Source of the DNA: an uncultured Opitutia bacterium
GTDB lineage: Bacteria; Verrucomicrobiota; Verrucomicrobiia; Opitutales; CAJWYM01
Reading direction: 5' to 3'
DNA length: 42,140 bases
NCBI GenBank assembly: GCA_913049555.1
Contig: CAJWYM010000028.1
Location: forward strand, 1 to 42,140
The stretch's first letter is position 1, and each line of letters opens with the position of its first letter. Of this stretch, positions 1 to 42,140 are shown in pieces. The position numbers were made by a program, and so were the translations under genes. The notes beneath the pieces are model-generated. The model was not told the DNA's origin. It saw only the letters and a list, made by a program, of their open reading frames with translations, and did no database searches.

Positions 1-83
1 TCATACGATCCTTGGGTTATTTATTTTCCCAAGTGGCCCAGTTTAAACGCTCATTTGTGGCCCGTTTTGCACGCTCATTGACA
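1..83 (-). mobile_element. Terminal end of an IS21-like insertion sequence, running off the left edge
   Basis: Read on the minus strand, this begins TGTCAATGAGCG and carries two tandem copies of a roughly 24-bp unit, each with a GGGCCAC-like core (plus strand 33-56 and 57-80, both starting GTGGCCC and ending CGCTCATT). Multiple short terminal repeats with this wording are typical of IS21-family ends. On the minus strand an AAGGA ribosome-binding site is followed by ATG at 4..2, where the istA transposase would start; the gene itself lies outside the window. The family call comes from recalled IS21 end sequences. The complete element and its target duplication cannot be seen. Confidence 0.55.
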
Positions 84-98
84 TCAATAATTATTACC

Positions 99-233
99 TT
101 AACATCTAGGGGATACATAACCATTGGGCCATTTTATTTTCAATAAATATTTCAGACACTGCTCATCGGTGCTAAACCATTCTAAGAATTCTTCAAAGTT
201 CTTGGGGTAAGGTTTGATTTCTCGTTTTTTCAT
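99..233 (-). pseudogene. N-terminal fragment of an IS1595-family transposase
   Basis: A 44-codon reading frame starts at ATG 233 and stops at TAA 101..99. Its product has the opening of IS1595-type transposases: a motif of the form FEEFLEWFSTDEQCLKYL followed by KWPNGYVSPRC, which is the first half of the N-terminal zinc ribbon. The frame ends exactly where the first Cys pair would close, and the catalytic domain (DDE-like) is absent. Upstream on the same strand, GGGTAGCTG at 292..284 followed by two AGTAACC copies may be the old element's inverted-repeat end. The fragment lies 15 bp from the IS21-like end, so later insertion probably removed the rest. Confidence 0.55.
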
Positions 234-409
234 CGAGAAACACTACATATAGTGGTTACTTTATAGCGGTTACTTGAGTCAATCAGCTACCCAGATATAA
301 AAATATATAGAGGGCTCTCTATATTCTCGAAAAACAAAAAATCATCCGATAATATTTCCGATTCTTTAAATGTTTAAAATATATCCCTTATTAAAAGGTA
401 AAAATCAAA

Positions 410-3400
410 ATGAATCTTACTGAAATACAAAAACTTGCAGATCAAGGTATATGCGAATTCCGCAAAAGATTAGTTGAGAGTTCAAGAAGATCAAATTTGA
501 TTAACCTGAGTTTCGGTCAAACATCAACTATTCTACCGTTAATAAATAGGGATAGTAATTTGTTCATAAAACAACTACTCAATGGCAATAAAATAATTGA
601 AATTCTACCCCTGCCAGATGATGAACAAGAACCTCTAGATGAGACTGATGGTCCATTAAAATCACATTTCAAAAAAGTAGACTACGGTCCATTTATTGAA
701 GATGCTACAAAAGAAATCAAAATCAAAGGTTGGGAGCATCATTATTCAGAGAAAGAAGTAGCCCTTCGATTGGCTAAGAATGAACTCAGAAAAAGACTTC
801 AAATGGTTCCTGACTCGGTGCCTATTAGCAGAAGAGGTATTTCAAAAGAAGATTATGCTGAAATGCATTTAATTAATCCAGTATTGGAATTAAGCTCACC
901 ATTTGATTCTAATCATGGCATTTATAAAGAAAGTTCATCCTATCAAACACTTCTTAAAGAGAACGAACTGAATACTAAAATTAAGCGCTTATTAACTAGA
1001 GTAAATTCAGTAAAAAAGGAACAAGCCTACAATACTCTCTATCTAGTGTCAGGATGTCTAAACTGGATAGATTCTCAAAAACAAGAATATACCAGTCCCT
1101 TGCTCGTTATCGAGGCAGAAATAGAAAGAAAAAGTAAGAACAATAAATATAAATATTTCTTAAAATCTAACGCCAAGAATATAAATGTAAACGAAGCACT
1201 GATAGCAAGACTAGATGAAGATGGAATTGTTTTACCAAGTTTAAATGAAGACTTAGATCTTCTTGAACAAATAGATTATTACCATAATAGAGTTCACAAA
1301 ATAATTGAAACAAAACGTGGATGGCATGTCAGTAACAGGATTGCAATCAGTATCATTGATAGCAAAAAAATGGCGATTGCAAACAAGTTGAAGCGCAATA
1401 AAAGTGGGCATTCAGATCTAATAGAATCAGAACTTATCACGAAATTGCTAACGACTGTTGGAAACAGCCAACCTGGCTATCCTGAAGACTACAATTATGA
1501 TAAACATGAATATGCTGAAATTCTTCCAAAAATCGTAGAAATAGCTGATTCATCTCAAATCTCTGCAATGATAGATGTTATCAAGGGTAATAATATTGTA
1601 ATTAAAGGGCCACCAGGAACTGGCAAGAGTCAAACCCTTTCTAATATAATTGCTGATGGGCTTTATCGAGGCAAAAGGATTCTATTTATATCAGATAAAC
1701 TTGCAGCACTTGAAGTCGTCAAAAAAAGACTCGATGCAAAAGGGATTGGCCAGTTTTGCTTGGAACTACATGATGGAGGCAGTTCTAAGAAGGGAATCCT
1801 TCAAGCCCTTGAAGAACGTCTCAAACTATCTAAAATACACTTAGATGATTATAAAAACCAAAAAGAGAATTACTCTCAATATAGAGATAAGCTCAATAGA
1901 TATAGCTCTACTTTAAACGACATATACCATAATACTGGAAGAACTATTCATGATCTTATTTGGAAGTATATAACCTTAGAAGATCAAAAGAATAAAATAA
2001 CTTTAGAGAATCCGAGTAGAATAATAATCCCCAATTCCAGTTCAATAAATCCAGTATCCATTCAAGAGTTAAGTCAACGCTTAGATGCCTTAGAAAAAAG
2101 TTATAAAGAAACCGCAGCATTATATTCCAATCCCTACAATAACCCTTGGAATTTGATTAAAAACTTCAACTTGACTCCTGTTGATATTAATAACCTGAAA
2201 ATTTGTATTACTGATATCGCAAATATCACAAAAGAATTCTTAGTTTCACTTAATGAACTCAATAATATCACAGATACAGAATTCAAAAGCTGGAACGATA
2301 TTAAAATATATTTGAATAATATAAAATTGTTCAAACTACCTACATTTGAATTTACTCAACAAGATTTAAAAATACTGAAAGATCCTAAAAAAAGGGAAGC
2401 CCTTGGTTTATATAATGAAAATATAGATAAAATTTCAGCATGTCGTAAAAATATAGAACAGCATATAATCAAGGTTGAAAATATCGATATAGTTCAACCT
2501 CTACTGAATGAATTATTGCAATTATCAAATCACTTAGACTCCAGAGAAAGTGTTGACAACCCCAAACAGCTAGAACCTTTAAGCCAAGCTAAGATTAAGT
2601 ATGCGTATGCTTTAAAGTTAATCGGCAAATTGAAAAAAGAAGAAGGGGCGCTCACAGCACAAAATCTGAAGAATTTCCTTAAACTAATAAATGAAGTCTC
2701 CATCCTTGATTGGCCCTTAAAAACTAAGAAAGCTATACTAAATCCAGATATCCAAAAGGTATTTAATGATAGTTTTGAATATTGGAAGAAGTATATAGGC
2801 AAACAATTAAGTACTAGGACTCGGTTTCATAAGAACAGTTATTCTCTAAGCGATATTGAAGAAGCAATAACAAAACTAGAAGAAGCAGGTCTACTTGGCT
2901 TTCTGAGTAGTGATGTTAAAAATGCTAAGAAAGTAGCACGTGAAGTATGCCAAATGGATACTAGTGAGAAATCGTCAGCAATAAAAGAACTCAAACTATA
3001 TGCTAATTTCTTGAAGGAAAAATCTAGCTTTGAGCAAAATATAAATATTCAAAAAATTAAAGACGCTTTCAATATTTCGAGTTTGAGTGAGTTAAAAGAG
3101 TTCGAAAGGAGTTTCAATTGGTTTCAATCTCAGCTTAAAGATGGTGTGGACTCGAATGCTTTACAGATTCTATGCTCATTGAATAAAGAAGATCTTGAAG
3201 ATTTTATACACTATTCTAAAAAAGAAGAATTCAAAGTCTTATTTGATCATACGCGAGAGTTGGAATCTGATACTGATATTTCTGATTATTACAAGAACGC
3301 TATGACATCTATAGACAATCTGCTAGAAGTGCTAAACAGATATACAGATTTAGTAAATGTCAGAATTAATTCAAATTTAACGCTTAAAAGTTTAGAGGAA

Positions 3401-5485
3401 TTAGATAATTCTATCATTCGTTATTACGAGATAATTCCAGTTATTGAAAAAGAAGCATCATCTTTAGGGGAATTAAGTCTTAATCACGACTTAAAGTTAA
3501 TGCAAGAATATGCTAATTATTATTGGAAGTTGCCATTAACTGAAAATCTGCATAAGGAAGCAGATTTGAAAAAAATTCTAAGTATTCAGGCACAAATTAA
3601 TGAGGTTAGCGGTATCATGCATAGAAAATATGAAAAACTGTCAACTCTTAACAATGAATTAAAAAGTTTATCTTCAACTTCTATTGAATTAGAAGAGGTC
3701 ATATTTAGTGATGAATATCAATCCACTTTTGAAAATTGTATTAAGTACGAACAAAGCCTTAGTAGTTATATCGCTTTTGAAAAAAAGTATTTTGATTTCA
3801 ATAATACTGCATGCTCAGAAATAATTGATACTTATAAATCAAAAGAAATTCCGATGTCAGAAGTATCATTATGCTTTGATTATATTTTACATAACTCTTT
3901 AATCCAAAGTATTTATCATGAATATCCGTTTCTTAGTGAAATTGGAGTGGATGAAATGTCGGACATTCGAGTCAAATTCAGTGAGTTAGACAGTATGCTG
4001 TTAGATATTAATAAGGCTGAAATTATCCAGAAATTAAGTCAGTCCAATATTCCTGAAGGTAATAATCAGGGTCGAAAAAGAGATTTTACAGAACTAGCAT
4101 TAATTAGGAATGAAATTTCAAAACAGAAAGGTCATGTTCCACCTCGTGAACTGCTAAGAAGATCTGGGCGTGCAATTAATCAGCTCTGTCCGTGTTTCAT
4201 GATGAGTCCACTCTCTGTTGCTAGTATGCTCGAAACTAAAGCAGACTTATTTGATATGGTGCTTATTGACGAGAGTTCTCAGGTTAAAGCAGAGGAAGCT
4301 CTTCTGCCAATATACCATGCTCAACAAGTAGTGATTGTTGGGGATGAACAGCAAATGCCCCCAACAAATTTCTTCGATAAACAATTAAAAAATGATGATA
4401 ACGATGAAGATGAAGATCTGCCAACAGAAGTAAGTATCTTAGATCTCGGAATGAATACTTTCAATAATCATAGAATGTTAAATCGTCATTATCGATCCAA
4501 GCATGAACGTCTTATTCAGTTTTCTAATTATGAATTTTATCATAATAGACTCCATGTAATACCTAGCCCTAGCTTTAACTCCAAAGATCTAGGTGTACAA
4601 TACCACTATGTTCATGATGGCCAATACATTGACAAAACTAACATTTTTGAAGCGGAAGCACTTATTGATAAATTGAGCCAATTCATGTTAAAGAACAAAG
4701 ACAAATCTGTCGGGGTAGCCACTTTCAACGAATCCCAAAAAGATCTGCTCGATGAGACTTTAGAAAAAGCGATGTTAAACCATCCACATATCAGAGAATA
4801 CATTAGTAAATGGGAGGATAATGTCGAAGATTTCTTCATTAAGAATTTAGAGATGGTTCAAGGAGATGAAAGAGATGTTATGTTCATTTCCACACTTTTC
4901 GGTCCTGACAAGAATGGAATTCAAAGTAATACTCAACTTGGACCTATCTCAAGAGACGGCGGATACAAGAGGCTGAATGTTCTATTTACAAGGGCTAAAG
5001 AACAAGTCGTAATCTTTAGTAGTCTTGATATTGAGAAAATTAAAACGGATGGGAAGCATTCAGGAGCACGTATACTACGAGATTATCTTACCTATTCTAA
5101 AGAAGGTTTCATTCAAGTATCAGATAATTCAGATCGAGCACCTGATAGTGAATATGAAATTGAGGTAATGAATGAAATCAAAAATGCTGGGTATGACTGT
5201 CGACCTCAAGTTGGAGTTAATGGATTCTTCATTGATATAGGTGTAATTGATCCCAATCTTACTGGTCGCTATTTGTGTGGTATTGAATTTGATGGTGCAA
5301 CATATCATAGTTCAAGAACTGCTCGTGACAGGGACAGAATTAGGCAAGAGGTATTAGAAGCTAATGGATGGAATATTTATAGAATATGGTCTACAGATTG
5401 GATTCGAGATAAGAGAAACGAGGTCAAAAAACTCATTTCATATTTAGGATCAAGTGATCAAGATGGATTGCTACCAGTTAAATAA
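410..5485 (+). CDS. Giant superfamily 1 helicase fused to a C-terminal Vsr/MTES_1575-type nuclease (DUF4011 class), putative defence protein
   Basis: The 1691-aa protein has an N-terminal region like DUF4011 (about 1-300), then a split SF1 helicase core. Walker A is GPPGTGKS at 400-407, motif II is DESS at 1287-1290, VQGDERD is at 1483-1489 and the motif VI-like LNVLFTRAKE is at 1522-1531. Between Walker A and motif II lie nearly 900 residues, mostly charged, helical and coiled-coil-like. The last about 110 residues form a PD-(D/E)XK-like nuclease with D1609 and E1626-x-D1628 followed by a conserved His/Arg-rich helix, as in the very-short-patch-repair/MTES_1575 family. The expected activity is ATP-driven translocation on nucleic acid coupled to cleavage. 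Such COG1112-type helicase-nucleases are common in defence islands; a defence role here is inference from architecture and the tRNA-linked island. The ATG follows AAAGGT at about -14. No partner gene is coupled to it. Confidence 0.85.
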   Translation: MNLTEIQKLADQGICEFRKRLVESSRRSNLINLSFGQTSTILPLINRDSNLFIKQLLNGNKIIEILPLPDDEQEPLDETDGPLKSHFKKVDYGPFIEDATKEIKIKGWEHHYSEKEVALRLAKNELRKRLQMVPDSVPISRRGISKEDYAEMHLINPVLELSSPFDSNHGIYKESSSYQTLLKENELNTKIKRLLTRVNSVKKEQAYNTLYLVSGCLNWIDSQKQEYTSPLLVIEAEIERKSKNNKYKYFLKSNAKNINVNEALIARLDEDGIVLPSLNEDLDLLEQIDYYHNRVHKIIETKRGWHVSNRIAISIIDSKKMAIANKLKRNKSGHSDLIESELITKLLTTVGNSQPGYPEDYNYDKHEYAEILPKIVEIADSSQISAMIDVIKGNNIVIKGPPGTGKSQTLSNIIADGLYRGKRILFISDKLAALEVVKKRLDAKGIGQFCLELHDGGSSKKGILQALEERLKLSKIHLDDYKNQKENYSQYRDKLNRYSSTLNDIYHNTGRTIHDLIWKYITLEDQKNKITLENPSRIIIPNSSSINPVSIQELSQRLDALEKSYKETAALYSNPYNNPWNLIKNFNLTPVDINNLKICITDIANITKEFLVSLNELNNITDTEFKSWNDIKIYLNNIKLFKLPTFEFTQQDLKILKDPKKREALGLYNENIDKISACRKNIEQHIIKVENIDIVQPLLNELLQLSNHLDSRESVDNPKQLEPLSQAKIKYAYALKLIGKLKKEEGALTAQNLKNFLKLINEVSILDWPLKTKKAILNPDIQKVFNDSFEYWKKYIGKQLSTRTRFHKNSYSLSDIEEAITKLEEAGLLGFLSSDVKNAKKVAREVCQMDTSEKSSAIKELKLYANFLKEKSSFEQNINIQKIKDAFNISSLSELKEFERSFNWFQSQLKDGVDSNALQILCSLNKEDLEDFIHYSKKEEFKVLFDHTRELESDTDISDYYKNAMTSIDNLLEVLNRYTDLVNVRINSNLTLKSLEELDNSIIRYYEIIPVIEKEASSLGELSLNHDLKLMQEYANYYWKLPLTENLHKEADLKKILSIQAQINEVSGIMHRKYEKLSTLNNELKSLSSTSIELEEVIFSDEYQSTFENCIKYEQSLSSYIAFEKKYFDFNNTACSEIIDTYKSKEIPMSEVSLCFDYILHNSLIQSIYHEYPFLSEIGVDEMSDIRVKFSELDSMLLDINKAEIIQKLSQSNIPEGNNQGRKRDFTELALIRNEISKQKGHVPPRELLRRSGRAINQLCPCFMMSPLSVASMLETKADLFDMVLIDESSQVKAEEALLPIYHAQQVVIVGDEQQMPPTNFFDKQLKNDDNDEDEDLPTEVSILDLGMNTFNNHRMLNRHYRSKHERLIQFSNYEFYHNRLHVIPSPSFNSKDLGVQYHYVHDGQYIDKTNIFEAEALIDKLSQFMLKNKDKSVGVATFNESQKDLLDETLEKAMLNHPHIREYISKWEDNVEDFFIKNLEMVQGDERDVMFISTLFGPDKNGIQSNTQLGPISRDGGYKRLNVLFTRAKEQVVIFSSLDIEKIKTDGKHSGARILRDYLTYSKEGFIQVSDNSDRAPDSEYEIEVMNEIKNAGYDCRPQVGVNGFFIDIGVIDPNLTGRYLCGIEFDGATYHSSRTARDRDRIRQEVLEANGWNIYRIWSTDWIRDKRNEVKKLISYLGSSDQDGLLPVK

Positions 5486-6056
5486 AGATAGCAAAAAAGT
5501 GGCCAGTATAGATTCTGATACTAAATCGAATTCGAAATCTAAGGATTTAATCTTAGCTGAATCGTTAGGTGATAGTTACGAGATTAAGTGCGACGAAGAT
5601 GACACAGATGTTTATAACGTAAATATTATAGAATATTGATTTTGGTAGGTAGTTTCATGATTTAATTTATTTTAACATTTATAAGATGTCTGCGTGCGAA
5701 GTATGGTTTACTCTGGTAATTTAATCCAAAAATATTTAAAGGTTCAGAATCTCTTGTTTTACAATATATTGACCACTTACGAGCATCTAAGGGTGGGCAT
5801 TACCAATTATTGAGAAAATACGCTCTCGAACCATCATTTCTATCCGAATATGGGTTATGGGTCCCATGTTATTAAACTCTGGGATATATTAGTAAATAAC
5901 CATTCTGATATGCAAACTGAAGCTGTAACAGCTCAGATCATGGATGAGAAGACTAAGAAATTGTGAGAAGTAGAGAGTGATTGGTGAGGAATAAAAAACA
6001 AGCAACCCAACTACCTAATTGCAAATTCCTCGCAAATTCTAGATGCTCTAAGGAGT
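5486..6056. other. Gene-free AT-rich stretch between helicase and nuclease pseudogene
   Basis: No convincing reading frame, RNA gene or strong repeat was found. A 61-codon frame from a GTG at 5454 overlaps the helicase end and continues to 5639 with an acidic, low-complexity product; I do not accept it as a gene. The 70 bases before 6057 stay open in the nuclease frame but contain no good start. The stretch probably holds the decayed promoter and leader of the nuclease pseudogene. Confidence 0.5.
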
Positions 6057-6911
6057 ATAAAAAAGTTCATTTCAGGAGTTATTTTCGGATTAGTTATTGC
6101 ATTTGTGTTCTATTGGTAGGACAACTTGCCAGAGGATGAAAAGCAAGGATACATCGATCAAGTTGTTAACTCTATGCCTTCTCAAGATGGCATTCAATCA
6201 GAGGAAGTCTCCGTCACTGGAAATCGTAAAGGTCATGCTTATGCTGGATTTCCAATAAGTAACAAACCTTTAAAGTTACTGGAGAACATTGCTTTTACGG
6301 TTGGATACGATGAAGTCGAAATGAATCCAGCTTGGGTTTGTTAAAGAATCCCAAAGGTAGATAATCCAGTGAGCCTAAAGCGTCCTTCTAGGTTCAATAT
6401 GGATACGAGGACGATTGCTAAAGTCTCCCATGGAAGCTATACGAATTCTGGATATGATCGAGGACACATGGCTCTGAATTATGCGATTGCTACTAGATTT
6501 GGGGCTGAAGCCCAAAAGCAGACATTTCTCATGAGTAATATTGTTCCACAAGCAACTAAGTTGAATCGAGGGATCTGGAGGTTGTTAGAAGATCGAATTG
6601 TTAATATATACTCTGTGACTTTCGATGAGATATGGGTCGTTACGGGACCTATATATGATCGCACAGAAGAAGAAATTACTAGTGGTGTCGAAATTCCAGA
6701 CGGATTCTTTAAAATCCTTATTGATGAGAATGGAGGAAAACTGAGAGTTTTATCTTTTTTACTCCCCGAGACAGCAACGAATCAATCTTTCGAGCAGTTT
6801 TTAACTTCCGTTGACCAAATTGAACAACTCACTAGTCTTGATTTCTTTTCAGAGCTCCCAGATCAGAATGAAGAGCAATTGGAATCATGGATTCCTCAAC
6901 GGATATGGTGA
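6057..6911 (+). pseudogene. Broken membrane-anchored DNA/RNA non-specific endonuclease (NUC1/EndA family)
   Basis: One reading frame encodes an N-terminal hydrophobic anchor (KFISGVIFGLVIAFVFYW) followed by a NUC1-type nuclease. The frame is interrupted by TAG at 6117-6119, right after the anchor, and by TAA at 6342-6344, where family members have an aromatic residue after a WVC motif. Sequence on both sides of each stop continues the family pattern in the same frame. The active-site motif is DRGHMALN at 6456-6479; the catalytic His is kept, but the usual Pro of DRGHMAPN is Leu. The downstream MSN and LNRG-W motifs that place the metal-binding Asn are present. AAGGAG at 6051 precedes ATA where a start would be expected. 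Active relatives are periplasmic or surface nucleases that degrade DNA and RNA. Stops of two kinds exclude simple recoding of one codon. Confidence 0.8.
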
Positions 6912-7002
6912 ATGTTTAGATCATCGATACAGTCTCACAAAACGACCGTTTTATGACACGAGTATTTTATCTCGAATTACTGTCTAATTTTTCCAGTTCA
7001 CA

Positions 7003-7408
7003 TCACTTTTCAATAAGCGATAAATTTATAAAATCACTGCTTAAACCCAACTCTTTAATGATTTCATTTATCAATTTCACTTTTTCATCGGTGGTGTTGT
7101 TTGTTAAGACATAATATTTAGTTCCTTCAATTTGTTTGTTATTATAGATATCGAGCGAATTAGAAATCAGAAAATCACGACTCGGATCTTTACTAACAAG
7201 CGGATCTCTTCCCGTTTTAATCTTTGCAAGCCTTCGTAGAACAATTTCACCAAAAACTTCGAAAAAGTTTTGAGATGAAGACGCTGAGTGTGCTCGCTGA
7301 AGATGATTCGCATATAATCTCGGAACTCATATTTGGTCTTTCCACTGACCAAATAACCTCCATTTTGATCAATTGCTTTATCGGTGGAAGTGGGCTTTTT
7401 ATTTCCAT
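7003..7408 (-). pseudogene. Frameshifted hypothetical gene at the end of the XRE cassette
   Basis: Three overlapping reading frames each give protein-like sequence for part of this stretch. From ATG 7408 one frame gives MEIKSP; a second frame carries TSTDKAIDQNGGYLVSGKTK and YEFRDYMRIIFSEHTQ. A third frame, open from about 7326 to TGA 7005..7003, carries VFGEIVLRRLAKIKTGRDPL and ends in a helix-rich tail. Frame changes fall near A5 and T5 runs (about 7396-7400 and 7262-7266), so single-base indels or assembly errors are likely. The repaired product would be about 130 aa. I do not recognise the family. It lies 7 nt after the 56-aa gene on the same strand, so it was probably the fourth gene of that operon. 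Confidence 0.45.
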
Positions 7409-7414
7409 CTCAAT

Positions 7415-7585
7415 CTATCTCAGGTAATTGGCGATACCAGCTAATTCTTTTAGCTTATTTTCACACTCTTCTGCCAGGGTAGTCCATTTTTTTACTTCAC
7501 CAATATTCGACTCTTTCGCTGATATCTCAACTTTAGAAAGCAGTTTCCCTTTTACCTGTTCCAATCTACATCTTACTTGTTCCAT
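7415..7585 (-). CDS. 56-aa hypothetical protein, translationally coupled to the unknown-function gene before it
   Basis: ATG at 7585..7583 begins one nucleotide after the TAA stop of the preceding gene, with AAGGA about 8 nt upstream inside that gene's last codons. The product starts MEQVRCRLEQVKGKLLSKVE and continues as a charged amphipathic helix with a likely second helix (KKWTTLAEECENKLKELAGI). It has no signal peptide or membrane segment. The layout suggests a small helical partner of the upstream protein or of the XRE regulator. The family is not recognised. Support comes from the ribosome-binding site, the coupling and the regular heptad-like sequence; it is short enough to be missed by gene callers. 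Confidence 0.5.
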   Translation of the reverse strand: MEQVRCRLEQVKGKLLSKVEISAKESNIGEVKKWTTLAEECENKLKELAGIANYLR

Positions 7586-7586
7586 T

Positions 7587-8741
7587 TTACCATTCCTTTA
7601 CAAATTTATTTTTACTATCGTTCAAGTTTTCAAATGCTTTAGGAGCCTCAAGGTGCAAAGAGTCACTATAATAATCGAACCAAGGAATCCCTAAATCTTC
7701 ATAAGTCTTAATATCAATTGGTTTGTGATGGGGCGACTCTCCTGTATATTTCTCCCACTCCAGAGAGTTACATAAGTGAATATAGCAACGACTCCTAAGT
7801 TTTGTTTCCCATATTTCAGCTTCGTATGGATCCTGATATATCTCTTGATTGATACGACCTCCCATACCAAGACCCATGCATTTTTCTGAGCATTCCATAT
7901 TACAATTCAACATCTCTATGTCATAAGGTCTTAATTTTGAGTAAATATAATTCAAAAATTCAGAAATTGAATCCGGAAAATGAGGTGCAATGAATTTTTC
8001 GTAATAAGATTTGGCTTTGAAAGTAAAAGCCTCTAGTTGAATACCGCCATAAATCCCTCGTCCTGAAATCTGCTCTTCAACTGAATTACCAGCACCTAGA
8101 GTTGATGCAACAAATTGTCGAACATTTCCATGGCCGATGTTATAACCGTCTAACCATGGTTGTTCTGGAATAACTACATAATCTTGATTAAATGAGTTTA
8201 AGCCGCTATTCCAAATTTCACCGTTTACGGCATTTATTTTTCCCGTTCCTACTTTAAGTGCGAATGGGCAAATTCCAGAAAATGACATCCACATTGCCTC
8301 AGATTGATAGATTGGCATCATTACACCACCTCTAGAAAGCCAGGGAACTGGAACATTATCCTCAAAGTCATCCACATGCTTTAAATTAAAATGTCCGAGA
8401 CTCGCAGGTAATGAATATTCATTACCATCATCGGGAACTCTAACCGTCCTGTGAAATGAGACAGACATTTCCATACTACTATCAGAGCCTACAATATAAT
8501 CCGATTCTGATTCAATCAGCTGTTGAAAATGGCTAATTAATTCCTTTTTGGAATAATTGAGAAACATTCTTTCGAGGTCTTGCTCAATATTATGTATTCT
8601 CACCCATTTGGAAACCGATTGAGTATACGATCTTGTATATATCGAAATCCTTTTCTCAATTTCATCATTTATTAGCTGATCTATGGCTTCCCTCGTTTCA
8701 GGAAAGCGAAAAATCAATGAATCATCTTTTAATTCTATCAT
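7587..8741 (-). CDS. Conserved protein of unknown function with IPEQPWLDG motif, partner of an XRE regulator
   Basis: The 384-aa soluble protein has no signal peptide or membrane segment. The N-terminal about 90 residues are charged and helical. The middle carries a conserved block with MPIYQSEAMWMSFSG, then IPEQPWLDG at 191-199, and shortly after a VRQFVASTLGAG block and VEEQISG. The C-terminal part has GLGMGGRINQEIYQDPY and later GIPWFDYY. I recall the same ordered motifs in hypothetical proteins of actinobacteria and other phyla, where no function is established. Two Cys pairs occur near the NCNMECSEKC stretch. I chose ATG 8741 because GAAAGGGA lies about 7 nt upstream; an earlier ATG at 8774 would overlap the XRE gene by 14 nt and has a poor ribosome site. 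It is co-transcribed with the XRE gene. Confidence 0.75.
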   Translation of the reverse strand: MIELKDDSLIFRFPETREAIDQLINDEIEKRISIYTRSYTQSVSKWVRIHNIEQDLERMFLNYSKKELISHFQQLIESESDYIVGSDSSMEMSVSFHRTVRVPDDGNEYSLPASLGHFNLKHVDDFEDNVPVPWLSRGGVMMPIYQSEAMWMSFSGICPFALKVGTGKINAVNGEIWNSGLNSFNQDYVVIPEQPWLDGYNIGHGNVRQFVASTLGAGNSVEEQISGRGIYGGIQLEAFTFKAKSYYEKFIAPHFPDSISEFLNYIYSKLRPYDIEMLNCNMECSEKCMGLGMGGRINQEIYQDPYEAEIWETKLRSRCYIHLCNSLEWEKYTGESPHHKPIDIKTYEDLGIPWFDYYSDSLHLEAPKAFENLNDSKNKFVKEW

Positions 8742-8760
8742 TAATATTTCCCTTTCTTCA

Positions 8761-9117
8761 TTACCATTCTCCATCTCTTACTTCTCTTACAATTTTCAAA
8801 ATAGCTCTGTCTGGCATTTGCTTTAATTCTCGTAGCATCTCTCCAAATAGCATCGGTCTTTTTATTATGATATCTTGAAGTTCTTTAGAAACTTTACCTG
8901 CCATCGCTAAAAGCACATCTGGTTCTATTTCTAAATCTATTGCTAATGCTTTTATTTTATCCTCACTTGGTGGGGCTTCAGTTCCTCTTTCAATTTTACT
9001 TAAATATGAAGGTTCTAATTCAGCCCTTGCTGCAACTTTTCTCAAAGAAAAATCTTTGCTTTCTGCATTTTTGTTCAATCTAGCATTTCGAAGAAAATCA
9101 GAAAAATTACGAGTCAT
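8761..9117 (-). CDS. XRE/Cro-type transcriptional repressor
   Basis: The 118-aa protein has an N-terminal helix-turn-helix of the XRE family: FSLRKVAARAELEPSYLSKI at about 23-42, followed by ERGTEAPPSEDKIKALA. The C-terminal half (MAGKVSKELQDIIIKRP and the end KIVREVRDGEW) matches a well-known small-regulator subfamily often found with a downstream gene in mobile islands. It binds DNA as a dimer. A 13-bp-armed inverted repeat overlaps its own start codon, so autorepression is likely. There is no room for a Shine-Dalgarno site upstream of the ATG, and the promoter places the transcript start at or next to the ATG, so translation is probably leaderless. Its stop lies 20 nt before the next gene's chosen start. 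Confidence 0.85.
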   Translation of the reverse strand: MTRNFSDFLRNARLNKNAESKDFSLRKVAARAELEPSYLSKIERGTEAPPSEDKIKALAIDLEIEPDVLLAMAGKVSKELQDIIIKRPMLFGEMLRELKQMPDRAILKIVREVRDGEW

Positions 9118-9153
9118 ATCGTGTAGTATTTACTACACGATATGGATTGTCAA
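9116..9153 (-). promoter_or_regulatory. Promoter with overlapping perfect 13-bp inverted-repeat operator of the XRE cassette
   Basis: On the minus strand a consensus -35 TTGACA (9153..9148) is followed after exactly 17 bp by AATACT (9130..9125). An inverted repeat with 13-bp perfect arms (plus strand ATATCGTGTAGTA at 9116-9128 and its complement at 9131-9143, 2 bp between) covers the -10 region and the first two bases of the ATG at 9117. A bound repressor would block the polymerase directly. The expected transcription start falls within a few bases of the ATG, which implies a leaderless mRNA. Occupancy by the encoded XRE protein is inference. Confidence 0.75.
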
Positions 9154-9270
9154 ATTTTTATTTCTTTTAGGCGAGTTTAATATATTCATTTGGGGTAATC
9201 ATAATAGCCCCATAAAACGTTCGTATTATCGAACTGTTCTCAATTTCTTCTAAATAAACTCAACTTGTGA

Positions 9271-9627
9271 CCCTCCTTAAAGACTTTACTGGAGAAATTC
9301 TATAATACAGTTCGGCATAAAATTAGTTTTCATGCTGATTACGCACGTGTCATTCGGACTGAGAGATCTCGACTACAATCAAAGGGAACATCACCTCAAG
9401 TAATTGTGAATATGTTTCAAAAATGGTTTAAAGAGTGTGAAATGGAAGGCTATAGTTCTCACTCAGTACGTAAGAGTTTCATTAGCAGATGTGCAGAGCG
9501 CATAACCGAAGCTGAAGGGTCTCTGAAGGATGTTCAATTATTAGCTGGGCACAAATCCTTACAATCAACACAGAAATATGTTAAGGGAAGCCTAGATAGC
9601 CAGAAGAAGGTTATTGATCTGATATAA
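9271..9627 (+). pseudogene. C-terminal remnant of a phage-type tyrosine recombinase (integrase)
   Basis: An open frame follows a TGA at 9268-9270 and runs about 118 codons to TAA. It contains the end of the catalytic domain: HSVR (the H-x-x-R box, His codon at 9460), LLAGHKSLQST (the second conserved His) and the nucleophilic Tyr (codon 9577-9579) in QKYV. The N-terminal DNA-binding domains and the first catalytic Arg/Lys are missing, and there is no credible start codon before the conserved sequence; the Met at 9406 is internal. Integrases of this type insert islands at tRNA 3' ends, and a tRNA-Val 3' end lies 1.6 kb to the right. The remnant is almost certainly inactive. Confidence 0.75.
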
Positions 9628-9844
9628 TTAGAGATTAATTTTATTAACTCCATTTAGTATACTAATCGCATAAGGTGTGTTATAATTAATTACTAGGACA
9701 GTAAATTTATTGTTTTATTGTCGTAGGTTGATGCACGGATTTGAAGCGTATCATATTATTTAGACCGATAGCTCTTGCATGCTTGTATTGTAGTTAAGTA
9801 TTAATCGCTCCAAATTCATAAACTAATAAATGAAAGGAATACCC

Positions 9845-10180
9845 ATGTGGATATTTATGAATGATGCATTTTTCTCGATTGTTCAAAATCGTGAAGATTC
9901 AAAACAAGTTCTGGTTCGATCCAGAGTTAAACAAGACCTCTTGAATGCCTTTGGCAATAAACACGAGGTCATCGAAATGGAAGATAGCGATTATCGCTTC
10001 CGAATGTTCTTAGATAAAGACTATGTTGCCAATGCAATCAAGTGTCATGTGCAAAGCATCGACTATGACAATTTCAAGAACTCCATTCCTAAAGAAGATC
10101 ATGAGAGGAAATCCTACTATCTTTGGGTTTGGCAAGTGATGTATGACTGGCAAGCCAAGTATTTTACGAGATTCATATGA
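9845..10180 (+). CDS. Small conserved hypothetical protein (MWIFMNDAFFS-type)
   Basis: The 111-aa product starts MWIFMNDAFFSIVQNRED and contains LVRSRVKQDLLNAF, then YRFRMFLDKDYVANAI and SIDYDNFKNSI, ending with a Trp/Tyr-rich segment (YYLWVWQVMYDWQ). I recognise this order of motifs from a widespread family of about 110-aa proteins of unknown function found on chromosomes, plasmids and phages; no activity can be assigned. I start at 9845 because GAAAGGA lies 6 nt upstream, which makes the earlier ATG at 9830 part of the leader. It has no signal peptide. It lies between the integrase remnant and another small gene, so it is part of the island cargo or its border. Confidence 0.8.
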   Translation: MWIFMNDAFFSIVQNREDSKQVLVRSRVKQDLLNAFGNKHEVIEMEDSDYRFRMFLDKDYVANAIKCHVQSIDYDNFKNSIPKEDHERKSYYLWVWQVMYDWQAKYFTRFI

Positions 10181-10189
10181 TCATTATAT

Positions 10190-10576
10190 ATGAACTTGTT
10201 TATGGAGTTTTCAATAGGACAAAAATCATTTGGTATCGATGAAGTTCATATTTATGATTTTTTTAGGTTTTTAGGGATAATTCATTCGAGTCAAAAGAAG
10301 ATGACTTCCTTCGCGAGGGAAACAAGGCAAGAAATTTTAGAGAAAAGGTTTAAGCATTCTCAAAAGATCTTTGTATATGACCCCCATCTAGAAATTGATT
10401 TACCAGATATAATGCTTGTAGCAGATCTATGGTCTACAAATGACAAAATGGATAAGGAGTGTTGTCTGCTTTGCTTTTATGCTGATGATGTAAATTGCAA
10501 CATTATCGATCTTATTCAAGATACTCTAAGCCAGTTAGACTGGAATGAGATTTCATTACTAAGTGAGTGGGGTTGA
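10190..10576 (+). CDS. Hypothetical protein, 128 aa
   Basis: The frame begins 9 nt after the preceding gene and encodes a soluble acidic protein with no recognised motif. The middle has an aromatic stretch (IYDFFRFLGI) and a basic helix (FARETRQEILEKRF). The C-terminal part reads like an alpha/beta fold (LVADLWSTND, LLCFYADDVN) and ends in SEWG. The ATG at 10190 has no obvious ribosome-binding site; an ATG at 10202 is an alternative. The close spacing suggests co-transcription with the upstream gene. A Cys pair (ECCLLC) could bind metal, but nothing else supports that. I cannot name a family. Confidence 0.5.
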   Translation: MNLFMEFSIGQKSFGIDEVHIYDFFRFLGIIHSSQKKMTSFARETRQEILEKRFKHSQKIFVYDPHLEIDLPDIMLVADLWSTNDKMDKECCLLCFYADDVNCNIIDLIQDTLSQLDWNEISLLSEWG

Positions 10577-10581
10577 AGAAT

Positions 10582-10613
10582 CCTCAGCTTTAGGAATCCC
10601 CTCTAAGCTGGGG
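10582..10613 (+). terminator. Possible hairpin terminator after the small-protein pair
   Basis: CCTCAGCTT (10582-10590) can pair with AAGCTGGGG (10605-10613) over nine positions with one G-U pair and a 14-nt loop. It starts 6 nt after the stop codon. The following bases (TTTAAGGATAATATTTTT) are AT-rich but hold no immediate U-run, so termination strength is uncertain. Confidence 0.35.
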
Positions 10614-10671
10614 TTTAAGGATAATATTTTTAGATTTAATTTATGAGATTTCACAGAATGAATAATACAAT

Positions 10672-11142
10672 ATGAAAACTTGGATGAATAAAAAAATTGT
10701 TTATGTGGATATGGATAATGTGTTGGTGGACTTTCCAAGTGCTTTCAAAAAGCTAGATCCAAATATACTTGAAAAATACAAAGGTAATGAAGATGAAATT
10801 CCTAGTATATTTTCTTTGATGGAGCCAATGAAGGATGCGATAGAATCCTACAATGAAATATCAGAAGCATATGACACATACATACTGTCTACAGCGCCTT
10901 GGGGTAATCCAACCGCATGGTCAGATAAGCTTCTATGGGTTAAGAAGTATCTTGGGGAAGTCGCTTACAAGAGATTGATACTTACGCATAATAAGAATCT
11001 AAATTCGGGAGACTATTTAATTGATGATCGCCCGAATAATGGTGCTAGTGAATTTAAGGGAGAGTGGATACATTTTGGGACTGAAGAATTTTCAGACTGG
11101 AATAGTGTTAAGTTGTATTTACTGAAGAAAATATTCACTTAA
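10672..11142 (+). CDS. 5'(3')-deoxyribonucleotidase-like HAD phosphatase (NT5C family)
   Basis: The 156-aa protein has HAD motif I as YVDMDNVLVDF with the nucleophile D13 and acid/base D15, motif II in ILSTAPW, and the acidic motif IV in DYLIDDRPNNG. This layout and length match the NT5C family of cytosolic 5'-nucleotidases (Pfam NT5C), which remove phosphate from nucleoside monophosphates and are also carried by phages and islands. The ATG at 10672 lacks a clear ribosome site; ATG 10684 (giving MNKKIVYVDMDN) would fit the family start as well. It stands alone, separated by a possible terminator from the genes on its left and by the leftward tRNA-Val on its right. Whether it is island cargo or host gene is open. 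Confidence 0.8.
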   Translation: MKTWMNKKIVYVDMDNVLVDFPSAFKKLDPNILEKYKGNEDEIPSIFSLMEPMKDAIESYNEISEAYDTYILSTAPWGNPTAWSDKLLWVKKYLGEVAYKRLILTHNKNLNSGDYLIDDRPNNGASEFKGEWIHFGTEEFSDWNSVKLYLLKKIFT

Positions 11143-11254
11143 ATTCACACGTTTTCAAGTGAAAAACTAATTAAAAATGGCGTTTTTCTTGAAGTTAAAT
11201 TAAATCGCAAGAACTTTTAAAATTCCCTAAGTTACTAATTTTAATAACTTATAA

Positions 11255-11331
11255 TGGTGGGCTGCGACGGATTCGAACCGTCGACCCCTTGCGTGTCGAG
11301 CAAGTGCTCTAACCAACTGAGCTAGCAGCCC
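11255..11331 (-). tRNA. tRNA-Val (anticodon GAC), CCA encoded
   Basis: The 77-nt sequence folds into a full cloverleaf: acceptor GGGCTGC/GCAGCCC, D stem GCTC/GAGC, anticodon stem CTTGC/GCAAG, variable GGGTC, T stem GACGG/CCGTC with TTCGAAT loop, discriminator A and encoded CCA. The anticodon loop is TCGACAC, so positions 34-36 read GAC (Val). Position 33 is C where nearly all elongator tRNAs have U. The 3' end points toward the accessory island, fitting its use as an attachment site. Confidence 0.93.
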
Positions 11332-11348
11332 CTTCCAATAGGAGTCTA

Positions 11349-11377
11349 TATATAGAGTTTGGATCTTCTAGGAGCAA
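11349..11377 (-). promoter_or_regulatory. Promoter of the tRNA-Val gene
   Basis: On the minus strand TTGCTC (11377..11372) is followed after 17 bp by TATATA (11354..11349), a good sigma-70 match. The expected start lies about 10 nt upstream of the mature tRNA 5' end at 11331. Confidence 0.6.
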
Positions 11378-11569
11378 GTAAAAAGCGATTCTTGCTGTGG
11401 ATTAAAAATCAGGCTAACAAAACGGATTTGATCAGATGAAAAAATAGGATGTAAGGTTTTTTAAGATGAGAGTCTATAAATTCTCGCCAATGGATCACTC
11501 ACACACCAACTTTACTTGAACTACCCTAAAATAATTTTGTTATTTCCGTTTTATAATGAATTCTTTGAG

Positions 11570-14380
11570 TCAAAGCATCAATCCAGAGGGGAGCGTTTCT
11601 CCATAAAGAACGGAGAGATCCTTTTGAGCGATCGGTATGTATTCTTGTATCGGTTGAATTTTGGAAGCTTCTGCTCCAGTTTGTTGCATTTTTTTCACCA
11701 GTTTTGCTCGGAATTCTGGATCGATATCAATTTCGCGTTGTCCAGTAATTCTAGCTGCTTGGGCAAACAAGTCATGAATGATAGGAGCTAATTTAGAGTC
11801 CCACTCAAATTTTTCTAGCTCATCATAAACTCGAATCACTTCTTTGGAGGGAAGGACGGTTTCCATGCCAGTATACATAGGGATGCGACTCAGGGCTCTG
11901 CCGATGCACCAAAGATAAGCATCTTGGAATTTCTTGTTTTTTGTCATGAATCCTTCCAACGCGAGATTGAGAGTAAGAATCCGATCTTTTTCTTGTATCC
12001 TTTCAAAAGAGGCTAACATTCGCATCCCTTCAATTCCTTGGTTTTTGAGTTCTTTTAAGAATGGGATGAAATCTTGGAACAAGCTTTGCTGATTTTCAGC
12101 ACTCAATCCTCCAGCTACTCTTCGCCATAGGATCATTTCTTGCTCACGGGTCTGTTTGTCGGCAGGGAAATGGAGTCCTAGCTCTTTCAGCAACCATAGG
12201 GTGTTGATCTTTGCTTCATCTCCAAGACAACCATAACCGGGTCGCATAGTGTATCCGGCTGCAATAAGCCATGAAATCTCATGGTCTAAAGACCGGTAGC
12301 GCTGTGAGATTCCTTCTCCGATCAGATCCCATAAAGCTCTCAAGGTTGTAATATCCCAGTCTTTCTTCTTTTGCCCCAGAGCTTTTTCCCACTGCCTGAG
12401 TAGCCCTGTTGGTTTCAATATTAAATCTGCTTTTCGATTGGAGGATGGAAAAAGTCCAGAGCTAATATTGTTGGCTTTTTCGATCAATTCAGTTGGTAAA
12501 ATATTACTTAAAATTTCTTTTTTTTCATTTTCAGGGTTGGTTGCTAGGACCCTTAAATTGAATTCCAGTTCCCAAGTATCTCTTTGGGCTTTGAATTCTG
12601 GATCTTTTGATTTGCAGAATATTTGCATCAGACCCACTGAATTGAGTTGGCTTTCTATGGCTATTTGTATGAATTCGGGGGTCTTTTTAGGACCTTGTCC
12701 TTTCAAGTGAATTAGGCTTTGAAGAGGGGGCATTTCTTGAAAGTCACAATCGTTTATTTGAATGAGTTCCCCAGCTTTGTCCATCTCTCTTTGAGTGGAA
12801 TAATAAGGTTTGAATTGGACCGGTTGGTTGACTCTTAGTTGGAATAGATTTTTTTCTAAAATGATTGTTTCGTCGTTTTTACTTCCGAATGGTAGGATAC
12901 ACAATACATAGGGGGCATCTGAGAGGAGTCCTTTCTTCTTTTTTCTTCGGCTTGTCTTGGTCTCTTGTTTTTGTATTTCAATATAGACCGATCGGGCTGT
13001 TCCAGATTCTATCAAAGAACCCAAATTGTTTTCAGACTGCCAGCAATAATAAGAGGCGCCTCTGGCAACGGCTAGGTAGGGTTGGGGGTTTTCTAATCGG
13101 AGGATGGACTGATTTTGCCATGAAACGATTGTTTCCGTAATATTTTTTTGGATTTTTTCGGAGGAAACTGTGCCTCCGTTGAAGAGGATGGCATCGACTT
13201 TTCTACCCTTTAAAAAGTAAGCTAGGTGTTTTGTTATGGCTGACTCTTGAGCGTAGGGTAGACCTATTTCAATCAACCCACTTGGTTTTTTAGATGGATC
13301 GCAATCTGAAGTACACTTTGGGAAGAATCCTTCGTGTATAATGGAGATTACTTCATTTCCGGTGAAAGATGCAGATTTTGCTTGGCTAAAAATTTGAGAT
13401 CCTCCCGATACGATGGAGATGGGGTAGTTTTGATCCGAGGTATTATTGTCAAAGTCTAAAAGTGCCTGTTCTTTAATTTTCCTGGCTTGAGCAACCAGAG
13501 AGTTCCACTCTTGAGGGGAAATCGTGTGCCCTTGCGCTTCTAACTTGCTTTCCAGGTGTTTGGCTAAGGTCATATCAATATTGTCTCCCCCCAAGAGGAT
13601 ATGATCACTGACTGCAATTCTTCTCAATGCTACTTTTCCTGTTTCCTTATCAGGCGGAAGGGCTTCTATAAGACTAAAATCAGAGGTTCCACCTCCAATG
13701 TCACAAATCAAAATGGTTTGGGCTTTTTCCGATAAGGCAGGGAGTAGTTCGCGTATTTTGTCTGTCCCTCCATTGTTTTCCAGATAACTGTAAATTGCTG
13801 CTTGAGGTTCTTCTAGCAATTTTACATTGCTTGGGAAATTTGCCATCTGGCAGGCTTCAAGAGTTAGTTTTTGGGCTACATTGTCAAAAGATGCAGGGAC
13901 CGTAACAACAACTTCTTGCTGATTGAATTTTGCGGAGGAGTCTGTGACAGCGATCGTTTGATCCCATGCATACCTAATATAATCCAGATAGGCGCTGCTT
14001 GCTTGAATCGGGGATAATTTGTTTGAGTCAGGAATTGATTTCGAGTGCCAAGGTAATACTTTACTGCGTCTGTCAATTCCACGGTGTGCAAGCCAAGATT
14101 TTGCAGAGTGGATCACTTGATCTGGCGTCTCATTACTCTTTAGTCTGGCATAGTGTCCAGTAACATAGGAGGGCTGCCAGTCAATTTCTGCATGGGGATC
14201 CAATTTTTCTGGAAAAAGAAAGGATGGCAAGAGGTCGAATGGATGAATCGTATCCGAAGAATCTTGTTGAGGGATTCGGAATACTTCCGTCTTTGGTTTG
14301 GATTCCTCTGTATCAATATAGGAAACAGCACAGTTGCTGGTACCTAAATCAATTCCGATATAATATTTTTTTTTTGCCAT
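11570..14380 (-). CDS. Hsp70-like (DnaK-superfamily) protein with DUF3731-type C-terminal region
   Basis: The 936-aa cytosolic protein begins with a DnaK-type nucleotide-binding domain: phosphate-1 motif YYIGIDLGTSNCAVSYI (6-22), phosphate-2 motif in ILICDIGGGTSDFSLIE and adenosine motif in ILFNGGTVSS. The second half (about 480-936) replaces the DnaK substrate-binding domain with a long helical region resembling DUF3731, including LRALWDLIGEG and LWLLKELGLHF-like helices. The family occurs in proteobacteria, planctomycetes and verrucomicrobia as a large Hsp70 homologue of unclear client range; it should bind and hydrolyse ATP. I start at ATG 14380 (MAKKKYY); the frame is open to 14443, but those 21 residues are hydrophobic, unconserved-looking and not needed. 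It is divergent from the HAD gene across a 150-bp gap with no CIRCE-type heat-shock element. Confidence 0.85.
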   Translation of the reverse strand: MAKKKYYIGIDLGTSNCAVSYIDTEESKPKTEVFRIPQQDSSDTIHPFDLLPSFLFPEKLDPHAEIDWQPSYVTGHYARLKSNETPDQVIHSAKSWLAHRGIDRRSKVLPWHSKSIPDSNKLSPIQASSAYLDYIRYAWDQTIAVTDSSAKFNQQEVVVTVPASFDNVAQKLTLEACQMANFPSNVKLLEEPQAAIYSYLENNGGTDKIRELLPALSEKAQTILICDIGGGTSDFSLIEALPPDKETGKVALRRIAVSDHILLGGDNIDMTLAKHLESKLEAQGHTISPQEWNSLVAQARKIKEQALLDFDNNTSDQNYPISIVSGGSQIFSQAKSASFTGNEVISIIHEGFFPKCTSDCDPSKKPSGLIEIGLPYAQESAITKHLAYFLKGRKVDAILFNGGTVSSEKIQKNITETIVSWQNQSILRLENPQPYLAVARGASYYCWQSENNLGSLIESGTARSVYIEIQKQETKTSRRKKKKGLLSDAPYVLCILPFGSKNDETIILEKNLFQLRVNQPVQFKPYYSTQREMDKAGELIQINDCDFQEMPPLQSLIHLKGQGPKKTPEFIQIAIESQLNSVGLMQIFCKSKDPEFKAQRDTWELEFNLRVLATNPENEKKEILSNILPTELIEKANNISSGLFPSSNRKADLILKPTGLLRQWEKALGQKKKDWDITTLRALWDLIGEGISQRYRSLDHEISWLIAAGYTMRPGYGCLGDEAKINTLWLLKELGLHFPADKQTREQEMILWRRVAGGLSAENQQSLFQDFIPFLKELKNQGIEGMRMLASFERIQEKDRILTLNLALEGFMTKNKKFQDAYLWCIGRALSRIPMYTGMETVLPSKEVIRVYDELEKFEWDSKLAPIIHDLFAQAARITGQREIDIDPEFRAKLVKKMQQTGAEASKIQPIQEYIPIAQKDLSVLYGETLPSGLML

Positions 14381-14530
14381 TAGTAATTGAATATCAATTT
14401 TAGGAATGCATCGTAATAAAAATAAGATGCAGGCATCAAGCACCTATATGAATTCCAGAGGGAATTAGTTTTCTATCTCTCTCAATGAAAAAATAATTGC
14501 TAAGAAAGCCTAATTTTTTGAAGGTTAATC

Positions 14531-15427
14531 ATGTCATTTTATAGTTCAGATAGAAATTTTTGCTTGCCGGAGTTTAATCGCTTACCTCCAAACGAATTGA
14601 AGCCTAAAATTCCTCAAGGGATAATCCCCGAGATTTCAAGCTTGAAACCTAAAAAAGCAGTCCTTTTTGATGTTTATGGAACCCTTTTTATATCTTCAGC
14701 GGGGGATATCAGCACGATTGAAGATGGGAATGGCAATTTGTTAAGAAAGGTGATCACTGACAAGCTTGAAATTGAAGCAAATTCTTTACCGGTGGATTTG
14801 GAATCCTTGCTGAAAGAAGAAATTTTAATATTTCAAGAGAATATAAAATCAGAAGGAATTGAGTTTCCCGAGGTGGAAATTCGAATGATTTGGTTGCGGA
14901 TGTTGGAACGATTAGGCTTTGACTCGGTAGATTCAATGATTCTTTGCGAGATGGTTACCATGTATGAATGTTTGGCGAATCCTTGTTACCCAATGCCGGG
15001 TTCTAAAGACTTAATATTAAAGTTAGTGGAAGATGGTTATTTGGTGGGAATTATTTCTAATGCTCAATTTTATACACAAGCAATGTTCAAACATTTCTTT
15101 GGTCTTTGGCCTGAAGAAATGGGAATTTCCAAGGATTTGTGTTATTGGTCTTATGAGTTTTTGGAGGGAAAGCCTTCTTGTACTAAATATGAAAAGGCAA
15201 AAAAGGATCTAATGGCTTCTTACAAGGTTTCTCCGGAAGAAGTATTGTATGTGGGCAATGACATGAGAAATGATATCATGCCCGCTACAAAAGTAGGGTT
15301 TCAGGGAGTTTTATTTGCGGGTGATTCTCGTTCACTTCGATTGCGTCAAAAGGATGCAAGTTGTGCAAATTTAATTCCCAAAGCTACTATTACAGAGTTG
15401 AATCAAATATTTGACATTCTTTATTGA
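14531..15427 (+). CDS. HAD-superfamily hydrolase (haloacid dehalogenase-like phosphatase)
   Basis: The 298-aa protein has motif I as VLFDVYGTLF with nucleophile D47 and Tyr at +2, as in haloacid-dehalogenase/L-2-haloacid-type members. It has a helical cap (about 60-165), motif II in VGIISNAQF, a Lys in GKPSCTKYEKA and motif IV in VLYVGNDMRNDIMPA. It probably dephosphorylates a small phosphorylated metabolite; the substrate is unknown. The start is supported by GAAGGTT about 5 nt upstream. The first 40 residues are an uncommon N-terminal extension. It is the first gene of the rightward block that leads into the TonB/YfiR/kinase genes, 55 nt before the receptor's likely start. Confidence 0.8.
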   Translation: MSFYSSDRNFCLPEFNRLPPNELKPKIPQGIIPEISSLKPKKAVLFDVYGTLFISSAGDISTIEDGNGNLLRKVITDKLEIEANSLPVDLESLLKEEILIFQENIKSEGIEFPEVEIRMIWLRMLERLGFDSVDSMILCEMVTMYECLANPCYPMPGSKDLILKLVEDGYLVGIISNAQFYTQAMFKHFFGLWPEEMGISKDLCYWSYEFLEGKPSCTKYEKAKKDLMASYKVSPEEVLYVGNDMRNDIMPATKVGFQGVLFAGDSRSLRLRQKDASCANLIPKATITELNQIFDILY

Positions 15428-15482
15428 TCTTTTAGCGTTTTCAGGTAATTCTAAATCATCCCCTTTAATTAGAATTGTTAAT

Positions 15483-17540
15483 ATGCCCCATAACAAATTG
15501 CCCAAGGTAGTTCGTCTACATCTCTTGTTAATTCTCTGCTCTATTTTTTGTAATGCGAGTGAAATTCCAGAATGGGCGATGATGTCAATGGAGGATATCT
15601 TAAATCAAGAAGTTTCCTCTATCTCAAAATATGCCGAGAGGAGGTTAGAGGTTCCTACTGCAATTACTTTGATTAACAGTGAGGATATAGAGCGATCGGG
15701 TGCTCGATATTTTTCGGATTTGTTTCGATATGTGCCTGGAATGCAAGTCGCCAGTTCAAACGCTCATGACACCGCAATTTCTGTTCGGGGAAATTCAAGC
15801 TTTTTTGCGAATGATTTGGTTGTCCTCATGGATGGCCGGTCTCTATACAATTCTATTTTTTCTGGAGTTTTTTGGAATGCGCAGCATTACCCTTTGATGG
15901 ATTTGGAGCATGTGGAGGTCATTAAAGGACCTGGATCCACGATCTGGGGTTCTAATGCGGTTCATGGTGTGGTGAATATTACCTCAAAATCGGCGAAGGA
16001 TACGATGGGTTCCTATAGCAAAATTCACTATGGGAACGATTCTCGAGGTTCTACTTTTAGATTCGGGAGTCAAGCCAATGAAAATTTATTTTATAGAATT
16101 TACGCCATGGGTGCAGAGCATGAAAACACCAGTGGTTTTGATATTGGAAGTTTAGGTGGAGATCTGAATGGAAACTACAATGACGATTGGAAAATGGGAC
16201 AAGTGGGATTTCGAATGGATTATGAACTGGACGACTTCAAGTCGCTCACGGTCCAAGGAGATCTCTATAAAGTCTATTATGACACTACCTTTCGGGAGAA
16301 TCGAGTGGATGATCAAATCCCATTTAGAACGATTGAAAGAGTTTTTGAGGAGACAAATGGATTCAATTTGTTGGCCAGATTCAGCAGTGAGGATGAAGAT
16401 CAGGGTTATTCGTTGACTGGTTATTACGACCATTGGAGCAAACAATATACCGTTACGGATGGGATTCATCAAACTTTCAACCTTGAAAGCAATCATTACT
16501 TTACTCTGGCGGACAGACATAAAATAGGCTGGGGTAGCAGTGCCAAGTTGAATCGAATAAATTTGGATGAAACTGGTATGATCCTTGTCAATAAAGAGGA
16601 GGAAACCAACGAACTCTTCACCTTTTATTTAAAAGATGATATCACCTTGATGGACGATCTTTTGAAAGTATCAATCGGTTCTAAATTTGAAAATCATTAT
16701 TACACGGGTTGGGGATATCAACCAACCATTCGAGCTCGATACAAACTAGAGGATGCACATTTATTTTGGGCAGCAGCGACAAAATCCATTCGAAATCCAA
16801 ATTTTGTCAACCGGCATTTAACGACTAATATTATCAATAATGATTATTCGGATTCGATTCCTTTTCCAGTTCGGTCCTCTCAATCTAATAACTCAGATTT
16901 TAATGAGGAAAATATCCAAACCTTCGAATTAGGACACAGGCTGGTTCCTGGAGAAAATGATGATTGGACGGTTGAAACTTCTATTTTCTATCGAATTGTT
17001 GATGAAGCGATTACTTATGAGATCACCAATCAATCCCAGACTCAAACTACCATCCAACCTGTAAATATGAGAAAAAATGAAGCTTATGGTGGAGAGCTAA
17101 GCGTATTGCGGAAATTTAAAGATAATTGGAAAGTTTCTCTAGGATATAGCTATTATGAAATTAAATCGAAAATGACCAACGGCGAAGTAGATATTTTTCC
17201 AGAGGGAAAGGGTGGAGAGGATCCGAAGCATCAGTTATTTTTAAAATCTGCCTATGATTTCAATCAAAAATGGTCTATGGATTGGGGAATTCGCTACATT
17301 TCTTCTTTAGACCTAACCGTGCCTGCCACTTCTTCTCTGCTTCCTGAAAAGTATTCTATTCCTGCATACCTTGAGTTGGATTCAGTGATTCGATGGAAGC
17401 CTTATAAAGGAATGACGATTTCCCTAGTGGGTAAAAATTTATTAGACAAGCAGCATCCTGAGTTTGCTGATTTATCATTCGCCAGCGGTAAATCAGAGGT
17501 TGGTAGAACGATACTTGGGCAACTCGAATACAGGTTTTAG
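15483..17540 (+). CDS. TonB-dependent outer-membrane receptor
   Basis: The 685-aa protein starts with a Sec signal peptide (hydrophobic RLHLLLILCSIFCNAS), then a plug domain (about 45-170) with LFRYVPGMQVASSNAHDTAI, SVRGNSSFFANDLVVLMDGR and VEVIKGPGSTIWGSNAVHGV. A 22-strand-type barrel follows and ends in QLEYRF with the C-terminal Phe expected for BamA insertion. It imports or senses an unidentified ligand across the outer membrane with TonB energy. I prefer ATG 15483 (MPHNKL) because the signal peptide follows directly; the frame is open from 15411, overlapping the HAD gene. It is followed after 20 nt by a YfiR-family gene and then a kinase with a periplasmic sensor, suggesting the three act together. 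No N-terminal FecR-interacting extension is seen. Confidence 0.9.
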   Translation: MPHNKLPKVVRLHLLLILCSIFCNASEIPEWAMMSMEDILNQEVSSISKYAERRLEVPTAITLINSEDIERSGARYFSDLFRYVPGMQVASSNAHDTAISVRGNSSFFANDLVVLMDGRSLYNSIFSGVFWNAQHYPLMDLEHVEVIKGPGSTIWGSNAVHGVVNITSKSAKDTMGSYSKIHYGNDSRGSTFRFGSQANENLFYRIYAMGAEHENTSGFDIGSLGGDLNGNYNDDWKMGQVGFRMDYELDDFKSLTVQGDLYKVYYDTTFRENRVDDQIPFRTIERVFEETNGFNLLARFSSEDEDQGYSLTGYYDHWSKQYTVTDGIHQTFNLESNHYFTLADRHKIGWGSSAKLNRINLDETGMILVNKEEETNELFTFYLKDDITLMDDLLKVSIGSKFENHYYTGWGYQPTIRARYKLEDAHLFWAAATKSIRNPNFVNRHLTTNIINNDYSDSIPFPVRSSQSNNSDFNEENIQTFELGHRLVPGENDDWTVETSIFYRIVDEAITYEITNQSQTQTTIQPVNMRKNEAYGGELSVLRKFKDNWKVSLGYSYYEIKSKMTNGEVDIFPEGKGGEDPKHQLFLKSAYDFNQKWSMDWGIRYISSLDLTVPATSSLLPEKYSIPAYLELDSVIRWKPYKGMTISLVGKNLLDKQHPEFADLSFASGKSEVGRTILGQLEYRF

Positions 17541-17560
17541 TTTCCGGCTTATTTGTCATC

Positions 17561-18109
17561 ATGAAACTTCATAAAAATCGTTTTTTCAAACCATGGTTTA
17601 CTTGTGTGTATACCCTGTGTTTGTTCGCGAATTTTTCGTATTCCATGGAAAGTGAACAGGAGTCTCAAATGAAAGCGGGTATGGTTTTAAATCTATCTCG
17701 TTTCACCGAATGGCCTAATCAATTAAAGGGACAAAATAGCTTTACGATTGTTTTGTATGAAGCAAAAAATTTAAAACGAATGGAAGCAGGTTTTGAAAAG
17801 CTAAAAGTTCAAGGATTGCCCGTTGATTTAGTGAATTATTATGAAGGTATGGATCTTCAAAAAGTCCAAATTCTGTTTATTGGAGAACAAACCGAAGATG
17901 AGATTAAAATAACATTGTTAGAGGAATTCTCTAAGTATGAAGTCCTCACTATTTCGGAAGCTGAGGATTTTGCAGAGAATGGAGGTATGGTTCGATTGTA
18001 TAAGTTGGACAAGAAAATGACTTTTGATGTCAATGTTGGAGCGATTCGTGCTTCTAAATTAAAGATGAGCAGCCGTGTCTTGAAATTGGCCAAAGGGATT
18101 ATACGGTGA
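17561..18109 (+). CDS. YfiR-family (DUF4154) periplasmic signalling protein
   Basis: The 182-aa protein has a signal peptide (FTCVYTLCLFANFSYSME) and the DUF4154/YfiR fold signature: MKAGMVLNLSRFTEWPNQ near the mature N-terminus, a central FTIVLYEAKNL strand, QILFIGEQ, and a C-terminal GGMVRLYKLDKKMTFDVNVG with ASKLKMSSRVLKLAK. In Pseudomonas, YfiR binds the periplasmic domain of the YfiN cyclase and holds it inactive. Here the adjacent gene is a CHASE8-type kinase, so YfiR probably regulates that kinase. Its TGA overlaps the kinase ATG by one base (TGATG), which indicates translational coupling. No conserved Cys pairs are visible in the mature part. Confidence 0.85.
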   Translation: MKLHKNRFFKPWFTCVYTLCLFANFSYSMESEQESQMKAGMVLNLSRFTEWPNQLKGQNSFTIVLYEAKNLKRMEAGFEKLKVQGLPVDLVNYYEGMDLQKVQILFIGEQTEDEIKITLLEEFSKYEVLTISEAEDFAENGGMVRLYKLDKKMTFDVNVGAIRASKLKMSSRVLKLAKGIIR

Positions 18110-20496
18110 TGTCATTTCTCAAGGTTTATATACGAAATCGGTCAGTTGGGAGCAAATTGTTGTATTTACTACTCACATTTACGCTGACTGGCTTAGCTGT
18201 ATTGGCAATTGCAATTATTTCTCATAACTATAAATCCTCTCGAGAAGACAGTCTTCTATACACAAATAGTATCGCTGAAATTATAAGCGGTAACATTCAA
18301 GCAGCATTGCTTTTTAATGACAAAGCAAGCGTAGAAGATACCATTTCAATCATCAAAGAGATTCCACAATTTCAAAGTATTATCATTTATGACAAAGAGG
18401 GTGGGATTTATACCTATTACCACCGATTGAATCAAATTCCTCCTCCTCAGGTCAACCAAGACAATCATCAACCATTGATAGACAAGGGAGTGTTGTCTAT
18501 TCACAAGGAAATTGTTGTAGATGACGAAAGAATTGGAAATCTTGTTTTGCAGTATGATTTGATTGAGGAGAGCAGAAAATTAATAGAATTAACGATTTTT
18601 TGTATATTTACTATTCTTTTCATTTTAATTGTCATGCTCGTATTATTAAGAACATTTAAAGATTATTTTGTCTGGCCGATCCTTCAATTGTCTGAGACTG
18701 CGGAAAAGGTTTCTAAACATAAGGACTATTCTCTGCGAGTTAAGTACAAAAGCAAAGATGAAATAGGGAAGTCGATTCAAGCTTTCAATGGTATGCTGGA
18801 GACAATTGAATCTCAGGACATTACTCTAAAGGAATTGAACAGTCACCTTGAAGAAAGAGTTCAGTTGCGGACTGAGAAGTTGAATGAGGCTCTAGGGGCT
18901 GCCAAAGATGCAAATGATGCAAAAACTAGGTTTTTAGCCAACATGTCTCACGAGATTCGAACTCCATTGAATGGCATTATTGGTCTGTCCCACATCGCAA
19001 TTGAGAAGTCATCGGGCCCCTCTAAGAAACTTCTGCAAGAAGTGAATAAGACTGGCAATTCATTGTTACACATTATCAATGAAATTTTAGACTTATCCAA
19101 GATTGAAGCCGGGAAAATGCAGATTGAGAGTGTGCCATTTGAAACCACTGAAATGTTTGATGTGATCAAAAGTATCCACTTTGTGAAAGCGAAAGAAAAA
19201 GGTGTTGATTTTGAGATTCTATTAGATCCTCAATTGCCATCGTATTTAATTGGAGATGAGACAAAAATTCGCCAAGTGTTAATCAACTTAATAGGCAATG
19301 CAATCAAGTTTACTTCAGTAGGTAAAGTGCAATTATTTGTAAAACTGTGCGAAGAAAATGAAGACACCGCAATCATTTCTTATTTAGTCAAAGATACTGG
19401 TATTGGAATCCCTCAGGCTAAATTAAAAGCTCTGTTCGATCCATTTGTTCAATTGGATGACTCAGCATCCCGTAGGTTTGGAGGAACTGGATTAGGTTTG
19501 GCGATTTGCAAAGAAATTATCAATCAATTGAATAGTGAAATTGAGGTGAACAGTATCTTGAATGGAGGAAGCGAGTTTTCATTTAAAATTAGATACAAAA
19601 CTGCCTCTAAAAAGGTTTTGGACAGTCAGTTTAACAGCACCTTAAAAAGATCCCTTAAAAGTAAAAAGGAAAAGTTATCCGGTCGTAGGTTTTTGGTGGT
19701 GGATGACAATGAGACCAATTTAGTGATTACGAAACATATCATTGAAAATCTTGGCGGCTCAGTAATTACTGCATACAATGGACAAGAATGTTTGGATTTA
19801 GTCAAAAGACATCGTTTTGAATTAATTATGATGGATTTGCAGATGCCTATCATGACTGGCTATGAGGCAATTCAAAAAATCCGTGGAGAACATAAAGTAG
19901 ATACCCCAGTAATAGCTCTGACCGCTCATGCATTCAGTGAAGATCGCAAAAGATGTTTGGATGAAGGTTTTAGTGATTATATTACAAAACCTATTGATGC
20001 CGATAAATTGATCAATTCTATCATCCTTCTTCTTGAAAATGCCGATCCTGTCGATACCAAATTGGATAAAGAAGAGGACAAATCCATACATGAACAAAAA
20101 CCAGAGACCCAAGAGTTGATCGCTTTTTGGGAGGAGATTGAGGGCCTTAATTTCCAAGATGCTTTGTCTCGGATGCTGGACAATAAAGATCTTTACAGTT
20201 CTTTATTGTCACGCTTCGAAAGTGAGTCTTCTGGATATATGGATAAAATTCAAAAAGCCTTTGATTCCCAAGAGTGTGAAGAAATCATTTTTATCATCCA
20301 CAAATTAACCAACGTTTTGTGTAATCTTGGATTTGATTCTTTTGTGGATCGCTTACAGCGACTCGAGAAAGAATTGAGAGATCAGGGTTATGATCAGGAT
20401 AAGCATCAATCAAAATCGGAATTGATTGTTCAAGAAGTGCAGAATATTAAAAATTGCATCCGGGAAAGTCGTAACTCTTCATTAATCATTAAATAA
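18109..20496 (+). CDS. Hybrid sensor histidine kinase: CHASE8-like sensor, HAMP, HisKA, HATPase, receiver, HPt
   Basis: The 795-aa inner-membrane protein has TM1 at about 15-40, a periplasmic domain with the CHASE8 pattern (NIQAALLFNDKASVEDTISI), TM2 at about 160-182 and a HAMP segment. The HisKA box is MSHEIRTPLNGIIG with H281. Next come the N box (NLIGNAIKF), G1 (DTGIGIP), G2 (GGTGLGLAI) and a receiver with acceptor D576 (MMDLQMPIMTGYEA) and KPID. The C-terminal module looks like HPt around H731 in FIIHKLTNVLCNLGFD; the usual small/Gly residues after HKL are altered, so transfer activity is uncertain. The start is ATG 18109 overlapping the YfiR stop; a GTG one codon earlier is also open. 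No DNA-binding output is present, so a separate regulator outside the window is expected. Its end overlaps the convergent LacI-type pseudogene by 15 bp. Confidence 0.9.
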   Translation: MSFLKVYIRNRSVGSKLLYLLLTFTLTGLAVLAIAIISHNYKSSREDSLLYTNSIAEIISGNIQAALLFNDKASVEDTISIIKEIPQFQSIIIYDKEGGIYTYYHRLNQIPPPQVNQDNHQPLIDKGVLSIHKEIVVDDERIGNLVLQYDLIEESRKLIELTIFCIFTILFILIVMLVLLRTFKDYFVWPILQLSETAEKVSKHKDYSLRVKYKSKDEIGKSIQAFNGMLETIESQDITLKELNSHLEERVQLRTEKLNEALGAAKDANDAKTRFLANMSHEIRTPLNGIIGLSHIAIEKSSGPSKKLLQEVNKTGNSLLHIINEILDLSKIEAGKMQIESVPFETTEMFDVIKSIHFVKAKEKGVDFEILLDPQLPSYLIGDETKIRQVLINLIGNAIKFTSVGKVQLFVKLCEENEDTAIISYLVKDTGIGIPQAKLKALFDPFVQLDDSASRRFGGTGLGLAICKEIINQLNSEIEVNSILNGGSEFSFKIRYKTASKKVLDSQFNSTLKRSLKSKKEKLSGRRFLVVDDNETNLVITKHIIENLGGSVITAYNGQECLDLVKRHRFELIMMDLQMPIMTGYEAIQKIRGEHKVDTPVIALTAHAFSEDRKRCLDEGFSDYITKPIDADKLINSIILLLENADPVDTKLDKEEDKSIHEQKPETQELIAFWEEIEGLNFQDALSRMLDNKDLYSSLLSRFESESSGYMDKIQKAFDSQECEEIIFIIHKLTNVLCNLGFDSFVDRLQRLEKELRDQGYDQDKHQSKSELIVQEVQNIKNCIRESRNSSLIIK

Positions 20497-21537
20497 AAGG
20501 GTGGACGTTCTTGGAATCAATGATGGTGCAATCTTAGTTGTTTTCGATGGGGATTCATGGTTTAAAATCTTCACAAGCATTTCAGAAGCGGCTTCCATCA
20601 TTCGGTCAGGATTTTGATCGATCGAGGTGAGTTCAGGATAGCAGAACTTTGAAGATTCTTGGTTGTCATGTCCGATGATCAGTAAATCTTTTGGAATCGA
20701 TAGGTGCTTTTTTCTTAAATATTGAATCACCCCCATAGCCACACGATCGTTCAATGCGATCACTCCATCTGGTAGTGGATTTTTGTTTATTAGATCTTTA
20801 GCTAATTGCATTCAATATTCAGCAGTATGAAGAGTGGAGTAAGGTTTGTGACTGTATATAAAATCGATATTTTCTTGATTTAATTTGCATTTTTTTAATA
20901 TGGAGCTCAAACGAGAGCATCTTTGGGTGCCGTATCCGTTGTCATAGGGATCGATTCCGATACAAGCAATTGTTTTCACTCCTTTGTCGATCAAATATTG
21001 GATAGACAATTCAAGGGATTTCGAACAATCCAGAAGAATCGTTGGAATATTTTCTACTAAAACTAGGGGATCAATCAGTAATATCGGAATCGATTGATTT
21101 TCGATGATTGAATAGCAATGATTCGATGGCTCCATTTTGCTTGCTATAAAAAGAATAGCTTCCACGTGCATACCAATTAGATGATTCACTGCATTCTTGC
21201 GAAGCTCATTGTCTCCTTTAGTGAGTTCAATGATGCCATGGAATCCTTTAGCCCTTAAAGATTTTTGGAGAGCTGAAACTTTAGTTGAAAGAATTGGAGA
21301 GTCCAATTCGTCAAAACAAATACCAATCAGACCTGATTTTCCTCATCTCAGAGTCTTGGCAAGTTTATTAGGTTGGAATCCTAGTTCAATGGAGGCTTCT
21401 TTAATTCTCTTAACTGTTTTAGCATGGATGTTTTTGTGACCATTTAAAGCTCTAGAAATTGTCCACCTTGATAGACCCAAATGCTTTGCCAGTGCTTCCG
21501 TGGTTTCAATTTTTTTAACCGATTTTTTTATGCCCAT
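20482..21537 (-). pseudogene. LacI-family transcriptional regulator with two in-frame TGA stops
   Basis: One continuous reading frame encodes a complete LacI-type protein (about 350 codons). It has an N-terminal helix-turn-helix (TTEALAKHLGLSRWTISRAL, hinge helix LGFQPNKLAKTLR), then a periplasmic-binding-protein-like sensor (GLIGICFDELDSPILSTKV, later PDGVIALNDRVAMGV and LIIGHDNQESSKFCYPELTS). It is cut by TGA at 21345..21343 directly after the hinge and by TGA at 20814..20812 after HTAEY. No shift of frame is needed to join the parts. Family members often have a small or Gly-like residue at both places, so each stop could be one substitution from GGA. As it stands only the 64-aa DNA-binding part and two headless sensor pieces could be made. 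Other genes in the window use TGA as a normal stop. Confidence 0.85.
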
Positions 21538-21564
21538 TTTAAATGAATTACAACGACTCTAATA

Positions 21565-21596
21565 AAAAGGCCGAGTGTCAGAGAACTCAGCCTTTT
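21565..21596 (-). terminator. Intrinsic terminator of the pdh operon
   Basis: AAAAGGCCGAGT (21565-21576) pairs with ACTCAGCCTTTT (21585-21596) over 12 positions with a single mismatch and an 8-nt loop. On the minus strand the stem is followed by CTTTTTATT. It lies 24 nt after the pdhC stop and 28 nt before the LacI-type gene, separating the two transcription units. Confidence 0.85.
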
Positions 21597-21619
21597 GATA
21601 GAGTAGTTGCTTTAAAAAA

Positions 21620-22936
21620 TTAGATCATAAGCAATGAAGGATTTTCTAGTAGTTCAGCCAATGTTTGCAGAAATTGTGCTCCAACTGCCCCATCTACAAC
21701 TCTGTGATCACAGCTTAAACCAATATTCATTCGGTATCCTACAACGATGTTGTTGTTTTCATCTACAACCGGTTTTTTGACCGTTGCACCTACTGAAAGA
21801 ATGGCCGCATTGGGCATGTTGATTATACCGTAGAAGCTGCTCACGCCAAACATTCCTAGATTGGTAACCGTAAAGCTGGATCCTGACATTTCATCTGGGC
21901 CCAGTTTTTTATCTCTGGCCTTTTTGATCAATGCTTTAGCATCTGTAGAAATTGTTTTGAGATCCTTTGTTTCAGCATTCCTTATCACAGGGGTTACCAA
22001 ACCATCCTCAATAGCAACTCCGAATGCAAGATTTACAGTTCCAAACTTTTCAATGTAATCACCTCCCCAAGATGCATTGACACCTGGGTTTCTAGAGAGT
22101 GCATTTGCGGTCGCTTTTAGAATGAAATCATTGACTGTCAGCTTAAATCCGCCCTCAGCAGGATCTAGGTTAGAAAATTGTTTGTTTATGGATGCGCGAG
22201 CTTTTGCCAAAGGTTCGGCATCGATTTCCATTTCAAGGTAAAAATGGGGAACTTCTGTTTTGGATTCTAGTAAACGACTGGCAATTACTTCCCGCATGGT
22301 ACTCACGGGTTCATCCTTTTGAACCAGTTTGGACAAAGCCTGAGAAGGAGCAGATGTGGATGAAGAGCTATTTACAGGTAATAGAGGAATACCACTTTCA
22401 ATAGCAGAAAGAACATCTTCTTTCGTGATTCTTCCATTTGGACCGGTTCCACTGATTCTTTCAAGTGGAATCCCATTCGTTTTGGCTATTTTTTTAGCGA
22501 GTGGAGATGCGGAAATCCTAGAATCTGAAGACTCTGAAAGCACCGGAATAGTTTTCGGCTTTTGTAGGACTGTCTTTTTCTTTTTGGTAGAGGATTTAGA
22601 TTCCAAAGCCTTGTTTGAAGATTTCTTCTCTTCTTTTTGGACGTTTTCTTTTTTACTCTCCTCTTTGGCAGGTTCTGGAATGTCTGGAATCGCTTCACCT
22701 TCAGCACCAATCACTATCATCGGACTGCCAACAGGAGCTTGTTCGCCTTCGTCAACAAGGATCTTTAATACAAACCCGTCTTCGAAGTTTTCTAATTCCA
22801 TGGTCGCTTTGTCTGTTTCAATTTCACAGATCATGTCGCCAGCAGAAACTTTATCCCCCTCTTTTATGTTCCAACTTACAACGGTTCCAATTTTCATGGT
22901 ATCGCTTAGTTTGGGCATATCAATAATTGCAGCCAT
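21620..22936 (-). CDS. pdhC: Pyruvate dehydrogenase E2, dihydrolipoyllysine acetyltransferase
   Basis: The 438-aa protein has one N-terminal lipoyl domain with the lipoylated K43 in ETDKATMEL, and a Pro/Lys/Ser-rich linker. The peripheral subunit-binding domain (ISASPLAKKIAKTNGIPLER with SGTGPNGRITKEDV) follows, then the catalytic acyltransferase domain ending in DHRVVDGAVGAQFL, with H411 and D415 as catalytic residues. It transfers the acetyl group from lipoamide to CoA and forms the core of the complex. It is the third gene of a leftward E1-alpha, E1-beta, E2 operon, 20 nt after E1-beta, and ends before a clear terminator. The E3 lipoamide dehydrogenase gene is not in the window. A branched-chain 2-oxoacid role is less likely given the E1-alpha sequence. 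Confidence 0.93.
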   Translation of the reverse strand: MAAIIDMPKLSDTMKIGTVVSWNIKEGDKVSAGDMICEIETDKATMELENFEDGFVLKILVDEGEQAPVGSPMIVIGAEGEAIPDIPEPAKEESKKENVQKEEKKSSNKALESKSSTKKKKTVLQKPKTIPVLSESSDSRISASPLAKKIAKTNGIPLERISGTGPNGRITKEDVLSAIESGIPLLPVNSSSSTSAPSQALSKLVQKDEPVSTMREVIASRLLESKTEVPHFYLEMEIDAEPLAKARASINKQFSNLDPAEGGFKLTVNDFILKATANALSRNPGVNASWGGDYIEKFGTVNLAFGVAIEDGLVTPVIRNAETKDLKTISTDAKALIKKARDKKLGPDEMSGSSFTVTNLGMFGVSSFYGIINMPNAAILSVGATVKKPVVDENNNIVVGYRMNIGLSCDHRVVDGAVGAQFLQTLAELLENPSLLMI

Positions 22937-22956
22937 AATTTTTTCTTTCTTTTAAA

Positions 22957-23934
22957 TTATAATACTTCAAGAGCCGCATTTAAAATACGGTCGACATCAG
23001 GTAATTGAGCAGATAGCTCAAGAGCCGGTGAGTAAATAGCAGGTGAATCCATGGAAGATACTCGTTTGATAGGCGCATCCAGATAATCAAAAGCTTGCGA
23101 TTGGATCATATGAGAGATCTGGGCTCCTGTTCCGCAAAACGGCTTGTTCTCATCTACAATCAAGACTCGATTGGTTTTCTTTACAGACTTTATAATGGTT
23201 TCTTCATCTAAAGGACGAATAGAGCGAAGATCAATCACCTCTACGTCAATAGCATGCTTTTCTTTTAGAATTTTGGAAACTTCCAAAGATAAAAGAACCG
23301 GTCTTCCATGGGCAACAATCGTCAGATCGTTTCCTTCTTGCTTAACACAGGCTTTCCCAAGAGGCACTAAATATTCCTCCTCAGGAACTTCATCTTCAAT
23401 TCCATACAAGAGGGTGCTTTCCATTACAAATACAGGGTCATTGTCTCGAATGGCACTTTTCATGAGTCCTTTAGCATCATAAGCATTGGAGGGACACACG
23501 ACTTTTAGGCCAGGAGTGTAAGCTGCAAAATTCTCAAGCGTATGAGAGTGCGTAGCACCAACGCCAGTTCCTCCGTTCGAAGGTCCCCGAACTACGATCG
23601 GACAATTGATAAGACCTCCAGACATATACCGAACCGTGGCTGCATTGTTAAAAATTTGATCAAAGGCAACGTAACTAAAACTCCAAAACATGAGTTCCAT
23701 TACAGGGCGAACTCCAAGCATAGAAGCACCGATTCCCAATCCAAGGAATCCGGCTTCACTGATAGGCGTGTCAATGACTCTTTTTTCTCCAAATTTTTCA
23801 TAGAGACCTTTTGTAACTTTGTAAGCACCGTTGAATTTTGCAACTTCCTCTCCCATCAATAAAACATTCTTATCGCGGGTCATTTCCTCTGCAAATGCAT
23901 CATTGAGGGCTTGTCTGTATGTAGTTTTAGGCAT
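22957..23934 (-). CDS. pdhB: Pyruvate dehydrogenase E1 component, beta subunit
   Basis: The 325-aa protein begins MPKTTYRQALNDAFAEEM and has the transketolase-like pyrimidine domain (VLLMGEEVAKFNGAYKVTKG, with the TPP-activating Glu in GEEV) followed by EAGFLGLGIGASMLGVRPV. The C-terminal domain contains VEVIDLRSIRPLDEETI and VDENKPFCGTGAQI. Length and motif order are those of standard E1-beta. With E1-alpha it forms the alpha2-beta2 thiamine-diphosphate enzyme that decarboxylates pyruvate and acetylates the E2 lipoyl group. It follows pdhA by 23 nt and precedes pdhC by 20 nt on the same strand. Confidence 0.93.
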   Translation of the reverse strand: MPKTTYRQALNDAFAEEMTRDKNVLLMGEEVAKFNGAYKVTKGLYEKFGEKRVIDTPISEAGFLGLGIGASMLGVRPVMELMFWSFSYVAFDQIFNNAATVRYMSGGLINCPIVVRGPSNGGTGVGATHSHTLENFAAYTPGLKVVCPSNAYDAKGLMKSAIRDNDPVFVMESTLLYGIEDEVPEEEYLVPLGKACVKQEGNDLTIVAHGRPVLLSLEVSKILKEKHAIDVEVIDLRSIRPLDEETIIKSVKKTNRVLIVDENKPFCGTGAQISHMIQSQAFDYLDAPIKRVSSMDSPAIYSPALELSAQLPDVDRILNAALEVL

Positions 23935-23957
23935 GATAAATTTCTATAAAGTTGCAA

Positions 23958-25055
23958 TTATTCGAAGATCAGTTTTCCTTCAGAGGCTCTCATGTCAGGG
24001 TTGTCTAGCTCCCAGTAAACATTTTGATTGATGGACTCTACTGGAGGGAATGGACTCTCGTCCGCATATTTTGCGGATTCGTTGGCTTCTTTTTTAGCAT
24101 TTGCATGAATGTCGTTGACCTTTTCTTGAGTCAAAACTCCTTCTTTGAGAAGCTTTGCCTCATAGAGATTGATGGGATCATTTGTTTTTTGATAATCCTC
24201 GATTTCCTCTTTGCTTCGGTATATTTTTCCATTGTCAGCATCCGCAACAGAATGTCCTCTGTAACGATAGGTAAACATCTCAAGCATCGTTGGCTTCGAT
24301 TGGTTGTAAGCACGATCCATGGCAGTCCACATTTTCTCTCGAACCTCTAAAACATCATTTCCCTTAGCTGTGTCCCAAGCCATGTCAAAAGCTTCTGCTC
24401 TTTGAGCTAGACAATCCTTAAAAGCTGAGGAGCGGGCTTGGCTAGTCCCCATTGAATAATGGTTGTTTTCAATAATAAATATAACGGGAACATCCCACAA
24501 TGAAACTAGATTGAGTGTTTCTAAAAACGCACCTTGATTTACGGCCCCATCCCCTAGATAGCACATACAGCATCCTTGGTCACCGTTGTATTTTACGGCA
24601 AAAGCCAAACCAGCACCGAGTGGGGTTTGACCGCCTACTATGCCGTGACCCCCCCAATAATTCTTATCTGGTGCAAAGAAATGCATGGAACCGCCTTTGC
24701 CCTTAGAGCAACCTGTGTATTTCCCTTGTAATTCTGCCATGCACTCATTCATAGACATGCCAACCGCAAGTGCATGACCATGGTTCCTGTAAGCAGTAAT
24801 AACGTGATCTGTAGGGCCTTGCAAAGAAATCGTCCCAAGAGCAATAGCCTCTTGGCCAATATACATGTGTAAGAAACCAGCAATTTTACCCTGTTGATAG
24901 ACTTGTAAAGAACGCTCCTCAAAACGACGAATCCGAACCATGTCTTGGTAAATTTTTATTTTATCCTCCTTGGAAAGATGGAGGTTTGGATTTTTACCAA
25001 ATTCTGGACTTCCGAGTCGGTTTAGGTGGATGGATTCTTTTTTTGGTTCACTCAT
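23958..25055 (-). CDS. pdhA: Pyruvate dehydrogenase E1 component, alpha subunit
   Basis: The 365-aa protein contains MVRIRRFEERSLQVYQQGKI, the GFLHMYIGQEAIA block, and the thiamine-diphosphate motif GDG (168-170) through NN (197-198) with NNHYSMGTSQ. The phosphorylation-loop-like YRYRGHSVADAD also fits PDH E1-alpha. About 25 charged N-terminal residues precede the core. It is the first gene of the operon. A perfect 8-bp dyad lies 20-38 bp upstream of the start, which may be an operator. The start ATG has no strong Shine-Dalgarno, common to several genes here. It works in the cytosol, feeding acetyl-CoA to the citric-acid cycle. Confidence 0.93.
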   Translation of the reverse strand: MSEPKKESIHLNRLGSPEFGKNPNLHLSKEDKIKIYQDMVRIRRFEERSLQVYQQGKIAGFLHMYIGQEAIALGTISLQGPTDHVITAYRNHGHALAVGMSMNECMAELQGKYTGCSKGKGGSMHFFAPDKNYWGGHGIVGGQTPLGAGLAFAVKYNGDQGCCMCYLGDGAVNQGAFLETLNLVSLWDVPVIFIIENNHYSMGTSQARSSAFKDCLAQRAEAFDMAWDTAKGNDVLEVREKMWTAMDRAYNQSKPTMLEMFTYRYRGHSVADADNGKIYRSKEEIEDYQKTNDPINLYEAKLLKEGVLTQEKVNDIHANAKKEANESAKYADESPFPPVESINQNVYWELDNPDMRASEGKLIFE

Positions 25056-25075
25056 GTGTTGTAATTACTAATTTC

Positions 25076-25093
25076 TACCAAAGGTCTTTGGTA
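25076..25093. promoter_or_regulatory. Perfect 8-bp dyad upstream of pdhA, candidate operator
   Basis: TACCAAAG (25076-25083), two bases, then CTTTGGTA (25086-25093). It lies in the 59-bp gap between the Nudix gene and pdhA, close to the pdhA start. It is too short-looped and lacks a T-run for a terminator, so a repressor or activator site is more likely. The binding protein is unknown. Confidence 0.5.
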
Positions 25094-25114
25094 TTATTCA
25101 TAAAGAGTCTTATA

Positions 25115-25627
25115 TTAACAAATTGGGGTCGTTTCTTCAATAATAATTTCCAATTGTTTGTCTGGATGGCAATCCGCACGGATCGCAACAAAAGAATTAG
25201 AATATTTATCATAAAAGGGCCAAACCAGCTTTTTGTCAGTGGACGGAATATTAATATGATCAATTTCTTTGCGAGAGAAAAAATTAAAATGACCTTCGGA
25301 CATTTCATCAGGCAAATTTGTAATTGCTTTCTTGCAATGAAACATAAACATCAACCAATGCCCTGAAGCTTCAAAGTTTTTTTCAGAAATATAACCATAG
25401 AGGTGCAAATCCTGTTCCAAAACTTCGAAACCCGTTTCCTCTTTCGTTTCTCTTATGGCGCATTCGAAAGGGCTTTCACCGAGAGAAGTGTCCAGCTTTC
25501 CACCTATTGGGCTCCAATTTCCTTTGTTGGGTGCCTTTTTACGTTTTAAAAGTAAAAAATCTCCTTCAGTATTTTGTAAAAAGATTAAAGTTGCAATCTT
25601 GAATGGGATGCCAGTATTTGATAACAT
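25115..25627 (-). CDS. Nudix hydrolase
   Basis: The 170-aa protein carries a Nudix box from G43 to G66: GKLDTSLGE, then REtkEETGF with the catalytic metal-binding E60, E63 and E64. Two extra residues lie between the first Gly and Glu compared with the standard box. The preceding LLLKRKKAPNKGNWSPIGGK is the substrate-side strand seen in MutT/NudG-like members. The C-terminal half is acidic and Trp/Phe-rich (DKKLVWPFYDKYSNSFVAIR). It probably hydrolyses a nucleoside diphosphate linked to another group; the substrate cannot be read from sequence. It lies just upstream of pdhA on the same strand and could be part of the same transcript. Confidence 0.85.
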   Translation of the reverse strand: MLSNTGIPFKIATLIFLQNTEGDFLLLKRKKAPNKGNWSPIGGKLDTSLGESPFECAIRETKEETGFEVLEQDLHLYGYISEKNFEASGHWLMFMFHCKKAITNLPDEMSEGHFNFFSRKEIDHINIPSTDKKLVWPFYDKYSNSFVAIRADCHPDKQLEIIIEETTPIC

Positions 25628-25728
25628 TGCCTCATTTATATCAAATGTATCTTGTTTGAAGCAAAGAAAAATGACTTTGGCCTTGAAACATTATGAGATT
25701 CTTCGTACTAAAAATGGGCGATCGAAAT

Positions 25729-27099
25729 TCAGCGAATCACTAGTGAAAAAAACTTTTCTAGTTTTGGATGTTCGAATTCGAAATTCGCATCTATTAATTT
25801 TTTAGGCTTCACATTGGAACCCTCAAGGAGTAACTCTTTACCCATCTTGCCATATAAAATTTTAATTATAAAGCCAGGTGTGTGAAACCAACCCATTTTT
25901 TTAAGATGTTCCGACAATGCAATATTTAGGTCACTGTTAGTTGTCTTGTTTGGTGAAACTGCATTGAGGGCGCCTTGGATATTTTCATCATGAATACAAT
26001 GATAAATAATTCCTAAAAGATCCTCAATAGAGACCCATGAAAAGATTTGATTTCCACGTCCGAGTTTACCACCCAATCCCTTTCTGTATATAGAGAGCAA
26101 TTTTTTTAAGGCCCCTCCTTTAGTGCTTAAAACGGCTCCCATCCTCAAATGGACAACTCTTATTTGTTCTTTTTCAGCGGGCAAAGTTGCTTTTTCCCAT
26201 TCTGAGCAAACTTCTGAAAGAAACCCTGATCCAATTTTCGAGTCTTCATGAACAATTTCTTTTTGGTTTCCATAATATCCAGAGCCTGAAGCATTGATTA
26301 GAAGGGAAGGTTTCTTTTTTAATTGCGCAATTGTTTGAGCGAGCAAATCGGTAGATTTTATTCTGCTATTCTTTATTTTGTTCCTAGCAGATCTACCCCA
26401 ACGTTGGTTGATGGATTCGCCGCATAAATTAATAATCACATCGAAACCCTCAATTTCTTTCGGGTTGAGAATTCCCTGAGCCGGGTTCCACAAAATCGTT
26501 TCTGGAGTTCTTTTTTTCCTAGATAAAACCGATACCTTGTGCCCTTGAGTAGTCAAAAAGGGGATCAGGGCTTCACCAATCATTCCAGATCCTGCGATGA
26601 GGATGTTTAAGGGATTCTCAAAGGGATATTTTTTACTCAGTTTTAAATCTCTTTTTGTAATTTGATGGCGATAATCAAATAAATTGTTTAGCTTATTGGT
26701 CATGAATTTTCTGCCAAGAATGCGGCCGATCATCCCTAAGGGGAGTCTGTAATCAATTGCATCCTTAAGAGTAGAGAATTCACTCCCTTCAATTGCACGG
26801 AAAATATGCCTGTGAATCCAATGCTTAAAAGGTCCATTTTCTTGAATATCACAAAATTGCTTTCCCTCTTGATAGTCTTGGTGTTTAAGATCCCATCTAA
26901 AATCGAACATACCCCAAGAAATTTTTAAGCTAATTTTATCGCCCTCACGGATACCCCCTTTTTTCGAAATTACTTTTGCATCCTCCCATGGGGGCATCAG
27001 TCTTTCAATGGCACCGTCTCTATTGTGCCATGCAAATGCTGAAGGAGCATCCACAGGAAGGCGGCTTTTAATGCGATACATGTCGGGTTTGCCTTGCAT
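25729..27099 (-). CDS. TIGR01777-family SDR protein with N-terminal SRPBCC (START-like) domain
   Basis: The 456-aa protein has two parts. Residues about 7-150 form an SRPBCC ligand-binding-like domain (SRLPVDAPSAFAWHNRDGAI, FKHWIHRHIF). Residues 165-456 form an NAD(P)-binding Rossmann domain with GSGMIG at 170-175, followed by ILWNPAQGIL, DVIINLCGESIN and LINASGSGYYG, the pattern of TIGR01777 (YfcH/SDR39U1-like epimerases). The same fusion of START-like and YfcH-like domains is known in other bacteria; the reaction is not established. The ATG at 27099 gives MQGKPDM; a second ATG at 27081 has AAGG at about -13 and could be used. No membrane segment is visible. Confidence 0.85.
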   Translation of the reverse strand: MQGKPDMYRIKSRLPVDAPSAFAWHNRDGAIERLMPPWEDAKVISKKGGIREGDKISLKISWGMFDFRWDLKHQDYQEGKQFCDIQENGPFKHWIHRHIFRAIEGSEFSTLKDAIDYRLPLGMIGRILGRKFMTNKLNNLFDYRHQITKRDLKLSKKYPFENPLNILIAGSGMIGEALIPFLTTQGHKVSVLSRKKRTPETILWNPAQGILNPKEIEGFDVIINLCGESINQRWGRSARNKIKNSRIKSTDLLAQTIAQLKKKPSLLINASGSGYYGNQKEIVHEDSKIGSGFLSEVCSEWEKATLPAEKEQIRVVHLRMGAVLSTKGGALKKLLSIYRKGLGGKLGRGNQIFSWVSIEDLLGIIYHCIHDENIQGALNAVSPNKTTNSDLNIALSEHLKKMGWFHTPGFIIKILYGKMGKELLLEGSNVKPKKLIDANFEFEHPKLEKFFSLVIR

Positions 27100-27162
27100 A
27101 TTGAAAATTTATAAAATTATTTTTATAGTTACAATCCTATTTAAATGAGTCATTTACCCTTT

Positions 27163-27822
27163 TTATTTATTTGTCTCATTCTTTTTACTGCCATCAGGTT
27201 CCCATTTAAATCCAGAACTTCTGGCGCTCGAAATATAAAGTTTAGAGATCGAGGTAGACAATTTCTGCATCCCTAGTTTTTTCGCTTTGTCTAACCAATA
27301 GAAGGATTTTTTTGAGTTGAATGGGGACTTTTTGTCATTGTCAAATATTTTTGAAAGCATCCAAGCCGCATTCGGATTCTTTAATTCTGCGGAGGTCTTG
27401 AGCCATTGAACTGCCAGTCTTAGAGAACCTTTATTTTTAGAGTTCTTCAAATAGATCATTCCTAAATTATAGGTAGCTACTGGATGATCGCCCTGAGCAG
27501 CCTTTTGTATCCAGAACAAGGCAGATTCAGTATCTTGAGCAACCTTTGTTCCAGTAAGGTATAAGATTCCCAAAATATGTTGAGAATGGACGACTCCCTC
27601 TTCCGCTTTTTTAATTAGAGACTCAATCTCTACCAGTTTATTTGTCTCGGATAGATCCACTCCATCTCTTGTCAATTTGTCAATATCTTTGGGAATTGGA
27701 TAAAACTCAATTTCCTCCAATGTAGAGGGTATTTCAATGGAAGAGGTCTTTGCGTTTGCTAAAGAATGAATCAATAAATGCGATACTATCAAAATATAAA
27801 GAGGCTGGGAGAGGTTTTTCAT
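27163..27822 (-). CDS. Secreted Sel1-repeat protein
   Basis: The 219-aa protein has an N-terminal signal peptide (LYILIVSHLLIHSLANAKTS) and about four Sel1-like (SLR/TPR-type) repeats. Recognisable pieces are HSQHILGILYLTGTKVAQD, ALFWIQKAAQGDHPVATYNL and AVQWLKTSAELKNPNAAWML. Such repeats make alpha-solenoid scaffolds for protein contacts in the periplasm or outer envelope. Its ATG overlaps the stop of the upstream HAD gene by four bases (ATGA), showing translational coupling in a glycosyltransferase-containing cluster that also begins with a Sel1 protein. The C-terminal tail is Lys/Asn-rich. Confidence 0.8.
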   Translation of the reverse strand: MKNLSQPLYILIVSHLLIHSLANAKTSSIEIPSTLEEIEFYPIPKDIDKLTRDGVDLSETNKLVEIESLIKKAEEGVVHSQHILGILYLTGTKVAQDTESALFWIQKAAQGDHPVATYNLGMIYLKNSKNKGSLRLAVQWLKTSAELKNPNAAWMLSKIFDNDKKSPFNSKKSFYWLDKAKKLGMQKLSTSISKLYISSARSSGFKWEPDGSKKNETNK

Positions 27823-28427
27823 AAATTTATAAGATCTGTTGTGAGGATATTTATAGCTGTCATACCAGCAGCTTCAGCTCCTTGAATCCCTAATTCCGCA
27901 TCTTCAAAAACACAACATTCAGATGGTTGAACATTGAGCAAATGAGCCGCATTTAAAAAAACATCTGGGTAGGGCTTGGGTCTTTTAACATCCTCAGCAG
28001 CTGAAATGACTGGAAACCAATCTAAAATACCAACTGATTTTAATAATTCAACAACACTCCATTTAGAAGATCCTGAAGCTACCGCCATTTTCTTTTGACC
28101 TAAATAGTTACGAGCTAAATTCACGACAGCATGAATGGGTTGCACTTGTTCTATGTTTTGGTGAAAAAAAGTATCTTTTTCATGGGAAATAAGAGAGGCA
28201 TCTAGGGATTTCCCATTTTCTTCTGCTAATAAGCGGACAATTTCTTTTGTGGGAACTCCAGCAAGTTTATAAAATTTTTCATAATCAAAGGGAATGTTAT
28301 ATTTTGTCAGGATTGCCTTCCAAGAATCATAATGCGAGGGCATTGTATCTACAAGAGTTCCATCGCAATCAAAAAGAAGGGCCTTGAACTTTTTAAAATG
28401 ATCTGGATCCAGATTATTTATCTGCAT
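27819..28427 (-). CDS. HAD-superfamily phosphatase, beta-phosphoglucomutase/YqaB-like
   Basis: The 202-aa protein has motif I as LLFDCDGTLVDTMPSH with D20 and D22, a small helical cap, motif II in MAVASGSSKW, motif III Lys in KRPKPYPDVF, and motif IV in CCVFEDAELGIQGAEAAGM. This is the pattern of fructose-1-phosphate/6-phosphogluconate phosphatase YqaB and beta-phosphoglucomutase. The substrate is probably a sugar phosphate. It overlaps the end of the glycosyltransferase by 14 nt and the start of the Sel1 gene by 4 nt, so the three are one translational unit. Confidence 0.85.
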   Translation of the reverse strand: MQINNLDPDHFKKFKALLFDCDGTLVDTMPSHYDSWKAILTKYNIPFDYEKFYKLAGVPTKEIVRLLAEENGKSLDASLISHEKDTFFHQNIEQVQPIHAVVNLARNYLGQKKMAVASGSSKWSVVELLKSVGILDWFPVISAAEDVKRPKPYPDVFLNAAHLLNVQPSECCVFEDAELGIQGAEAAGMTAINILTTDLINL

Positions 28428-29232
28428 GATATGAGTTTTCTGGACCTTTATTAGTCAGGCCACGAATACAAACACGTTTTTTTTCTTTAATGGTCTTATC
28501 TAGCCTCTTAAAACGTTCTTGAGCTTGAGATTTATCCTCTTCCTCATGATTTAGATGATACACTCTAGAACGGCCATAGATCATTTTTCTTCGAATTCTA
28601 TTGTTATAGAGGCGAACACATAAATCAGAGTCTTCTCCCCCCCAACCCTCATATTCTTCATCGAATCCATTGACCAAAAGTAAGTCGTTTCTCCATATGG
28701 AAAGATTGCACCCAATCAAACCCCGATGCCCCTTGTCAATAGCAATATATGGGATAGGCCATCGAATTGCTTTGAAACCTCCATGAATTTTGCCTGTAAA
28801 AAATAATCGCATCAATGAATTCTTATTATCGATAAATGAATGAACACTTGAGCGATCAATAAAAGCTCTCCGTCCTTGAATGAAAAAACCTTTTTCAGCA
28901 AAAGTTAAATGATCTGTGATAAATCTTTTTTCCGGAATGCAATCTCCATCTAAAAATACAATATAATCCGCAGATGATTTCTTGATTCCCTGATTCAGAA
29001 TTTTAGATTTTCTAAACCCTCGATCTTCATGCCAAACATGCTTCAACCCCACTTGCTTGTTTAATAGGTGGTTTTCAATTACTGATTTTGTAAGCTCACT
29101 GGATCCATCGTCTGCGATAAGTACTTCATCTGGTTGTTGGGTCCCAACAACCAGAGAGTCCAATATTTTTGCAAGAGCTTTTGGATTGTTGTATGTGCTA
29201 ATAATCAAAGCACAAGAAGGATTGAGAGTCAC
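28414..29232 (-). CDS. Family 2 glycosyltransferase with galactosyltransferase-type C-terminal motif
   Basis: The 272-aa protein begins with the GT-A fold (CALIISTYNNPKALAKILDS, EVLIADDGSSE), has the metal-binding DGD at 95-97 in IVFLDGDCIP, and the acceptor-side motif INGFDEEYEGWGGEDSDLCV written here as NGFDEEYEGWGGEDSDLCVR. That matches Glyco_transf_7C. It transfers a sugar from a nucleotide-sugar donor to an unknown acceptor, probably at the cytosolic side of the inner membrane; there is no membrane segment of its own. The likely start is GTG 29232, 7 nt after the 82-aa gene. A run of seven C (minus strand G) lies in the DLCV region but keeps frame. It is coupled to the HAD phosphatase. 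Confidence 0.85.
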   Translation of the reverse strand: MTLNPSCALIISTYNNPKALAKILDSLVVGTQQPDEVLIADDGSSELTKSVIENHLLNKQVGLKHVWHEDRGFRKSKILNQGIKKSSADYIVFLDGDCIPEKRFITDHLTFAEKGFFIQGRRAFIDRSSVHSFIDNKNSLMRLFFTGKIHGGFKAIRWPIPYIAIDKGHRGLIGCNLSIWRNDLLLVNGFDEEYEGWGGEDSDLCVRLYNNRIRRKMIYGRSRVYHLNHEEEDKSQAQERFKRLDKTIKEKKRVCIRGLTNKGPENSYHADK

Positions 29233-29239
29233 ACTTCGT

Positions 29240-29488
29240 CTAATAATTGAATAAATCTGCTAATTTGTATTCGTTGCCGGTAGCTAGCTTTAGGGCAGTC
29301 AATATTTTTTCTCTAATTTTTCTAGAAATAAATCTTCCATTTCGAGCGCTTTTTATATTCTTAAATGTAATTTGGACGGGGGATGCTTCAATAATCTTGG
29401 ATGGAGCTAACTTTTCAATATGAATCAGCTGATCCAGTGGTTGAATTCCCATTTCCAACTTTCTAAGGGGCTTTTTTGTCTTATCCAT
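29240..29488 (-). CDS. Small hypothetical protein, 82 aa
   Basis: The product is basic and soluble, with LEMGIQPLDQLIHIEKLAPS, then FKNIKSARNGRFISRKIREK and a C-terminal helix LTALKLATGNEYKLADLFNY. The order suggests a small helical DNA- or protein-binding fold, but I recognise no family. Its ATG overlaps the stop of the large Sel1 gene by 8 nt and its stop is 7 nt before the glycosyltransferase start, so it is held in a compact operon, which supports its reality. Confidence 0.6.
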   Translation of the reverse strand: MDKTKKPLRKLEMGIQPLDQLIHIEKLAPSKIIEASPVQITFKNIKSARNGRFISRKIREKILTALKLATGNEYKLADLFNY

Positions 29489-31643
29489 TAGGAGAAAGAA
29501 ATTTTTTGGATGCTAAATCTCCATTTTTGGATGCAACACTGAACCAGCGAATTGCCTGCCTTTCATCTTTGGATAAGCCAATTCCTTTGTAGTACATGAT
29601 TGCAATGTATCTTTGAGAGATGACGTCTCCGTTCTTAGCTGCCGCTAAAAAGTACCGATAAGCAAGACCGTAGTCTTGAGGCAATCCAGAACCTCTAAAA
29701 TACATCCTACCCACTTTCCTCTGTGCAATGGAATTGCCCTTGTAACTTGCTTTAATATACCAGTTTTTAGCTAGTGCCGGATTTTTATCTACATAAGTAT
29801 AAAAATCGCCAAGTTTTAAGAGAGCTTGAATGTTGCCTTTGGCCGCCTTGTTTTTCAGGCCAGGAAGATCCATTTTTTCACGAATAAACTTATAACTTTT
29901 AGAATTGATTTCAACAACTGGAGGTTTTTCAATTTTCGCAATTTGTTCCTCTATTAATACAGTCTGCATTGTATCTTTTATTAAAGGAGGTAATTTTTCA
30001 ACTTGGGCTTTTGAAGATTTCAGATCAGAATTAGGGTATGAATCAGAATTAAGATCAGTTTTATTTAAAGATAAATTTGAACTTTTTTCGATCTCTTTTG
30101 AAAGGGATAAGAGGCGATTCATTTTTGTAACCTCAGGATTTGTAATTACAGTTATAGATGCATCGGAGACTAATTCTTCTTTCTTATTATCAAGGTTTTG
30201 TTTTGCGGAAATGGGTTGTTTTTCTGCTAGTCTAGAATCTTGTTTCAGGGATTTTGGAAAGCGTAGTTTTTCCAATTGGGTGATGTCTTCGATATTGAGT
30301 GGAGCTCTTGTGTATTTTGAATTGGAAACTGATTTTGAATCGGATGAATTTAACTTTATTTGAGTGACCTCAATTAATGGCTTGTCTTCAACGTTTGTGG
30401 TAGTTTGAAGATTACCAATATTATCAATATTGTCAGACAAAGTAGGGGGGGGGGTCGTAGGGATTGATGGGGCTTTCTGGATCGTTCTATTTGAAGAGTA
30501 TTGGGAAGGCGAGGTAGAGACGGCCGAATTTGCAACGGGACTCAATGCGGAGTTCGCAGGATTTTCAGGACGAGAGGTTTGGGAGATTTCGTCTTTTTGA
30601 ATTAAAGGTGGATCTGACTTTTTCAAAGAGTAAAGAACAGACTTGTTTGAATTTTCGGCAATACTTGAATATTGAGTATTAACAGATTCAGGGAGAGGCA
30701 TGATTTCCAAATTTTCTGGGTCAAGATCCAACAATTGGTCAATGTAAGACAAATCTTTAGTTTCCTCCGATTGAAGAGTTGAATTTGTGTTTTGCTTGGA
30801 AATCAAATTTACTTTTTTAGTTTCAGTGGGTTTTAAGTTTTGGGTCACTAGAGAATCAGGAATGACACTCCCATTTTGTTCCAAAACTACATTCTTATTT
30901 TTATTTTTGTAAGAATCGATCTTGGCAGAAAAGTTGGGATTGATAACAATCTCTTGATCCATCGCTTGTTGAAGCCATTTAGTTGCAATTTTATTGTTTC
31001 TAATTACTCCATTACCATCCGCATAGGCGGTTCCTAGTTTAAGCGCGGCAATCGCCGAACCCTTAGTGGCAGCTTCCTCTAATAAGCCAATGCCAGCCAT
31101 GGTATCCCTTGGAACTCGATTGCCATCCAAATACAAAGAACCGAGTTTTGCTTGTGCATTCGTGTAGCCTAAATCAGCGGCTTTTTGATAGTAACTAATA
31201 GCCAAAGAGGGATCGATCGGTTCAGAATTCATATACAAGTCCGCCAAACAATAACAGGCGATCGGGTCTAAGTCGTCTGCAAGCAAAAACAACTCTCTTG
31301 TTTGGAGTGCTTCTTGGTAGTATTCATTGGCTCTAAGGATATTGTCTTTTGCCATCTCTAAGGAACCGAGCGAAATGGTTCCAATTGCACTTCCTCCTTT
31401 TGAGGATTTCAATGCCCACTTTTCAGCTTCGGAGAGGGAAAGAGGTTGTCCCAAATCTCCAGTTCGGTAAAGAATACTGAGCACTCCTTGATAATAGGGA
31501 TGGCCGTTTTCTGCAAGTATTTGCAGATCTTCAATAGGAAGAGTTACAATATCAGGATCCCTGAAAGGTTCAGCCAATAAAGTAAAACAAAGCAGGAATG
31601 CCTGAGATATAAGTAATAGCGAAAATGTAGGGTTCGATTTCAA
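29481..31643 (-). CDS. Large secreted Sel1-repeat protein with low-complexity middle
   Basis: The 720-aa protein has a signal peptide (FSLLLISQAFLLCFTLLAEP), an N-terminal group of Sel1-like repeats (about 35-240; for example AISYYQKAADLGYTNAQAKL), a long Ser/Asn/Thr/Pro-rich disordered linker (about 245-590), and a second group of Sel1-like repeats (about 595-715; ALAKNWYIKASYKGNSIAQR and LAYRYFLAAAKNGDVISQRY). Two solenoids on a flexible linker suggest an envelope scaffold. The linker contains a 10-C homopolymer on the coding strand at 30454..30445 (PPP codons), where slippage would truncate the second solenoid. It is the first gene of the leftward cluster and lies 67 nt after thrS. Confidence 0.8.
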   Translation of the reverse strand: MKSNPTFSLLLISQAFLLCFTLLAEPFRDPDIVTLPIEDLQILAENGHPYYQGVLSILYRTGDLGQPLSLSEAEKWALKSSKGGSAIGTISLGSLEMAKDNILRANEYYQEALQTRELFLLADDLDPIACYCLADLYMNSEPIDPSLAISYYQKAADLGYTNAQAKLGSLYLDGNRVPRDTMAGIGLLEEAATKGSAIAALKLGTAYADGNGVIRNNKIATKWLQQAMDQEIVINPNFSAKIDSYKNKNKNVVLEQNGSVIPDSLVTQNLKPTETKKVNLISKQNTNSTLQSEETKDLSYIDQLLDLDPENLEIMPLPESVNTQYSSIAENSNKSVLYSLKKSDPPLIQKDEISQTSRPENPANSALSPVANSAVSTSPSQYSSNRTIQKAPSIPTTPPPTLSDNIDNIGNLQTTTNVEDKPLIEVTQIKLNSSDSKSVSNSKYTRAPLNIEDITQLEKLRFPKSLKQDSRLAEKQPISAKQNLDNKKEELVSDASITVITNPEVTKMNRLLSLSKEIEKSSNLSLNKTDLNSDSYPNSDLKSSKAQVEKLPPLIKDTMQTVLIEEQIAKIEKPPVVEINSKSYKFIREKMDLPGLKNKAAKGNIQALLKLGDFYTYVDKNPALAKNWYIKASYKGNSIAQRKVGRMYFRGSGLPQDYGLAYRYFLAAAKNGDVISQRYIAIMYYKGIGLSKDERQAIRWFSVASKNGDLASKKFLSPNG
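30445..30454. repeat. G10/C10 homopolymer inside the large Sel1 gene
   Basis: Ten consecutive G on the plus strand (C on the coding strand) encode part of Pro-Pro-Pro between two Thr. A gain or loss of one base would shift the frame and remove the C-terminal repeats. It is the longest G/C run I found in the window. Confidence 0.9.
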
Positions 31644-31710
31644 GCAGATATACGTAGAAGTTTGAATAAATATACTAAAGATATCATTTTATTCCAACTA
31701 AATAGATAAA

Positions 31711-33540
31711 TTATTGTTTATTCGGTAGAGAACGGGACTGGATCTCTAGGTTCAAAATTTCAATCGCCCGATCTACATCCATGGAACCTTGAAATTCATT
31801 GGAAAGTCTGGATCTCGCAGATACCAGTTTTCCTTCAGCTTCTTTTTTTCCAATTACAAGCATATGAGGGGTTTTTTCAAGTTCAGCATTTCTGATCATA
31901 GCACCTAATTTGTCACCTGATGTGTCAATCTTTGCGCGGATTCCATGAGCTCTTAGTTTTTTAAGAACTTGATTGGCATATTCATTCAATGATGGATTCA
32001 TCGGTAAAACTCTGACTTGCTCCGGAGCTAACCAAGTAGGAAAGTTCCCAGAAAAATGCTCTATTAGAAGACCAACAAATCGTTCCATAGATCCGAAGGG
32101 AGCTCTGTGAATCATTACAGGTCGATGAGGTTTATTGTCAGATCCTGTGTAAGAGAGATCAAATCGGATTGGCAAGTTATAATCTACTTGAACGGTTCCT
32201 AATTGCCATTCTCTGCCAATTACATCCCGAACAACAAAATCGATCTTAGGACCATAGAATGCCGCTTCACCAGGTTCTTCTTTATATTCTACATCTAAAG
32301 TTTTTACTGCTTCGCGCAATGCATTCTCAGCCTTGTTCCAAAGTTCGGACTCTCCAGTATATTTAGTAGAATCTGGGTCCCTGAGTCCTATTCTAACCCT
32401 GTAATCATCCATACCCAGAGTGGAAAAAACGTTTTTTACCAAGTCCAAACAACCTGTGATTTCCTCCGCTAGTTGTTCCTCGGTACAAAACAAATGCGCA
32501 TCATCTTGAGTGAAGCCTCGAACCCGAGTCATCCCATTCAGTTCTCCAGATTTTTCCCAACGATAAACAGTTCCAAATTCAGCAAGTCTAACGGGCAAGT
32601 CGCGGTAGGAGTGCGGTTTGGATTTGAAAATACTGATATGCATGGGACAATTCATAGGTCTCAGGAGATAACCATCCAAATCTCCGTCATTCAGTTTCTT
32701 CGATAGGTCGGAGCAAGAACACCCCTGATCCGCTAAATCATTGAGTTGATCTCCTTCTAAAATTGGAGAGTATTGCGAATCTTGATAATAAGGAAAATGT
32801 CCTGAAGTTCTATACAGCCCAAGTTTTCCTATGTGAGGTGTAAAGACTTGTTCATATCCCTGCGCCGTTAAATGTTTTCCTATAAAATGTTGTAATTCTT
32901 GACGAATAATAGATCCTTTGGGTGTCCATAGGACAAGACCTTGACCGACCTGATCATCAATGTGAAACAACCTAAGATCCTTCCCTATTTTACGGTGATC
33001 TCTTTTCTTAGATTCTTCAATTCTTTCCAGGTATTCATCTAATTCTACTTTAGAGGTGAAGGCGGTTCCATAAATCCGTTGAAGCTGTTTGTTCTTCTCA
33101 TCTCCTCTATGGTAGGCTCCTGCAATGCTTAGAAGTTTAAAAGCTTTGATTTTTTTTGTATAACGAACGTGGCTTCCAGCACATAAATCAATAAACTCTC
33201 CGTTTTGATAATAAGTAACCGGTTGATCCTCGGGAATGTCATTCAAGCGACTTAACTTGTACGGTTGATTGATATTTGTGAAATACTCCTTCGCCTCTTC
33301 TCGGGTGACTTCTATTCTTTTGAAAGCTTGATTTTCTTTAATAATCTGCTTCATAACACCCTCAATTTTTTCTAAATCTTCGGTAGAAAACTTGTGATCC
33401 AAATCAAAATCATAGTAAAATCCAGAATCGGTGGGTGGGCCAATATCCAATTGGGCCTCTGGGAAAATCCTGAGAACAGCAGTCGCCAGAACATGTGCAG
33501 TTGAATGACGAATTTCGTCAATGTTTGTCATTTCCTTCAT
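31711..33540 (-). CDS. thrS: Threonyl-tRNA synthetase lacking the N-terminal TGS domain
   Basis: The 609-aa enzyme starts directly in the editing domain, with the HxxxH motif RHSTAHVLAT (H12, H16). It continues through the class II catalytic core (LYRTSGHFPYYQDSQ, then RPMNCPMHISIFK with the zinc-binding Cys) and motif 3 GSMERFVGLLIEHF. The anticodon-binding domain follows (QVRVLPMNPSLNEYANQVLK). Standard bacterial ThrS has about 60 further N-terminal residues (TGS domain); these are absent. An extra segment before RPMNCP (about 20 residues, including QGCSCSDLSKKLNDGD) is longer than in E. coli. ATG 33540 has AAGGA five nt upstream, so the short N-terminus is not a mis-start. It follows cysS by 8 nt in one operon. 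No T-box leader is seen. Confidence 0.93.
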   Translation of the reverse strand: MKEMTNIDEIRHSTAHVLATAVLRIFPEAQLDIGPPTDSGFYYDFDLDHKFSTEDLEKIEGVMKQIIKENQAFKRIEVTREEAKEYFTNINQPYKLSRLNDIPEDQPVTYYQNGEFIDLCAGSHVRYTKKIKAFKLLSIAGAYHRGDEKNKQLQRIYGTAFTSKVELDEYLERIEESKKRDHRKIGKDLRLFHIDDQVGQGLVLWTPKGSIIRQELQHFIGKHLTAQGYEQVFTPHIGKLGLYRTSGHFPYYQDSQYSPILEGDQLNDLADQGCSCSDLSKKLNDGDLDGYLLRPMNCPMHISIFKSKPHSYRDLPVRLAEFGTVYRWEKSGELNGMTRVRGFTQDDAHLFCTEEQLAEEITGCLDLVKNVFSTLGMDDYRVRIGLRDPDSTKYTGESELWNKAENALREAVKTLDVEYKEEPGEAAFYGPKIDFVVRDVIGREWQLGTVQVDYNLPIRFDLSYTGSDNKPHRPVMIHRAPFGSMERFVGLLIEHFSGNFPTWLAPEQVRVLPMNPSLNEYANQVLKKLRAHGIRAKIDTSGDKLGAMIRNAELEKTPHMLVIGKKEAEGKLVSARSRLSNEFQGSMDVDRAIEILNLEIQSRSLPNKQ

Positions 33541-33548
33541 AAAAATCC

Positions 33549-34994
33549 TTACAGTGGTAGTATTTCAAAATTATCTTTTAAGTCTTTGATTTGCCAGCCT
33601 GAACTTTCTAATTCTTTTCTTAAACGATCTGCTTCTTTCCAGTTTTTATTCATTTTTGCCTGCCATCGCTGTTTGGCTAGTTCTTTGATTTTGTTTGGAA
33701 TTTGAACGTGTTGTTCTTCAATGGTTGGAATTTTTATTCCTAGTGCTTCGCTAATAAAAAGGAGCCCCTTTAAATGTTTTCCTGCTTCTTTAGATCCTAA
33801 AGTTTTGCCTCTAATGCCGGACTCTAGTTCTTTTACAGCACTAAATAGAGCTCCCAGTGCTTTTGCCGTATTTAAATCTTCTAAAAGGGAACACCACGCT
33901 TTATTGAAAAAACCTAAATTTACTGGACCTTCTTTTACAAAGTCTTTGTATCGATCACAAGCGGGCATGGATCCTGCCAAGCCAATCAATTCACTTTTCA
34001 GTTTAGCAAGTCTATCCAATCCAATTTTTGCAGCATTTAGAGAATCGAATGTGAAATTCAAAGTTTGTTTGTAATGGCCCATGATTAGAGAATATTTAAC
34101 AATCATTGGATGATAACCCCTTCCCTCTAAATCTGAAATCGTATAAAGATTGCCTAAACTTTTACTCATTTTACCTCCATCTACCATGAGGTGAGTAATG
34201 TGGAACCAATGATTTGCAAAAGGTTTTCCGGACGATCCACAACTTTGGGCAATCTCATTCTCGTGGTGTGGAAAAATAAGATCCACTCCACCAGAGTGGA
34301 GGTCAAAATCGTCTCCCAAATGCTTCTTGATCATCGCACTACATTCTATGTGCCAACCAGGGCGACCTTGGCCCCAAGGACTTTCCCAGAAGTTGTCCCC
34401 ATCCTCAGCCTTAATAGATTTCCAAAGAGCAAAATCGGAGAGTGAATCTTTTCCATACTCATCTGAATCGTTCAATCCTTTGGAGGCCCCTTCTTTTAAT
34501 TCGCGACTGTTAATTTTGGAAAGCCTTCCGTAATCTTTAAATTCAGATACATCAAAATATACGGAGCCATCCTTTGACTGGTAGGCCAGACCTTTATCAA
34601 TCAGTGTTTGAATCATATTAATTTGCTCTGGGATATGCTCTGTAGCCAGAGGTTCAATATCAGGGATTAACAGGTTTAGTTTTTGGCAGTCAATATGAAA
34701 CTGATGAGCCCATTTTTTGGTAAAATCAGTAAGACTTTGTCCACTTGCTTGAGACTCACGGATGGTTTTATCGTCTACATCTGTAATGTTACGAACATGC
34801 TTTGTCTTTTGACCAGAAAGTTCTACAGTTCGTCTAAAAATGTCTTGAAGGACAAATGTCCTAAAGTTACCAATGTGAGCTGGACCATAAACTGTGGGAC
34901 CGCAACAATAGAAACGGACTGATTTTTTATCGATCGCAGAGATTTCCCGGAGCGACTTATCCATTGTGTCATATAATTTTAAGGTCTTTAACAT
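33549..34994 (-). CDS. cysS: Cysteinyl-tRNA synthetase
   Basis: The 481-aa enzyme has the class I HIGH-type motif as AHIGNFRT (HIGN 40-43), the zinc-binding Cys in FYCCGPTVYG (C30/C31), further ligands in WHIECSAM and the FPHHENEIAQS block, and the KMSKS loop as GGKMSKSLGNLYT. A C-terminal DALR-like helical domain follows, with an extra tail (LAKQRWQAKMNKNWKEADRL) that is standard in CysS. The start is ATG 34994 (MLKTLKLYD); the frame is open 41 codons further up, but those residues do not resemble the enzyme. It heads the cysS-thrS pair and is divergent from the CaCA exchanger gene over a 217-bp gap. Confidence 0.95.
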   Translation of the reverse strand: MLKTLKLYDTMDKSLREISAIDKKSVRFYCCGPTVYGPAHIGNFRTFVLQDIFRRTVELSGQKTKHVRNITDVDDKTIRESQASGQSLTDFTKKWAHQFHIDCQKLNLLIPDIEPLATEHIPEQINMIQTLIDKGLAYQSKDGSVYFDVSEFKDYGRLSKINSRELKEGASKGLNDSDEYGKDSLSDFALWKSIKAEDGDNFWESPWGQGRPGWHIECSAMIKKHLGDDFDLHSGGVDLIFPHHENEIAQSCGSSGKPFANHWFHITHLMVDGGKMSKSLGNLYTISDLEGRGYHPMIVKYSLIMGHYKQTLNFTFDSLNAAKIGLDRLAKLKSELIGLAGSMPACDRYKDFVKEGPVNLGFFNKAWCSLLEDLNTAKALGALFSAVKELESGIRGKTLGSKEAGKHLKGLLFISEALGIKIPTIEEQHVQIPNKIKELAKQRWQAKMNKNWKEADRLRKELESSGWQIKDLKDNFEILPL

Positions 34995-35211
34995 CTTTAA
35001 TTCTTGATTCCTCTTGTATGGGTTGCAACGAATAAAATTACCAGAGAAGATTGTCTGAGCAATGAAAAAAGAATAAGTATTAAGTTTTAGATTTCTGTTA
35101 TTGACGCAAAATATCAAATTAAGTCAGAATCATAGCTTTTATGGGTTGTCGGGATAATTTAAATTGTAAAAGAGTCGTGTCTCTTTCTTTTAACAAAAAA
35201 GAGGCGTATTC

Positions 35212-36195
35212 GTGCTAGATTGGATTCCATTTGAAACACTTGGAACTTTTGGCCTAATCGGAGGGGTTTTGCTGGGTTTCGTTTTGTTGAGTTATGGGGG
35301 AGACCAATTAACGAAGGGAGCCATTGGTCTTGCAGACAGTCTTAAACTGAATCCAATTATTATTGGCTTAACGGTTGTTTCCATGGCAACCTCTATGCCT
35401 GAGTTTTTTACATCTTTTACCAGTGTTTCTAAAGGAAGCTCTGGCTTAGCAATTGGAAATATCGTTGGGAGTAATATTGCAAATATTGGACTTATAATGG
35501 GCTTCAGTGCAGTTGTGTATCCAATTGTCATTAAAAAGAGGCTGTTTATCTGGGAGGGGCCTCTGCTTGTGCTCGTTAGTATTATGTTTTATTGGTTCAG
35601 CTCGGATGGAAAATTAAGTCAAAAAGATGGATTTTTCTTAGTATTATATATGATTGTTTATCTTTATTTTGTCATTAAAAATGCTAGGAGCGGTCAACCT
35701 ATGGAAGAAGTCGAGGAGTCCTTAAAAGAGGGAAAGGGTCTGACGGTTGGAGCTTCAATTTTCTTCACATTATTAGGAACGGCACTTCTTATTGTAGGGT
35801 CCGAAGGTCTTGTAAATTCCTCTGTTAATCTAGCTCGCAAATTTAATATCAGTGAAACGCTTATCGGTTTTACTATGGTTGCTATAGGAACTAGTCTTCC
35901 AGAGTTGGCTGCCTCCATAGCATCCGTTTTGAAAAAGGAAGCGGATCTTTTGGCTGGTAATATCGTTGGATCTAACTTGTTCAATATACTTGTTGTAGGG
36001 GGTGGGATCTCTCTTATGAAATCCATTGAGGTGGATGTGAGTTTATTCAAATTAGAATACCCGTCTATGCTTCTTTTGACCATTGTTCTCTGCATTTTCT
36101 TTATCCGTCATAAAATAGTAGATCGGATTGAAGGGGCTATCCTTTTAACTCTCTATTTTTCTATAATTGGTTACTCTACATGGATTTCAATTTAA
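35212..36195 (+). CDS. CaCA-family Na+/Ca2+ exchanger (YrbG-like)
   Basis: The 327-aa inner-membrane protein has about ten membrane segments and two inverted alpha-repeats. The first is GLTVVSMATSMPEFFTSFTS with GNIVGSNIANIGLIMG (52-97). The second is GFTMVAIGTSLPELAASIAS with GNIVGSNLFNILVVGG (from 219). The Pro-Glu pairs in each repeat form the cation site. It exchanges Ca2+ against Na+ or H+. The start is GTG, preceded by AGAGGCG. It is followed closely by the cyclic-nucleotide-domain/antiporter gene whose likely start lies 7 nt after its stop, so two cation transporters form one operon. Confidence 0.93.
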   Translation: MLDWIPFETLGTFGLIGGVLLGFVLLSYGGDQLTKGAIGLADSLKLNPIIIGLTVVSMATSMPEFFTSFTSVSKGSSGLAIGNIVGSNIANIGLIMGFSAVVYPIVIKKRLFIWEGPLLVLVSIMFYWFSSDGKLSQKDGFFLVLYMIVYLYFVIKNARSGQPMEEVEESLKEGKGLTVGASIFFTLLGTALLIVGSEGLVNSSVNLARKFNISETLIGFTMVAIGTSLPELAASIASVLKKEADLLAGNIVGSNLFNILVVGGGISLMKSIEVDVSLFKLEYPSMLLLTIVLCIFFIRHKIVDRIEGAILLTLYFSIIGYSTWISI

Positions 36196-36202
36196 GTTTC
36201 TT

Positions 36203-38371
36203 ATGAATATTAACAAATGTTTCCTTTTTTTCTTCATTTGCTTGTGTGCAAATTTTTCTTATGCCGCAGGAGCTAAAACTTCCGCTGGGAGTGACGGCTT
36301 AGATGAAATTCATTTCCCAAGAACTCTGGATTCTTACGAGGACTCTCATATAGATGGAGTTTTGGGAAAGCTGATCTCGCGGGTAAAAAAAGAGCCTTTT
36401 AATTTGGTGGCCTCCATTATTTTCTTATTAGCTGTAGTGCATACTTTTATGGCGGGAAAATTTCGTCAAATGGCTCATCATTATGAGCATGTCCATGAGT
36501 TAAAAATTCAAAAAGAAGGTCGAACGGCTCGTGACAAAATAGAACGTATGGTTCTAGCTCGAAAAAGAGCCAAACTTCGCGAGATGATTGAGAGTCTATC
36601 TTCGATTGGTGTTATAAGAGCATTGCCTCCAGAGGAGATTCACACCCTAGTCCGACATATTAAAAAAGTCTCTTTTTCTTTGGACACAGAAGTATTCAAG
36701 CAGGGAGATGAGGGAGACTCTTTGTATTTGTTAGAATCTGGAGAAGTGGATGTTTTAATCGATGGTGAATCCAAGGTTAGTTTAAGCCAAGGCAGTTCTT
36801 TTGGTGAAATGGCACTTCTGTCTGGCGAACCTAGAAACGCCACTATTAGAGTTACTTCTCCTGTGAGCGCTTGGAAAATTACAAAAGATGATTTTAATGG
36901 TTTAGCTGAAAACTCACCCGCCTTGATGCGGGAGTTAAAGTCTTTAAGCGAAAGCCGTCAACACAAGGTTGCAGAAGAAAGCGATTGGAAATCGATTGCC
37001 ATGGACAATGCCCATAAGGTAGAGATCAATGTTTCTGACAAAGATAGAGATGAGGTAGGGATTGACCATGCTGTGGATGATGTTTGCATTAAGGCAGCGG
37101 TATTTGATTATTTAGGGGAAGTAGAAGCTATCTTTGGCATCTGGGTAATTCCTCTCATGTTAGGAATGATTGGGTACTTTGGATACATGACCGGTAGCTT
37201 TGGAGAGGGCTGGCATTCTGTTACGAATTACATAGGGCATGATTTAAATTTCACGGAGCCGGTATTCGTTGTGGTAATCATGGCTGTTGCCTCAACTCGC
37301 CCAGTCTTAAGGTTTGCTGAAGATTTACTCAGGGTTTTTGCAAACATGGGAGGTGGAACCCCCTTGGCTTGGTGGTTTTCCATTCTAACCATTGCTCCTC
37401 TTTTAGGATCATTTATTACAGAACCTGCAGCAATGACTATTGGGGCATTGCTTTTAAGTCGTCAATTCTATCAATTGAATCCAAGCAACATCTTAAAATA
37501 CGGCTCTTTAGGAGCTTTGTTTGTCAATGTGTCTGTTGGTGGAACTTTGACCCATTTTGCTGCACCTCCGGTTTTAATGGTTGCGGGACCTTGGGAATGG
37601 GATCTTATGTATCTCTTACAGAATTTTGGTTGGAAGGCCTCTTGCGCAGTCGTGGTTATCAATATTTTGTATGCATTGTATTTCAAAAAAGAGTTCATAA
37701 CGCTCGGAGAGAAAGCAGACAAAGCAGGGGGTGGTAATTCTATGCCTGCAACTTGGATGGATCGTCAAGATTCAATCCCTGCATATATAACAGTTGTTCA
37801 TTTGGCAGTTCTTGCTTGGACCGTTGTTACGCTCCATTATCCACCCTTATTTTTAGGAGGTTTTTTGTTTTTCATCGCATTCACTGCGCTGACTTTGCAT
37901 CACCAAAATCTGCTACAAATGAAAACCCCTATTTTGGTTGGGTTTTTCTTATCTGGTCTAAAAGTCCATGGTGAATTGCAAGGCTGGTGGATTTCTCCGG
38001 TCCTAACTGCTTTGATGGAGGAAATGGGAGAAGTTCCCTTGCTCCTAGGATCCGCTGTTTTGACTGCTTTCAATGACAATGCTGCAATTACATTACTCGC
38101 TTCCTTGGTTCCTGACTTCAATGCGGCTAATCCTGCAATTCAAGCAATTCCCGAAAAATTAGATTTTGCGGTGAAAGCACAGCATGCTGTGGTGGCAGGA
38201 GCAGTTGCTGGAGGGGGTTTGACCGTTATCGCGAATGCTCCTAATCCAGCAGGCCAATCGATTTTAAACAAACATTTTAAAGAAGGAATTTCACCAGGTG
38301 GATTATTGTTTGGAGCCCTTGTGCCCACGATAATATGTATTTTAACATTTATTCTTTTACCGAACATCTAA
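36203..38371 (+). CDS. Fusion of a cyclic-nucleotide-binding domain with a Na+/H+ antiporter (Na_H_antiport_2 type)
   Basis: The 722-aa protein begins with a signal-like segment (CFLFFFICLCANFSYAAG), one membrane helix near 65-85 and a charged helical linker. A cyclic-nucleotide-binding domain (about 140-250) follows, with EVFKQGDEGDSLYLLESGEV and the phosphate-binding-cassette-like FGEMALLSGEPRNATIRV. The remaining about 400 residues hold some ten membrane segments with FITEPAAMTIGALLLSRQFY and FNDNAAITLLASLVPDFN, the pattern of the putative Na+/H+ antiporter family PF07399. The cassette has the Glu and the Arg (PRNA) used for ribose-phosphate contact. Ligand gating of transport is the obvious inference. 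The start at 36203 gives the signal peptide; the frame is open from 36167. It is 7 nt behind the CaCA gene. Confidence 0.88.
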   Translation: MNINKCFLFFFICLCANFSYAAGAKTSAGSDGLDEIHFPRTLDSYEDSHIDGVLGKLISRVKKEPFNLVASIIFLLAVVHTFMAGKFRQMAHHYEHVHELKIQKEGRTARDKIERMVLARKRAKLREMIESLSSIGVIRALPPEEIHTLVRHIKKVSFSLDTEVFKQGDEGDSLYLLESGEVDVLIDGESKVSLSQGSSFGEMALLSGEPRNATIRVTSPVSAWKITKDDFNGLAENSPALMRELKSLSESRQHKVAEESDWKSIAMDNAHKVEINVSDKDRDEVGIDHAVDDVCIKAAVFDYLGEVEAIFGIWVIPLMLGMIGYFGYMTGSFGEGWHSVTNYIGHDLNFTEPVFVVVIMAVASTRPVLRFAEDLLRVFANMGGGTPLAWWFSILTIAPLLGSFITEPAAMTIGALLLSRQFYQLNPSNILKYGSLGALFVNVSVGGTLTHFAAPPVLMVAGPWEWDLMYLLQNFGWKASCAVVVINILYALYFKKEFITLGEKADKAGGGNSMPATWMDRQDSIPAYITVVHLAVLAWTVVTLHYPPLFLGGFLFFIAFTALTLHHQNLLQMKTPILVGFFLSGLKVHGELQGWWISPVLTALMEEMGEVPLLLGSAVLTAFNDNAAITLLASLVPDFNAANPAIQAIPEKLDFAVKAQHAVVAGAVAGGGLTVIANAPNPAGQSILNKHFKEGISPGGLLFGALVPTIICILTFILLPNI

Positions 38372-38373
38372 CT

Positions 38374-39165
38374 ATGAACAGGATTAGAGATTGCTTTGAA
38401 CGTTTAGGGGATCGGGCGGCATTTATTGGATACGTTTGTGCTGGAGATCCAAATATTGAAACCTCAGAAGCGGTTTGTGCTGAGTTGATTGAACAGGGAG
38501 TCGATATCCTTGAGTTGGGAGTGCCTTTCTCCGATCCCTTGGCAGATGGTTTGACGAACCAATTAGCTGCTCAAAGAGCTTTGGAGTCTGGTGTCACAGG
38601 CTCTCAAGTTTTAGAACTAGCGTCCCGTATAAGAAAACGATTCCCGGACACCCCTCTAGTTTTTTACACGTACTACAACCTCATTTATTCTCAAGGAGAA
38701 GAATCTTACATTCAAGCGTCTAAAGAGTCAGGAATTGATGCCCTTTTAACTTTGGACATGCCTCCCGAAGAGGGAGAAATGTTTCTAACATTGTGTAAGA
38801 AACATAATATGGAAAATATCTTTATTATAGCGCCTACGACTCCAGAGAGCAGAGTAGAGAAGATTTGTAAAGTATCCAGTGGATTCATATATTATGTATC
38901 CCGGGAGGGAGTGACTGGAGAGAGAGCCCAATTGTCTGACCGGATTGAATCACAAGTTCAAATGATTAAAAAGTTCACATCGCTGCCTGTTGTTGTTGGA
39001 TTTGGAATTTCTACAGAGGATCATGTTCGTAAGGTGGCCTCTGTTGCAGATGGAGTGGTCGTTGGAAGTGCACTCGTCAATTGCATAGCCAATGGCACTT
39101 CTAAAAAATCGATTGTTGAGAATATTGGTCAAAAAGTTTCTTCCTTAATTCAAGGAATTGTTTAG
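38374..39165 (+). CDS. trpA: Tryptophan synthase alpha subunit
   Basis: The 263-aa TIM-barrel protein has the catalytic Glu at 47 in ILELGVPFSDP and Asp at 58 in LADGLTNQLAA, in the positions of E. coli E49 and D60. It also has the phosphate loop VVVGFGIST and a second phosphate contact GVVVGSALVNCI. It cleaves indole-3-glycerol phosphate to indole and glyceraldehyde-3-phosphate. The start ATG is 2 nt after the antiporter stop, which suggests read-through transcription; the frame is open 13 codons further up but overlaps that gene. The trpB gene, its usual neighbour, is not in the window. A hairpin within the following phased repeat may end the transcript. Confidence 0.93.
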   Translation: MNRIRDCFERLGDRAAFIGYVCAGDPNIETSEAVCAELIEQGVDILELGVPFSDPLADGLTNQLAAQRALESGVTGSQVLELASRIRKRFPDTPLVFYTYYNLIYSQGEESYIQASKESGIDALLTLDMPPEEGEMFLTLCKKHNMENIFIIAPTTPESRVEKICKVSSGFIYYVSREGVTGERAQLSDRIESQVQMIKKFTSLPVVVGFGISTEDHVRKVASVADGVVVGSALVNCIANGTSKKSIVENIGQKVSSLIQGIV

Positions 39166-39199
39166 TAAAAACCCTACAAAGATTTTAAAGAAATAAATT

Positions 39200-39243
39200 T
39201 TCTCTAACGATTCTGGAATCGTTCTAGAATGTTTCTAAAAGGA
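39200..39243. repeat. Four 11-bp phased TTCTNNAA units upstream of the DoxX-like cluster
   Basis: Units start at 39200, 39211, 39222 and 39233: TTCTCTAA, TTCTGGAA, TTCTAGAA and TTCTAAAA, each followed by three variable bases. The spacing is exactly 11 bp, about one helical turn, so all sites face one side of the helix. The two middle units are dyads (TTCTGGAA close, TTCTAGAA perfect). AACGATT/AATCGTT at 39206-39223 also forms a 7-bp hairpin. The array lies between trpA and the DoxX-like gene. Confidence 0.65.
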
Positions 39244-39301
39244 CATTTAGTTTTTCTAGTGCATTGAAAACAAAACTTTAATTTTCAAAATATGAGAATT
39301 T

Positions 39302-39676
39302 ATGAATTTGCAAAATTTGAATAAAGTTTTGACCCTCATCATATCAGCAGTCTGGTTGGTAAACGGAATTGTATGCAAAATTTTTAATTTAGTTCCAAGA
39401 CATCAAGAAATTGTCGCCACAATTTTGGGAGATTCATATTCTTTCATTTTAACTAAAGCAATTGGTGTTTCTGAAGTATTAATGGCCGTTTGGGTTCTTT
39501 CAGGAATAAAATCAAAGATTTGTGCATTGTCTCAAATAGGGATTGTTTTACTTATGAATATTTTGGAATTAACATGGGCCTCTGAACTACTCTATTGGGG
39601 AAGTTTAAATTTACTTTTCGCATCCTTGTTTTCAGCAATGGTTTTTTGCAATGAATTTCTTTTGAAGAAACTCTAA
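39302..39676 (+). CDS. DoxX-like four-TM membrane protein (DoxX_3 type)
   Basis: The 124-aa protein has four predicted membrane helices: VLTLIISAVWLVNGIVCKIF, the region around AIGVSEVLMAVWVLSGI, IGIVLLMNILELTWA and LLFASLFSAMVFCN. The VNGIVCKIFNLVPRHQEIV start and ILG-SYSF...AIGVSEVLMA arrangement are what I know from the DoxX-like family PF13781. These proteins sit in the inner membrane; their activity is unknown. GAGAA lies upstream of the ATG. It is 11 nt before a DUF2071 gene, a pairing I recall in other genomes. Confidence 0.75.
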   Translation: MNLQNLNKVLTLIISAVWLVNGIVCKIFNLVPRHQEIVATILGDSYSFILTKAIGVSEVLMAVWVLSGIKSKICALSQIGIVLLMNILELTWASELLYWGSLNLLFASLFSAMVFCNEFLLKKL

Positions 39677-39687
39677 CAAATCAGATT

Positions 39688-40425
39688 ATGTTTTCTTTTT
39701 TAAAATGTCATCCGTTTTCTGTGGAAGCTTTTTTTGAAAATTCTATTGTTTTAACTTTTGCAGTTGCCAAAGAGGAACTTCAAGGGTTGATTCCAAGACA
39801 TTTGAAATTAGATCTATTTAGAGATAAGTGGGCTTTCATTGCAGTTGCTCTGGTCGAAACCTCTGAGTTGCGCCCCAAAGGATTTCCAAAAATATTAGGA
39901 AATCATTTCTTTTTGATTGGTTATCGAATTTTTGTTCGATATAGAAACAGGGAGGGTAGGAATTTGAGGGGTTTATATATTCTTAAATCGGAAACGGATT
40001 CACTAAAAATGAAAATATTAGGCGGTATTTTTACCCACTATAATTATTCTTTGATTCATATTTATAAGCGTCTTGAAAATTCTATGTCGGAAATTAGTTC
40101 TTCCTCAGGATTGAACATTCAAGTAAATTGGGTTGAGAGTGCTCCATCTTTACCTAAAAGTTCCCCTTTTTCTAGTTGGAAAGAGGCTCGATTATTTTCA
40201 GGGCCCTTACCTTTCACTTTTACTTGTAATGAAATCAAAAACGAAGTTTTAATTGTTGAGGGGATTCGAGAGTCTTGGAAGCCTAAACCTCTCAAAATAG
40301 AATCGTATAAAATTCCTTTTTTAGACACATTTAAGTTTCATGAAATTAATTTTGCGAACGCTTTTGTTGTTAGAAATATCCCCTATCATTGGAAAAAAGG
40401 AAGAATAGAAAAATGGAATCAATGA
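39688..40425 (+). CDS. DUF2071 (YqjF-like) protein
   Basis: The 245-aa protein has the DUF2071 pattern: an early LTFAVAKEELQGLIPRHLKL, then WAFIAVALVETSELRPKGFP and a core strand block (FFLIGYRIFVRYRNREGRNL, RGLYILKSETDSLKMKILGG). It ends with HEINFANAFVVRNIPYHWKKG. The fold resembles acetoacetate decarboxylase-like barrels, but no function is established and I see no catalytic Lys that can be named. It is soluble. It follows the DoxX-like gene by 11 nt and overlaps the methyltransferase start by about 13 nt, so translation is coupled. Confidence 0.75.
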   Translation: MFSFLKCHPFSVEAFFENSIVLTFAVAKEELQGLIPRHLKLDLFRDKWAFIAVALVETSELRPKGFPKILGNHFFLIGYRIFVRYRNREGRNLRGLYILKSETDSLKMKILGGIFTHYNYSLIHIYKRLENSMSEISSSSGLNIQVNWVESAPSLPKSSPFSSWKEARLFSGPLPFTFTCNEIKNEVLIVEGIRESWKPKPLKIESYKIPFLDTFKFHEINFANAFVVRNIPYHWKKGRIEKWNQ

Positions 40426-41162
40426 GAAGTCCCTTTCAGGGGGTATTAAATATCATCCGCTTTAATTGGCATTTTTACTTAGTATCTTTGATTGGGTTTG
40501 CCTTCTTTTTTTTTGTGAGCTTCTCCTTGGAAGGGGCACAAAAGTTTTGTTGCTCCATTTTTTGCATATGCATCTGTATTCCTACAGGCTTTTCCTTGAT
40601 AGCTTCTTTTTACATCTATGATTCTTCTAATCTTTATCGATTTGGTTGGTTAGATTTTTCTCAGAAACCTAATTTTATTGTAAATGTCTCTGCGGGATTT
40701 GATGAAACCAGTAAATGGATCGCAAAAACCTATTCTGAGTCTACCCTTGTTCCGGTTGATTTTTATGATGCGTCTAAGCATACGGAAGTTTCGATTAAAA
40801 GGGCTCGAAAGGTTTATCCAATCCATCCAGATGCGATTCAAGTCAGTTCTCAAAATCTACCTTTAAAATCGAAGTCCACCGATTTGGTGATCGCATTTTT
40901 GTCAGTTCATGAAATCAGAGATCAGCAGGAAAGGATTTTATTTTTTCAAGAATTAGAAAGAATTCTAACGGATCATGGAAAAATAACAGTGACGGAGCAT
41001 TTGAGAGATTTTCCAAATTTTTTAGCGTTTAATATCGGATTTTTTCACTTTATCTCTAGGAACTCATGGATAAAAGTTTTTGAAAAAGCGAATCTTATAA
41101 TTTTAGAAGAGATTAAGACTACCCCTTTTATTACAACTTTTACTCTCAAAAAAAGTGGATAG
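40413..41162 (+). CDS. Membrane-associated class I SAM-dependent methyltransferase
   Basis: The 249-aa protein begins with two membrane helices (FYLVSLIGFAFFFFVSFS and a Cys-rich CCSIFCICICIPTGFSLIA). A methyltransferase domain follows with the SAM-site region NFIVNVSAGFDETSKWIA, the acidic strand TLVPVDFYDAS, a QVSSQNLPLKSKSTDLVIAF motif 2/3 block and VHEIRDQQERILFFQELERI. Motif I lacks the standard GxGxG (here NVSAGFDETS), so it is divergent though the fold pattern is clear. ATG 40413 overlaps the DUF2071 end; a TTG at 40389 is also open. The membrane anchor suggests a lipid or membrane-bound substrate. It is third of a four-gene coupled cluster. Confidence 0.75.
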   Translation: MESMRSPFQGVLNIIRFNWHFYLVSLIGFAFFFFVSFSLEGAQKFCCSIFCICICIPTGFSLIASFYIYDSSNLYRFGWLDFSQKPNFIVNVSAGFDETSKWIAKTYSESTLVPVDFYDASKHTEVSIKRARKVYPIHPDAIQVSSQNLPLKSKSTDLVIAFLSVHEIRDQQERILFFQELERILTDHGKITVTEHLRDFPNFLAFNIGFFHFISRNSWIKVFEKANLIILEEIKTTPFITTFTLKKSG

Positions 41163-41550
41163 TCATTTAAAAATTACAGGTTCCCTTTTAATTATTCTTG
41201 GATTAATACACTCAATTTTTCCTCGCTATTTTAATTGGAAAGAAGAACTAAAGAATGTGAGTTTGATTAACAAAGAGATTATGTACGTTCATACTTTTTT
41301 TATTGGTCTTATTGTTTTTTTGATGGGCTTATTGTGTTTGTTGGCATCCGATGATTTGTTAAACACTAGTTTGGGTCATAAAATCTTAAAAGGGTTTTCA
41401 ATATTTTGGGGATTTCGTTTGATAATGCAGTTTTTTGGATATTCTTCCATAATTTGGAAAGGAAAAAAGTTTGAAACAACCATTCATATTATTTTCGCTC
41501 TATTTTGGTTTTATCTAACCACATTATTTGGATATTGTGCCTTGAATTAG
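41155..41550 (+). CDS. Four-TM conserved hypothetical membrane protein
   Basis: The 131-aa protein has four membrane helices: ITGSLLIILGLIHSIFP, VHTFFIGLIVFLMGLLCLLA, a central ILKGFSIFWGFRLIMQFFGY and TTIHIIFALFWFYLTTLFGY. A His in the first (GLIHSIFPRYFNW) and one in the second (YVHTFF) lie near the membrane face. I recall similar proteins behind DUF2071/DoxX-like genes but no function. The start is GTG overlapping the methyltransferase stop by 8 nt, so the gene is coupled to it. It ends the cluster. Confidence 0.7.
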   Translation: MDSHLKITGSLLIILGLIHSIFPRYFNWKEELKNVSLINKEIMYVHTFFIGLIVFLMGLLCLLASDDLLNTSLGHKILKGFSIFWGFRLIMQFFGYSSIIWKGKKFETTIHIIFALFWFYLTTLFGYCALN

Positions 41551-42088
41551 ATTTTAGAGATCCTAAGTCTGCTCATTTTGATCGAAACTTATCAACGGCT
41601 TTTTAAGAGAATTGGATACAACTAAAATCAATCGTTTGATATGCTTATTTTTAATTCATTAGTTCTTTAAACAATCTTGTTCGAAGGCTTTTTGAATGAT
41701 TTTATTAGGTCCTAATGGTTTTTATTGATAAGATACTCCTTCTAAGAGTGTTGGAAAAATCTTGTTTGATTGCATCCAAACCCGATTCAAAAAGATTGAG
41801 TTCCTACCCATTTAGAAGGAATTATTCTAGGTAGAAATTGATAGAACTGCTTGGAAATTTGAAAAGTAATAATGGTTCAAGTTTTGGTAAAATACTCATG
41901 ATTAAATGCCTACTCCTCTTAATTTATATTAATACACGATGTCTTAACTAAGACCGACCTGAAATAAATAACTAACCAATTTCTTTAGGGTTGATCCAGT
42001 AAATAGAGAATCAAGGTTTAAAAACTTAAAATTTTTTGATTCATTAAACCATTTATATTGTTACAAAAAGCCCTTATGGTGTACCTCT
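41551..42088. other. Long AT-rich intergenic stretch before the right-edge gene
   Basis: No reading frame of convincing composition and no RNA gene was found in these 538 bp. The stretch is AT-rich with scattered short inverted repeats, the clearest being the interleaved pair at 42008-42050. It probably holds the promoter and a leader for the autotransporter-like gene starting at 42089. Confidence 0.5.
42008..42050. repeat. Two interleaved perfect 7-bp inverted repeats (pseudoknot topology)
   Basis: GAATCAA (42008-42014) pairs with TTGATTC (42036-42042), and the directly adjacent GGTTTAA (42015-42021) pairs with TTAAACC (42044-42050). The order A-B-A'-B' is that of an H-type pseudoknot in RNA, or of two nested operator dyads in DNA. 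It ends 38 bp before the right-edge ATG. Confidence 0.5.
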
Positions 42089-42140
42089 ATGAATCATATT
42101 TTTAGAATTTGGCGTGAGGGTTTGAAAAGACTGCTCGTCA
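42089..42140 (+). CDS. Start of an autotransporter/adhesin with ESPR-type signal (truncated by the window)
   Basis: The 17 codons to the window end give MNHIFRIWREGLKRLLV. This matches the start pattern of the extended signal peptide region (ESPR, PF13018) of type V secretion proteins, whose consensus begins MNKIYR, has Trp near position 8 and continues into a V/L-V-V segment. ESPR domains slow inner-membrane targeting of very large autotransporters and adhesins. Only the signal is visible, so the passenger is unknown; an AT-rich leader with two inverted repeats lies upstream. A chance match over so few residues is possible. Confidence 0.45.
   Translation, partial: MNHIFRIWREGLKRLLV

Follow-up and report, generated by a model that had tools for sequence, protein, structure and literature searches.

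The closest described relatives of the locus studied here are YfiBNR (TpbB) of Pseudomonas aeruginosa, DgcN-YfiR of Escherichia coli, and HmsCDE of Yersinia pestis. Malone (2012) described YfiR and YfiN[PAS] as a modular core that is joined to various outputs (kinase, HPt, GGDEF-EAL, MCP) and in many cases occurs in the absence of YfiB. In that work, the patch by which YfiN docks YfiR is given as AAVVF with a protruding Phe, the docking residues are reported as conserved across YfiR systems with kinase, HPt or MCP outputs, and TonB is not mentioned (PMC3375315). A triad of a TonB receptor, a YfiR-like protein and a sensor kinase is catalogued in NCBIfam by the models NF053590 (TOL_0244), NF053591 (TOL_0243 YfiR-like), and NF053592 ("sensor histidine kinase, YfiR-like protein-associated"). 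TOL_0244 of Thalassolituus oleivorans, which was sevenfold upregulated on n-C28 alkane, resembles OmpS of Alcanivorax dieselolei, a protein that is needed for the detection of alkanes and triggers chemotaxis (PMC6304351). A search of the literature for a link between YfiR and a TonB receptor retrieved no paper. Trios of this type are catalogued and known in kind, and their working has apparently never been tested.

Genes and domains of the trio

The analyzed window, i.e., the whole stretch of 42,140 nucleotides from an uncultured Opitutia bacterium, contains a trio of genes with the following features.

15483..17540, plus strand: TonB-dependent outer-membrane receptor, 685 aa (ATG 15483, stop 17540)
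17561..18109, plus strand: YfiR (DUF4154) periplasmic protein, 182 aa (PF13689)
18106..20496, plus strand: hybrid histidine kinase TM-CHASE8-TM-HAMP-HisKA-HATPase-REC-HPt, about 795 aa (Pfam domains)
18265..18549, plus strand: CHASE8 periplasmic sensor domain, residues 54-148 (PF17152, 56.9 bits, cut-off 27)
18301..18315, plus strand: AALLF, counterpart of the YfiR-docking patch AAVVF of P. aeruginosa YfiN
18676..18810, plus strand: HAMP (PF00672, 25.0 bits, exactly at the cut-off of 25)
18919..19113, plus strand: HisKA with His282 at 18949-18951 (PF00512, 69.5 bits)
19252..19596, plus strand: HATPase_c (PF02518, 88.4 bits)
19693..20022, plus strand: receiver with Asp577 at 19834-19836 (PF00072, 97.1 bits)
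20203..20451, plus strand: HPt with His732 at 20299-20301 (PF01627, 28.8 bits, cut-off 24.6)

With the exception of HAMP, the window domains plainly clear their Pfam cut-offs. The initial annotation had recognized a receptor, YfiR and a CHASE8 hybrid kinase, with a TGATG overlap between the latter two genes, and had expected CHASE8 in residues 40-160; the ORFs and Pfam domains agree with this reading, including the position of CHASE8.

The receptor carries a Plug domain (79.2 bits, Pfam) and a hydrophobic signal segment at residues 6-28. It matched NF053590 over profile positions 3-604 with 438.8 bits, below the cut-off of 645, and is the sole TOL_0244-type (OmpS-type) receptor of its genome, the next best match scoring 59 bits. 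By sequence, the closest solved receptors are the colicin I receptor and BtuB, with the similarity running through the plug region. We presume that the receptor is the input of the module. FecA-type systems are similar in that a TonB receptor relays a signal inwards, but no N-terminal STN signalling domain was detected on the window receptor (Pfam, E ≤ 1; Plug only), no sigma or anti-sigma genes adjoin the trio, and the messenger would here be a soluble periplasmic protein. An STN/FecA mechanism was rejected because of the missing STN domain.

YfiR scored 111.7 bits against PF13689 (Pfam; cut-off 24.9, E 4e-32) and 84.4 bits against NF053591, below the cut-off of 125. Its AlphaFold model, based on 34 sequences, reached a pLDDT of 88.6, and the best 15 matches of this model in the PDB were all solved YfiR chains (TM-score 0.72-0.82), with up to 0.82 for YfiR of P. 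aeruginosa. A phmmer search of the PDB with the window YfiR was non-significant (E 0.15); the fold was nevertheless assigned because the predicted structure matches that of solved YfiR. The mature window protein contains no Cys, and the redox switch by disulfide formation known from P. aeruginosa YfiR was rejected for this reason. By analogy, YfiR is presumed to repress the CHASE8 sensor.

The kinase gene starts either with GTG at 18106 or with ATG at 18109 and ends at 20496. In the TGATG junction, the TGA stop codon of yfiR (18107-18109) overlaps the ATG (18109-18111) of the kinase gene. TM helices at residues 16-41 and 156-190 (approximately) lie on both sides of CHASE8, and the AlphaFold model of this domain (pLDDT 90.7) has a PAS/Cache-like sensor fold. 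The phosphorelay residues His282 (HisKA), Asp577 (REC), and His732 (HPt) are all intact. Against NF053592, the kinase obtained 132.6 bits, below the cut-off of 194. The trio agrees with the NCBIfam triad in its three genes and their order and matches the models over nearly their full length, but stays under all three curated cut-offs, which makes it a divergent relative rather than a named member. In L104, a locus with the architecture of the window, the receptor and YfiR also remain under the NCBIfam cut-offs, and all three cut-offs are passed in the Opitutae relative L123.

The YfiBNR-type systems share with the trio the YfiR fold, CHASE8 and HAMP, the AAxxF docking patch (AALLF in the window), and the location of yfiR beside the sensor gene, in the window with the TGATG overlap. 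The trio differs from them in that a TonB receptor is present in place of the lipoprotein YfiB, in the sensor output, which is HisKA-HATPase-REC-HPt and not GGDEF, and in a mature YfiR without cysteines and hence without disulfide switch. YfiB, an OmpA-like lipoprotein, was not present among the operon neighbours (HAD hydrolase, TonB receptor, LacI-type gene), and no response regulator adjoins the window kinase. The LacI-type ligand-binding region (20482-21306, minus strand) is interrupted by a single in-frame TGA (20812-20814); it may be a pseudogene, the gene may start internally, or the sequence may contain an error. Elsewhere, the window encodes a 1691-aa DUF4011-helicase-MTES_1575 nuclease protein (410-5485, plus strand), which we take to resemble proteins encoded in defence loci, and a DnaK-related protein with a C-terminal DUF3731 (11570-14443, minus strand).

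Conservation of the gene order

YfiR proteins of relatives were found with an eight-sequence alignment as query, whereas the window YfiR alone retrieved no relatives in the genome contigs. The named-genome YfiR loci came from Verrucomicrobiota, Bacteroidota, Gemmatimonadota, Acidobacteriota, Gammaproteobacteria, and others, and 69 of them had both flanks. A CHASE8 gene followed yfiR in 63 of these 69 loci and a TonB receptor gene preceded it in 60. The complete order TonB>YfiR>CHASE8 was present in 56 of the 69 and in 33 of the 56 loci of a Verrucomicrobiota survey, both sets having been fetched by YfiR or "near YfiR" kinase queries and thus being biased towards linked cases. The receptor was missing upstream of YfiR-CHASE8 in 13 of the 56 survey loci. 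YfiR loci with a CHASE8 kinase also came from cultured species, e.g., Chryseolinea serpens DSM 24574 (L189), Telluribacter humicola (L206), and Sediminibacterium roseum (L160). The commonest YfiR-kinase junction was a 4-base start-stop overlap (26 cases), and the gap between the TonB receptor and yfiR was ≤ 30 bases in 93 of 101 cases.

A receptor-first search in Gammaproteobacteria, which did not use YfiR, showed that 21 of 31 TOL_0244-type receptors adjoin YfiR; for two more of these 31 (L296, L311), YfiR is encoded in an overlapping ORF. Receptors of the TOL_0244 family without adjoining YfiR were present in L300, L304, L307, L312, and L313. High-scoring TOL_0244-type receptors occurred once per genome, even in genomes with more than 70 receptor-like matches. 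As the gene order recurs in both survey sets and in the receptor-first search, the arrangement is not a matter of chance. The conserved order, for which the initial annotation had suggested a survey across Verrucomicrobiota, reaches far outside this phylum and was also seen in Bacteroidota, Gemmatimonadota, Acidobacteriota, and Gammaproteobacteria.

The TonB-YfiR unit also behaves as a pair. At L113:6061-15077, three tandem TonB-YfiR pairs are followed by one CHASE8-PAS-HK-REC-REC kinase, and several receptors may feed one sensor there. Repeats of the pair were also found in L120 and L289, and receptor and YfiR stay together where the kinase is located elsewhere. Such repeated and stable pairs suggest that receptors have specific YfiR partners. 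Pairs without an adjoining CHASE8 sensor are present in L117 (5645-8394), L118, L119, and L120; those of L117 come after G6PD, OpcA, and a gene of the glucosamine-isomerase/6-phosphogluconolactonase family.

Co-occurrence and co-diversification of YfiR and CHASE8

Within 52 genomes of the order, YfiR was present in 12 and CHASE8 in 13, the latter including all of the former. CHASE8 was thus found in 12/12 genomes with YfiR vs. 1/40 genomes without it (p 6e-11), so that YfiR and CHASE8 co-occur in other genomes. Neither a lack of such co-occurrence nor a lack of CHASE8 similarity in the sensor region, which the initial annotation had named as grounds for refutation, was thus observed. Linkage alone is insufficient to explain this co-occurrence, because in three genomes (G001, G026, G044) the CHASE8 kinase is located together with its own regulator on another contig than YfiR (L244-L246). 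The window genome encodes exactly two YfiR and two CHASE8 proteins, in two clusters.

Co-diversification was analyzed as the correlation of tree distances in 85 complete triads. The distances of YfiR and CHASE8 were correlated with r 0.86 (partial 0.76), whereas CHASE8 and the kinase core, although parts of one polypeptide, reached only r 0.39 (partial 0.10). This gap is not noise, because the split-half reliabilities were ≥ 0.90. The values were r 0.60 (partial 0.21) for TonB-YfiR and r 0.28 (partial 0.03) for the TonB receptor and the kinase core. The TonB-YfiR signal stems from the cross-phylum set (r 0.74, partial 0.48) and was absent in the 31 Verrucomicrobiota triads (r 0.16, partial 0.06), so that coupling of the receptor may be loose there or one receptor may be replaceable by another. 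In summary, YfiR and CHASE8 form a fixed core, the kinase core has the character of a replaceable module, and the coupling of the receptor is looser.

The protruding Phe of the docking patch, which is also present in the window kinase, was kept in 120 of 123 YfiR-adjoining sensors vs. 6 of 16 sensors without YfiR in the locus (p 4e-9; the counts carry no correction for relatedness). In the CHASE8-like hybrid kinases of four YfiR-less loci (L090, L092, L093, L101), PLLE and a gap replace AAxxF. An unidentified protein is encoded upstream of the kinase in all four loci (240 aa in L090), and these kinases possibly use another periplasmic partner.

Outputs and candidate response regulators

The outputs behind YfiR-adjoining CHASE8 domains include plain and hybrid kinases. 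HPt is not unique to the window, being also part of the hybrid kinases of L104 and L298. An MCP follows CHASE8 in L064, L075, and L286, the last of these being a TonB-YfiR-CHASE8-MCP cluster; GAF-SpoIIE follows in L094, and GGDEF-EAL in L287 and L288. The genome of the window itself contains a second module with a further output.

L108:6144-10688 (G000:C1), minus strand: YfiR, TonB receptor, and CHASE8-HAMP-class III nucleotide cyclase

This cyclase was recognized by PF00211 with 94.8 bits. The input parts are those of the window trio, but the gene order YfiR-TonB-CHASE8, the FepA/CirA-like type of the receptor, and the output all differ from it. The novelty of the trio is lower than implied by the initial annotation, since kinase, HPt, and MCP outputs were reported in 2012 (PMC3375315) and NCBIfam models cover all three genes. 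Class III cyclase and SpoIIE outputs were found here and do not appear in the consulted passages of that paper; together with the TonB receptor as a recurrent input, they are apparently unreported.

A REC-GGDEF-EAL regulator commonly comes next after the hybrid kinase in triads of Gammaproteobacteria. At L298:6793-11787, beside a TonB receptor and YfiR, a single protein of 1664 aa has the organization CHASE8-HAMP-HisKA-HATPase-REC-HPt-REC-GGDEF-EAL, i.e., the architecture of the window kinase fused to the regulator, with three Pfam receiver stretches vs. one in the window. The initial annotation had suggested a search for an orphan response regulator, and candidates do exist: the window genome has 16 REC matches, and REC proteins without a neighbouring kinase include REC-GGDEF-EAL (L235:4772-6442), REC-GGDEF (L239:5400-6392), a cNMP-binding/REC protein, and three sigma-54 activators. 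The L298 fusion and the Gammaproteobacterial triads make the orphan REC-GGDEF-EAL protein the first candidate partner, and by this analogy the output of the window kinase may be c-di-GMP, via a phosphorelay to this protein. We regard this as a lean only, because in Opitutae relatives a REC-LuxR regulator is encoded directly upstream of the receptor gene of the triad, which there points to transcription and not to c-di-GMP. A LuxR-type partner was not found in a scan of ten REC proteins of the window genome, which did not extend to some others such as one on C16 and two on C52.

Proposed mechanism and alternative explanations

The window trio is real, conserved, and in outline was rightly interpreted by the initial annotation, whose suggested checks, as far as they were covered here, all gave a favourable result; it is a divergent member of a catalogued system. 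Regarding its mode of action, we consider it fairly probable that the receptor stands in the place of YfiB, that YfiR represses CHASE8, and that relief from repression starts a phosphorelay, the output of which may be c-di-GMP. The TonB receptor in the outer membrane would be the input, in the position held by YfiB in YfiBNR. YfiR would act as periplasmic messenger, binding CHASE8 of the kinase via the AALLF patch and holding the kinase off; that control is exerted by repression is suggested by homology with YfiNR. Ligand or receptor occupancy, either directly or via ligand entry into the periplasm, would remove YfiR, whereupon CHASE8 and HAMP would turn the kinase on. Phosphate would then pass from His282 via Asp577 and His732 to a response regulator from another locus, for which the orphan REC-GGDEF-EAL and REC-GGDEF proteins are the most plausible candidates, and the c-di-GMP level would change. 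Of the sensing through YfiR from the outer membrane that had been proposed initially, the link between YfiR and CHASE8 is strongly supported, whereas we infer the link between receptor and YfiR from the gene order and the weaker co-diversification, which is absent within Verrucomicrobiota. More tentatively, we suggest that TOL_0244/OmpS-type receptors might directly control YfiR as a widespread route distinct from FecA/STN/anti-sigma signalling, with YfiB replaced and with interchangeable outputs, namely phosphorelay, c-di-GMP enzymes, chemoreceptors, class III nucleotide cyclase, and SpoIIE phosphatase.

The receptor could also serve as a transporter only, with the small-molecule-binding YfiR or CHASE8 sensing the imported ligand and no contact between receptor and YfiR, which we regard as rather unlikely. 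It would be in line with the binding of vitamin B6 and L-Trp by P. aeruginosa YfiR in crystals (PMC4887326), with the weak resemblance of the YfiR model to solute-binding folds, e.g., 3lft and 3lkv, with the PAS/Cache-like model of CHASE8, with the n-C28 alkane uptake proposed for TOL_0244 (PMC6304351), and with the weak TonB-YfiR co-diversification inside Verrucomicrobiota. The repeated TonB-YfiR pairs in L113, L120, and L289, maintained even without a nearby kinase, and the partial correlation of 0.48 in the cross-phylum set argue against it.

Even less probable is a regulated uptake operon, in which the kinase responds to another signal and has receptor expression as its main target, the gene order reflecting co-regulation. 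Whereas the REC-LuxR gene directly upstream of the receptor gene in Opitutae relatives would fit such a role, the window trio has no adjoining DNA-binding regulator, the outputs found in Gammaproteobacteria are not transcription factors but either enzymes of c-di-GMP or chemoreceptors, and co-regulation explains neither the co-diversification of YfiR and CHASE8 nor the conserved docking Phe. That a TonB receptor came to lie beside a YfiR-kinase pair by chance is contradicted by the surveys and hardly credible: the receptor type does vary, as seen for the FepA/CirA-like receptor of the second module, but the order recurs across phyla and the high-scoring TOL_0244-type receptors are single even in receptor-rich genomes.

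If the preferred reading is correct and the receptor acts via YfiR, many bacteria of at least five phyla would have in common a signalling from ligand recognition at the outer membrane to the cytoplasm that works without sigma factors, and YfiB of Pseudomonas would represent only one among several inputs that are possible. To our knowledge, the route from alkane-sensing OmpS-type receptors to the cytoplasm is unsolved; direct control of YfiR by the receptor would, if true, explain how OmpS reaches it. OmpS and TOL_0244 belong to the same TonB receptor family as the window receptor, the alkane-related findings concerning the family and not the window protein, and the hypothesis is therefore testable in organisms that have already been studied. 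The window trio extends this family of systems by a divergent member, and its genome possesses the module twice and with two different outputs.
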